DNA from: Victivallales bacterium
Lineage (GTDB): Bacteria; Verrucomicrobiota; Lentisphaeria; Oligosphaerales; Oligosphaeraceae
Length of the DNA: 38,317 nucleotides
Direction of reading: 5' to 3'
Assembly (NCBI GenBank): GCA_017535315.1
Contig: JAFXUD010000026.1
Location: 1 to 38,317 of the forward strand
How positions within the stretch are numbered: position 1 is the first letter of the stretch; each line of letters begins with the position of its first letter. The notes beneath the pieces are model-generated. The model had not been told where the DNA came from and ran no database searches. It saw only the letters and a program-made list of their open reading frames with translations. A program made the position numbers and the translations under genes. Of the stretch, positions 1 through 38,317 are shown piece after piece.

Positions 1-235
1 GCTCGCTTCACCCACGGCTATGCTCTGCCGCCGCTATGCGGCTCATATCAAACTGCTTATCCCGTGGGTTTCGCTCGCGCCCGAGGCGCTCGCTTCACCC
101 ACGGCTATACTCTTGCCGCCGCTTACGCGGCTCATATCAAACTGCTTATCCCGTGGGTTTCGCTCGCGCCCGAGGCGCTCGCTTCACCCACGGCTATACT
201 CTTGCCGCCGCTTACGCGGCTCATATCAATCGGTG
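1..235. repeat. Tandem palindromic repeat, about 2.7 copies of an 87-89-bp unit
   Basis: The string GCTCGCTTCACCCACGGCTA starts at 1, 88 and 177, so the unit is 87 then 89 bp and the array may extend left of the window. Each unit contains an imperfect long palindrome (CCGTGGGT ... ACCCACGG around a GC-rich centre) and a small hairpin (GCCGC TTAC GCGGC). The same module recurs once at 12782-12856, so this is a dispersed REP-like element that has been tandemly amplified here. Reading frames through it only spell the repeat and are not genes. Confidence 0.85.
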
Positions 236-284
236 AGGCATTGCAGAGGCTTCTATTAGGGAAGTCTTTGTTGCATTTATTTCA

Positions 285-321
285 TTGACAATCTAAATAT
301 TTCTATTACATTAGCGCTAAT
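285..321 (+). promoter_or_regulatory. Sigma70-type promoter with overlapping 12-bp palindrome (putative operator)
   Basis: TTGACA at 285-290 is followed after 16 bp by TACATT at 307-312, a plausible -35/-10 pair 56 bp upstream of the pseudopilin start codon. The perfect palindrome ATTAGCGCTAAT at 310-321 overlaps the -10 and the expected transcription start, which is where a repressor would act. The assignment rests on sequence match only. Confidence 0.5.
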
Positions 322-367
322 CATTCATGTCTTTCATCATTCGCACATATCAGAAAGGAGTTTTAGA

Positions 368-1171
368 ATGAAGTACGTGCAATTTACCCTAATTGAACTG
401 CTCGTCGTCATCGCCATCATCGCCATTCTGGCCGCCATGCTTCTCCCTGCACTCAGCAAAGCGCGGGAGAAAGCACGTTCCATCGCCTGCCTGAACAACA
501 TGAAGACCAACATCCTCCAGTACTCCATCTATGCAGACGAATCCGATGACTACCTCATGCCCAACCATGTGGCTACCCCCTGGAAATCCACCTCCGTCAA
601 TTACTGGCTTGAGCAAGCCTACTTCTCGGAATACTTTGCGCCAGTCACACGCAAGAAGAACATCTACAACAACTACCCAAACGCCAATACCTACCACCTG
701 CCACAAATGCTATGTCCCTCCAGCGACAACCATCCTGGCTGGTGGCACGCCTACCCCATCGTCTCCGACTATGTCTATAACCGCTTCCTTGGAAACCTCG
801 CTGGCTCTACCGCTGCCCTCGCGCTCCCTGAAGGTGGCACCCGCATTAAAATGCGAACTGCCATTAAACGAAACCTTTCCCGAACCCTTGTCTTTGCGGA
901 AAGCTGGAAAGAGTATGTCGTCGCAGGCACAAACGGCCACACTTCGGATTCAGGGGGCGACACTTTCAACATAGCTGGCTTCAACAAGCACGTCATCGGC
1001 GACAAGAGCTCCCCCACCAACGTTGGGCCCACCTACGGGGCGCACTCTGGCGCCATGAACGTCGCATATATGGATGGACACGGTGCCCCCATCAAAGCGC
1101 TTGAAACCCACACCGACGGTTATATCAACGTCTGGGATGAAGGCACCATCGTCGAGATGACAAACCACTAA
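368..1171 (+). CDS. Type II secretion/pilin-like prepilin protein (H-x9-DG class, DUF1559-like)
   Basis: This is a 267-residue pseudopilin-like protein, probably displayed at the cell envelope. Residues 7-27 form the prepilin N-terminal segment ([20 protein letters not shown]), a methylation and assembly helix. The C-terminal part holds the H-x9-DG signature (His followed nine residues later by DG in AYMDGHG), which marks the large pseudopilin family of Planctomycetes and Lentisphaerota. AGGAG at 356-360, 7 bp before the ATG, fixes the start. The residue before the Phe of the cleavage motif is Gln, not the usual Gly, so processing by a classical prepilin peptidase is uncertain. The GT39-type glycosyltransferase follows 17 bp downstream and is probably cotranscribed. 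The family is clear, but the role of these proteins (pseudopilus, or surface or substrate binding) is unknown. Confidence 0.9.
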
Positions 1172-1188
1172 CACCTTCACCCTCGCAA

Positions 1189-3087
1189 ATGTCCCGTTTT
1201 TTCTCCCTTCTCCGCAGGCACGCTCTGCTGTCAATCTTCATCTTGTCCCTCATCGGCCTGATGCTTCGGCTGACCATGTGTGCCTGTCTCGCCAATCATC
1301 CTTCCGTCGTCCATCCCTCCAGGCAGACGGACATGGCAACCTACATCCGCATGGCAGCGGAGATTTCACGCGGAGAGTGGCCCGACCATTTTGACTACCA
1401 GCCTTTCTACTACACCATTTTCCTGCCATTTTGCAGATTGTTCAGTGGAGACAGTCCCTGGGGAGCGATGGTGCTTCAGGGATTGCTGGGCGTGGCAGCC
1501 ATCTGGCTGGCGGGGCTATGCGCAGCGCAATTGTTCGGCAAGCGTGCGGGCATCCTGGCCGCCTTCCTGCTGGCCTTCAGCAGGGTACACGTCTTTTACA
1601 CCCCTTTCATGCTGCTGGAAGTGCTGCAGAGCTTTTGGCTGGCCTTGATTCTCTGGCTTGCCTGCCAATGCTGGCGCAGAAACAAGGTCTGGCAGTGGGG
1701 GCTATTGGCACTGCTCGTCGCCATCGCCACGCTGACCCGCGGCAATGCGGTGCTGCTGATGCCAGGTCTGCTGGCTCTCGCCGTCTGGCGCAACTGGAGC
1801 ACAAAAGCGAAGGCTTTCGCACTGGCCGTCCTTCTCGTGGTGCTTTTTGAGCTGCCGCAGCTCCCCTACGCCATCCGCAACTATCACTACACGGGGCGCT
1901 GGTGTGGTGCTTCCACGGCAGGAGACAAAGTGCTTGCGCTCGGCAACACCCCTGAAGCGCCGCCTGGCGGCCTCGAATACCCCCTCACCTACCACAAATG
2001 GGTGGGGCAGTCAGAACGCCGCCCCGAAGAGGGGCGCGTCAGTGTCCGCACCAATATCCTGCGCTGGCTGCGCAAAGACCCCTTCGCCGTGATTGAACTG
2101 AAGTTCCGCGCCTTGCTGATGTTCTGGGACCATGAGGAGATACCCAACAACGTCTCCCTGCTTAACGAGGGACAGGCTTGCTTCCTGACCAAACGCCCCT
2201 TCCTGCTCTCCTTCACCATCATTGGAAGTCTGGCCGTCATCGGCTTCATCTACGCCTTCAAACGGATGCGTCCCGATGACAAGGACCGCCTAGGCATCCG
2301 CGCCCATGAGCTCATCATTTTCATCTACATGCTTCTTTGCTCCTGGCTGGGAACCGCCCTCTTCTACAACCTAGCCCGCTTCCGCCTCTCCGCCCTGCCG
2401 CTGATCTGCATTGCGGGCGGTGGAGGCATCAAGCTGTTCCTCAACATCGGACGCATCTTCAAAACTGTGGAAGACCGCCAGCTGCGCCGCAAGATGCTCC
2501 AGATGTGCTCACTGCCGCTGGTCTTCTCCATCTTCTTCGTCTATTCCGCATTCTCCTCGTATCAGACCCTGGTGGAGCCTGCCGCCATGCGCATCCTCCG
2601 TCCCAATGGCCTTGTCGCCGACTTCGATGACACGATGCTCCTCTACGACCACGGTCCGCTTGCCTACGGTGGCGGCGGCTTCAACTTCATCGGCGTACAG
2701 GAAAAAGGTCTAGACATCGTCAAGGCGCTAGTCATACCTGAAAACGCACCCAAAGGCGAAGCGGTTGTCCGCTTCCCTGTTTTCCTTGGACCAGGCGCCA
2801 GGCTCGTCGGTGCGCTCTCCCACAATTCACACCAATACACCTTTACAGATGCCGATTTCAAGATTGACCGATTCAACAAGTGGATTGAAATCAAACTGCC
2901 GCAAATCACCACCAATGAAAATGGCATCGCCACCTTTACCTGGCGCTTCTATGGAAACGAACAACTGGGCCTTGGCGTGGACCGCCTCCGCAACTACCAT
3001 CGCACTAAATACTACTTTGCCACAGGCGAACCATTGGCGTTTGAGGCAGAAGCCGCCATGGAAATCCAGTGGTATAAGGCAAAATAG
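1189..3087 (+). CDS. Membrane glycosyltransferase, GT39/PMT-ArnT-like (GT-C fold)
   Basis: The 632-residue protein has many hydrophobic segments, starting with a helix at about residues 11-30 and continuing with a dense series to about 460, and then a soluble tail of about 170 residues. The first periplasmic loop carries an Asp (D48, RQTDMATY) followed by DYQPFYY. This matches the position of the catalytic Asp in the GT-C families PMT_2, GT39 and GT83, which transfer sugars from polyprenyl phosphate to lipid A, proteins or glycans. The start is the first ATG after the pseudopilin gene (17-bp gap) and has only a weak ribosome-binding site. The gene ends 12 bp from the convergent kinase-like gene with no terminator hairpin between them. 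Acceptor and donor cannot be read from sequence. Pilin glycosylation or LPS decoration are inferences from the neighbours. Confidence 0.8.
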   Translation: MSRFFSLLRRHALLSIFILSLIGLMLRLTMCACLANHPSVVHPSRQTDMATYIRMAAEISRGEWPDHFDYQPFYYTIFLPFCRLFSGDSPWGAMVLQGLLGVAAIWLAGLCAAQLFGKRAGILAAFLLAFSRVHVFYTPFMLLEVLQSFWLALILWLACQCWRRNKVWQWGLLALLVAIATLTRGNAVLLMPGLLALAVWRNWSTKAKAFALAVLLVVLFELPQLPYAIRNYHYTGRWCGASTAGDKVLALGNTPEAPPGGLEYPLTYHKWVGQSERRPEEGRVSVRTNILRWLRKDPFAVIELKFRALLMFWDHEEIPNNVSLLNEGQACFLTKRPFLLSFTIIGSLAVIGFIYAFKRMRPDDKDRLGIRAHELIIFIYMLLCSWLGTALFYNLARFRLSALPLICIAGGGGIKLFLNIGRIFKTVEDRQLRRKMLQMCSLPLVFSIFFVYSAFSSYQTLVEPAAMRILRPNGLVADFDDTMLLYDHGPLAYGGGGFNFIGVQEKGLDIVKALVIPENAPKGEAVVRFPVFLGPGARLVGALSHNSHQYTFTDADFKIDRFNKWIEIKLPQITTNENGIATFTWRFYGNEQLGLGVDRLRNYHRTKYYFATGEPLAFEAEAAMEIQWYKAK

Positions 3088-3099
3088 TGGCAAAAAGCA

Positions 3100-3894
3100 C
3101 TATGGCATCGTTTCATGACGAAGCCAATCAGGCAGGAAGATTGGATGATGGTACTGATGGGTACTGATATAAAGCCCCCAGATTTTCTTGATGCAGGACC
3201 ATCCACGCTCCATGTCAAGACGCAATTCAGGAAGTGACTGAAAAACAGCCTCCACAAACGGCCTCCCTGCCTCTTCTGGAATGTTGCCCATCTTCAGAAA
3301 ATGCGCCATTTCAATCAACAGAGCTTCCCAACTTGGTTCATGAAGAAGGTTGGTACCCATATAGTCGATTGGGACAATAGTGTGAGTAGCTGATTGATAG
3401 AGAATGTTCTTTAGCTGCATATCAGGATGGTAAATACCTTTCCTGTACAGGTGAGCAAAAAGCGGAACTGTCAGCATAAGCTCTTGGCTGGTCAACTCAT
3501 GCGTATCAGGAATGTACTCATTCACAATGCCATTGGCCCTATATAGGCAAAACAGCAGAGGATTCTCAAAATAGCCATATAATTTTGGCAGACGAAAACC
3601 CTCCAGATTTCCAAATGCCTTGACGTAATCGTGATAACATTCCACCTCACGCGGGGCATAACGGCCTGAATGGAGCAAATCCGATAGCTTATGAAACTCA
3701 TAAAGCTTTACAATCATCCCCTCCAGGAGCATGACATTGCGGCGACGCCCCTGCCTGAAAAAACGTTCAGGAGTAGTTTTTCCCGTCACAAGCGCCATTA
3801 GCCTTTCCACGGAAGGGCAGTCAGGTGAAAGCGCAAAGCGGAAACCAGCCCGCTGATGACACTCTGTAAGCTGTTCCAGTGAATCCGCTTTCAT
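3100..3894 (-). CDS. Lipopolysaccharide kinase-like protein (WaaP/KdkA/InaA type)
   Basis: The 264-residue soluble protein has a protein-kinase-like fold of the LPS-kinase type. Visible elements are a candidate ATP-binding Lys (K63 in MIVKLYEF), a Glu-rich helix (REVECYHDY, about 82-90), the catalytic loop HPDMQLKN (H156, D158, N163) and the metal-binding Asp in PIDY (D177), which stands for the DFG Asp. Families with this pattern phosphorylate Kdo or heptose of the LPS core. Its ATG overlaps the stop of the upstream nucleotidyltransferase-like gene (ATGA), which points to translational coupling. With the convergent GT39-type enzyme this suggests a surface-glycan locus. The substrate is not determined, and an aminoglycoside or choline kinase relative is a less likely alternative. 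Confidence 0.7.
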   Translation of the reverse strand: MKADSLEQLTECHQRAGFRFALSPDCPSVERLMALVTGKTTPERFFRQGRRRNVMLLEGMIVKLYEFHKLSDLLHSGRYAPREVECYHDYVKAFGNLEGFRLPKLYGYFENPLLFCLYRANGIVNEYIPDTHELTSQELMLTVPLFAHLYRKGIYHPDMQLKNILYQSATHTIVPIDYMGTNLLHEPSWEALLIEMAHFLKMGNIPEEAGRPFVEAVFQSLPELRLDMERGWSCIKKIWGLYISTHQYHHPIFLPDWLRHETMP

Positions 3895-5090
3895 TTTTCA
3901 GGAAAGAACTCCATCCATTTGGCCTGCCAGTCATCATCTCCATAGATAGCCTGGATATATTCCATACTCTCGATGTCATTGTCACTACCATGCAGAAAAT
4001 CGGATGCATCGGGGAACTGTTCGGCCAGTTTTTTGCGAAGCGCCACCTTGAAAAGGATGTCGGGATTACTATCCTTCTGTTCAGATGAAGCCGCTGCCGT
4101 GTCGTCCATCGGCTCAAAAGGCACCAATGCCTGACATACAACGGCGATTTCAGGCAGGAAGAGACGCAACTGTTTGCGCTTTGTCCAGTTTCCACCACGT
4201 GTTCTGCGTATGACCCTGTCCTGCTGCTCAGGTGTAAAAGTCACAGTATCCAATATGCGATAATGGGTGCGGAGCTCTACAAGGATTTGCTCGGTGGCTC
4301 CCGCCTTGATGGCATCCTCACGCAGCAGATAGACACAGAGATTCTGGTGATTGCCAAGGGCTTGACGCAACTTGTCTGATTCATATTTGTAAAGCTGTGG
4401 CAACAGCTCGTGCTGACGGGGCCAGCGAAGCAACAAATCCAAAGGCATGTTCCAGCCGCGCTTTTTGAGCCAGAGGTGAAGTTGAAGAAGATTAAACTCT
4501 TCTGGCAACTTTTCTCCAACAGCCTCCGCCAGCTTGAGCAGAGTTCCTTTGGGGTCATGGCGATTGTTCCGTGGAGCCTGTTGCTCCAAATTGGCAAAGC
4601 CTGTAGGCAATCCCGATTGTAACCCCTTGTGATAAACAATATGATAAGCCAAAGAATAAAGATATATGCGATTATCAGGTCTGTAAAACACACCTCTCTC
4701 ATCCATCACACGTGATGTAAGCAGGTCTCGGCACAAGACAGGAGGATAAAAAGTAAAGCGCTTAATATCGGTCGCAAGAATAAGACTATTCGAGCAGAGA
4801 TCCAATTTGACTTTTCCTGGGTGCATGGCTACTGCGCGACAGACTTTTAAAAGGTCTTTGCCGTCCACCAATATATCCACATCACCATGTCCTCCATTTT
4901 GCTTCTCCTCCTCATTCGTCAGCGGGATACTATCAAACCAGCGAAGAACTGCGTACTGAACTCCATCCGCATTCAGCTGGTGAAAAAAATCACGCATATG
5001 ACCAATGCGAATATTAGGACGCTGACGGTTGTGCGCACACCGTTTCCATTTCCACAACGTCCAGTAATAACGTAAGCTGTCAAATATCAT
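3891..5090 (-). CDS. Nucleotidyltransferase-fold protein, function unknown
   Basis: The 399-residue protein carries a GHGDVDILVDG motif at about residues 68-78. Its D70 and D72 match the two metal-binding Asp of the polymerase-beta-type nucleotidyltransferase fold (hGDxDhhh), as in the uncharacterised NTP_transf_5-like group. The remaining sequence (about 80-399) has no motif I recognise and has a basic region RRTRGGNWTKRK. It is cotranscribed with, and overlaps by 4 bp, the LPS-kinase-like gene, so the two probably act on the same surface molecule. No good ribosome-binding site precedes the ATG. The next in-frame Met (MRDFFHQL, residue 32) is an alternative start that would still keep the catalytic motif. 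A perfect palindrome TCGTTAACGA (5093-5102) sits just upstream. Confidence 0.6.
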   Translation of the reverse strand: MIFDSLRYYWTLWKWKRCAHNRQRPNIRIGHMRDFFHQLNADGVQYAVLRWFDSIPLTNEEEKQNGGHGDVDILVDGKDLLKVCRAVAMHPGKVKLDLCSNSLILATDIKRFTFYPPVLCRDLLTSRVMDERGVFYRPDNRIYLYSLAYHIVYHKGLQSGLPTGFANLEQQAPRNNRHDPKGTLLKLAEAVGEKLPEEFNLLQLHLWLKKRGWNMPLDLLLRWPRQHELLPQLYKYESDKLRQALGNHQNLCVYLLREDAIKAGATEQILVELRTHYRILDTVTFTPEQQDRVIRRTRGGNWTKRKQLRLFLPEIAVVCQALVPFEPMDDTAAASSEQKDSNPDILFKVALRKKLAEQFPDASDFLHGSDNDIESMEYIQAIYGDDDWQAKWMEFFPEK

Positions 5091-5111
5091 TATCGTTAAC
5101 GAAACAATTTC

Positions 5112-5266
5112 GAGGTAATTTCAAAACTAGCTTCAAAAGCGCGCGCCGACATGAACACATTGGCGTTGGCAACGTCTCTCGCCGCATGAAAGAGCGGCTT
5201 CGAGCCGTTGCCTTAGCCACTGCACCCATCTCTTAGCGCATCTTACGCTAGTTTTGAAATTGCCTC
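5112..5266. repeat. 155-bp element with 20-bp terminal inverted repeats (MITE/REP-like)
   Basis: The left arm GAGGTAATTTCAAAACTAGC (5112-5131) is matched by an inverted copy at 5247-5266 with a single mismatch. Inside, GGCAACG (5168-5174) pairs with CGTTGCC (5206-5212) around a GC-rich core with a smaller GGC/GCC hairpin. There is no reading frame of interest. A related left arm, GAGGTAATTTCAAAAATAGG, appears at 12604-12623. The element starts 22 bp upstream of the start of the nucleotidyltransferase-like gene, so it separates that operon from the divergent amidohydrolase. It could be a small non-autonomous transposable element or a folded regulatory RNA or terminator. Confidence 0.7.
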
Positions 5267-5488
5267 TTTCTTTTGAAAGAATAAAACAACACGCTTTTAA
5301 TAATGTAAATATTGAGCAAGTTTTTTCAATGATGTCAAACTAAACTTCTGCTTTTTTCTTCCGATTCAAAGATAATTCTCACAAAAAAAACAATTCTTTA
5401 AAAATGAGTTCAAATCGGCATTATATTATTGACAAGCCAAAAGATAACAAACTTTAAGAGGAACCTTTTAAAACAAAAGGAGCAGAAT
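5267..5488 (+). promoter_or_regulatory. AT-rich spacer with possible promoter of the amidohydrolase gene
   Basis: Together with 5091-5266 this makes a gene-free stretch of about 400 bp. TTGACA at 5429-5434 followed after 18 bp by TTTAAG (5453-5458) is a possible but weak promoter, 30 bp upstream of the chosen ATG. AAGGAG at 5477-5482 is the ribosome-binding site for the ATG at 5489. I see nothing else in 5267-5428. Confidence 0.35.
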
Positions 5489-6373
5489 ATGTTCATAGAC
5501 ATTCATGTCCACACGCGCAGAACTCCTGGCTTCCCTAGAATCGCAGGAGACAAGATGACCTACGCCACACCAGACGAACTGATGAAGGCCTACGACGAGA
5601 TGGGCATTGAGCGCGCCGTCCTCCTGCCAGGCGTCTGCCCCGAATGCAACAGTGTTCCGCAGTGCAACGAGGATTCCCTGGAGCTGGCGAAGACCTACAA
5701 GGGGCGCTTCATCCCCTTCTGCAACATCGACCCGCGCAACATCAACAACTCCTGGAGAGCACCCTTGGACAAGATGATGCTCTACTACAAGGAAAGAGGC
5801 TGCAAGGGCATTGGCGAGGTAACCGCCAACCTCCCCATCCTCGACCCCATGGTGCAGAATCTGTTCCGCTGCGCTGAAATCGCCGAGATGCCTGTGACCG
5901 TGCATCTCTCCCCATACGTCGGCCATGCCTACGGTCTGGTCGATGACAGCGGGCTGCCACAGTTGGAGGAAACCCTGAAGCGCTTCCCGAAGCTGAAGAT
6001 ATTCGGCCACTCGCAGACTTTCTGGGCCGAAATCTCCACCATCCGCTCCGTCGATGACCGTTTCGGCTACCCGAAAGGCCCCGTCACGGAAGGGGCCATA
6101 CCGCGTCTGCTACGGGAGTATCCCAACCTCTACGGTGACCTCTCCGCTGGCAGCGGCTGCAACGCGCTGACACGTGACCCCGAATACGCCGTCAAGTTCC
6201 TGACGGAGTTCCAGGACAAGCTCTTCTTCGGGACGGATATCTGCCAGCCCACCATGCCGACCCTGCGGGGCCTCGCAAACTTCCTAAAGGAACTGCTGGC
6301 CAAGGGCGCCATCTCACAGACCGTTTTCAATAAGATTGCACGCGAAAACGCCATCCGCGTCCTTGCACTGTAA
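5489..6373 (+). CDS. Metal-dependent amidohydrolase, TIM-barrel (amidohydrolase_2 family)
   Basis: The 294-residue cytoplasmic protein belongs to the amidohydrolase-related (PF04909-type) TIM-barrel hydrolases or decarboxylases. Visible metal-site elements are HxH at the start (MFIDIHVH, H6 and H8), a mid-barrel His in FGHSQ, and the barrel-end Asp in FFGTDICQP. An in-frame ATG exists 60 bp further up at 5429, but AAGGAG six bases before 5489 and the usual family start (the HxH right at the N terminus) decide for 5489. The ceramidase-like gene follows after 58 bp, so both may form one transcript with the heptamer repeat between them. Families of this type act on varied ring amides, lactones or aromatic acids, so the substrate is unknown. 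Confidence 0.8.
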   Translation: MFIDIHVHTRRTPGFPRIAGDKMTYATPDELMKAYDEMGIERAVLLPGVCPECNSVPQCNEDSLELAKTYKGRFIPFCNIDPRNINNSWRAPLDKMMLYYKERGCKGIGEVTANLPILDPMVQNLFRCAEIAEMPVTVHLSPYVGHAYGLVDDSGLPQLEETLKRFPKLKIFGHSQTFWAEISTIRSVDDRFGYPKGPVTEGAIPRLLREYPNLYGDLSAGSGCNALTRDPEYAVKFLTEFQDKLFFGTDICQPTMPTLRGLANFLKELLAKGAISQTVFNKIARENAIRVLAL

Positions 6374-6374
6374 C

Positions 6375-6416
6375 TACTTATCACTAATTACTAACCACTA
6401 ATCACCAACCACTAAT
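6375..6416. repeat. Heptamer tandem repeat (6 x 7 bp, CACTAAT type)
   Basis: Six consecutive 7-bp units begin one base after the TAA of the amidohydrolase gene: TACTTAT, CACTAAT, TACTAAC, CACTAAT, CACCAAC, CACTAAT. The ribosome-binding site of the next gene (GAGGAG at 6418-6423) follows directly. The reverse complement of the unit (ATTAGTG) is the same heptamer as in the array at 28214-28255. Confidence 0.75.
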
Positions 6417-6431
6417 CGAGGAGATTTCACC

Positions 6432-7736
6432 ATGGCATTTTTCAACACAGAGGGGTTACCAAGCATCAAGGCAGGTGTTGCAAGGCATTGCATCACGCCT
6501 CCCATTGGCGTCAGCCTGTACGGCTATTTTCACGACCGCATCGGAACTTATGTGAAGGATGATTTGTTCTGCCACGTCATGGTGATTCAAGGGGACGGCG
6601 GGAAAGTGGTCTTGGTTTCTCTCGACATGGGCGCCATCCGCCAGGAAGAGGTGCTGGCCGCCAAAAAACTCATCACAGAAAAAACAGGCATCCCTGGTGA
6701 GAATGTGCTCATCTGCGCGACCCATACGCACACGGGGCCTGTCATCTCCCCCACCAGTTTCCTGAAGTGCAACCTTGAATGGCTGGGTGCCTTGCCTGGC
6801 AGAATCGCCGACACCGTGAAGGAGGCCGATGACAAGCTGCAAGATGCCATCTTGGTTCCCGCACGCACCATCGCGGAGGACGTCGGCTCCAACCGCGTCA
6901 CCCGCCTCAAGAACGGCATGGAAAAGTTCTCACACGAGGGCATCGGCCAAGCGGGACCCGTCGATAAGGAACTCCAGGCGCTCCGCGTCTGCAACATGGA
7001 AGGCGAGACCTTTGGTATGCTAGTTAACTTCGCCCAGCACGCCGACAACATCGGCGGAGCCACGGCAGATTTCATCTCTGCCGACTGGCCAGGCCAGGTT
7101 TGGCGCACCATCGCGCAAGTCTATGGAGAGCATGTCATCACCGTCTTCCTGAACGGCTGCTGCGGTGACCTGAACATGACCATCGACCATCCGACGCGCA
7201 GAGTTCGCAATAAACTGCCGCGCAACCTCTCCATGGGGCGCGCCCTGGCGGGGCTGGCCATCTCCGCAACCGAGCAGGCCGAACCGATGGAAAACAACAA
7301 GGTCTCAGCCAAGATGGACTTCCTGGACATCCCGTTCTACACTCGCGACGCGGCGATGTTCGCGGAAGTCGAGAAGGAACGCGCCGAATCGGCCAAGACG
7401 GGCAAGCTCTCCTATCTAGTCGTCCAAAACGACAACTGGAAGCACGATGGTGAAATCGCGCACGTCCCCGTCCAAGCCATGCAATGCGGCGACATCATCT
7501 TCATCGGACTGCCAGGCGAGGTGTTCACCCGCTGGGGCCTGGAAATCAAGCACTGGAGCCCTGCAAAGTTCACCTTCGTGGTAGAACTTGCCAACGGCTA
7601 CTTCAATTACATCCCCACGACCGACCAGGCGCAACGCGGAGCCTACGGCGCCAAGCCCATCCTCTCGCGCGCCCTCATCGCCGAGGGTGGCCGCATCATC
7701 GCCGACCGTGCACAAACCCTGATGTACGAGCTGTAA
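6432..7736 (+). CDS. Neutral/alkaline ceramidase N-terminal-domain-like protein
   Basis: The 434-residue protein matches the N-terminal catalytic domain of neutral/alkaline non-lysosomal ceramidases. The zinc-site motif ATHTHTGP lies at 96-103 with H98 and H100. A further His-containing motif (NFAQHADNIGG, about 197-207) and NGCCGDLN (about 235-242) follow, in the order typical of the family. Unlike secreted ceramidases it has no signal peptide and lacks the C-terminal immunoglobulin-like domain, being about 200 residues shorter. Such short cytoplasmic members are common in Lentisphaerota and Planctomycetes next to sugar and amidohydrolase genes, so hydrolysis of ceramide itself is doubtful. 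GAGGAG eight bases before the ATG supports the start. The gene probably forms an operon with the preceding amidohydrolase. Confidence 0.8.
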   Translation: MAFFNTEGLPSIKAGVARHCITPPIGVSLYGYFHDRIGTYVKDDLFCHVMVIQGDGGKVVLVSLDMGAIRQEEVLAAKKLITEKTGIPGENVLICATHTHTGPVISPTSFLKCNLEWLGALPGRIADTVKEADDKLQDAILVPARTIAEDVGSNRVTRLKNGMEKFSHEGIGQAGPVDKELQALRVCNMEGETFGMLVNFAQHADNIGGATADFISADWPGQVWRTIAQVYGEHVITVFLNGCCGDLNMTIDHPTRRVRNKLPRNLSMGRALAGLAISATEQAEPMENNKVSAKMDFLDIPFYTRDAAMFAEVEKERAESAKTGKLSYLVVQNDNWKHDGEIAHVPVQAMQCGDIIFIGLPGEVFTRWGLEIKHWSPAKFTFVVELANGYFNYIPTTDQAQRGAYGAKPILSRALIAEGGRIIADRAQTLMYEL

Positions 7737-7773
7737 GATTCTCGTAAAAGCTGAATACTGAACGAACACTTGA

Positions 7774-7860
7774 AGGGACAAGAGGGACGGGAGAGACGTG
7801 AGGGACAAGACAGAGATTCTTAAGCAATTATGCTGTCCCTCCAGTCTCTCCCGTCTCTTT
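7774..7860. repeat. Inverted nonamer repeat arrays (AGGGACAAG type), hairpin-forming
   Basis: Four 9-bp units lie at 7774-7809 (AGGGACAAG, AGGGACGGG, AGAGACGTG, AGGGACAAG). After a loop of about 20 bp, an inverted set runs from about 7832 to 7859 (on the other strand AGAGACGGG, AGAGACTGG, AGGGACAGC). The two arms can pair into a long imperfect hairpin between the ceramidase-like gene and the protease gene. The same nonamer, in the opposite orientation, forms the array at 29203-29238. The hairpin could end the upstream transcript, but there is no T tract of normal strength. Confidence 0.7.
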
Positions 7861-7941
7861 AAGTCAGAAGCCTTGCTACTCTGTTCTTATTTTGTGCGTC
7901 GCGCTTCTAGAAACGCGGTGAAAAACATTCCCCTATCAGCC

Positions 7942-9270
7942 ATGAAACAACTGCTCCCCCTTATCCTCCTGTCATTCACCCTTCTGGCGGAATCCGAAGT
8001 GCGCGTGACGCCAATCGTGAAGGCCGTCCGCAAAGCAATGCCCTGGGTGGTCAGCATCGGCACGGAAATCGATGTCCGCGTGGATGACCCCTATATTGTA
8101 CGCCTCAACAACTACTTCGCACTGCGAAAATACAAATCCAGGATAGAGCGCCAATATACTCCGCTTGGCAGTGGCGTCATCATTGATTCTAACGGGCTTG
8201 CCCTCACCAACTGGCATGTTGCCCGCGCAGCGGATCAATTGTTGCTGAAGCTCTACAACGGCAAGAGTTTTCCTGCGGAGATTGTCGGTTATGATGTTCA
8301 AAGCGACCTCTGCCTCCTGAAGCTCACAGGTGATTTCAAAAACACCCAGTTGGATTCGGCGGATTTCGCAGCCCCCGATGACCTCCTTCTCGGTGAAACG
8401 GTCATCACCCTGGGTAATCCCTTCGGTCTGGAGCACAGTGTATCCTGCGGTGTCATGAGCGCCATCAACCGTGAATTAAGCGTGACGGGAGAACTCTACA
8501 ACGATATGATACAGACGGATGCGGCCATCAACCCTGGAAACAGCGGCGGACCGCTTATCAACCTGGACGGCAATGTCATTGGAATCAATCAGGCCATCCG
8601 AAGCGATGCGCAGGGGATTGGCTTTGCCATCCCTGCCAAACGTCTGGAGATGTTCGTCTCCCACTGGCTGCTCCCCGAGACCTTTTCCAATGCGAGACTT
8701 GGAATCTCCAGTGCGGTGCTTGAGGAGGAGGGCATCTGCATTGCCGTTGAAAAGAACACACCTGCGGCATTGGCAGGACTCCACTCTGGCGACATCGTAA
8801 AATCCGTCAATGGTTCCTGGGTGAAAAGACCGCTTGACCTAGGCAAGCTGTTATGGCACTTCAAGGAGGGAGAAGAACTTGAGTTCACGCTTTCCGACGG
8901 TAAAACAACCACTGTTGTGCTCCGCAGTATGACCCCCGAAGAGTGCATTGCATCCAGGTTGGGAATACGCGTGCAGAAGCTCACACGGAAACTGAACATC
9001 GCGCTTGATTTGCCCGAAGACACCAAGGGGCTGGCCATCAGCGAAGTAATCAAACCCGCTGAATACAAGGATGAAGACGACGGCTGGCGCAAATACATTA
9101 AACGGGGCGACCTTCTCCTGAGAATTGACAACTCAGATGTGGAAGATGAAAAACAATTGGCCTCCCTACTGGAAAAAAACACAAGTGGGAATATAGTAAA
9201 GGTTGATTTTGCGATTTTGAACAGCAATGCCAGATATCAATTGAAACGTGATATGGTTTTGCTTAAATAG
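7942..9270 (+). CDS. HtrA/Deg-type serine protease with two PDZ domains
   Basis: The 442-residue exported trypsin-like protease is probably a periplasmic quality-control enzyme. Residues 1-17 form a signal peptide (MKQLLPLILLSFTLLAE). The catalytic triad is complete: H92 in TNWHVA, D122 in VQSDLCLLKL, and S201 in NPGNSGGPL. Two PDZ regions follow, at about 235-330 (GLHSGDIVKSVNGS) and about 345-440 (GDLLLRIDNSDVED). The frame is open 48 codons further up (from 7798), but that part runs through the repeat hairpin and would hide the signal peptide, so 7942 is preferred although its ribosome-binding site is weak. The DivIC/FtsB-like gene follows after 13 bp. An unusual insertion, rich in charged and aromatic residues, lies between the N terminus and the His loop (about 44-72). 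Confidence 0.85.
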   Translation: MKQLLPLILLSFTLLAESEVRVTPIVKAVRKAMPWVVSIGTEIDVRVDDPYIVRLNNYFALRKYKSRIERQYTPLGSGVIIDSNGLALTNWHVARAADQLLLKLYNGKSFPAEIVGYDVQSDLCLLKLTGDFKNTQLDSADFAAPDDLLLGETVITLGNPFGLEHSVSCGVMSAINRELSVTGELYNDMIQTDAAINPGNSGGPLINLDGNVIGINQAIRSDAQGIGFAIPAKRLEMFVSHWLLPETFSNARLGISSAVLEEEGICIAVEKNTPAALAGLHSGDIVKSVNGSWVKRPLDLGKLLWHFKEGEELEFTLSDGKTTTVVLRSMTPEECIASRLGIRVQKLTRKLNIALDLPEDTKGLAISEVIKPAEYKDEDDGWRKYIKRGDLLLRIDNSDVEDEKQLASLLEKNTSGNIVKVDFAILNSNARYQLKRDMVLLK

Positions 9271-9283
9271 GACTTGACGGGCT

Positions 9284-9565
9284 ATGTGTTTGCGTGAACT
9301 GTTTTTTATCATTGCATTGACCATCGTGGCTATTGCCGCGCTATGGCTTATTATGCCTGTTCAACGCGAAATGAACGAGAAAAAGGCCCTGCTCAAGGAA
9401 CTTCAAATCCAAAATGCCGCCCTTGAGAAGGAGATTGCCGAACTGAAGAAGGAGAATGGGGAGCTTCAAAACGAAAATCCCTATACCCTCCAGCGGGCGG
9501 CCAGGGAAACCTACGACCTCTGCTATCCAGGCGAAAAGATATTCCGCTTTCCAAAACACCAGTGA
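9284..9565 (+). CDS. ftsB: DivIC/FtsB-like septum formation initiator
   Basis: This small 93-residue bitopic membrane protein has one transmembrane helix at about residues 6-23, a Lys/Glu/Leu-rich coiled coil at about 28-63, and a C-terminal motif NPYTLQRAARETYDL followed by PGEKIFRF. The last motif is the conserved signature of the FtsB/DivIC family, which bridges FtsL and FtsQ in the divisome. The Leu-rich coiled coil is the expected partner-binding surface. The gene lies 13 bp behind the HtrA gene and is followed by a strong bidirectional terminator. The symbol is given by family, and DivIC would be an equally good name. A generic short coiled-coil membrane protein is the alternative. Confidence 0.75.
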   Translation: MCLRELFFIIALTIVAIAALWLIMPVQREMNEKKALLKELQIQNAALEKEIAELKKENGELQNENPYTLQRAARETYDLCYPGEKIFRFPKHQ

Positions 9566-9583
9566 CACCATCTGGCTAAAAGA

Positions 9584-9639
9584 AATAGCGCATCAAAAAA
9601 GGCACCCCAGTTCTGGGATGCCTTTTTTGATGCGCTATT
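9584..9639. terminator. Bidirectional rho-independent terminator
   Basis: A near-perfect 27-bp stem (AATAGCGCATCAAAAAAGGC ... GCCTTTTTTGATGCGCTATT) with a TT loop sits between the convergent ftsB-like and rpsD genes. The A6 and T6 runs within the stem give a U tract on either strand after the GC-rich inner hairpin (GGCACCCCAG TT CTGGGATGCC). It ends 15 bp before the rpsD stop codon. Confidence 0.9.
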
Positions 9640-9654
9640 AAGTGCTACGGCCTA

Positions 9655-10320
9655 TTAACGGGCATAGAACTCGATAACCTTTGTGATTTCAACACCGTTC
9701 TGAATCTCTTCAGGAAGCGGCTCGCGAAGCACGGTGGCCTTGCATTCGCCAGCGACTTTCTCGAAGTACGGCGGAATCGGCGCATCAATGTTCTTGGCGA
9801 TTTCAGCGATGACAGGGGACTTCTCCGCGTTGATGGAGATAACTTGGCCTGGTTTCAGACGATAGCTGCCGCGGTTGACAATCTTGCCGTCAACCAGGAT
9901 GTGGCGATGGGAGACAATCTGGCGCGCCGCGAAGATGGTGGGGGCCAGACCAGCCTTATAGACGGCGGTAGTCAGGCGCAGTTCCAGGTTGGCAAGAAGT
10001 TTGTCACCTGTCACGCCAGTGCCCTGGCGGGACTTCTCATAGAGGAAGCGAAGCTGGCGCTCGCCCAGGTCGTAATATGTGCGCAGAATCTGCTTTGCCT
10101 GAAGCAGGGAGCCATAGGTAGAGAGCTTGCCACGGCGCTTGGTCGGGCCATGCTGGCCAGCGGGATAGGCGCGGCCTTCCGTCGCGATTTCCTGTCCTTC
10201 CTTGTTCTTCTTGGTGCGACTGTTGGTCGGGCAATTGGGTTTTCCCCAAAGGCAATAGCCAACTCTACGGCACATGGTGTGCTTCGGTCCTTTCACACTT
10301 TTCTTTGCTGCGTCTGCCAT
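9655..10320 (-). CDS. rpsD: 30S ribosomal protein S4
   Basis: The 221-residue primary 16S rRNA-binding protein is recognised by PAGQHGPTKRRGKLSTYG (about residues 54-71), the KQILRTYYDLGERQLRF segment, and the S4 RNA-binding domain around RQIVSHRHILVDGKIVNRGSY. The frame is open 33 codons further upstream, but AAGGAG eight bases before 10320 and family length fix the start there. The N terminus carries three Cys (CRRVGYCLWGKPNC, C17, C23, C30) instead of the four-Cys zinc site of C+ S4 proteins, so a zinc site is incomplete or differently built. It stands alone, not in the alpha operon, with its own promoter and a folded leader that could be bound by S4 itself. Confidence 0.97.
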   Translation of the reverse strand: MADAAKKSVKGPKHTMCRRVGYCLWGKPNCPTNSRTKKNKEGQEIATEGRAYPAGQHGPTKRRGKLSTYGSLLQAKQILRTYYDLGERQLRFLYEKSRQGTGVTGDKLLANLELRLTTAVYKAGLAPTIFAARQIVSHRHILVDGKIVNRGSYRLKPGQVISINAEKSPVIAEIAKNIDAPIPPYFEKVAGECKATVLREPLPEEIQNGVEITKVIEFYAR

Positions 10321-10380
10321 GTTTTCTCCTTTGCTATGGTGTTTTCTGCGGCTTTCGTTGACGCCCTCCAAAAACCAGTT

Positions 10381-10422
10381 CCCGATGCACGACTTGCATC
10401 GGGAATCCAATGTCTCCATTGG
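10381..10422 (-). promoter_or_regulatory. Two leader hairpins upstream of rpsD (candidate autoregulatory site)
   Basis: CCCGATGCA(CGACT)TGCATCGGG at 10381-10403 is a perfect 9-bp stem with a 5-base loop. It is followed by CCAATG(TCTC)CATTGG at 10407-10422, a perfect 6-bp stem. Both lie in the transcribed leader (about 135 nt) between the promoter at 10462-10489 and the ribosome-binding site. There is no U tract, so they are not ordinary terminators. Control by S4 is an inference from the known autoregulation of ribosomal protein operons. Confidence 0.55.
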
Positions 10423-10461
10423 AGAGGACTATTCCGCGTTTTTATAAAAAACAAGGTTTTT

Positions 10462-10489
10462 AATATATCATTTCTAAGCTAAAAGGCAA
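10462..10489 (-). promoter_or_regulatory. Probable rpsD promoter
   Basis: Read on the minus strand, TTGCCT (10489-10484) and TATATT (10467-10462) are separated by 16 bp and lie about 140 bp upstream of the rpsD start codon. The match to the sigma70 consensus is moderate at -35 and good at -10. Confidence 0.5.
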
Positions 10490-10535
10490 ATCAGCTCTAC
10501 GCTTTTTTCGATTTAGCACATCTACTAGCGTAATC

Positions 10536-10640
10536 GGGACGTGGGACATGGGACGTGGGACGGGGGACATGGGACGGGGGACATGGGACGGGGGACAGGG
10601 GACGCGGGACAGGGGACGGGGGACAGGGGACGCGGGACAG
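10536..10640. repeat. Perfect-phase heptamer array, 15 x GGGACNN
   Basis: Fifteen consecutive 7-bp units share GGGAC, followed by two variable bases drawn from GT, AT, GG, AG and GC, with no indel over 105 bp. On the minus strand the array begins 12 bases after the stop codon of the purine nucleoside phosphorylase gene and ends upstream of the rpsD promoter. The unit is not a multiple of three, and the short reading frames across it encode only repeat peptides. It resembles the heptanucleotide STRR sequences known from cyanobacterial intergenic DNA. Confidence 0.95.
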
Positions 10641-10652
10641 GAGTCTGACGAA

Positions 10653-11498
10653 TTACCCCTCAATATACTCTCGGATTCCCCTGCGGAGGCCACGCATCAT
10701 GTCACCGCTGCAGAAACGACAGACATCCAGGACGTTTGCACGGGAAAGGGGCTGGGAATAGAAGTCGGGAGCCATCAATGCCGCCAGCGAAAAGGCGGCG
10801 ACCTTGCATCCAAGAGCATGTCCCATGATGATTTCCATCACCATGTCGTGTCCAATGATGTCCGCTCCCGCCAGACGCGCCGCATTCGCCTCGGAAACCG
10901 TGCAGAACTGGGAGCCTGGACGTGATAGATAGATGCCCAGCCGTGGTGAAACTCCTACAAAATGAAGCGCATTCATCAACTCGCTGTTGAGGTGCTGCGA
11001 GAGGGCGCACGTCATGTCAGGGAAGGCATTCTCCAGCATGGAGTGATTGCCGTCCAGCGGAGAGATATGGTGGTAGTTGATGAAATCAGTCAACAAAACC
11101 CACGTGCCAGGCTTGATCTCTTTCTGGAGCGAAAGACCACTGTCAAGAAGGATGACAGTGTTGACCCCCAGCTGGTGCGCTGCACACAAGGGCAGCACAC
11201 ATGGCAGTATGCCCACGCCTTCATAAAGATGCCTATGCCCGCGCGTGGCCAGGACTGGGATGCCATTAGCCGATCCATAGAGAAGCATAGGATGCTCCTG
11301 GTCAGGAGTCTTGTGCCGAGGCATACCTGGCAACTGGTTCAACTCAAGGCTCTGGCAACCGTCATCAAACAGTTTTTCTGGCTCAAAACCAGTTCCACAT
11401 TCCACAAAAAGCTGCGGCTTGCGCCACTCCTTAAAATGGTTCTGCAGCATCTCCGCCGCTTGAAGGCTTAATGAATCCAGTTCGCTTTGCATCGTCAT
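10653..11498 (-). CDS. Purine nucleoside phosphorylase-like protein (divergent)
   Basis: The 281-residue protein belongs to the PNP/MTAP family II by overall order of motifs: ECGTGF (33-38, in place of the phosphate-binding GSGLG), the phosphate/ribose motif RGHRHLYEG (86-94), TDFINYHHISPL (137-148, for TDHINxxGxNPL) and SRPGSQFCTVSEANAARLAGADIIG. The enzyme would cleave purine ribosides with phosphate for salvage. Several active-site positions are unusual. The conserved MSxxPE segment reads HDMVME, and the Asn of the ...TN motif that holds the purine base is replaced in FSLAALMAP. Activity or base specificity may therefore differ. It follows ddl after 23 bp on the same strand. ATG codons two codons apart (11498, 11492) leave the exact start uncertain. 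Confidence 0.75.
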   Translation of the reverse strand: MTMQSELDSLSLQAAEMLQNHFKEWRKPQLFVECGTGFEPEKLFDDGCQSLELNQLPGMPRHKTPDQEHPMLLYGSANGIPVLATRGHRHLYEGVGILPCVLPLCAAHQLGVNTVILLDSGLSLQKEIKPGTWVLLTDFINYHHISPLDGNHSMLENAFPDMTCALSQHLNSELMNALHFVGVSPRLGIYLSRPGSQFCTVSEANAARLAGADIIGHDMVMEIIMGHALGCKVAAFSLAALMAPDFYSQPLSRANVLDVCRFCSGDMMRGLRRGIREYIEG

Positions 11499-11521
11499 GC
11501 ACGTGACATTTCAGGAAACTG

Positions 11522-12583
11522 TCAGCAGTCTTCAAGGGAAAGCTGGATGAGCCTGTCAACCAAGGTGGGGTAGTCGATTCCAGAAAGTCCCATCAAACGG
11601 GGGAACATACTGATTTTGGTAAAGCCTGGAATCGTGTTGATTTCATTTAGGATAAACGTGCCATCCTTCTTCAAAAAGAAATCGACACGGGACATTCCCC
11701 TGCATCCAAGAGCCTTATATGCCTTCGAGGCGATGGCGTGGACGCGGGCAATCTCATCGGCGGTAAGCTCAGCAGGAGCACGCAGCTCCGCGCCGTCGTC
11801 CAGCGTGTATTTGGCATCATACGAATAGAACTCAACCTTGGGGACAACCTCGCCTGGAACGGCGCAGAACAACTGGTGGTTGCCCATCACGGCACATTCG
11901 ATTTCGCGTCCGACAATACATTCCTCCACAAGCACACGATTGTCATACTTCATCGCCTCGGCGACAGCCGCATCAAATTCGGAGGCCTCCCGCACCTTGA
12001 CGACACCCACGGAGGAGCCCGCGTTCGCAGGCTTCACGAACAACGGCAACCCCAGTTTGGCAATGGCCGTCTCCGCGCTCAAAGGCTCCTCACCCTTTGT
12101 GACCAGAATCCAGCGCGCCGTGCGGATACCCTCGTATTCCAGAATCTGCTTGGCGCACGCCTTGTCCATGCAGATGGCAGAGGCGGTCATGCCGCAACCG
12201 ACACAGGGACAGCCCAGCAGCTGCGCCAACCCCTGGACGGCACCATCTTCACCATTGCGGCCATGCATGACAGGGAAAAGCAGGTCAAATAGTATGGGGG
12301 ACCGCTGCCCATCCAGAACAGCCAATGCACTGTGGTCGTTGAAACGCACGGGAGAAACAACCATTCCGCCAGGAGCCAATGCTATGTTCACGGGGTCATC
12401 GCTGTTGACAGTAAATACGCCGTTTTCATAGAAATGCCAGGCACCAGTCTTGTCAATCCCCACAATAAGAAGATCGTACTTTTCACGTGGAATGGCCGCC
12501 ACCACATTTTTGGCAGACATCAGCGAAACCTCATGCTCAGTCGATTGGCCACCGCACAATAAACATATAACTGGTTTGGACAT
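11522..12583 (-). CDS. ddl: D-alanine--D-alanine ligase
   Basis: This 353-residue ATP-grasp ligase makes D-Ala-D-Ala for peptidoglycan. Canonical motifs are present: GGQSTEHEVSLMSAKNV at about 11-27, the ATP-binding loop VKPANAGSSVGVVKV at about 188-202, and the metal-binding C-terminal segments RVDFFL and ILNEINTIPGFT. Length is normal for the family. The start codon has a short AGGA element upstream. It is probably the first gene of a ddl-PNP pair, separated from ffh by a 318-bp repeat-filled spacer. The presence of ddl indicates an intact peptidoglycan pathway, compatible with the ftsB-like gene in the same window. Confidence 0.95.
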   Translation of the reverse strand: MSKPVICLLCGGQSTEHEVSLMSAKNVVAAIPREKYDLLIVGIDKTGAWHFYENGVFTVNSDDPVNIALAPGGMVVSPVRFNDHSALAVLDGQRSPILFDLLFPVMHGRNGEDGAVQGLAQLLGCPCVGCGMTASAICMDKACAKQILEYEGIRTARWILVTKGEEPLSAETAIAKLGLPLFVKPANAGSSVGVVKVREASEFDAAVAEAMKYDNRVLVEECIVGREIECAVMGNHQLFCAVPGEVVPKVEFYSYDAKYTLDDGAELRAPAELTADEIARVHAIASKAYKALGCRGMSRVDFFLKKDGTFILNEINTIPGFTKISMFPRLMGLSGIDYPTLVDRLIQLSLEDC

Positions 12584-12603
12584 AGATGGTTCCTATTGTT
12601 TTT

Positions 12604-12674
12604 GAGGTAATTTCAAAAATAGGCGCACAATGCAAACAATCCGCCCTGACACCTATTTTTTGGGAATTATATAT
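12604..12674. repeat. Second GAGGTAATTTCAAAA element with imperfect inverted repeat
   Basis: GAGGTAATTTCAAAAATAGG at 12604-12623 faces an imperfect inverted partner CCTATTTTTTGGGAATTA beginning at 12652. The first 15 bases equal the terminal repeat of the 155-bp element at 5112-5266, but the inside is only about 30 bp here. It lies 21 bp upstream of the ddl start codon, in its leader or promoter region. Confidence 0.55.
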
Positions 12675-12694
12675 TTGAGTTTCCTGATGACATT

Positions 12695-12856
12695 GTCCCT
12701 CACTGGTCGATGACCAAGATGCGCCTTGCCGCTTCGCTGCGCTATGCGGCAAGGCGCAGAGGGACTGGGATGGTCATCTGACCGTGGGTTTCGCTTCGCC
12801 GCTATTGCGGCTTCGCTCCACCCACGGCTATGCTCCTGCCGCCGCTTACGCGGCTC
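12695..12856. repeat. Nested palindromic REP cluster between ffh and ddl
   Basis: A perfect 12-bp inverted repeat GCGCCTTGCCGC / GCGGCAAGGCGC (12721-12732, 12746-12757) is enclosed by GATGACCA / TGGTCATC (12709-12716, 12771-12778) and GTCCCTC / GAGGGAC (12695-12701, 12759-12765). Next to it lies a copy of the repeat seen at 1-235: CCGTGGGT (12782-12789) to ACCCACGG (12820-12827) and the GCCGC/GCGGC hairpin up to 12856. The 12-bp hairpin may also serve as the ffh terminator. With the element at 12604 it fills this 318-bp gene-free stretch. Confidence 0.75.
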
Positions 12857-12901
12857 TTCTCTGTTGGTGAAGTCTAATCGGCAGCTAAAGTACATAATTC
12901 C

Positions 12902-14443
12902 CTATTTTTTGCGATTCCTCTGTCGGGATTTCTTCGCCTGTTTTTTCTGTTCAAGGCGTTTTTTCTGCTGTGCAGCCTGCTGCGCATTCTGGGCGGGGCG
13001 ATAGCCGCCGCCAAACGGCATACGTCCAGGAGCTGGTGCTCCAGCACCGCCAGGGGCATCACCACCGCCAAACATGCTGGCAAGGCCCCCAAGGCCGCCA
13101 GAAAGCAGACTGCCAAGCCCGCCTCCCATGCCGCCAAGGCCCCCCATGCCACCATTCTTGAGTTTCGCCATCACCTGCTTCATCTGCTGGAACTGCTTGA
13201 GAAGCTGATTCAAGTCCTGGACGGAAACAGCGCAGCCCTTCGCGATTCTCATGCGTCGGGACTGGTTGATGATTTCAGGCTCGCGACGCTCCGCAGGCGT
13301 CATGCTGTTGATGATACCCTCAAACCGCTTGATGTCCTTATCGGCCACCTCCTGAAAATCGGGTGGAAGGTTGTTCATCCCTGGCAGGAACTTCAACATG
13401 GACATGATGCCGCCCATCTGGCGCATTTTATGCATCTGGGAAAGGAAGTCATCAAAGCCGAAATTGTTTTTGAGAAGGCGTTCCTGCAGCTTCTTGGCCT
13501 CCTCCTCGTCAATCTGCTCCACCGCCTTTTCATAGAGCGAAAGGATATCCCCCATGCCGAGAATGCGGCTTGCCATACGGTCAGGGTGGAACATCTCCAA
13601 GTCCATCGGGCGTTCACCGACGGTCAGGAATTTGATGGGCTTGCCCGTGACTTGGTGCATGGAAAGTGCGGCACCGCCGCGCGCATCACCATCCATCTTC
13701 GTCAGGATGATGCCCGTAACATTAAGAGCCTTGTCAAAATGCTCCGCCACAGAAACGGCCTCCTGACCAAGGGCGGCATCGCCAACCAGCAGAATCTCAT
13801 TCGGGTTGGTGCAACGCTTTACCTCCTTGAGTTCCTGCACCAGCTCCTCATCTATCTGGAGGCGTCCTGCGGTATCGAGGATGACGACATCCATTCCCTC
13901 GTCATGCGCGGCATTGATGGCGTTCACGGCAAGCTGAGCGACATTCTTCAGTTCACGGTCCGAATAGACCTTGAAGCCCAGTTCCGAACCCAGCATCTCA
14001 ATCTGGTCAATGGCCGCGGGACGGTAAACGTCGCACGCCGCCAGCATCACTTTTTTGTGGAACTTGTCCCGCATGAACTTCGCCAGTTTTGCGGAAGTAG
14101 TGGTCTTGCCGCTGCCGTGCAGACCACAGAGCATGATGACCGCAGGGTCGCCATCCTTGATGTTCAGGGGAGCCGCATTCTCCCCCAAAAGGCTCACCAG
14201 CCTGTCATAGACGATCTTGACGGTCTGCTGCCCAGGGTTCACATTCTTCAGGACGGTCTCCCCCAGGCATGCCTGCGTGCAGTCCGCAACGAACTTGGCG
14301 GCGACATCGTAGTTGACATCAGCATCCAGAAGGGCCGTGCGAATCTCCTCCATCGCATCTTTGATGTTGGATTCAGTAAGAATGCCACGGCCTGTCAATG
14401 ACCTGAAAATACCCTGAAATCGATTGGTAAGGCTGTTAAACAT
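12902..14443 (-). CDS. ffh: Signal recognition particle protein Ffh (SRP54)
   Basis: The 513-residue SRP GTPase targets nascent membrane and exported proteins to FtsY. The N domain is at 1-90. The G domain carries the P loop GLHGSGKT (107-114), DVYRPAAIDQ, DTAGRLQIDEELV and TKMDGDARGGAA. The M domain has the RNA-binding region SRRMRIAKGCAVSVQDLNQL and Met-rich helices. The frame is open 44 codons further up, but family alignment puts the start at MFNSLTNRF, 10 bp after the galK stop codon. The C terminus is unusual: after the M domain come about 90 residues rich in Gly, Met, Ala and Pro, then a Lys/Arg/Gln tail ending QRNRKK. Similar but usually shorter Gly/Met tails exist in other Ffh proteins. 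Confidence 0.97.
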   Translation of the reverse strand: MFNSLTNRFQGIFRSLTGRGILTESNIKDAMEEIRTALLDADVNYDVAAKFVADCTQACLGETVLKNVNPGQQTVKIVYDRLVSLLGENAAPLNIKDGDPAVIMLCGLHGSGKTTTSAKLAKFMRDKFHKKVMLAACDVYRPAAIDQIEMLGSELGFKVYSDRELKNVAQLAVNAINAAHDEGMDVVILDTAGRLQIDEELVQELKEVKRCTNPNEILLVGDAALGQEAVSVAEHFDKALNVTGIILTKMDGDARGGAALSMHQVTGKPIKFLTVGERPMDLEMFHPDRMASRILGMGDILSLYEKAVEQIDEEEAKKLQERLLKNNFGFDDFLSQMHKMRQMGGIMSMLKFLPGMNNLPPDFQEVADKDIKRFEGIINSMTPAERREPEIINQSRRMRIAKGCAVSVQDLNQLLKQFQQMKQVMAKLKNGGMGGLGGMGGGLGSLLSGGLGGLASMFGGGDAPGGAGAPAPGRMPFGGGYRPAQNAQQAAQQKKRLEQKKQAKKSRQRNRKK

Positions 14444-14453
14444 AATGGTTCCG

Positions 14454-15593
14454 TTAAAGTAGTTTTGCGCCGTCTGCGGCGGCACAAACGAATGTATCGG
14501 CCTTTCGGCCTGTCTTTGCCAGATATGCCTCTGCGATGCGTGAGGCATAGCTTTCCGCGTCTTCAGAGCGCACAAGATGCACGGTTATCCCCCCGAAGCC
14601 ACCGCCGCTCAAGCGTGCCCCAAGGCATTCAGGCATGGAATGGGCGATATCGACTATCTCATCCAGCTCCTCGCAGCTGTTCTCGAAAAGCGTCCGAGAA
14701 CTCTCATGGGACTGGTACATGAGCTGTCCGAAACGGACGACATCCCCCTGCTTCAGGCACTCCAGGCAGGCAGCGACCCGCTCCAATTCGCCAACCACGT
14801 GCGCGGAGCACTTGTAACTCGTCTCAGGCAAATGCCGACGTTCCGCTTCCAGCAATGTGGAGTTCACATCGCGCAGGGCCTTCACCTCGGGATGGCGTTG
14901 TGAAATGATGGCGACGGCTTTTTCACACGCCTGCCGCCTGTCGTTGTACTCGCTGGTAAGCACATGCTTGACCATGCTGTTCACCACCACGAAGGTCAGC
15001 CCCTTCGGCATGGGAATGCTCTTCGCCGTGAAGCTTCTGAAATCGGAATAGACAAGAGAATCCGCCTTGCCTTTCAACGAGCTGAACTGGTCCAGAAGCC
15101 CAGTCTTGGCACCAATGTAGTTGTTTTCGGCACCCTGGCCTATCTTCGCCATTTCAATCCAGTCGATATCCGCATTGGCAAGCTTGGCAAAGGCAAGTCC
15201 GCACGCCATCTCGAAGGCAGCGGAGCTGCTCATCCCTGCGGAAAGCGGCACGTTTCCCGCGATGACCGCATTGAACGCAGGCACGGGAATCCCCCGTTTG
15301 CCGAACTCCACCAGGACGCCTTTTATATAGTTCGCCCAGTCGCCCTTTTCATGCTCCAGCAGGCCTTCCAGAGAAAAGACACGCTCCTCCTTCAGCACCT
15401 CATCCCACACGCGGCAGACACCCCCGCCGCATGGTGAGGCCGCCAGCGTCATATAGCGGTCAACTGCCACGCTGAGGACACAGCCCGCATTGTAGTCAAC
15501 GTGGTTGCCAAGCACTTCCAAACGGCCAGGCGCACGGCTCACGACCGTCGCATCTGTGCCGTACCTTGCCTTGTATGCGTCTCGAATCTGCAT
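14454..15593 (-). CDS. galK: Galactokinase
   Basis: This 379-residue GHMP kinase phosphorylates galactose at C1 in the Leloir pathway. Motif 1 is RAPGRLEVLGNHVDYNAG (20-37), motif 2 is PLSAGMSSSAAFEMA (about 113-127, ATP binding), and motif 3 is GARLSGGGFGG (about 325-335). In motif 1 the usual GEHTDYN reads GNHVDYN: the Glu that contacts the sugar is Asn30, while His31, Asp33 and Tyr34 remain. Another hexose or sugar-acid substrate is therefore possible. AGGAG directly after the iorB stop codon (overlapping it) supports translational coupling with iorB, and ffh follows after 10 bp. Linkage of a sugar kinase to iorAB and ffh is unexpected and probably reflects operon shuffling. Confidence 0.88.
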   Translation of the reverse strand: MQIRDAYKARYGTDATVVSRAPGRLEVLGNHVDYNAGCVLSVAVDRYMTLAASPCGGGVCRVWDEVLKEERVFSLEGLLEHEKGDWANYIKGVLVEFGKRGIPVPAFNAVIAGNVPLSAGMSSSAAFEMACGLAFAKLANADIDWIEMAKIGQGAENNYIGAKTGLLDQFSSLKGKADSLVYSDFRSFTAKSIPMPKGLTFVVVNSMVKHVLTSEYNDRRQACEKAVAIISQRHPEVKALRDVNSTLLEAERRHLPETSYKCSAHVVGELERVAACLECLKQGDVVRFGQLMYQSHESSRTLFENSCEELDEIVDIAHSMPECLGARLSGGGFGGITVHLVRSEDAESYASRIAEAYLAKTGRKADTFVCAAADGAKLL

Positions 15594-15600
15594 GGCACTC

Positions 15601-16179
15601 CTACGCCTTCTGCGCTGCTTCCCGACCAGCCTCGAAGGCCTTCAGGTTCATGGCAACGATTTCCTCGCCCTTGCGCTCGAAATTCTCGCGAATCACATTG
15701 CGCAGCAACTCGGGGTCCATATCCAGGAAGACAGAGACGGCCCCCAGCATGACAGTGTTCATTGCACGGGAGCTTCCCGCCTTCACCGCGATGCCGTCGG
15801 CATCCAGCACAACGCTCTTGGGATATTTCTTGATTTCGGCGATAAGCGCCTCCGTCTCAGGGTAGTCCGCTATGTTTTTGACGGGCGTTGCATTGGCGAT
15901 GATGGCGCCATTGTCGGAAAGCCCCTCGATGTGTCGCATGGCCTCCATGGGCTCCACTGCCAATATGACATCTGCGGAGTGCTCGGCAATGAGGTCGGAG
16001 AAAATCGGTTCGCTGGAGAGGCGCAGATGCGCCAGCACCGCGCCGCCGCGCTGCGCCATGCCATGTACTTCCGACTGCTTGACATTCAGCCCTGCCTTCA
16101 TGGCAGCTTTTCCAATGATGGCCGCAATCGTCAGGATTCCCTGCCCGCCAACACCAGCCAGTATCAAATCATTCTTCAT
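15601..16179 (-). CDS. iorB: Indolepyruvate oxidoreductase subunit beta
   Basis: The 192-residue gamma-domain subunit of the 2-oxoacid oxidoreductase superfamily works with IorA to oxidise aryl pyruvates (from Trp, Phe and Tyr transamination) to aryl-acyl-CoA and reduced ferredoxin in anaerobes, or catalyses the reverse reaction. It starts with the family signature LILAGVGGQGILTIAAIIG and has SEVHGMAQRGGAVLAHLR at about 36-53, which contacts the alpha subunit and CoA. Length is normal. It lies 53 bp downstream of iorA, with a GAAGG ribosome-binding site, and is 7 bp from galK. Confidence 0.93.
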   Translation of the reverse strand: MKNDLILAGVGGQGILTIAAIIGKAAMKAGLNVKQSEVHGMAQRGGAVLAHLRLSSEPIFSDLIAEHSADVILAVEPMEAMRHIEGLSDNGAIIANATPVKNIADYPETEALIAEIKKYPKSVVLDADGIAVKAGSSRAMNTVMLGAVSVFLDMDPELLRNVIRENFERKGEEIVAMNLKAFEAGREAAQKA

Positions 16180-16232
16180 ATCGCTTACCTTCTATGTTTT
16201 TAGTGAATTGTGATTTTCCGACCGAGCACCCT

Positions 16233-17810
16233 CTACTTTTTTCTTCTCAAAGTCTGGATGCACTCACGGCGCGAGATGATGACGGACAATCCCTTGTATT
16301 CGATTTCACCGCAAATGGTCGCAATATTCTCCTCCTTGTTTTTAGGCAGGGGAACGATGATTTTGATATGTTCTTTGGCAACGCCAAGGCCTGCGCAGAT
16401 GTCTTCGATGCGTCCAGCGCCGATGGAGTTCTGTCCGCCTGTCATGCCCGTGGTGCCATTGTCGAGGATAAGCACGGTGATGTCCGCCTTTTCCCAGGCC
16501 GCGTCCAGAATGCCCGTCATGCCAGAATGCGTGAAGGTGGAATCGCCGATGACTGCCACAGCGGGATGCACGCCTGCGTCGGCGGCGCCTTTCGCCATGG
16601 AGATGGAGGCCCCCATATCGACGCAACTGTCAATCGCCTTGTAAGGCGGCAAAGCACCCAGCGTATAGCAGCCGATGTCGCCAAACACCCTTGCAGTGGG
16701 ATATTTTGCCAATGCCCCATTGAGGGCTTCGTAGGAACTGGCGTGAGGGCAGCCGTCGCACAACCTCGGGGGACGCGCCTTCACCAGCTCCGACGCCTTT
16801 GCCGAGCCTTTGATTTCAATGCCAAACGCCTTTGCCACCACGGCGGGTGAAAGTTCCCCTGTGCGGGGCAGCGTGCCATTCAGGCGGCCATTGATTTTGG
16901 CGTTCCCCAACGGGCCGAGGAGCATCTGCTCGATGAAGGGCATACCCTCTTCCAGCACGATGACCTTTGCACAGCCATTGACCAGCTCCGCCAGTTTCTG
17001 CTGCGGCAACGGATATTGGGAAATCTTCAGAATGCTATAGGGGCACTTGCCGCCGAAGGCCTCCATCAGATAGTTGTATGCAATTCCAGAGGCGACGACG
17101 CCGATGCTGGTGTCGTTCCCCTTGATCAGTTTGTTATACGGCGAGGCTTCGGAGGAGGCCTGGAAAGCGGCCTGCTTTCCGCAAAGGCGCACATAGTTCT
17201 TCTGCGCAATCGCGGGCAGCAGCACAAACCGCCTGTCGCCTTCCTTGATGGGCACGCGTTCCGCCAGCTTCTCCGCGCCAACCTCCACGTTGGCACGCGA
17301 GTGGGAGAGACGTGTCGTCAGGCGCATCAAGATTGGAGTCTCCTCCTTCTCGGAGAGCGCAAAGGCGTAGGCCCCCATCTCGTATGCCTCCTGCTGGCTG
17401 GATGGCTCCAGGCAGGGTATCATGGCAAACTGCGCATAGAAACGGCTGTCCTGCTCGTTCTGCGAACTGTGCATGGAGGGGTCGTCCGCTGCGGCAACGA
17501 TAAGCCCGCCGCGCGTCCCTGTGACGGCTGAATTGACAAAGCTGTCTCCCGCGACATTCATTCCAACATGCTTCATGCAGACGATGGCTCGCAACCCTGC
17601 ATAGCTCATGCCCAGAGCCTCCTCCATCGCCACCTTCTCATTCGAAGACCATTCACGGTGTATGCCACGCTCTGCGGCACGGGCCGAACCCTGTATATAC
17701 TCCATTATCTCCGTAGATGGTGTTCCAGGATATGCATAGCACCCTGACAAACCCGCATCCAATACGCCTTGGGCAAACGCCTCATCCCCCAATAACAACT
17801 GCTGGGACAT
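16233..17810 (-). CDS. iorA: Indolepyruvate oxidoreductase subunit alpha, without C-terminal ferredoxin domain
   Basis: The 525-residue TPP-binding subunit has the N-terminal pyrimidine-binding domain with YPGTPSTEIMEYI and KHVGMNVAGDSFVNSAVTG, the Cys motif CDGCPHASSYEAL, and the TPP pyrophosphate motif GDIGCYTLGALPP ... GDSTFTHSGMTG with ILDNGTTGMTGGQ. The long archaeal and proteobacterial IorA form carries two CxxCxxCxxxCP clusters at its end. Here the protein stops after ISRRECIQTLRRKK, so electrons must leave through a separate ferredoxin. No frameshifted remnant is visible in the 53 bp before iorB, so this is a natural short form. AAGGAG before the ATG and an upstream promoter mark it as the first gene of iorA-iorB-galK-ffh. 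Confidence 0.92.
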   Translation of the reverse strand: MSQQLLLGDEAFAQGVLDAGLSGCYAYPGTPSTEIMEYIQGSARAAERGIHREWSSNEKVAMEEALGMSYAGLRAIVCMKHVGMNVAGDSFVNSAVTGTRGGLIVAAADDPSMHSSQNEQDSRFYAQFAMIPCLEPSSQQEAYEMGAYAFALSEKEETPILMRLTTRLSHSRANVEVGAEKLAERVPIKEGDRRFVLLPAIAQKNYVRLCGKQAAFQASSEASPYNKLIKGNDTSIGVVASGIAYNYLMEAFGGKCPYSILKISQYPLPQQKLAELVNGCAKVIVLEEGMPFIEQMLLGPLGNAKINGRLNGTLPRTGELSPAVVAKAFGIEIKGSAKASELVKARPPRLCDGCPHASSYEALNGALAKYPTARVFGDIGCYTLGALPPYKAIDSCVDMGASISMAKGAADAGVHPAVAVIGDSTFTHSGMTGILDAAWEKADITVLILDNGTTGMTGGQNSIGAGRIEDICAGLGVAKEHIKIIVPLPKNKEENIATICGEIEYKGLSVIISRRECIQTLRRKK

Positions 17811-17845
17811 CTTTTCAACTCCTTATTGTTTTGCCAGATTTAGGA

Positions 17846-17907
17846 GGTAATTGCTCATATTTTTGCTATTACCCCTAGTTAATATAATCAATTTTGGCAA
17901 TTTACAA
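17846..17907 (-). promoter_or_regulatory. iorA promoter and adjoining inverted repeat
   Basis: On the minus strand TTGTAA (17907-17902) and TATATT (17886-17881) are 15 bp apart. Immediately downstream, at the expected transcription start, GGTAAT (17846-17851) and ATTACC (17868-17873) form an inverted repeat extended inward by GC/GC after one mismatch. It could be an operator or a leader hairpin. The GAGGTAATT word on its left arm is shared with the elements at 5112 and 12604. Confidence 0.45.
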
Positions 17908-17932
17908 GCATGTTGGCCCTGATAGGAGCCTC

Positions 17933-18676
17933 CTAGGCCAAAATAGCCTCCAGTAGGGCGCGCGTATCCACAAACACAGAGGTCACCATGTCGATGCAGG
18001 CAGCAGAATGGATTTTGCCAATGACCTCAATGGCAAGCTCACGTACTGAAATAGGCTTAAAATGGAGGAGATTAAGCCGCAGGTTCGGATCATCTGGATG
18101 AACGCTGCAAATATTATTCCGCTTGTCCAGCAGACAGACCGTTCCGTCAATGCGCCCCAAGGTCGTTTTCCATTTGCACAGGAACCCCAATTGCTGGCAA
18201 ACGACCGCGACAAGCAACGGGTCCCCGTTGAGGTTGGTCATCGTATCGCCTAGTAGGTATTTGACAATGAAATTGTCACTCGTCTCGTCAACGACGAAGT
18301 CAAGTTCACGAATCGTGTCGCAGAACTCCTTTGTGCTGCATATTGGCGTAAGGTCGTTATTCAGAAGTTCTGGCAGCATATCGTCAAGCTGCTGAAACGA
18401 AGTACGTGGATCAAGAATCACATTGACGGCGGCCATCGCCTCCCAGTTCGAATACCCTCCGTCTTTGAGTTTCTTAGGGAATTCCTCCATCAGCTCACGG
18501 CGGTTCTTCATGCTGGCAAGCTGATGAATACGTCGGCGCACCATCGGATTGGAGGAATCCTGATGTTCTGCAATGATGCTATCCAAATCAGGTGCATTCA
18601 AAAGCTCGCGAAGCGCGATAGAGGCGTTCGCGTCATCCTCATCCTCCAGCATCGATATGAAAAAATCACGTTCCAT
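17933..18676 (-). CDS. Hypothetical protein, possibly SirB1/transglutaminase-like
   Basis: This 247-residue soluble acidic protein starts with an all-helical half (about 1-130, with short repeats that resemble HEAT-like helices: ELLNAPDLDSIIAEHQD, PMVRRRIHQLASMKN). The segment YLLGDTMTNLNGDPLLVAVVC followed by QQLGF and a strand-rich part resembles the layout of SirB1-type proteins, where G.P..L..l...va..lGl precedes a transglutaminase-like core. The Cys, His and Asp that would make a catalytic triad cannot be assigned, so an inactive relative is likely. It has no obvious ribosome-binding site. It lies between the redoxin/nrdD pair and iorA. A perfect TAGGAG/CTCCTA palindrome overlaps its stop codon. 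Confidence 0.5.
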   Translation of the reverse strand: MERDFFISMLEDEDDANASIALRELLNAPDLDSIIAEHQDSSNPMVRRRIHQLASMKNRRELMEEFPKKLKDGGYSNWEAMAAVNVILDPRTSFQQLDDMLPELLNNDLTPICSTKEFCDTIRELDFVVDETSDNFIVKYLLGDTMTNLNGDPLLVAVVCQQLGFLCKWKTTLGRIDGTVCLLDKRNNICSVHPDDPNLRLNLLHFKPISVRELAIEVIGKIHSAACIDMVTSVFVDTRALLEAILA

Positions 18677-18692
18677 ATTTCAATAAAAAACA

Positions 18693-18816
18693 AAAGGACC
18701 TAAAGAATCAAAACGACGCAAGGGGCACAAAAAAGACAAAGGACAACTGGAAGTTTGCCTAGGCTTATGCCACTTGCGTCGTTTACGTCCTTTAGGTCGC
18801 TTAGGTCCTTTAGGTC
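18693..18816. repeat. Inverted nonamer arrays (TTTAGGTCC type), hairpin-forming
   Basis: The right arm consists of five perfect-phase 9-bp units: ACTTGCGTC, GTTTACGTC, CTTTAGGTC, GCTTAGGTC, CTTTAGGTC (18772-18816). The left arm is a degenerate complementary set (AAAGGACCT, AAAGAATCA, AAACGACGC, AAGGGGCAC; 18693-18728). The arms can pair with a loop of about 43 bp. On the minus strand the array starts 20 bases after the redoxin stop codon. The same nonamers build the composite repeat at 33847-34396. Confidence 0.8.
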
Positions 18817-18836
18817 ATAAATGAGGCTGAAGGATT

Positions 18837-19241
18837 CTACTTGTACTCCATCGCCAGATCCAAGACATGCTGAATCATCTGCGGCGTGATGATGCCCTTC
18901 CCTTCCGCGGAGTAATCCGTCTGAATTCCCAGATAGGTGTAGAGGCGTGAGCGTTTGCAGATTTCATCCTTGCCCTCTGGGTCGGGATTGGGAAGGTAGT
19001 CGGCAGAACCATCGGCGGCGATTTTGGCCACCACCATGGCAGGGACGCGATTCGGATTCAGGCACTGTGCTAGACAGAAATTCAGAAGGCCATCCTCCGT
19101 CTCCAAGTCATTATAGACCTTTACAAAATGGCCAGCCCAAGGCTGTTTGGTGAGTATCTCATCAAGACGCTTGTTCAGCATGGCGCATTTTGCGCAGGTG
19201 TGCTTCCCGAAGACGTGAACGATCAGTGTATCTTTAGACAT
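18837..19241 (-). CDS. Thioredoxin/glutaredoxin-like CxxC protein next to nrdD
   Basis: The 134-residue protein has a redoxin N terminus: a beta strand (LIVHVFGK), then the redox motif CAKC (C16, C19) at the start of a helix (AMLNKRLDEIL). NPNRVPAMVVA follows, where VPA corresponds to the cis-Pro loop of the thioredoxin fold. The C-terminal part (about 85-134) is not recognised. It lies 76 bp downstream of nrdD on the same strand. Some class III ribonucleotide reductases draw electrons from thioredoxin- or glutaredoxin-like proteins instead of formate, so it is a good candidate for the NrdD reductant. That role is inference. A general disulphide-handling function is the alternative. Confidence 0.7.
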   Translation of the reverse strand: MSKDTLIVHVFGKHTCAKCAMLNKRLDEILTKQPWAGHFVKVYNDLETEDGLLNFCLAQCLNPNRVPAMVVAKIAADGSADYLPNPDPEGKDEICKRSRLYTYLGIQTDYSAEGKGIITPQMIQHVLDLAMEYK

Positions 19242-19277
19242 GATTTTTTTGCTTTGTTATAGGGAAAAACAGCTTAT

Positions 19278-19308
19278 ATGACCTCCAGAGCAATCACCTG
19301 GAGGTCAT
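19278..19308 (-). terminator. Perfect 11-bp hairpin between nrdD and the redoxin gene
   Basis: ATGACCTCCAG (19278-19288) and CTGGAGGTCAT (19298-19308) flank a 9-base loop, ten bases after the nrdD stop codon. On the minus strand a short T run (GTTTTTCCC) follows after about nine bases, so it may be a weak terminator or an mRNA-stabilising hairpin that sets the nrdD:redoxin ratio. Confidence 0.6.
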
Positions 19309-19317
19309 GATAGAACA

Positions 19318-22011
19318 CTACTCAGCTGATGAGACCTTGTACATGCCCCTCTGGCGCGCAATGAGCTCGCCATAACGCTTGGACTTGTTCCAGTTCTGAA
19401 TCTTGGAAAAGTAGCCGACAACACGCGTCTCACCCACGACCTCCTTGGACCCGCACTCGGGGCAGACCTCCAGCAGACCACGCGTCTGGAAACCGCAACG
19501 GTTGCAATAAGTGAACTCGGGCGAGATGGTCACCTGCGCAGACTGCGTGCGCAGGAAGACGTTCTTGATGAGTTCGGCAATGGCCAAGGGCTCTGGTTTC
19601 TCCTCGCCAACAAAGGCATGAATGATGGCACCAGACTCGATGATGCTGTGGAACATCGACTGCTTCTCAATGCGCTCGACCAGACAGACGGGAGCATCCG
19701 CCGTGAGGTGCACGGAGTTCGTGTAGTAGGCCACATCCTCGTTGTCGCCCTTGACGATGTCCTTCGCGTCCTCGTGGAAATAGACCAAGTCAACCTTTGC
19801 CAGACGGCGCGCGGCGGATTCTGCGGGGGATTCCTCCAATGTGAACTTGAGGTTGTACTTCTTGGTGTATTCCTTGCAGCGCAGGTACATGTGCGAGACA
19901 ATGCGGATGGCCATCTTCAACGCCTCGTCAGACTCATGCATCTCTTTTCCAATGAGATACTTGACGGCGTCATTCACGCCAATGAGGCCGATGATGTGGG
20001 TCACCTTGTCCAGTTCGACATATGGCCTACCGTCGCACGCCTTCTTGCCAATCTGCCACAGTGGACGTCCTGGGCCAGACATCATCTCCGCAATCTTTGC
20101 GCGCTTCTGGAGGTGCGCCTGAACGGCAAGATCCATGGTAGCGTCAATTTCGGAGAGAAGCCCCTCGTATGTCCTGTTGCCCTTGTGAGCGGCACGATAG
20201 GCAGCCTGCGGAATGTTGATGGTGACGTTCTGGAAGCCGCAGAATCTCATCGATTCAGGATGCTGAAGCATGCGGTTGTCGTCGATGGTGGTACGAAGAC
20301 GGCAGCAGGCAGAGAGGGTCACCTCGTCACGGTCGAAGATGAAATAGGTAGAACCGTTTTTGGAGGAGAGTTCACAAGCTTCGATGAAGATTTTGTACTG
20401 CTCGGGGTCATCGAATGTCTCCTGCGAGACATGGAAGTCGCACTTCGGGAACTCGAAGACGCGTCCGTTGCGGTCACCTTCGCCCCACACTTCCAAAAGT
20501 TTGGAAGTGAAGTGGCGTGCCTCGGGGATAAAGTCGCCGTAGGTCAGGATGCGCGCACCCATGTTGGCGACGGCCTTGTCGATTTCGGGGTCGGTGTGAA
20601 CCCCCAACTTATTGCTGTACAGTTCACGGCGCACAACCATCTTGCCGTTGGGGCCGTCCCAAACCAGATCGGAGAGCTTGTTGTCGTTGGCATCCGTTTC
20701 GGAGCGAAGAATTTCCTTGAGGAAATGGTCCTTGCCATCCTTGTCGCGAAGCATATAGCGTCCGCCAGGTCCCAAAGCAGGAACCTGCTGGAGGTATTTC
20801 GGCACGCCCGTGTGGATGTTGAAGTCCAGGAAGAGGGTCTGTCCACCGCGGGAGAAGGCATTCTGGGAGCCGTTGAAAATAAGCTCCTGGGCGACCTGCT
20901 TGACCTCTTTGTCGTTAAGACCCACCAGATAGGGGGCATAGAAGATGTTGATGTAGGCAATGCCAAGCGCACCCGCGTAGTTCGCCTGCATGGAGGCGAG
21001 GAAGGTGTTGAGATGCCCCGTGAGGACGGAGGCGGAGCGCGCGGGATTGGATTCGGTGTTCAGGTTGCTCAAATCGCGAAGACCATACTTTTTGATGTAT
21101 TCAATGGAGTGCGATGAGCAATAGACACGGTGCGGATAGCCGAGGTCGTGTAGATGGATGGCGCCCGTGTCGTGGGCCTCCTTGACAGCTGGCGAGAAGA
21201 TGGTATCCAGCCCCCACTGCTTCAGGATGAGCTCAGCGATGCTGAGGTTGACCGCCTCGGGATTGTTGGAGACGATGTTGCTGTTCTCCGTGGGCTTCGT
21301 GAACATCAGGTTCTCGATGAACTCACGGGGAATATGGTAGAGCGAAAGGTCCTCCAGCTTGTTGTTGTATCCGCGCTCGACGAGGATGTTGTTGACCATT
21401 TCGCGCAGCAGTGTCGTGGTGACGCGCTTCATGTTGCTGGCGATAATCTGGTTCTCCACCTCCTTGGCGACAGATTCAGCCTCCTCCTCGTTCAAGTCCA
21501 ATTTGTCAATCAGTTTCTTGACGATGCGGTTGCGGTCCCAGGAGAAGAGGTTGTCGCGGGTGGTTGACTGCACCAGAAGCAGGCTCTGGTCGGTGATATC
21601 CGCCTTCTTTTCATCCTTTTTCTCGTTGGGATTGCGGACCTTGATGGCGGAGCGGGCGCGTTCGCGCATCTTGCGATAGCGCTTGTAGGAGGTCAGAATC
21701 TGGTTCTGCCCCTTCTCGGCAAGGACAATCTCCACCAGGTTCTGCACATCCTCCAGCATGGGGATGCGGAGACCATCCTTGTCGGCGGCGGTGTAGTATT
21801 CGCAAAGCGGGTTGTCCAGTTGCGCGACGACCTCATCCGCGATTTCAGCGGCCTTCGCCTCGGAAAGGGGGCTGCCGCCGTTGCGCGCCGCCGCCTCCGC
21901 CGCTTTCATAATGGCACTGCTGATCTTCTCACGACGGAATGGGACCAGAAGGCCGTCGCGTTTCCTGAAAAAAAGGAACGGCCCAGGGTCGCTAGTGGTT
22001 GACATAATCAT
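19318..22011 (-). CDS. nrdD: Anaerobic (class III) ribonucleoside-triphosphate reductase
   Basis: This 897-residue glycyl-radical enzyme reduces ribonucleotides to deoxyribonucleotides without oxygen. It has an N-terminal ATP-cone (about 10-110, FRKRDGLLVPFRREKISSAI) and a second cone-like stretch (about 145-235, SWDRNRIVKKLIDKL). The catalytic barrel includes SACCRLRTTI, followed by the C-terminal zinc site (C836, C839, C850, C853) and the glycyl-radical motif RVVGY with G866. GGAG seven bases upstream supports ATG 22011. The radical-SAM activase NrdG, often adjacent, is not in the window. A CxxC redoxin follows instead. A strong promoter with two NrdR-like boxes lies about 165-210 bp upstream. 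Presence of NrdD implies growth in anoxic conditions. Confidence 0.96.
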   Translation of the reverse strand: MIMSTTSDPGPFLFFRKRDGLLVPFRREKISSAIMKAAEAAARNGGSPLSEAKAAEIADEVVAQLDNPLCEYYTAADKDGLRIPMLEDVQNLVEIVLAEKGQNQILTSYKRYRKMRERARSAIKVRNPNEKKDEKKADITDQSLLLVQSTTRDNLFSWDRNRIVKKLIDKLDLNEEEAESVAKEVENQIIASNMKRVTTTLLREMVNNILVERGYNNKLEDLSLYHIPREFIENLMFTKPTENSNIVSNNPEAVNLSIAELILKQWGLDTIFSPAVKEAHDTGAIHLHDLGYPHRVYCSSHSIEYIKKYGLRDLSNLNTESNPARSASVLTGHLNTFLASMQANYAGALGIAYINIFYAPYLVGLNDKEVKQVAQELIFNGSQNAFSRGGQTLFLDFNIHTGVPKYLQQVPALGPGGRYMLRDKDGKDHFLKEILRSETDANDNKLSDLVWDGPNGKMVVRRELYSNKLGVHTDPEIDKAVANMGARILTYGDFIPEARHFTSKLLEVWGEGDRNGRVFEFPKCDFHVSQETFDDPEQYKIFIEACELSSKNGSTYFIFDRDEVTLSACCRLRTTIDDNRMLQHPESMRFCGFQNVTINIPQAAYRAAHKGNRTYEGLLSEIDATMDLAVQAHLQKRAKIAEMMSGPGRPLWQIGKKACDGRPYVELDKVTHIIGLIGVNDAVKYLIGKEMHESDEALKMAIRIVSHMYLRCKEYTKKYNLKFTLEESPAESAARRLAKVDLVYFHEDAKDIVKGDNEDVAYYTNSVHLTADAPVCLVERIEKQSMFHSIIESGAIIHAFVGEEKPEPLAIAELIKNVFLRTQSAQVTISPEFTYCNRCGFQTRGLLEVCPECGSKEVVGETRVVGYFSKIQNWNKSKRYGELIARQRGMYKVSSAE

Positions 22012-22172
22012 TTTTTTCTCTCCATTAATTCTTGACTTGAAAACCTATTATGCATTTGTCCATCTGACATTAGCAAGTATGAAGACAATAACTTACACCG
22101 TCATTAAGACAACATAAACATCAATTTTTACTCCTGAAAACAAAAGTCCTCTGTCCCAAAAAAGACATAAAT

Positions 22173-22219
22173 GCACTATATATGGTGAAATTGCTTTTGT
22201 CAAACGCTAAATATGATTT
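22173..22219 (-). promoter_or_regulatory. nrdD promoter with tandem NrdR-box-like sites
   Basis: On the minus strand TTGACA (22203-22198) and TATAGT (22180-22175) are separated by exactly 17 bp, a near-consensus promoter giving a leader of about 160 nt. The 16-bp GCACTATATATGGTGA (22173-22188) matches the NrdR box consensus ACACTATATATAGTGT at 13 of 16 positions and covers the -10. ACGCTAAATATGATTT (22204-22219) matches at 11 of 16 and abuts the -35. The two boxes are 31 bp apart, the three-helical-turn spacing known for NrdR pairs. The rest of the 330-bp gene-free stretch (22012-22341) is AT-rich and shows only the GGAG site of the next gene. Confidence 0.75.
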
Positions 22220-22341
22220 TTTATTTATTTTTCCTGTTTTTCTTTTTTCAAAAGACGAAGCTACTTGTTGCTTTTAGCCATCCTTCATGAACAGCCAATA
22301 TTTATTATATGTAATTCGTTTAAAATTGACGGAGATGTACC

Positions 22342-25300
22342 ATGAAAAAAGCAATTCTATTCTTAACTTTTTTTTCGATATTGGCGATTGGCGCCCCGAT
22401 GCCTCTTGTGCGGGGATGGAATGAACTGGTCCAATGCAGGAAGCCAGAGGGCAACTTGCGTTTTGTGACACCATGGGGGGAAAAGGCGCGTCCTGTCGTC
22501 TTTCTGCTCCACGAAAAGCAAGGTGGGCGCAATGTGCGCATTCAACTGTCGCACACAGGATGGGAGGCGGATGAACTTTTGCCCGACGGGCGCTATGCGT
22601 TTGTCTCGCCGCTTTCAACCTACCCGCGCGGAGAGGATGGTGACAAGGCGGAAATCGTCTTCAAGCTGCGCGAAGACGAGTGGTCCTACTATGTGAACGG
22701 GGAGTTGCGTGGCAGCATGGCAGCCCCCTTCGCCATGCCTGGCAGCGTCCTCTGGCCCCAGCGACCTGGTGTAAAACTGGCCGAGCCGATGCGCTACTAT
22801 GCAGTAGCACGCGCCTCTTTCAAGACAGACTTCATGATTGAGCCAGGCGCTCCGAACGAACTCTACCCATGGGCCATCCAACTGGGCAACTGGCACATCC
22901 ATACGGCGCAGCAGCAAGCGGTCATCCGCCCCGAGACCGACCAGAAGCGCGCCAAGGAGGCTCCGCTGACGGCTGACAAGTCCCCCAATTTCTACTCCCT
23001 GAAGGGCGGCGGCGAAAACAAGGATGCCATCATCACGACGGGCTACGACTTCTACGACAACTACAGCCTCTCCGCTTCCCTGCAACTGGAGGAGGGCGAG
23101 GCGGGCATCGTCTTCTACCACAGGGACTCCACCGTCCGCAACGAGCAGGGTGAGCTGGACGCCTCCAAGGCGCAGTTCTATGCTCTGACCATCCGCATGG
23201 ACGTGCCGTGGAAGGGGAACCGCGACATCCGCCTCTGGAAGCAGACCGCCAACGGGCAGCGCACCGTGCTGGCACGTGCCTCCGTTCCGCTTTACAACAA
23301 CCAGTGGCACCTGCCAGGCATCAAAGTCCACAACAACGAAATCATCTGCCTGCTGGACGAGGCGGAGCTCTTCCGCTGCCGCGAGCAGTTGCCCCCTGGC
23401 GGCAAAATCGGCCTCTTCGCCAACACCAAGGAGCAGATTCGCTTTGACGACATCACGCTGGAACCCTTCACCGCGTTCGATTTGGACGACATGGCGGGCA
23501 TCCGCCACAACACCCTCTACCATACAGGCGGCTTCTTCAAGACGGAGAAGAAGCACGCCAAGCACGAAGCGGAGGCAGGCTTCTCCCTTTACAAGAAACC
23601 TGCACCCGTTGTACTCAATTCCACTGCGGGGCGATATGAGGAACTGCTGGTGCTCGGACGCGCGCAGAACCAGGGGCTCTGCTTCACGGCAGAGGTCACC
23701 CCGACTACAGGTGCTCCCGTAGGCCTTGTCGCAGGCTGGTCAAGCAAAGGCACGGGCTATTACCGTTTCGTCATCACACGCAAGGACGGTCAAGACACCT
23801 CCACCCTTGCAAAAATAGCCCCCGACGGCTCCGAGACGGTGCTGGACACATATGCCGTTCCCCAAAGCACCCCATCCCCTACCCTGACCATCGACAGCAC
23901 AGACAACGGCAACCTGCGCTGCTTCTACAACGGCCTGCTGCTCCACTACCACGAAAACAGCGCCCCCATCGTGGGCGGCAGCGGTTTGTGGCTCGCATCC
24001 AACTCCGCCATGAAGGCCACCAACCTCTCGCTGGCGAAATTCCGTGAGCGCGTGCTGGAGCAGGAGCAGAAGAACCCCATCTTCAAGACCGACAGCTTCA
24101 TGCGCCACTGGGCCTCCCCAGAGGGGCAATGGATCAGCGGCGGCACCAACAAGCTCTGGCACAAGGGCGACTTCTTCGGCGACTTCACCATCACCCTGCC
24201 TGTCGTCGTGGGTTCCGAGCTGCACGTCGCCGTGCCCGATGGCCAGGAGCAAGGCTTTATTACCGTCAAGGCAGAAGAGAACAAGCTGACGCTACTCGTG
24301 ACGCAGAAGGAGGGGGAGCCACTCGCACAATCCGTCGAACTGAACAAGTTGGAAGGGGTCAAGCAGCCCGTCGCCAAATATACCTTGCGCCACGAGGGCA
24401 GCTGGCTCTGGCTGAACATCGAGGAGAAGCCCGTGCTCAAACAACGGCTGGAATCCCCCCTCAAGCCCTACGGGACGCGTGTCCTCGCCAAAAACATGAC
24501 GCTGGAGCACATGGCCAGCAGCAAGGTCACTCGCGCCAACGTCCTGGACGAATACTTCAACGAGTCCCCCCACGCCTGGCTGGCGAACGGCGGCGACTGG
24601 CAGATCATCAACCGTTTCCAGTGCACTCCCAGCTGGTCGCACATGATTGGGCAGGCGACCGACAACCTCGGCGCTTTCTGGCTCAAGAAGCTCTTCAAGG
24701 GCGACATGACGCTGGAGTTCTACGCAGGCACACGCCACGGCCACTATGACCAAGCGGGCAACCTCAACTGCACCATCATGTCGAAGGACACCACACCCTC
24801 CAGCGGCTACACCGTCGCCTGCACCGAATGGGACCAGAACCTCTCACAGAACTGGACAACCTTCTACCGCAACGGCAAGCCCCTCGACAAGACCGACGCC
24901 TACCTGGTGCCGCGCCGCCGCAAGGGGATGTACCGCCGAATCCTCAACCCGCTCGTCTCCCAGGGGCGCCCCATCCACGGCGCATGGTTCTACATCAAGC
25001 TGCGCAAAATCGGCGAGAAACTGGAGTACTACTTTGACGACGAGCTCATCTTCACCCAGAAGGACAGCGACCCCATCCAGGAGGGTACCCTTGGCATCTG
25101 GACCTTCATCCACAGCATCACCCTGGCGCAGATAAAAATCACCTTCGACCAGATGGCCCCCAAGCCCATCCCAGTCACTTTCCTGCCATTGGAAGACAAG
25201 GCTCCCGAGCCACCTGCCACCGTCGATTATGATGTCTATATAGAGAATTTCCCCGTTGACTCCTGCAACCCCGTCCTCTGGAACTACCGTGACAGCGTCA

Positions 25301-28212
25301 ACCAAGGCACCGTCCTCAAGGGCGAAGACGCCATCGGCCTTAAAAGCGGGCTTGGCGGCGGCTTCATGCAGTTGAACGCCACCCTCGCGCCCATCCCCCT
25401 GCCCAAGCTGGCTGGCTGGCGCTTCCAGGTCAAACGCACCGCGCTGGCACGCTTCAACTTCTTCTACCGACTTATGACACTCAACAAGGAGAAGAAGTAT
25501 GTTGCCACACGCAACCTGTTTCACAGCATCTCGGGTGACGAGTTCTCGGAGAACAACTGGCTGATGACGGGCAAGACAGAGGTCGCGCCCGTCGAAAAGG
25601 TTGACCTTGCCTCCGACGAGGGATGGCAGGAAATCACCGTCTGGATTCCCGCGAAAATCCGCAGAGCCTACGGCAATGATACATTCGTTCAGGCGGGCGG
25701 TCTTGGCCTTGAGCAGACCGACGCCATGGCGAACGGCATTGCGGGAAACGGCCCTGGTGAAACCTACGCCATCCGTGCCCTGCGCCCTGTCTTCATCGGA
25801 GCACCTGCCTTGACAGGCGGCGGCGAAGTCGCCATCGGCGATGGAGAATATAGTTCAGACCTGGCGACAGCCTCCGAAAAGCTGAAAACAGCTGGCAAAG
25901 AGGGACTCAACACCATGACGCTCGCCCTTCGCAAGGGCAACAGGACCGCCTCCCGCACTGTGACCTGGCTTCAGCCTGGCAAACCTGAATATACAGTTGA
26001 CTGGGACAAGACGCAGGAGGATACCTTCATCCTGAAACCTGTCGCAGACTTCTTTCACCCCGCCTTCGCAAGTGCGCAAATCCAGTCCGCCACAGAAAAG
26101 CTTACACCTAAATACGGCAACGACGACACTCTCACGGTGGTGCTTCCCTTTACGGAGGCCGTGCAGAAGGAACTCTCTACTGGCAAACTCACCGTCAAGG
26201 TCACGATGAACGGAGAAACCAAAGAGTTCACCCTCGACACCAATTCGCCTGACCGCCTGAACGGCGGGCCACGGCTCTTCTCAATCGACGGTCTCACCCC
26301 CTTCTGCCTCACCTTCGAGAACGGCTTGAACACCCCCTACATAGCAGAAAAGGGCAGCACACAACGGACCCTTGGGCTGAATGACGCTGCCCAAGGCTCC
26401 TATCTTTCCGTGCAAAACACTGCATCAAAGCAGACTCTCCGCAGTTCATACTCCTTCCCCATCTCCATTGCCAACTATCCCGTCGCTCAGTTCCGCTATC
26501 GCGCCTGGGACATGGCCTACATCAGCCTCTACTTCGAGAACGGCCACATCACCCGCCTGACCAGCAGCGACCACCCAAGCGCGGTCACTGTCCGCCAAGG
26601 AAAAGATTTTGTGATGGATGAAAAATGGCACACCTGGACAGGGCTGGCATCTGACAGTTTCACCTCCAGTGCATACAACACCGCCCGCTTCAAACCAGGC
26701 GCCCTCCGTCTCGCCTCCGTCAGCAGCACCGACCAGACGGGACGTTTCAGCCATCTGGACTTGGACGACTTCACCTTCGGCCCCGCCGTCGCCACCAACT
26801 CACAACTCGCTTTCACTCCAAAATACTATGACGCCGACGGTGTCGCAACCATCAGGGCAGCTATCCTGCCAGGCAATGCTCCCGCCTATGACACGTCTGC
26901 CGACGCGCTAGAAAAACTGCAATGGCATGAATACAAGCCTGGCGAGAAAATCACGCCCGATTTTCCGAAGGATTTGCCAGACGGCATCTCGCATGTCGTC
27001 TTCCAGGCAACCGATTCCAAGGGAAAGCGCTCGAATTACATGGATGTTCCCTTCCTGCTGGACCGTACTCCGCTGACCTGCTCCTATTCCATACGCGAAT
27101 CCAAAGAGCCCGAGAAAAACCGCACGGAGATGCTCATTACCCTCAACAACCAAGGTGGCGCGCCCTGGTCCATCAACGAGGCAAAATTCTTCATTGCAGG
27201 AAAAGAGGAGCGGCTGATCTACTGGACGGACCGATTCGTCCACAGCCAGACCACCGACAGCCTCGTGCTCAACCACCCACTGCTTTTCATGTCCCAGTTG
27301 GACGAATCCAAGGACGGCGACACGATGCTCTTTGAAATCGACGGCATCAAGGACGGCGCTGGCAACACCACTCCGCGTTTCCAGGCCCCCTTCAAGGTCG
27401 ATTACAAGTCGGACAAGACAGGTCCCGCCTGGTACTACACCACTCCCAGCCCCTCCATCAACTGGTACTTCAACTGGGACGGCAACAAGAACACCACCAC
27501 CCAGCTCTCGCCTGGGCAGTACAATGCACTTGACACCAGCCGTCCCCTTGGTGCCTCTCCTTATCTCGTCCACTACTCGTACTATGGCACCGCCGACCTC
27601 TCGCAGGCAGTCAAGTGGAACCCAAATCAATTCCCCTGTATCTCCTTCCGTGCCTCGACCACCACGCCCCGCAAAAGCATGGTCATCCGCCTCGTGCTGA
27701 CCGCCGCTGACAAACGCGTCTGGAACATCTCCCTCACCACCCCTGGAACTGCGGGTGACGAACTTAACAAGACCGAAACCTTCAAATGGGAGAGTGGAAA
27801 GTGGATATTCTTCAGCTTCAACGTGAAGGAACTCCTGCTCAAAGCAGGCATCACCCAAGAGCAGCTTGAGAAAATTGAGTTCACCAGCATCAACTTCCAG
27901 CGGCGCGGCCTCCACCATAGGGACACCCTCCTGCTGGACGACCTCTTTATCCACGGAATGCCCGCCGATGCATCAAAGCCCGACGATTTCGTATGGTATG
28001 CCTACGATGCCAGCGGCGTTGCCTCCCTGGAGGCCACTGCCGTCAGCGTGGACGACAAGGACGAATGGACACACTCCTTCACCACCCTCCATCACGCCAA
28101 CCTGAACGACCTCCGCGCCAAGTTCAAGGGGCAGAAGTGGTTCCGCTGCCAGGCAAAAGACAAGGCTGGCAATCTCTCCGCACCCTTCTGGCTCCCCGTT
28201 TGGTCGGAATAA
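22342..28212 (+). CDS. Giant exported protein with repeated concanavalin-like lectin/laminin-G-like modules
   Basis: The 1956-residue protein has a signal peptide (MKKAILFLTFFSILAIGAP). I see a series of beta-rich modules, each with a W-x-I/V start and an F-D-D-I/L end typical of concanavalin-like sandwiches, at about 170-375 (ends FDDITLEPF), 385-575, 584-730, 736-945 (YFNESPHAWLANGGDWQI) and 966-1165. Two longer family variants lie near 1320-1475 (LDLDDFTFGP) and 1694-1870 (LLLDDLFIHG). Immunoglobulin-like stretches with DxxGN-type ends lie between them and at the C terminus (AKDKAGNLSAPFW). No catalytic motif, anchor or sorting signal is seen. It is probably a secreted or surface glycan-binding protein. 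GGAG eight bases before the ATG fixes the start. It is followed at once by a heptamer array. Confidence 0.7.
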   Translation: MKKAILFLTFFSILAIGAPMPLVRGWNELVQCRKPEGNLRFVTPWGEKARPVVFLLHEKQGGRNVRIQLSHTGWEADELLPDGRYAFVSPLSTYPRGEDGDKAEIVFKLREDEWSYYVNGELRGSMAAPFAMPGSVLWPQRPGVKLAEPMRYYAVARASFKTDFMIEPGAPNELYPWAIQLGNWHIHTAQQQAVIRPETDQKRAKEAPLTADKSPNFYSLKGGGENKDAIITTGYDFYDNYSLSASLQLEEGEAGIVFYHRDSTVRNEQGELDASKAQFYALTIRMDVPWKGNRDIRLWKQTANGQRTVLARASVPLYNNQWHLPGIKVHNNEIICLLDEAELFRCREQLPPGGKIGLFANTKEQIRFDDITLEPFTAFDLDDMAGIRHNTLYHTGGFFKTEKKHAKHEAEAGFSLYKKPAPVVLNSTAGRYEELLVLGRAQNQGLCFTAEVTPTTGAPVGLVAGWSSKGTGYYRFVITRKDGQDTSTLAKIAPDGSETVLDTYAVPQSTPSPTLTIDSTDNGNLRCFYNGLLLHYHENSAPIVGGSGLWLASNSAMKATNLSLAKFRERVLEQEQKNPIFKTDSFMRHWASPEGQWISGGTNKLWHKGDFFGDFTITLPVVVGSELHVAVPDGQEQGFITVKAEENKLTLLVTQKEGEPLAQSVELNKLEGVKQPVAKYTLRHEGSWLWLNIEEKPVLKQRLESPLKPYGTRVLAKNMTLEHMASSKVTRANVLDEYFNESPHAWLANGGDWQIINRFQCTPSWSHMIGQATDNLGAFWLKKLFKGDMTLEFYAGTRHGHYDQAGNLNCTIMSKDTTPSSGYTVACTEWDQNLSQNWTTFYRNGKPLDKTDAYLVPRRRKGMYRRILNPLVSQGRPIHGAWFYIKLRKIGEKLEYYFDDELIFTQKDSDPIQEGTLGIWTFIHSITLAQIKITFDQMAPKPIPVTFLPLEDKAPEPPATVDYDVYIENFPVDSCNPVLWNYRDSVNQGTVLKGEDAIGLKSGLGGGFMQLNATLAPIPLPKLAGWRFQVKRTALARFNFFYRLMTLNKEKKYVATRNLFHSISGDEFSENNWLMTGKTEVAPVEKVDLASDEGWQEITVWIPAKIRRAYGNDTFVQAGGLGLEQTDAMANGIAGNGPGETYAIRALRPVFIGAPALTGGGEVAIGDGEYSSDLATASEKLKTAGKEGLNTMTLALRKGNRTASRTVTWLQPGKPEYTVDWDKTQEDTFILKPVADFFHPAFASAQIQSATEKLTPKYGNDDTLTVVLPFTEAVQKELSTGKLTVKVTMNGETKEFTLDTNSPDRLNGGPRLFSIDGLTPFCLTFENGLNTPYIAEKGSTQRTLGLNDAAQGSYLSVQNTASKQTLRSSYSFPISIANYPVAQFRYRAWDMAYISLYFENGHITRLTSSDHPSAVTVRQGKDFVMDEKWHTWTGLASDSFTSSAYNTARFKPGALRLASVSSTDQTGRFSHLDLDDFTFGPAVATNSQLAFTPKYYDADGVATIRAAILPGNAPAYDTSADALEKLQWHEYKPGEKITPDFPKDLPDGISHVVFQATDSKGKRSNYMDVPFLLDRTPLTCSYSIRESKEPEKNRTEMLITLNNQGGAPWSINEAKFFIAGKEERLIYWTDRFVHSQTTDSLVLNHPLLFMSQLDESKDGDTMLFEIDGIKDGAGNTTPRFQAPFKVDYKSDKTGPAWYYTTPSPSINWYFNWDGNKNTTTQLSPGQYNALDTSRPLGASPYLVHYSYYGTADLSQAVKWNPNQFPCISFRASTTTPRKSMVIRLVLTAADKRVWNISLTTPGTAGDELNKTETFKWESGKWIFFSFNVKELLLKAGITQEQLEKIEFTSINFQRRGLHHRDTLLLDDLFIHGMPADASKPDDFVWYAYDASGVASLEATAVSVDDKDEWTHSFTTLHHANLNDLRAKFKGQKWFRCQAKDKAGNLSAPFWLPVWSE

Positions 28213-28213
28213 A

Positions 28214-28255
28214 GTGATTAGGGATTAGGGGTTAGTGATTAGGGATTAGTGATTA
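28214..28255. repeat. Heptamer tandem repeat (6 x 7 bp, GTGATTA type)
   Basis: Six units without indel begin one base after the stop codon of the 1956-residue protein gene: GTGATTA, GGGATTA, GGGGTTA, GTGATTA, GGGATTA, GTGATTA. A degenerate second heptamer stretch (CCTAGCC, ACTAGCC, ACTGCAC) follows at about 28273-28293. The main unit is the reverse complement of the array at 6375-6416. Confidence 0.85.
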
Positions 28256-28307
28256 GTTACCACACCTCTCGCCCTAGCCACTAGCCACTGCACCTACCCG
28301 CTTTTAG

Positions 28308-28347
28308 CGGCGGGGGGTTCGGGGGGGCACAGCCCCCCGTCGGTCGT
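28308..28347 (+). repeat. GGGGGG-arm palindromic element, copy 1
   Basis: GCGGCGGGGGGTTCGGGG leads into a strong hairpin GGGGGGC(ACA)GCCCCCC (28322-28338), followed by GTCGGTCGTACC. The same sequence with few changes lies inverted at 33518-33556. This copy stands about 105 bp upstream of the metallophosphoesterase start codon and could end transcription of the preceding gene, though no T tract follows. Confidence 0.8.
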
Positions 28348-28451
28348 ACCCCCTAGCCCTTAGCCCCTGCTCTTGCTATTTTCCTCATATTTTATGATGC
28401 TCTGGAAAAACCATTTTCCCATGTTATATTAGGGAGGCAGGAGACAGCATC

Positions 28452-29198
28452 ATGACAAGAATAGCCTTTATAAGCGACATACATTCCAATATAGATGCCT
28501 TCCAGAGCGTGCTGGCACATATAGATAAAGTCGGAGCAGACGTGATACTCTGCCTCGGGGACATCGTCGGCTACGGAGGAGCCCCCAAGCAGTGCCTCGA
28601 CTTGATACGCGAACGCGGCATCCAAACAGTCATGGGCAACCACGACGAATACGTCACGCTCATTATGGACCCGCGTGTGGAGAGGCTGCGCCCAGAAATC
28701 CGCCAGGCCATCGAATGGACACAGGCACAACTTTCCATGGATGACCTCAAGTGGCTCTCCAACCTCGATATGCGCATGGCGGCAGACGAGTTTGAAATCC
28801 TGCACGCCTCGTATGCACCACCCCGCTGGGCATATTGTCTTGACGAACCGACCTTCGCCCGCAATTTCGAGCACCAGACGAAGCAGCTCGCCTTCTGCGG
28901 GCACAGCCACTCACCCCTCTTCGGCTTCCAGATGGAAAACGGCGATCCCCTACTCGACTACATACGCAACGCATCCCGAAAAACTAAAATCGACAGCAAG
29001 TTCAAGACCATGGTGAACGTGGGCTCTGTCGGCCAGCCGCGTGACAAGGACCCGCGCTCCTGCGTCGTCTTCTTCGAGATGGAGCAAAAAGAACTTTGGA
29101 TGGACCGTGTCGAATACGACATCGAGGCAGCCAGAGCCAAAATCATGGACGCCAAGCTTCCGCAGAAATTCGCAGATCGACTTCTTGTCGGGGCATAG
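28452..29198 (+). CDS. Calcineurin-like metallophosphoesterase (YfcE/MPP family)
   Basis: The 248-residue cytoplasmic phosphoesterase has all dinuclear-metal motifs in order: FISDIHSN (D9, H11), LGDIVGYG (about 36-43), GNHDEY (about 62-67) and FCGHSHSPLFG (about 150-160), with the C-terminal NVGSVGQPRD typical of the YfcE-like branch. These enzymes hydrolyse phosphodiesters or phosphomonoesters of varied nature, and the substrate is not predictable. AGGAG eight bases before the ATG supports the start. It ends four bases before a nonamer repeat, after which the GH2 gene begins, so the two may be on one transcript. Confidence 0.9.
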   Translation: MTRIAFISDIHSNIDAFQSVLAHIDKVGADVILCLGDIVGYGGAPKQCLDLIRERGIQTVMGNHDEYVTLIMDPRVERLRPEIRQAIEWTQAQLSMDDLKWLSNLDMRMAADEFEILHASYAPPRWAYCLDEPTFARNFEHQTKQLAFCGHSHSPLFGFQMENGDPLLDYIRNASRKTKIDSKFKTMVNVGSVGQPRDKDPRSCVVFFEMEQKELWMDRVEYDIEAARAKIMDAKLPQKFADRLLVGA

Positions 29199-29202
29199 AA
29201 AC

Positions 29203-29238
29203 CCCGTCCCTCTTGTCCCTCCCGTCCCTCTTGTCCCT
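29203..29238. repeat. Nonamer tandem repeat (4 x 9 bp, CTTGTCCCT type)
   Basis: Units CCCGTCCCT, CTTGTCCCT, CCCGTCCCT, CTTGTCCCT run without gaps and start four bases after the metallophosphoesterase stop codon. They are the reverse complement of the AGGGACAAG/AGGGACGGG nonamers at 7774-7809, more than 21 kb away. Confidence 0.85.
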
Positions 29239-29273
29239 TTTTCACTCAAAATAACCAACCACAAGGAGTTTCA

Positions 29274-31094
29274 ATGGCAACAATCCCTCGTCCAGAGTAC
29301 CCTCGCCCGCAGTTTGTCCGCAAAGAATGGATGAACCTGAATGGCGAATGGGAGTTTGAGATAGACTATGCAGACACGGGCAAGGAGCGTGGTCTCTGCG
29401 AGAAGAACCTGAAGGACCGCATCATCGTCCCCTTCTGCCCCGAATCCAAGTTGTCAGGCGTCGAGCATGTCGATTTCATGGAGGCGGTGTGGTACAGGCG
29501 CGAGGTCGCCATTCCTGAAGAATGGAATGACAGCGAGATATTGCTGCACTTCCAGGCGGTTGACTACGAGGCAACCGTGTGGGTGAACGGCCAGGAGGTC
29601 GGGCGTCACCGTGGCGGTTTCACTGGCTTCACCTGCAACCTGGGCGATGCCTCAAAACTGGGCGGTAAGGCCACCATCGTACTCCGTGCCAGAGACCCGC
29701 GCGACTGGCACAAGCCAGGCGGCAAGCAGGCTGTAGTCTATGCCAACTCTGGCTGCCGCTACACGCGCACCACAGGCATCTGGCAGACTGTCTGGATGGA
29801 GCCCGTTCCCAAAACCCACTTCAACCGCCCGAAGGTCACCCCGAACCTGACCGACAAGTCGTTCCGCCTGGAGCTCCCCATCGCCGCCCCCAAGGCGGGC
29901 TGGACCGTCACGGCAACCGTCAAGGACAGCCAGGGCATCGTCTGCACCGCATCCGCCACCACAGGTCTGGACTTCGCCGTGGTGCTGAATATGGCCATCC
30001 CTGAAGACCGTGTGCGCCTCTGGCAGCCAGGCGACGGCCAGCTCTATGACATCGAGCTGGAACTCACCGATGCCAATGGCTTCCTCATCGACAAGGCCTC
30101 CACCTATGCAGGCCTCCGCAGTGTCGCCATCGACGGCTATAAAATCCTCATCAACGGCAAATCCGTCTTCCAGAGGCTGGTTCTGGACCAGGGACACTAC
30201 ATTGACGGCATCCTGACCGCCCCGACAGACGAGGCCCTCATCAAAGACATCTCCCTCTCCATGCGGGCTGGCTTCAACGGCGCCCGCCTCCACCAGAAGG
30301 TCTTCGAGGAGCGTTTCCTCTACCATGCCGACTGCATGGGCTATTTGGTCTGGGGCGAATACGGCGACTGGGGCTACATGCACTCCGCTAACCGTCTCGC
30401 CAACCACATCGACGACACCCTCCACCACGAGCCAGGCTCCGCCATGCTCTGCCAGTGGATGGAGACCCTGGAGCGCGACTACTCGCACCCCGCCATCATC
30501 GGCTGGTGCCCCATGAACGAGTGCAGCCAAAACATCGAAGACTACATGCAGAGCCTTGACGATGTCCTCCGCGGACTCTTCATTGCCACCAAGAACATGG
30601 ACACGACGCGCCCCGTCCTCGACACCTCGGGCTACGCGCACCGCGTCGCCGAAGCAGACATCTATGACAGCCACGACTACGAGCAGGACCCCGAGAAGTT
30701 CGCCATCCGCCAGGCTCCCATCGCCAACGACACCCCCTTCCAGAACGGTCCTGAAAACTCAAAGTGGAACATCCCCTACGGCGGACAACCCTACTTCGTC
30801 AGCGAATTCGGCGGCGCCTGGTGGAACCCCGCCAACGCCGATCTTGAATCCAACAACCGCACGGGTTCCTGGGGCTACGGCATTCGCCCGCGCACCGTTG
30901 AGGAATTCTATACCCGCTTCAAGGGCCTCTGCGATGTCCTCCTCGACAACCCGCGCATGTTCGGCTACTGCTACACCCAGCTCACCGACGTCTTCCAGGA
31001 GCAGAACGGCATCTTCTTCTTTGACAGAAGACCCAAATTCGACTTTGCCCGCCTCAGCGCCATCCAAAGCCGCAAGGCCGCCGTCGAAGACTGA
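29274..31094 (+). CDS. Glycoside hydrolase family 2 protein (beta-galactosidase/beta-glucuronidase-like)
   Basis: The 606-residue glycosidase has the GH2 three-domain order: sugar-binding jelly roll (about 10-180, with WYRREVAIPEEW and HRGGFTGFTCNL), an immunoglobulin-like middle (about 185-285) and a TIM barrel (about 290-600). The acid/base is E416 in GWCPMNECSQ and the nucleophile is E511 in YFVSEFGGAWWN. It has no signal peptide, so it acts on imported oligosaccharides. It is short for GH2 (beta-galactosidases often exceed 1000 residues). Sugar specificity (galactose, glucuronic acid, mannose) cannot be read. AAGGAG before the ATG is ideal. It is followed by its own terminator, and the isomerase and oxidoreductase genes downstream may process the released sugar. 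Confidence 0.9.
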   Translation: MATIPRPEYPRPQFVRKEWMNLNGEWEFEIDYADTGKERGLCEKNLKDRIIVPFCPESKLSGVEHVDFMEAVWYRREVAIPEEWNDSEILLHFQAVDYEATVWVNGQEVGRHRGGFTGFTCNLGDASKLGGKATIVLRARDPRDWHKPGGKQAVVYANSGCRYTRTTGIWQTVWMEPVPKTHFNRPKVTPNLTDKSFRLELPIAAPKAGWTVTATVKDSQGIVCTASATTGLDFAVVLNMAIPEDRVRLWQPGDGQLYDIELELTDANGFLIDKASTYAGLRSVAIDGYKILINGKSVFQRLVLDQGHYIDGILTAPTDEALIKDISLSMRAGFNGARLHQKVFEERFLYHADCMGYLVWGEYGDWGYMHSANRLANHIDDTLHHEPGSAMLCQWMETLERDYSHPAIIGWCPMNECSQNIEDYMQSLDDVLRGLFIATKNMDTTRPVLDTSGYAHRVAEADIYDSHDYEQDPEKFAIRQAPIANDTPFQNGPENSKWNIPYGGQPYFVSEFGGAWWNPANADLESNNRTGSWGYGIRPRTVEEFYTRFKGLCDVLLDNPRMFGYCYTQLTDVFQEQNGIFFFDRRPKFDFARLSAIQSRKAAVED

Positions 31095-31128
31095 CGTTCC
31101 CCCTGCCCTCACCCTCTTTCCCATGATT

Positions 31129-31162
31129 GCTTTTTGCAGCACGCGTTAGTGCTGCAAAAAGC
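31129..31162 (+). terminator. Rho-independent-like terminator after the GH2 gene
   Basis: GCTTTTTGCAGCAC (31129-31142) and GTGCTGCAAAAAGC (31149-31162) form a perfect 14-bp stem around GCGTTA, followed by GGTTTTCTTCT. It lies 35 bp after the GH2 stop codon. Confidence 0.8.
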
Positions 31163-31170
31163 GGTTTTCT

Positions 31171-31220
31171 TCTAGACAATCTAGACAATCTAGACAATCT
31201 AGAAATCTAGATAATCTAGA
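31171..31220. repeat. Nonamer tandem repeat (TCTAGACAA type, six TCTAGA palindromes)
   Basis: Three perfect TCTAGACAA units (31171-31197) are followed by TCTAGAAA, TCTAGATAA and TCTAGAATC. Each unit contains the palindrome TCTAGA, so six dyads are spaced by 8-9 bp directly behind the GH2 terminator and upstream of the isomerase promoter. Confidence 0.85.
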
Positions 31221-31228
31221 ATCAGCGT

Positions 31229-31285
31229 TTGCAAAAATACAATGTGATGTTAATATTAGTAATGTACGGCAATATAAACATTGCC
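31229..31285 (+). promoter_or_regulatory. Promoter and possible operator of the isomerase-oxidoreductase operon
   Basis: TTGCAA (31229-31234) and TAATAT (31251-31256) are 16 bp apart. Between the expected start point and the ribosome-binding site lies the inverted repeat GGCAAT(ATAAAC)ATTGCC at 31268-31285, suited to a dimeric regulator. GGAG at about 31315-31318 precedes the ATG at 31326. Confidence 0.5.
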
Positions 31286-31325
31286 CCTTAAAAAAGGCAA
31301 CCTCAAAAAAACTGGAGAAAACACC

Positions 31326-32357
31326 ATGCAAGGAACATTTCGTTTTTCATTCGGCCCCTGGAACATACATGAAGGCGCGGATCCATTCGGACCAGAAGTT
31401 CGCCGCACCATCCCCTTCAACAAGAAGTTGGACTACTACAAGCAATTAGGCTTTGACGGCGTGCAGTTCCACGATGACGACGCCGTGCCTGGCATGGCCA
31501 ACATGACCCCCGCGCAGATTATCAAAGAGGCTTCCGACCTGAAGAAGACCCTGGATGACCACGGCCTCGTCGCCGAATTCGTCGCCCCCCGCATGTGGTT
31601 TGCGCCTGAGACCATCGACGGCGGCTACACCAACAACTGCCCCAAGTGCCGCGAGTACGCCATTGAGCGCACCAAGCGCACCGTCGATATCGCCAACGCG
31701 CTGGGCGCGCGCAACATCGTGCTCTGGCTGGCGCGCGAAGGCACCTACATCCGCGAGGCGAAGGACCCCGTTGTCGCCACCGAGCGTATCGGCCAGGCTC
31801 TCCAGACCATCCTGGACTACGACAAGAACATCCGCATCATGATTGAATCCAAGCCCAACGAGCCCGTTGACCACGCCTACATCCCGACCATCGGCCATGC
31901 CATCGCGATGGGCCTGCTCACCACCGACCCGAGCCGCTGCGGATGCCTCATCGAGACCGCGCACTCCCTGCTGGCCAACCTCTCGCCCTCCGACGAGATG
32001 GGCTTCGCGCTGGCACACAAGAAGCTGTGGAGCGTTCACCTGAATGACCAGAACGGACTGAAGTTCGACCAGGATCTGACCTTCGGCGCCGTTGACCCGC
32101 GCCGCGCCCTCAACCAGGTGCGCGTCCTCGACCAGCACGGATACGGCAACGACGGCGAGTGGATTGGCCTCGACGTCAAGGTCATGCGCACCCAGAAGGA
32201 GGGCGTTGACCTTAAGCACCTCGAATACAGCCGCAAGATCTTCCTCCGCCTGCTCGAAATCTCCCGTTCGCTCGACGATGCCAAGATGGCCGAGCTCATC
32301 AAGGAGCGCGACTACGAAGAGCTCAACTGGTTTATCCTGGACAACATCCTTAAATAA
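31326..32357 (+). CDS. Xylose isomerase family protein (sugar isomerase)
   Basis: The 343-residue TIM-barrel protein aligns with class I (Streptomyces-type) xylose isomerase over its whole length. Conserved are FSFGPWNI (W12), the catalytic HDDD (H49, D52), W134, ESKPNEP (E174, K176), IETAHS (E210, H213), KFDQDL (D248, D250) and D283. The metal-ligand position of the family Asp in HIDLNGQNG is His here (SVHLNDQNG, H238). The sugar-binding loop (APRMWFAPETIDGG) also differs, so the substrate may be another aldose or ketose. GGAG eight bases before 31326 and family alignment choose this start over an in-frame ATG 45 bp upstream. The protein lacks the C-terminal tetramerisation arm of full xylose isomerases. 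The Gfo/Idh gene follows after 18 bp. Confidence 0.83.
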   Translation: MQGTFRFSFGPWNIHEGADPFGPEVRRTIPFNKKLDYYKQLGFDGVQFHDDDAVPGMANMTPAQIIKEASDLKKTLDDHGLVAEFVAPRMWFAPETIDGGYTNNCPKCREYAIERTKRTVDIANALGARNIVLWLAREGTYIREAKDPVVATERIGQALQTILDYDKNIRIMIESKPNEPVDHAYIPTIGHAIAMGLLTTDPSRCGCLIETAHSLLANLSPSDEMGFALAHKKLWSVHLNDQNGLKFDQDLTFGAVDPRRALNQVRVLDQHGYGNDGEWIGLDVKVMRTQKEGVDLKHLEYSRKIFLRLLEISRSLDDAKMAELIKERDYEELNWFILDNILK

Positions 32358-32375
32358 TTCGACGGAGGTGACAAC

Positions 32376-33509
32376 ATGAAACGCAGAATTAGAATGGGTA
32401 TGGTCGGCGGCGGACCTGGCGCCTTCATCGGCGGAGTCCACCGGGTCGCGGCACGTTTTGACGGGCAGATTGAGCTCGTCTGCGGCGTCTTCAGCCAAGA
32501 TGAGGCCAAGAACAAATCCATGGCGGACGAGCTTTTCCTCCCCGTGGAGAAATGCTATCCCGACTACAAGACGATGATTGAGAAAGAGAGCATGCTCCCC
32601 GAAGGCGAGCGCATGGACTTCCTTTCCATCACCACCCCCAACAACACCCATTTTGACATCGCCATGGCGGCTCTGGACCACGGCTTCCACGTCGTCTGCG
32701 AAAAGCCCATGACCCTGAATTCCGAGCAGGCGAAGAAGCTCCAGGCGAAGGTCAAGGAGACAGGGCTGGTCTTCGTGCTGATGCACAACTACTCCGCCTA
32801 TCCGATGATTCGCCAGATGCGCAAGATGATTGCAAGTGGTGTCCTGGGTGACCTCCGCAAAATCGTCGCCAGCTATGATTTGGGCTGGCTGGCCGCCCCG
32901 AACGCGGGCAAGCAGGCTGTCTGGCGCACCAACCCCAAGTTCTCGGGCATCGCCGCCTGCGTCGGCGACATCGGCACGCACGCCGAGCAGCTTATTGAAT
33001 TCACCACTGGCCTCAAGATCGCCGAGCTCTCCGCTGACCTCGCCACCTTCGTCGAAGGGCGCACCCTCGACGACGACGCCACCATCATGCTGCGTATGAA
33101 CAACGGCTCCAAGGGCGTCATTGAGCTGAGCGAAGTCGCCTGTGGCGAGGAGAACCAGTTCAAGCTGCGCGTCTATGGCTCGCTGGGCTGCCTTGAGTGG
33201 TCGCAGCAGACCCCTGAGAACCTCTGCCTCAAGACCAACGACGCCCCGATGAAGGTTCTGCGCCGCGGCTGGGCAGGCATGGACGACGACGTCAAGGGGA
33301 TGGTCAGGCTCCCCGCTGGCCACCCCGAAGGCTTCCTGGAGGCCTTCGCCAACATCTACGCCGACTTCACCAAGGCCTTCCTCGCCTACAAGGAAGGCAA
33401 GGTCTATGACGGCTGCTATCCCACCGTCGAGGACGGCGTCCGCGAGATGGTCTTCATTGAGAAGGTCGTCGAAAGCTCCAAGAAGAACGGCGCCTGGACG
33501 AAGCTGTAA
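32376..33509 (+). CDS. Gfo/Idh/MocA family NAD(P)-dependent sugar oxidoreductase
   Basis: The 377-residue enzyme has an N-terminal Rossmann fold with the dinucleotide motif MVGGGPGAFIGG (about 9-20), SITTPNNTH (about 85-93) and the catalytic-site motif CEKPMTLN (K about 110). The C-terminal alpha/beta domain carries GDIGTHAEQLI (about 198-208) with the family His. Members oxidise or reduce sugar hydroxyls, inositols or keto sugars. A GGAGG site seven bases before the ATG and an 18-bp gap place it in one operon with the xylose-isomerase-like gene, a pairing usual for catabolism of modified sugars. Together with the intracellular GH2 enzyme this suggests oligosaccharide cleavage, then oxidation or isomerisation. 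The substrate is unknown. Confidence 0.92.
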   Translation: MKRRIRMGMVGGGPGAFIGGVHRVAARFDGQIELVCGVFSQDEAKNKSMADELFLPVEKCYPDYKTMIEKESMLPEGERMDFLSITTPNNTHFDIAMAALDHGFHVVCEKPMTLNSEQAKKLQAKVKETGLVFVLMHNYSAYPMIRQMRKMIASGVLGDLRKIVASYDLGWLAAPNAGKQAVWRTNPKFSGIAACVGDIGTHAEQLIEFTTGLKIAELSADLATFVEGRTLDDDATIMLRMNNGSKGVIELSEVACGEENQFKLRVYGSLGCLEWSQQTPENLCLKTNDAPMKVLRRGWAGMDDDVKGMVRLPAGHPEGFLEAFANIYADFTKAFLAYKEGKVYDGCYPTVEDGVREMVFIEKVVESSKKNGAWTKL

Positions 33510-33517
33510 CGGCGACT

Positions 33518-33556
33518 ACGAACGACGGGGGGCTACCGCCCCCCGAACCCCCCGCC
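33518..33556 (-). repeat. GGGGGG-arm palindromic element, copy 2 (inverted)
   Basis: On the minus strand this reads GCGGGGGGTTCGGGGGGC, then GGTAGCCCCCCGTCGTTCGTA, nearly the same as copy 1 at 28308-28347. It forms the hairpin GGGGGGC(TACC)GCCCCCC and starts nine bases after the oxidoreductase stop codon. It is the first part of a 954-bp gene-free stretch (33510-34463) that consists almost wholly of repeats. Confidence 0.8.
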
Positions 33557-33713
33557 CCTGGACAAGGGCAGGTGACGACAGAGGCTGCCGCCCACCGAAC
33601 CCCCCGCCCCTGGACAAGGGCGGGTGACGACAGAGGCTGCCGCCCACCGAACCCCCCGCCCCTGGACAAGGGCAGGTGACGACAGAGGCTGCCGCCCACC
33701 GCCTGGACAAGAG
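33557..33713. repeat. 52-bp tandem repeat, three copies plus a fragment
   Basis: CCTGGACAAGGGC starts at 33557, 33609 and 33661, and CCTGGACAAG again at 33702 (period 52, 52, 41). Each unit contains GCTGCCGCCCACCGAACCCCCC, split as GCTGCCGCCCACC plus GAACCCCCC, a copy of half of the adjacent palindromic element, so the array apparently grew from that element. Copies differ at single positions only. Confidence 0.85.
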
Positions 33714-33748
33714 GGATAACAACGATGGCCTGTTGTCGCCTAACCAAC

Positions 33749-33791
33749 CATCCCCCACGCTGTACCCTCCACGCAAACAGCGTGGGGGATG
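33749..33791. terminator. Perfect 14-bp hairpin (terminator-like)
   Basis: CATCCCCCACGCTG (33749-33762) and CAGCGTGGGGGATG (33778-33791) form a perfect stem with a 15-base loop. No T tract follows directly. It is the most stable simple hairpin behind the isomerase-oxidoreductase operon and may end or protect that transcript. Confidence 0.6.
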
Positions 33792-33846
33792 TTGCCTTTG
33801 GGGCATAACCGTTATTGTTTGAAAAGGATATTCTTTTTTCAAAAAT

Positions 33847-34396
33847 GCTCTGTTCCCCATGAGGGTAGCTTAAACAGCCAAAGACTTCTCCCAATCCTCA
33901 TGGTATGTAAAGGGACCTAAAAGACGAAAGAGACCTAAAGGACGCAAGTGGCACAGAAACAGAGCAGGGGAAAAAGAGGGCTGCCAGGTCATGCGCCACT
34001 TGCGTCGTTTAGGTCGTTTAGGTCCTTTAGGTCCTTTACCAACCCCCATGAGGGTAGGTAAAACGGGCCAAGGTTCCACCAAATCCCCATGATTTGCAAA
34101 AAGGACCTAAAAGACGAAAGAGACCTAAAGGACGCAAGTGGCACAGAAACAGAGCAGGGGAAAAAGAGGGCTGCCAGGTCATACGCCACTTGCGTCCTTT
34201 AGGTCCTTTACCAACCCCCATGAGGGTAGGTAAAACGGGCCAAGGTTCCGCCAAATCCCCATGATTTGCAAAAAGGACGCAAGTGGCACAGAAACAGAGC
34301 GGGGAAAAAAGAGGGCTGCCAGGTCATGCGCCACTTGCGTCGTTTAGGTCCTTTAGATCCTTTAGGTCCTTTACCAACCCGCATGGGGAACAGAGC
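33847..34396. repeat. 550-bp composite repeat bounded by a perfect 14-bp inverted repeat
   Basis: The ends GCTCTGTTCCCCAT (33847-33860) and ATGGGGAACAGAGC (34383-34396) are perfect inverted repeats. Between them lie three direct units starting at CCCCATGAGGG (33855-34043, 34044-34215, 34216-34377; 189, 172 and 162 bp). Each unit is itself an inverted array: 9-bp words such as AAAGGACCT, AAGAGACCT, AAAGGACGC on the left and CTTTAGGTC, CGTTTAGGT on the right, around a conserved centre with GGCTGCCAGGTCAT. Length differences are whole numbers of nonamers. Reading frames here give only repeated low-complexity peptides. Confidence 0.85.
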
Positions 34397-34463
34397 GTTC
34401 AAAAAAGTATCGATTGCCTAACAACTTGCGCGCAAAAACAACTCCAGCATCAGGAGAGCATCC

Positions 34464-37400
34464 ATGCAAAGCACCCTCGAAATCCCCATGCTCAGCCACG
34501 GTGGCATCCAGACCATTTTTGGGGAGCATCCTGCGACTCCCACGCAGCTCGTCTATCTCGATTTTGACGGCGCGGTAACCTCCTACGTCAACGCCGACCT
34601 CGGCGTCTCCATCGACAGTGTGACCGTCGAGGATTCTGGATTCGGCGACGGCGACATCGCCCTCATCATAGCTGCCCTCAACGGCATGTTCGACGACGTT
34701 GTTTTCACCTCCGCGCTACCCGCCGACGGCGAGTTCTCCACCATCTACGTTGGCGTCACCTCCGCCTTCGATGAATACGGCACCTTCCTCGGCCTAGCCG
34801 AGACAATCGACTCTGGCAACCAAATCCGCGACGACAACGCATTCGTTCTTCTCGACTCGTCAGCCTCCGCCGAACTCGTCGTCTCCGTCATCGCGCACGA
34901 GACAGAGCACATTGTCCACGGCATGGAACACGGCGGCGAAAGCCTGGCGAGGTTCGCAGAAACGTATGTTGACGTTAACAGCGGGGAAGTAGTAAGCAAC
35001 ATCAGAATAGAGGGTAAAGTAACTGTAAACAGCGGGGGCACCGCTATAAACACGTCTGTGTGTGCGTTGCAAATATACACTCCGCGTAGATTAATCAGTG
35101 GAAGACTGGACGTTAAAGACGGTGGTGAGGCAGACAAAACGAAAGTGACCGAAGGCGGAGAGGTGTTCGTTTATGGTGGTGGCGTGGCGAACGAAACGAC
35201 CGTAATGAATAGAGGAAGCATGTACATTCATGGAGGCACGGCAAACAATACGACTCTTCGCCCTGGTGTCACTGAGGCTGGTATATTGATGCTCAAGAAC
35301 GGCACGGTAAACGCCACCACTGTGAGCTGCGGAAGCATGGAAGTTAATGGAGGTACTGCGAACGGCACAACCCTGAAATACGGCGGGATATTGATGGTTT
35401 CCGGCGGGACGGTGAACGATACTACCATAGAAAACGGTGGATCATTGAACCTTAACAATGGCACTGTAAACCGCACAACTGTGCTAAACGGCGGAATACT
35501 GAACGTTCTGGGAGGCAGGGTAAACTTCTCAATTGTGAGCAGCGGCGGAACACTGAACATTAACGAGGGCACGGCAAACAACACCACCCTGAGCGGCGGC
35601 AAGATGCGCGTTTCCAGCGGCGGCAAGGTAACAGGCACGCTGACCATCGCAGAGGGGGCGTCCGTCTCCGCATACGATGGAAGCATCATCGACTTTGACA
35701 TCTCGACACGCTCGCCATCCAACTCGCCTCTCGTCAACAACCTGTCCCTGGTTAATGGCAATCCATCATTTTCGCTCACAGTCTCCGACTCACAAGCTGG
35801 CGGCACATATATTCTGGCCGAGGGCGTAGCAACATTCGACAAGACCATCACCGTAATGAACAGCGGCACGAAGATTGGCACACTCACTGTAGATGAAAAA
35901 CATTTAATAGGTAATACGAGGTACTTGCTTACCCTGAATGACGGGAGCCTCACGCTCTCGATGGCTGTCGGAATCACCAAATTCACGGGCGACCTTACCG
36001 ATTATATGTATATCACAGACGGCATGTTGGCGTCTGATGTCAATGTCCACGACGGCGGCTGCCTATTTATCAGTTCTGGCGGCGTGTCTGAGGATACCAC
36101 GCTCAACTACGACGGCGACATGTATGTCTCCAATGGCGGGGAGGCCTACCGCACCACGATTAACTACCGAGGCAGGCTGTATGTCTCCTCAGGCGGCATG
36201 GCAAAAAACACCACGCTCTCGGAGAGCGGGTTCATTTATGTCGAGTCAGACGGCATGGCGAACAGCGTCACGGTTGAAGGCGGCAAGCTGATTGTTTCCG
36301 ATTGCGGCACGGTGAACGGTTTCACGGTCAGCAGCGGTGGCACTATTTATCTCTCATCTGGCGGAAAAATGACGGGACGGATGTCTTTTGAGGATGGCGC
36401 AAAGGTTAACGCAAACGACGGCTTTATTCTCGACTTCGACATATCGGTAGCCACCGCCGATTCCCCTCTCGTGAGCAATCTATCCGTCGTCTGGAACAAG
36501 TCTCCGAATATTACGATGACAGTTTCCAGCACGCAGGCGGGCGGTTTGTATTTCCTTGCCGACGGCGCGGCGGGATTCAACAAGAGCATCACCGTCGTGA
36601 ACCCTCTCGGCGATAAACTCGCCACGCTCACAGTCGGCGGCGGCACTGCCCAAATCAACGGCAAGGAGTCCATGCTGATTTTGGATGACGATGAACTCAA
36701 ACTTGCCATTGGCGTCTTCACAGGAACCCTGAACAATGAGACAAAGGACATCAAAGAGATGTACGCGAGCGGAGTCAACGTCAACGCTGGCGGCATCCTG
36801 AACGTCCTTGACGGCGGCACGGCGGAGAAGACATCGGTCAACAGCATGGGCCGCGTTTTTGTCTACTCTGGCGGCGTGGCGGAGGACACCGCTGTCAACA
36901 GAGGCGGAACTATGTGCATCTCCAACGGCACTTTGAAGGGCTCTAATGATATCGCACCATACGCGACTCTCAAGGCGGCAGGCCTCATGACCATCGCAGA
37001 CGGCGCGGTTGTCAACGCCTACAACGGGAGCGTCATCGACTTCGACATCACGGCGCTCTCGCCAGATGACACGCCCATCGTCAACGACCTTTCCCGAATC
37101 AACGGTGTCCCCTCCTACACCGTCACCGTCATGGCGGAGCAGGAGAAGGGCGATTACATCCTTGCTGACGACGCGGGAAATTTCAACGGCACCCTGACCG
37201 TCAAATGCGCGAACGAGGCGGATCTCACCCTCACCGTAGGCGACGCATACGTCGCGGGCGGCGAGCAGGCATACTCGCTCGTCGTCACAGGCGGGCAGCT
37301 GGTCTTCTCCGTCATGGAGCTCGACACGACACCGCCCGACGCGCCCGAGCTCACGCTGTCGGGGGACTCCGCCTCCAACAAACTCGTTGTCACCGCCGCC

Positions 37401-38303
37401 TGGGACGCGGAGGACGCCGTCTGCCGCTACGCGCTGGACGGCGCGGAGGCCCTGCAGGATTATGCAGGGCCGCTGCGGCTCCCCTTCGGCGATGACGCCA
37501 GCGTCCGTTTCCAGACCGAAGACGCGGCAGGGAACACGGCCGACCGCACGCTCGACCTGATGTTCGGGCGCGTCACGGGCGTGTGGCGCGACGGGTACTT
37601 CGCCCGCAACTGCTCCGTCGAGGCAATCGACCTAGAGCCGCTTGAGGGCCTCAACCTCATCAGCGACATCTTCGCGGGCTCCGACGACTCCACCATCCTG
37701 GTTCTAACCGACGACGGCAAGGGAGACGCCCTCTTCCTGGACGACATCTACTCCGCCGCCCCAGATGTTTCCTCCAAGGCGCGCATCAGCAAGGTCAACG
37801 AGATCATGGCGGGCGCGGGCGATGACGTCATTGACCTGACCAGCGTGCGGTTCGACTGCACCGACGGGGGCGTCGCCGTGCATGGCGGGCTGGGCAATGA
37901 CGTGATCTGGGCGAACTGCGGCGTCAACAGGCTCTTCGGAGACGCGGGCAATGACCGCATCGTCGGCGGCAGCGGCGACGATGTGATTGTCGGGGGCGCG
38001 GGCGATGACACTCTGCACGGTGGCGGCGGCGACGACATCTTCTGCTTCGGCAGCGACTGGGGGAGGGACGCCGTCGCGCAGTCGGAGGGCAGCGTCACGC
38101 TCTGGTTCAAGGAAGGCGACGAGTCGAAGTGGGACAGCGAAAAGCTGACCTACACGGACGGCACGAACTCCGTGGCGGTGACAGGCATCGATAAGGTGAT
38201 GCTCCTCTTCGGAGATTATGATGCCCTGTTCGCCACTGGCGCCTTCGACGCCTTCACCAGCGACAGGATCCTCGATGGCAGGAACTGGGCCATCCTTAAA
38301 TAA
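34464..38303 (+). CDS. Surface protein: zincin-like head, AIDA-type repeats, RTX calcium-binding tail
   Basis: The 1279-residue protein has no classical signal peptide. Residues 29-157 form a head with VYLDFDGA (30-37) and a zinc-protease-like motif HETEHIVHGMEH (H145, E146, H149, H156). Residues about 165-950 hold three blocks of AIDA-I-type repeats of 17-20 residues (GG...V..GG.ANNTTL). Each block ends in a capping segment with DGSIIDFDI (near 407, 652, 854) and LTV..Y.L.L strands. TTPPDAPELTLSGD (about 954) opens an immunoglobulin-like domain. Residues about 1114-1185 carry RTX nonapeptides (GGLGNDVIW, GDAGNDRIVGG, GGAGDDTLHGG). RTX repeats and lack of a signal peptide suggest type I secretion, not an autotransporter: there is no C-terminal beta-barrel. 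AGGAG seven bases before the ATG fixes the start. Confidence 0.82.
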   Translation: MQSTLEIPMLSHGGIQTIFGEHPATPTQLVYLDFDGAVTSYVNADLGVSIDSVTVEDSGFGDGDIALIIAALNGMFDDVVFTSALPADGEFSTIYVGVTSAFDEYGTFLGLAETIDSGNQIRDDNAFVLLDSSASAELVVSVIAHETEHIVHGMEHGGESLARFAETYVDVNSGEVVSNIRIEGKVTVNSGGTAINTSVCALQIYTPRRLISGRLDVKDGGEADKTKVTEGGEVFVYGGGVANETTVMNRGSMYIHGGTANNTTLRPGVTEAGILMLKNGTVNATTVSCGSMEVNGGTANGTTLKYGGILMVSGGTVNDTTIENGGSLNLNNGTVNRTTVLNGGILNVLGGRVNFSIVSSGGTLNINEGTANNTTLSGGKMRVSSGGKVTGTLTIAEGASVSAYDGSIIDFDISTRSPSNSPLVNNLSLVNGNPSFSLTVSDSQAGGTYILAEGVATFDKTITVMNSGTKIGTLTVDEKHLIGNTRYLLTLNDGSLTLSMAVGITKFTGDLTDYMYITDGMLASDVNVHDGGCLFISSGGVSEDTTLNYDGDMYVSNGGEAYRTTINYRGRLYVSSGGMAKNTTLSESGFIYVESDGMANSVTVEGGKLIVSDCGTVNGFTVSSGGTIYLSSGGKMTGRMSFEDGAKVNANDGFILDFDISVATADSPLVSNLSVVWNKSPNITMTVSSTQAGGLYFLADGAAGFNKSITVVNPLGDKLATLTVGGGTAQINGKESMLILDDDELKLAIGVFTGTLNNETKDIKEMYASGVNVNAGGILNVLDGGTAEKTSVNSMGRVFVYSGGVAEDTAVNRGGTMCISNGTLKGSNDIAPYATLKAAGLMTIADGAVVNAYNGSVIDFDITALSPDDTPIVNDLSRINGVPSYTVTVMAEQEKGDYILADDAGNFNGTLTVKCANEADLTLTVGDAYVAGGEQAYSLVVTGGQLVFSVMELDTTPPDAPELTLSGDSASNKLVVTAAWDAEDAVCRYALDGAEALQDYAGPLRLPFGDDASVRFQTEDAAGNTADRTLDLMFGRVTGVWRDGYFARNCSVEAIDLEPLEGLNLISDIFAGSDDSTILVLTDDGKGDALFLDDIYSAAPDVSSKARISKVNEIMAGAGDDVIDLTSVRFDCTDGGVAVHGGLGNDVIWANCGVNRLFGDAGNDRIVGGSGDDVIVGGAGDDTLHGGGGDDIFCFGSDWGRDAVAQSEGSVTLWFKEGDESKWDSEKLTYTDGTNSVAVTGIDKVMLLFGDYDALFATGAFDAFTSDRILDGRNWAILK

Positions 38304-38317
38304 TTAGCAATTAGCAA
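38304..38317. repeat. Heptamer repeat TTAGCAA x 2 at the window edge
   Basis: Two copies of TTAGCAA begin directly after the TAA stop of the surface protein gene and run to the end of the window, so the array may continue. It fits the stop-proximal heptamer pattern seen at 6375 and 28214. Confidence 0.5.

Follow-up and report, generated by a model that had tools for sequence, protein, structure and literature searches.

Which molecule supplies the electrons when a class III ribonucleotide reductase (RNR), an enzyme that produces DNA precursors and works only without oxygen, has a redoxin gene next to its own? The question is raised by a locus in the stretch of Victivallales bacterium DNA analysed here (the window; 38,317 nucleotides of contig JAFXUD010000026.1). 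In it, nrdD (19318..22011, minus strand), which codes for an 897-residue protein with ATP-cone and NRDD domains by Pfam and TIGR02487 profile matches, is followed on its 3' side, after a gap of 76 bp, by a gene on the same strand (18837..19241) for a 134-residue redoxin with a CAKC motif and a cis-Pro-like VPA, just as originally predicted. From the active-site residues of the reductase and the persistence of the gene pair, we think it probable that this RNR works independently of formate, with the redoxin as its dedicated dithiol donor of electrons.

The place that nrdG holds in most of the relatives read is occupied in the window by a gene for a 247-residue protein with weak HEAT similarity (17933..18676, minus strand), a 28.6% identical relative of which stands at the same place in a genome of the same genus (G002). 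The only NrdG2 match over the cut-off in the window's own genome lies on another contig than nrdD (G000:C49:157333-157863). The original prediction had the redoxin standing in for nrdG: this holds for the window, where nrdG is not next, but it does not carry over to the clade, since nrdG is the third operon gene in most of the relatives read and is thus not replaced by the redoxin. Upstream of nrdD there is a putative NrdR box pair (22173..22219, minus strand; boxes at 22204-22219 and 22173-22188, 31 bp apart), recognized with what we take to be the NrdR consensus; 47 of 55 cases have an NrdR-like pair 5' of nrdD (p <= 0.01).

Active-site residues of the reductase

The NrdD is a class III RNR by its NRDD domain (PF13597, 404.3 bits, with the ATP-cone at 66.3 bits in Pfam), by its match to TIGR02487 (365 bits against a cut-off of 326), and by a glycyl-radical C-terminus with an RVVGY loop. 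The predicted radical residue of this loop, Gly866 (19414..19416; this and the following residues all on the minus strand), is a glycine in 55 of the 57 NrdDs of its bacterial clade and falls into a gap in the other two, which are truncated. Cys298 of the YC motif (21118..21120), the conserved beta-A cysteine, is present in 57/57 and aligns with the YC, NC or TC cysteine of nine NrdDs of another type (those read out of 11 long matches in six genomes). The finger loop of these nine has MGCR or MCCR; that of the window protein and of the entire clade (57/57) has ACCR (A568-R571; 20299..20310), a double cysteine without methionine. Further, Cys591 (20239..20241) is invariant across the 57; the same position is the intein site in one viral NrdD (L134) and is not a cysteine in two others (L137 and L188). 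Glu726 in LEESPAE (19834..19836), again found in 57/57, aligns with Glu495 of the Thermotoga maritima enzyme (4coi/4u3e), a putative proton donor according to PMC9669993. A structure model of the NrdD, with a mean pLDDT of 59, was too weak and was left unused.

The same source describes the finger-loop Met as important for formate-dependent reduction, and takes enzymes with a third Cys and an active-site Glu, but no such Met, as likely to use thioredoxin only (PMC9669993). The window protein has the residues of this thioredoxin-only subgroup of NrdD2: a third Cys in the finger loop, Glu at the T. maritima 495 position, and a finger-loop motif that opens with Ala568 rather than Met, the last in all 57. 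Its ACCR differs from the MGCR of formate-type NrdD1, which has a single Cys with Met; for NrdDh the marks are SCCR (MCCR in NrdDh4) and a hydrophobic finger-loop tip. Alignment of the active site, the route by which the original prediction proposed to assign the subgroup, thus yields thioredoxin-type residues throughout the clade, with the full formate-type set absent (ACCR, no Met, an extra Cys, the Glu).

On the side of formate, pyruvate-formate lyase (PFL; TIGR01255) has no match over its cut-off in the window's own genome. Such matches are present in 9/42 genomes with the window-type NrdD (besides partial ones in G017 and G039) as against 5/6 genomes with another NrdD type; hence, the absence of PFL is a tendency, and a clade-wide lack of formate as a rule is rejected. 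The nine genomes would suit an alternative in which NrdD uses formate in the cell, with the redoxin serving only to protect or repair the oxidised enzyme, but the missing finger-loop Met in every NrdD of the clade and the lack of PFL over the cut-off in the own genome make it highly improbable. No match to a class I or II RNR was found in the own genome, by a search of imperfect sensitivity: two controls, Corynebacterium and Synechococcus, which presumably possess such enzymes, gave no match either.

The redoxin and its family

In an alignment of 36 of the 41 redoxins (A1; omitted are the fragments from G030, twice, and G035, the divergent second copy of G007, and G028), three elements are invariant in all rows: C16, K18 and C19 of the CAKC motif (C16-C19; 19185..19196, minus strand as for the others), the cis-Pro-like P67 within VPA (residues 66-68; P67 at 19041..19043), and G105 with the succeeding QTDY motif (107-110; 18912..18923), which is the signature of the family. 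The Q of QTDY is missing from the viral and prophage-like rows of a further alignment (A3), and a third cysteine, C60, is absent from L134, L085 and G282. The predicted structure (pTM 0.79) adopts the thioredoxin fold, with the beta-alpha-beta-alpha-beta-beta-alpha order, the CxxC and the cis-Pro, and superposes on thioredoxins with VIA-align Z-scores of 10.0-11.2 over about 90 residues. The VIA-align and Foldseek lists are dominated by ordinary thioredoxins; they speak to the fold and not to the function. The model also accounts for the approximately 50 C-terminal residues formerly thought to be extra: most of them form the final strand and helix of the fold itself, along with an insertion that, on the secondary structure of the model, would run from about residue 75 to 102.

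Profile searches place the protein in no Pfam or NCBIfam family over the cut-off. Its best Pfam match, Thioredoxin_4 (E 0.033), is below that family's cut-off; Glutaredoxin (PF00462) has no match to it at E<=1 and matches four of the 36 family members, at best with E 0.056; and neither the window redoxin, at E<=1, nor the 36 members have Thioredoxin (PF00085) among their listed families. We accordingly describe a thioredoxin-fold family with a QTDY signature and no Pfam or NCBIfam model over the cut-off. In a scan of genome contigs with one redoxin as the query, three apparent loci from Planctomycetota were taken as false, being matches of 14-15 residues inside a long ORF that, by eye, looks like a sugar transferase.

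The predicted fold is what one would expect if the redoxin were a general cellular thioredoxin with many targets that happens to lie in an RNR operon. Against this, it has CAKC in place of CGPC, the usual thioredoxin motif, it carries the QTDY signature of a family apart from the established models, and it co-occurs closely with one NrdD clade. PMC4493059 does cite the acceptance of Escherichia coli thioredoxin by the Neisseria bacilliformis NrdD; on balance, we find a general thioredoxin quite unlikely here.

Conservation of the pair in bacteria and viruses

Across 387 genomes of the phylum, the redoxin was found in 61 and the NrdD clade of the window in 62 (in G349 as no more than an N-terminal fragment of 110 residues), with both present in 60. 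Of the 61 redoxin genomes, 58 have the redoxin gene 3' of nrdD with both on one strand, at a match-to-match gap of 18-842 bp (within 229 bp in 56 of the 58). Hence the pair, far from lacking conservation in relatives, is kept in nearly all genomes that have the redoxin. The gene order, read at the redoxin loci of 59 relatives and in 20 of the 38 redoxin-bearing genomes that fall outside the taxonomic order, is nrdD-redoxin-nrdG in 44 of the 52 readable linked loci; the window is among the eight without nrdG next, and the nrdG of G282 comes about 1.3 kb beyond the redoxin. In G007 and G349 the redoxin is not adjacent to nrdD and sits with nrdG. The clade NrdDs form a single clade (support 97/99) in a 34-row tree of 19 of the 57, the nine of the other type and six viral ones. 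No redoxin was found in the six genomes that carry the other-type (MGCR/MCCR) NrdDs: by these sequences, its presence tracks the active-site type of NrdD.

The same family extends to two IMG/VR viral contigs that carry nrdD together with the redoxin and show no NrdG match within 6.7 and 10.3 kb. For four of eight other viral NrdDs no redoxin is in view, judging the neighboring stretches by eye, and a host or general redoxin may therefore serve there. Among named phages, the redoxin had no match at E 0.01, and none of 141 NrdD records covered 80% of the query. A different arrangement is seen in the viral L137/L186 and L191, which have a related NrdD (47% in L137; 51% in L191) with a redoxin gene nearby: their redoxins, of 81-90 residues, are over the Pfam Glutaredoxin cut-off and outside the window family, and the gene is upstream of nrdD rather than downstream as in the window.

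These neighborhoods also bear on whether the redoxin might serve NrdG or the radical step, by keeping cluster cysteines reduced or aiding re-activation, rather than NrdD turnover. The frequency with which nrdG directly follows the redoxin, and its company with nrdG away from nrdD in G007 and G349, would fit such a role; but the redoxin stays with nrdD where nrdG is not directly next, in the window and seven other loci, it accompanies nrdD on the two viral contigs, and its presence follows the NrdD active-site type, all of which render service to NrdG unlikely. The recurrence of the pairing in many related bacteria and two virus-like contigs argues instead that the redoxin is probably the private electron supply of NrdD. 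The donor reading of the original prediction is thus supported by NrdD2-type residues and pair conservation, with the donor function itself being what we infer from them.

A possible electron relay and its known counterparts

Briefly, we propose the following mechanism for a redoxin acting as dedicated donor. NrdG would install the glycyl radical on Gly866; C570 of ACCR, by its alignment with the T4 radical cysteine, would start nucleotide reduction; and C298 and C569 would supply two electrons, ending as a disulfide, while Glu726 would take over the acid-base role played by formate in other enzymes. Cys16 of the redoxin would then attack the NrdD disulfide and Cys19 resolve it, with a further partner re-reducing the oxidised redoxin. 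The docking face may comprise CAKC, the P67 loop and the G105-QTDY loop, the last of which thioredoxin topology would place near the CxxC groove. As to the partner, thioredoxin reductase has no match over the cut-off in the own genome (at best 74 bits against 343), and three candidate loci for it look by eye like other flavoproteins; a weak FTR-like match to FeThRed_B (28.4 bits against a cut-off of 22), in a protein of 65 residues, is found in the own genome only (1/59). In the Methanosarcina-type NrdH system the electrons come from a ferredoxin disulfide reductase. We tentatively entertain a wider picture, which is possible rather than probable: a previously undescribed redoxin family would have NrdD as its sole client in cells that lack a classical NADPH thioredoxin reductase. 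The whole de novo synthesis of DNA precursors might then depend on a dithiol relay of its own, perhaps fed by ferredoxin, which some phages would carry within their nrdD cassette.

The pair offers, on the scale of genomes, an example where the operon may reveal what reduces a class III RNR and where this can be compared with the type of active site; it bears on how NrdDs divide into users of formate and users of proteins. It further provides a defined enzyme-redoxin couple suited to testing, and points to the QTDY redoxins as a family in want of a Pfam or NCBIfam model.

Among known systems, the T. maritima NrdD (NrdDh) resembles the window enzyme in its Tyr-Cys, double Cys and Glu495 equivalent, and depends on a protein factor supplied by cell extract (PMC4493059, the available part of which makes no mention of a redoxin operon for it); it has SCCR, whereas the window NrdD has ACCR in a protein of 897 residues with an ATP-cone. 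By titles and the openings of abstracts, the papers listed in the searches describe no nrdD-linked redoxin apart from the nrdH-nrdD-nrdG operon of Methanosarcina mazei (PMC9694453), NrdH being assigned to NrdD3 (Methanosarcina) in a table of PMC9176816. That system likewise encodes a redoxin with nrdD and nrdG, but NrdD3 is described as having QCCR/A without the Glu (PMC9669993), which is present in the window NrdD. A close parallel in reductant is the class III RNR of N. bacilliformis, an NrdD2 reduced by thioredoxin, which shares the double-Cys finger loop without Met, the active-site Glu and a protein reductant (PMC9669993 and PMC4493059); it has SCCR, in contrast to the ACCR of the window NrdD, which is joined in its operon by a redoxin gene of a distinct family.

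Conservation of the nrdD–redoxin pair

On the minus strand of the window, nrdD (19318–22011; 897 aa, with an ATP-cone and an NRDD domain) is followed after 76 bp by a 134-aa ORF (18837–19241, minus strand) bearing CAKC at residues 16–19 and VPA at residues 66–68, which confirms the originally predicted pairing of nrdD with a redoxin. Further downstream lie indolepyruvate ferredoxin oxidoreductase alpha-/beta-like genes (15601–17810, minus strand). The window also contains repeat arrays, most of them between long ORFs: the 9-mer GTCCTTTAG forms short arrays at 18778–18816, 34004–34038 and 34339–34373; others lie at 6371–6416, 10536–10638, 28213–28257 and 31171–31220; and a 52-bp unit is repeated at 33531–33701. 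A 1279-aa ORF (34464–38303, plus strand) combining an AIDA stalk with RTX calcium-binding repeats is possibly a surface or secreted protein.

The pair is widely kept. In a 387-genome sample of the phylum, the redoxin profile matched 61 genomes, and in 58 of these the gene follows nrdD on the same strand, with hit-to-hit gaps of 18–842 bp (median 61.5; at most 229 bp in 56/58). The NrdD profile cleanly separates the redoxin-linked clade, with full-length members scoring at least 1558 bits versus 127 bits for the best NrdD of another type. Counting fragments, clade NrdDs occur in 62 genomes and together with the redoxin in 60, although these are not independent events because the genomes are related; one genome, G349, is counted in the clade only by a 110-residue N-terminal piece (118 bits). 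Some NRDD protein is present in 235/387 genomes, 176 of them lacking the redoxin. The exceptions to pairing are G035, with the redoxin at a contig start; G007 and G349, where the genes are apart; and G227 and G242, with a partial nrdD and no redoxin. G007 also has a second, divergent redoxin copy (32–34% identity) at 3175–3567 of L085, its short contig C169, which has an integrase-like ORF (by eye) and no nrdD in view. Of 59 relatives, a set that counts the window's own genome, 39 have the redoxin and 48 an NRDD protein; 42 of the latter carry the clade NrdD and six another type. Redoxin and clade NrdD coincide in 38 genomes. The other four clade genomes (G001, G020, G023, G025) gave no redoxin match, and in them nrdD reaches or nears a contig end.

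Active-site type of NrdD and predicted fold of the redoxin

The assignment to a subgroup from aligned active-site residues, proposed at the outset, yielded ACCR plus Glu and not the formate-type set: Y297, C298, A568-C569-C570-R571, C591 and E726 are present in each of the 57 clade NrdDs above 600 aa, that of the window among them. For three of these (G007, G023, G025) the stretch read shows no redoxin, and that of G011 is split over two contigs, one holding the NrdD tail and the redoxin. In alignments to solved chains, E726 matches Thermotoga maritima Glu495, which is the proton-donor column in the portion of PMC9669993 consulted; the same portion ties the MGCR finger loop to formate use via its Met and regards enzymes with Glu without Met as likely thioredoxin-only users. 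In the consulted part of PMC4493059, a third Cys and the Glu define NrdD2, the thioredoxin-type class III ribonucleotide reductase (RNR). By the features tested, all read from sequence, the window's enzyme is of the NrdD2 type. The nine other-type NrdDs read, from G012, G049, G050, G053, G055 and G058, have MGCR or MCCR motifs, and none of these six genomes has the redoxin. The four MCCR enzymes also carry the Glu, and hence might use either reductant. A 34-sequence tree, rooted for drawing only, groups the redoxin-linked NrdDs in a single clade (support 97/99); the viral sequences L137, L189 and L188 fall just outside it, followed by the MCCR NrdDs. The viral rows sit on long branches, and where exactly they attach is uncertain.

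The window redoxin matches no Pfam or NCBIfam family over cut-off, the Pfam Glutaredoxin and Thioredoxin models included, and the family taken together shows a weak likeness to thioredoxin and glutaredoxin models. A structure model based on the window protein together with two viral relatives (pLDDT 79.6, pTM 0.79) predicts a thioredoxin fold, with strands at 6–12, 39–45, 68–74, 80–82 and 105–107 and helices at 17–30, 51–59, 93–97 and 120–132. Solved thioredoxins align with it over about 90 residues (Z 10–11), from the first strand through the last helix; hence, most of the roughly 50 extra C-terminal residues of the original prediction complete the thioredoxin fold or belong to an insertion at about 75–102, and do not form a 50-residue appendix. 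The G105-QTDY loop is invariant in 36/36 aligned redoxins; in a wider set with viral and prophage-like rows its G, T and Y are kept in 15/15 rows and the Q is not. This loop might aid recognition of NrdD.

Viral relatives, the nrdG position and upstream sites

The redoxin profile also matched two IMG/VR contigs, L134 (69.6 kb, 34% identity) and L135 (159 kb, 27%). On each, the gene sits immediately downstream of a clade-type nrdD, and the 6.7 and 10.3 kb searched gave no NrdG match. In L135, a 247-aa ORF with many Cys motifs and no NrdG match (297–1040, plus strand) lies two genes before the redoxin. NrdD scans placed related enzymes on 11 viral-collection contigs, nine after merging two near-identical pairs. 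One of these, L136, has an NrdD 65% identical to that of the window that groups with a bacterial sequence in the tree; a host-like gene adjoins it (by eye) and its nrdD is cut off by the contig end. This redoxin occurs on two of the remaining eight. Another two (L137/L186 and L191) encode, upstream of nrdD, an 81–90 aa protein that passes the Pfam Glutaredoxin cut-off, and for the last four no redoxin is seen in the stretch read. Inteins split NrdD immediately before C570 in L135 (by reading, also in L192/L193) and, in L134, immediately before the C591 position, sites that fit active-site positions; L137 and L188 do not retain C591.

The original prediction had the redoxin standing instead of nrdG. 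This holds for the window, where a 247-aa weakly HEAT-like gene takes that place, as in G002 of the same genus, but not for the clade, in which nrdG directly follows the redoxin in 44/51 linked loci of relatives with room to read (44/52 with the window). The relatives without it as the next gene are G002, G032, G037, G039, G042, G043 and G282, the last having nrdG about 1.3 kb further on. As the only NrdG2 over cut-off in the window's own genome is on another contig (C49), nrdG was probably lost from the operon in this genus, while the clade mostly retains nrdD-redoxin-nrdG.

Upstream of nrdD lies a putative pair of 16-bp NrdR boxes (22204–22219 and 22173–22188), 31 bp apart, which resemble the NrdR consensus and spacing. 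Across 55 upstream regions, the window's included, the best pair scores a mean of 23.4 versus 17.5 in shuffles (100 per region, preserving base content only), and 47 regions reach p ≤ 0.01. Chance alone would give 0.87 occurrences of the 12-base core in the window, so the evidence lies in the pairing of the sites and in its recurrence.

Proposed electron supply and known class III systems

The window's own genome (95.6% complete) has no match to the class I/II RNR domain PF02867; therefore, NrdD is probably its only RNR, though the assembly may lack about 4% of the genome. The search rang in 11/14 control genomes and can miss some enzymes, since two silent controls, Corynebacterium and Synechococcus, presumably do have them. 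Neither pyruvate-formate lyase (best 80 bits versus 994) nor thioredoxin reductase (best 74 versus 343) is found over cut-off in this genome. The former passes cut-off in 9/42 genomes with a clade NrdD, so some members may have access to formate.

We propose that the redoxin would reduce a disulfide of C298 and a finger-loop Cys of NrdD, and that a separate reductase, as a candidate role, would in turn feed the redoxin. In the window's own genome, a candidate electron source is a 65-aa ferredoxin-thioredoxin-reductase-like protein (C29, 28577–28783; 28.4 bits versus a cut-off of 22). Being found in 1/59 genomes, it is ruled out on this evidence as a general partner.

By analogy, the window NrdD would work like the thioredoxin-driven class III RNR of Neisseria bacilliformis. 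The nrdD-redoxin-nrdG organization resembles the Methanosarcina operon nrdH-nrdD-nrdG, as described in the consulted portions of PMC9694453 and PMC9176816.

Follow-up and report, generated by a model that had tools for sequence, protein, structure and literature searches.

Among described repeats, those nearest to the nonamer hairpins reported here are the G-rich heptamers GGGNATC and GGGGA(C/T)T, intergenic repeats of Xanthomonas and Nostoc (Rehm et al. 2015, PMC4692102). For the Xanthomonas heptamers, inverted pairs have been reported and the repeat type is usually preserved between two species; that 7-nt repeats are over-represented in bacteria is on record but has received little study (PMC4692102). 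Direct repeats of another heptamer, TAACTGA, occur in Beggiatoaceae, cyanobacteria and Bacteroidetes (MacGregor 2015, PMC4679880), and the REP/BIME/REPIN sequences with RAYT include GTAG- and CGTC-tagged REPs (PMC3733652). We analyzed a stretch of 38,317 nucleotides from a Victivallales bacterium (assembly GCA_017535315.1, contig JAFXUD010000026.1, positions 1 to 38,317), referred to below as the window, with a focus on a 550-bp element at 33847-34396. In our view, this element is very probably a MITE-type insertion whose interior hairpin was triplicated in place, and the nonamer hairpins within it belong to an independent intergenic class.

Like the Xanthomonas and Nostoc heptamers (PMC4692102), the repeats of this genome are intergenic, fixed-unit and tandem, their units combining an invariant G-rich core with a position that varies, and (GGGACNN)n heptamers are present here too. 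In our case, however, nonamers dominate, variation falls on the two bases that follow the core, and hairpin pairs are frequent; the repeats are found in Lentisphaerae-like, chlamydial, planctomycete and acidobacterial hosts. Repeat type is usually preserved between the two Xanthomonas species, whereas the places that we compared lack arrays. With units of 9 nt, the repeats of the window fall outside the 7-nt class of Rehm et al. (2015), and the heptamers of the same genome form a sister class. Nor do the GGACCTAAA words of the window, by inspection, have the regular GGG runs of a potential G-quadruplex; such runs are present in GGGACGGGA words elsewhere in the genome.

The TAACTGA repeats (PMC4679880) share with ours an intergenic position, a fixed unit and a patchy, apparently horizontal distribution, but their unit is 7 nt, they are direct with almost no inverted ones, and they sit just before start codons. 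REP/BIME/REPIN sequences (PMC3733652) are likewise dispersed intergenic palindromes and also occur in PVC bacteria. The arms here, in contrast, are longer and made of tandem words, Y1-transposase genes are not adjacent, and no tetranucleotide tag is apparent at the hairpin foot on an informal look. A search of the literature, including exact-sequence searches, found no description of the nonamer hairpins, most subscription papers being outside its scope. In eukaryotes, foldback elements have inverted repeats built of short tandem sub-repeats; they differ from the present element in size and host and, probably, in transposase.

The 550-bp element and its terminal-repeat family

A preliminary description of the window had seen three direct hairpin units enclosed by a perfect 14-bp inverted repeat, and both hold. 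The repeat is exact at 33847-33860 and 34383-34396 (ends GCTCTGTTCCCCAT / ATGGGGAACAGAGC) and, with mismatches included, reaches about 22 bp. The left terminal inverted repeat (TGCTCTGTTCCCCATGAGGGTAG) occupies 33846-33868 on the plus strand, and the right one, placed by terminal-repeat matches and flank comparison, 34375-34397 on the minus strand. Comparison of the flanks outside these ends revealed TTCAAAAA on both sides, at 33838-33845 and 34398-34405, which is a target-site duplication at the offset shared by other family copies.

With up to 3 mismatches allowed, the 21-bp terminal word CTCTGTTCCCCATGAGGGTAG is matched 44 times in the genome (4.9 Mb) and the reversed control not once. The ends are [T/C]GCTMTGTTCCCCAWGAGGGTAG in inverted orientation (CGCTMTGTTCCCC-type ends). 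Target-site duplications are 8 bp long and occur at a single offset, one base outside the GCT...AGC ends, with no matching of flanks at any other offset. Among the 16 inverted pairs examined in this genome, whose ends are 137-684 bp apart, 10 have flanking 8-mers that agree at 7 or more of 8 positions; random pairing of left and right flanks gave a mean of 0.75 matching pairs and a maximum of 6 in 10,000 shuffles. When related genomes are included, perfect 8-bp duplications number 19 among 24 elements, all of which were listed because their flanks match at 6 or more of 8 positions. A second copy with nonamer hairpins, C67:20105-20265, carries TTATGAAT on both flanks, and a congener MITE with unrelated nonamer arms (CACAGATTA) has the target-site duplication TTTTGAAA. 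Of 29 genomes from the bacterial family, 11 carry the ends, with zero control matches, and copies there also have perfect 8-bp duplications.

Dispersed copies with the same ends and 8-bp duplications indicate a MITE-type insertion, and the terminal-repeat family is of this non-autonomous type. Of the possibilities raised in the preliminary description, a non-autonomous transposable element is thus the one that holds for the 14-bp ends, and further genomic copies with these ends, the lack of which would have refuted it, do exist. The element qualifies as a MITE on all defining features that could be decided: the family is short (115-684 bp between the ends), non-coding and multi-copy, with terminal inverted repeats and target-site duplications of fixed length. 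The difference lies in the interior, which here is a triplicated hairpin of 9-bp words. No genes were called inside short inverted pairs in a 25% sample of the genome. In the same sample, neither an autonomous copy nor a transposase with these ends, which might act in trans, was found, and relaxing the ends in the search for an autonomous element yielded no pair flanked by a target duplication. Loss of insertion sequences is common in MAGs. Synteny with the congener stops at the gene upstream of the element, so that no strictly empty orthologous site emerged for this insertion. The MITE is ordinary in kind, and we found no published description of this family.

The interiors of family copies vary, with GC palindromes in most copies seen and GAC-nonamer hairpins in two copies of this genome. 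Genome G001, of the same genus, has MITEs at L370:223-441 and in L373 that share the family ends but have inverted arms of a different nonamer, CACAGATTA.

Unit alignment divides the interior on the plus strand into three units that align along their length: 33858-34046 (189 bp), a subterminal spacer followed by a nonamer hairpin, 34047-34218 (172 bp) and 34219-34388 (about 170 bp). In the first hairpin (33910-34037), an apical stem stands between four GAC words on the left and four GTC words on the right, and the RNA fold reaches -69.4 kcal/mol with a z-score of -11.6. The hairpins of units 2 (about 34100-34209) and 3 (34272-34372) have RNA-fold z-scores of -7.5 and -4.2, and the whole 550 nt, folded as single-stranded DNA, gives a z-score of -13 relative to shuffled sequence. 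As had been proposed, arms differ by exact multiples of nonamers: the right arm of unit 2 is short by 18 nt (two nonamers) and the left arm of unit 3 by exactly 27 nt (three nonamers). The hairpin centre GACGCAAGTGGCACA...GCCACTTGCGTC is conserved among the three units. A related single hairpin at 18693-18816 (z -5.1) lacks the terminal repeats and has the same centre; its apex, GACGCAAG[TG]GGCAC / GCCACTTGCGTC, is common to all four hairpins and places it in the same subfamily. The window contains 20 occurrences of GGTCSTTTAGGTC at up to 2 mismatches, versus 1.1 expected, which together with the fold z-scores excludes a chance origin of the nonamer hairpins. At each unit junction, what reads as a right subterminal sequence continues into a left one (ACCAACCCCCATGAGGGTAGG; ...TTTACCAACCCCCATGAGGGTAGGTAAA...), the join falling at CATG, a word that is present in both element ends.

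The very large surface protein gene noted downstream spans 34464-38303 and encodes 1279 aa with AIDA and RTX repeats. On the other side, between an oxidoreductase gene and the MITE, a GC-rich palindromic repeat of 52 bp (CCCGCCCCTGGACAAGGGCGGGTGACGACAGAGGCTGCCGCC) stands twice in tandem at 33600-33701, followed by a perfect 15-bp hairpin (33749-33791).

Arrays of 7- and 9-nt units in the genome

The preliminary description had treated ends and hairpins as one structured element. While the ends are indeed transposon-like, the nonamer hairpins are a different and wider repeat class, separate from the MITE ends and mostly without them. We used a sample of 1.24 Mb of the 4.9-Mb genome, in which genes were called with a simple codon model and 127 kb were non-coding. 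A motif-free lag scan of the non-coding DNA gave 60 loci of period 9, 29 of period 7 and 4 of period 5, and no tandem loci of period 6, 8, 10, 11 or 12; longer periods were few and included multiples of 7 and 9. Coding DNA gave mostly multiples of three. Pairs of GGAC in non-coding DNA are spaced in the same manner, with 80 at distance 9, 104 at distance 7 and at most 2 each at 8, 10, 11 and 13. The nonamer cores are GGGACNNGA, SGACCTAAA and TCTAGANNN, and the heptamer cores NNNTTAG and GGGACNN. GGAC as the sole definition of the repeats was dropped, since the unbiased scan found TTAG and TCTAGA cores with the same 7/9-nt units.

The sample holds 53 array clusters per 1.24 Mb. GAC arrays often form hairpins, and the purine-rich GAC arm precedes its partner in 23 of 26 neighbours and follows it in 3. 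Arm numbers are unequal in some of these hairpins, the extreme being C49:94436, where a single left arm stands against seven right ones, a one-sided amplification. Such asymmetry, along with tandem arms, supports within this genome the earlier suggestion of expansion by whole units. Arms pair slightly better within than between hairpins (13/1000 permutations), and strict maintenance of pairing is unsupported in this genome.

Other members of the wider class lie in the window itself. They include a nonamer hairpin of GGGACNNGA words at 7776-7855, a single-armed heptamer array, (GGGACNN)x15, at 10532-10638 on the plus strand, and a GTC-period-9 array of four words at 29206-29235 on the minus strand, 7 nt past a stop codon. 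A TTAG-type heptamer array (GATTAGGGATTAGGGGTTAGTGATTAG) at 28212-28242 represents a second heptamer family besides GGGACNN. The intergenic stretch of about 136 bp at 12720-12855 has at least 10 copies (77-89% identical) in the same-genus genome G001 and is another dispersed repeat family.

Gene context, distribution and alternative readings

In tandem gene gaps of this genome, 28 of 39 arrays lie nearer the upstream stop (median 30 nt) than the next start. Such a position would be expected if the nonamer hairpins were functional 3'-end elements, that is, bidirectional terminators or mRNA-end stabilisers behind genes, spread by the MITE. The constant order of the arms (purine-rich arm first in 23/26) speaks for the same reading, as do data from a chlamydial MAG, in which convergent genes flank 6 of 14 clusters and divergent genes 1, and in which an arm scores a mean of 34.5 against its own partner and 15.4 against others (0/1000 permutations). 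However, clusters of the present genome lie between divergent genes in 9 of 53 cases and between convergent genes in 5, near the respective shares of intergenic bases (23% and 14%), and no terminator-like site was found within 33500-34500. Arrays are also missing from the intergenic places that could be compared in a genome of the same genus (one of these places is bracketed on both sides, and three are bracketed on one side or across two contigs), and this absence argues against an essential conserved role. The position of arrays behind stops fits tolerated insertions as well as transcript-end elements. A 3'-end function is therefore possible but, on this balance, doubtful.

The word pattern extends beyond this genome. 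In a survey of 388 Verrucomicrobiota genomes, GACNNAARSGACNNAARSGAC was found in 45, with up to 113 occurrences per genome and controls mostly zero, and was absent from most near relatives. Other genomes and MAGs were picked for holding a related word, so that their counts do not represent prevalence: 148, 299 and 59 matches in Chlamydiae, 69 in Parachlamydiales, 128 in Hydrogenedentota, 55 in Acidobacteria gp7, 187 in Verrucomicrobiales, 41 in Planctomicrobium and 19 in Pirellulales. The Bacillus and Desulfogranum genomes examined gave no matches. Arrays of GGAC-cored nonamers, often as hairpins, are patchy in Verrucomicrobiota genomes and in MAGs of Chlamydiae, Planctomycetes, Hydrogenedentota and Acidobacteria. 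Viral contigs with the word pattern were set aside as coding repeats by their look (several collagen-like by eye), without hairpins.

Two MAGs offer observations of their own. A chlamydial MAG (G408) has, besides its nonamer hairpins, octamer arrays, ACGCAAAGGCGCAAAG, at L343:16766 and L352:19013; an 8-nt unit was unseen in the sample of the Victivallales genome. In an uncultured Lentisphaerae MAG (G040; L133, L134, L142), several nonamer hairpins stand, by eye, directly after the stops of apparent PEP-CTERM protein genes and before pilin-like genes.

One reading of this distribution is that hairpins of GGAC words with 7/9-nt spacing are a pan-bacterial class, spread horizontally through PVC bacteria, Acidobacteria and Hydrogenedentota, written or maintained by dedicated machinery and picked up by MITEs. 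We consider it unlikely. That the 7- and 9-nt units reflect dedicated machinery in scattered lineages, for example a protein or enzyme that would recognise or write GGAC words at fixed spacing, we hold to be quite improbable as well. Unit lengths of exclusively 7 or 9 nt, a core that is kept while neighbouring bases vary, and the recurrence of the GGAC core across several phyla, where controls are near zero, could all point to it, and absence from most near relatives is as expected of a horizontally spread system. On the other hand, near-perfect hairpins of the chlamydial genome use spacings of 7, 9 and 10, so the spacing is not universal, and 7-/9-nt arrays with other cores (TTAG, TCTAGA) in the present genome mean that the core is not universal either.

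The preliminary description had also allowed for a non-coding RNA. A structured RNA gene with three repeated domains would account for the very strong folding (z down to -11.6) and for the strict conservation of the hairpin centre between units, but it is very unlikely. Rfam gave 0 matches in the window at gathering score, either strand would form the palindromic stems, units and arms change in length by whole words, and the locus is enclosed by transposon ends with a target duplication. The Rfam hits at E<1 were rejected; nearly all were plant or animal microRNA models far below gathering scores, a range in which any long hairpin scores.

Mobilisation of the hairpins by a Y1 (RAYT) transposase, as REP/BIME-type sequences, is most improbable: the genome has three Y1-transposase genes, one of them about 50 bp from a MITE copy, but the loci around the three hold no period-7/9 GAC array, two of the three are flanked by other palindromes, and target duplications are not known from Y1 transposition, in contrast to the 8-bp duplications seen here. 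Two RAYT-like Y1 genes, at G000 C58:17290 and C78:90597 (L254, L255), lie amid large clusters of GTGGGTGGAGCGAAGC / AGCCCCGTAGGGGC palindromes, which are probably a BIME-type family of the genome.

Proposed origin and significance

The preferred reading remains a MITE-type insertion with a triplicated interior, and the MITE may merely happen to carry nonamer hairpins. A DDE-type transposase making 8-bp duplications would have acted in trans to move the element, whose interior would initially have been one nonamer-word hairpin with short spacers. Because each unit junction joins a right subterminal end to a left one, triplication in place probably occurred by recombination or slippage at the short word CATG of both ends, as read from this one locus. 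Slippage between 9-bp words would further alter arm length by whole nonamers, and single arms do differ by whole nonamers, the signature of such slippage. The nonamer hairpins themselves may persist mainly by amplifying and by copying one arm from the other while tolerated behind genes, possibly with side effects on transcript ends. Neutral slippage leaves unexplained why units are of 7 and 9 nt only, and why GGAC is retained as a core although the next two bases are variable.

The best reading of the hairpins would be self-amplifying intergenic DNA tolerated behind genes, rather than a dedicated RNA gene. They are of more interest than the MITE, in that nearly every short intergenic tandem repeat here has a 7- or 9-nt unit. 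Near-identical nonamer hairpins recur in distant phyla, yet most near relatives lack them. Where a genome contains variable arrays in dozens to hundreds, the process that generates them becomes open to testing.
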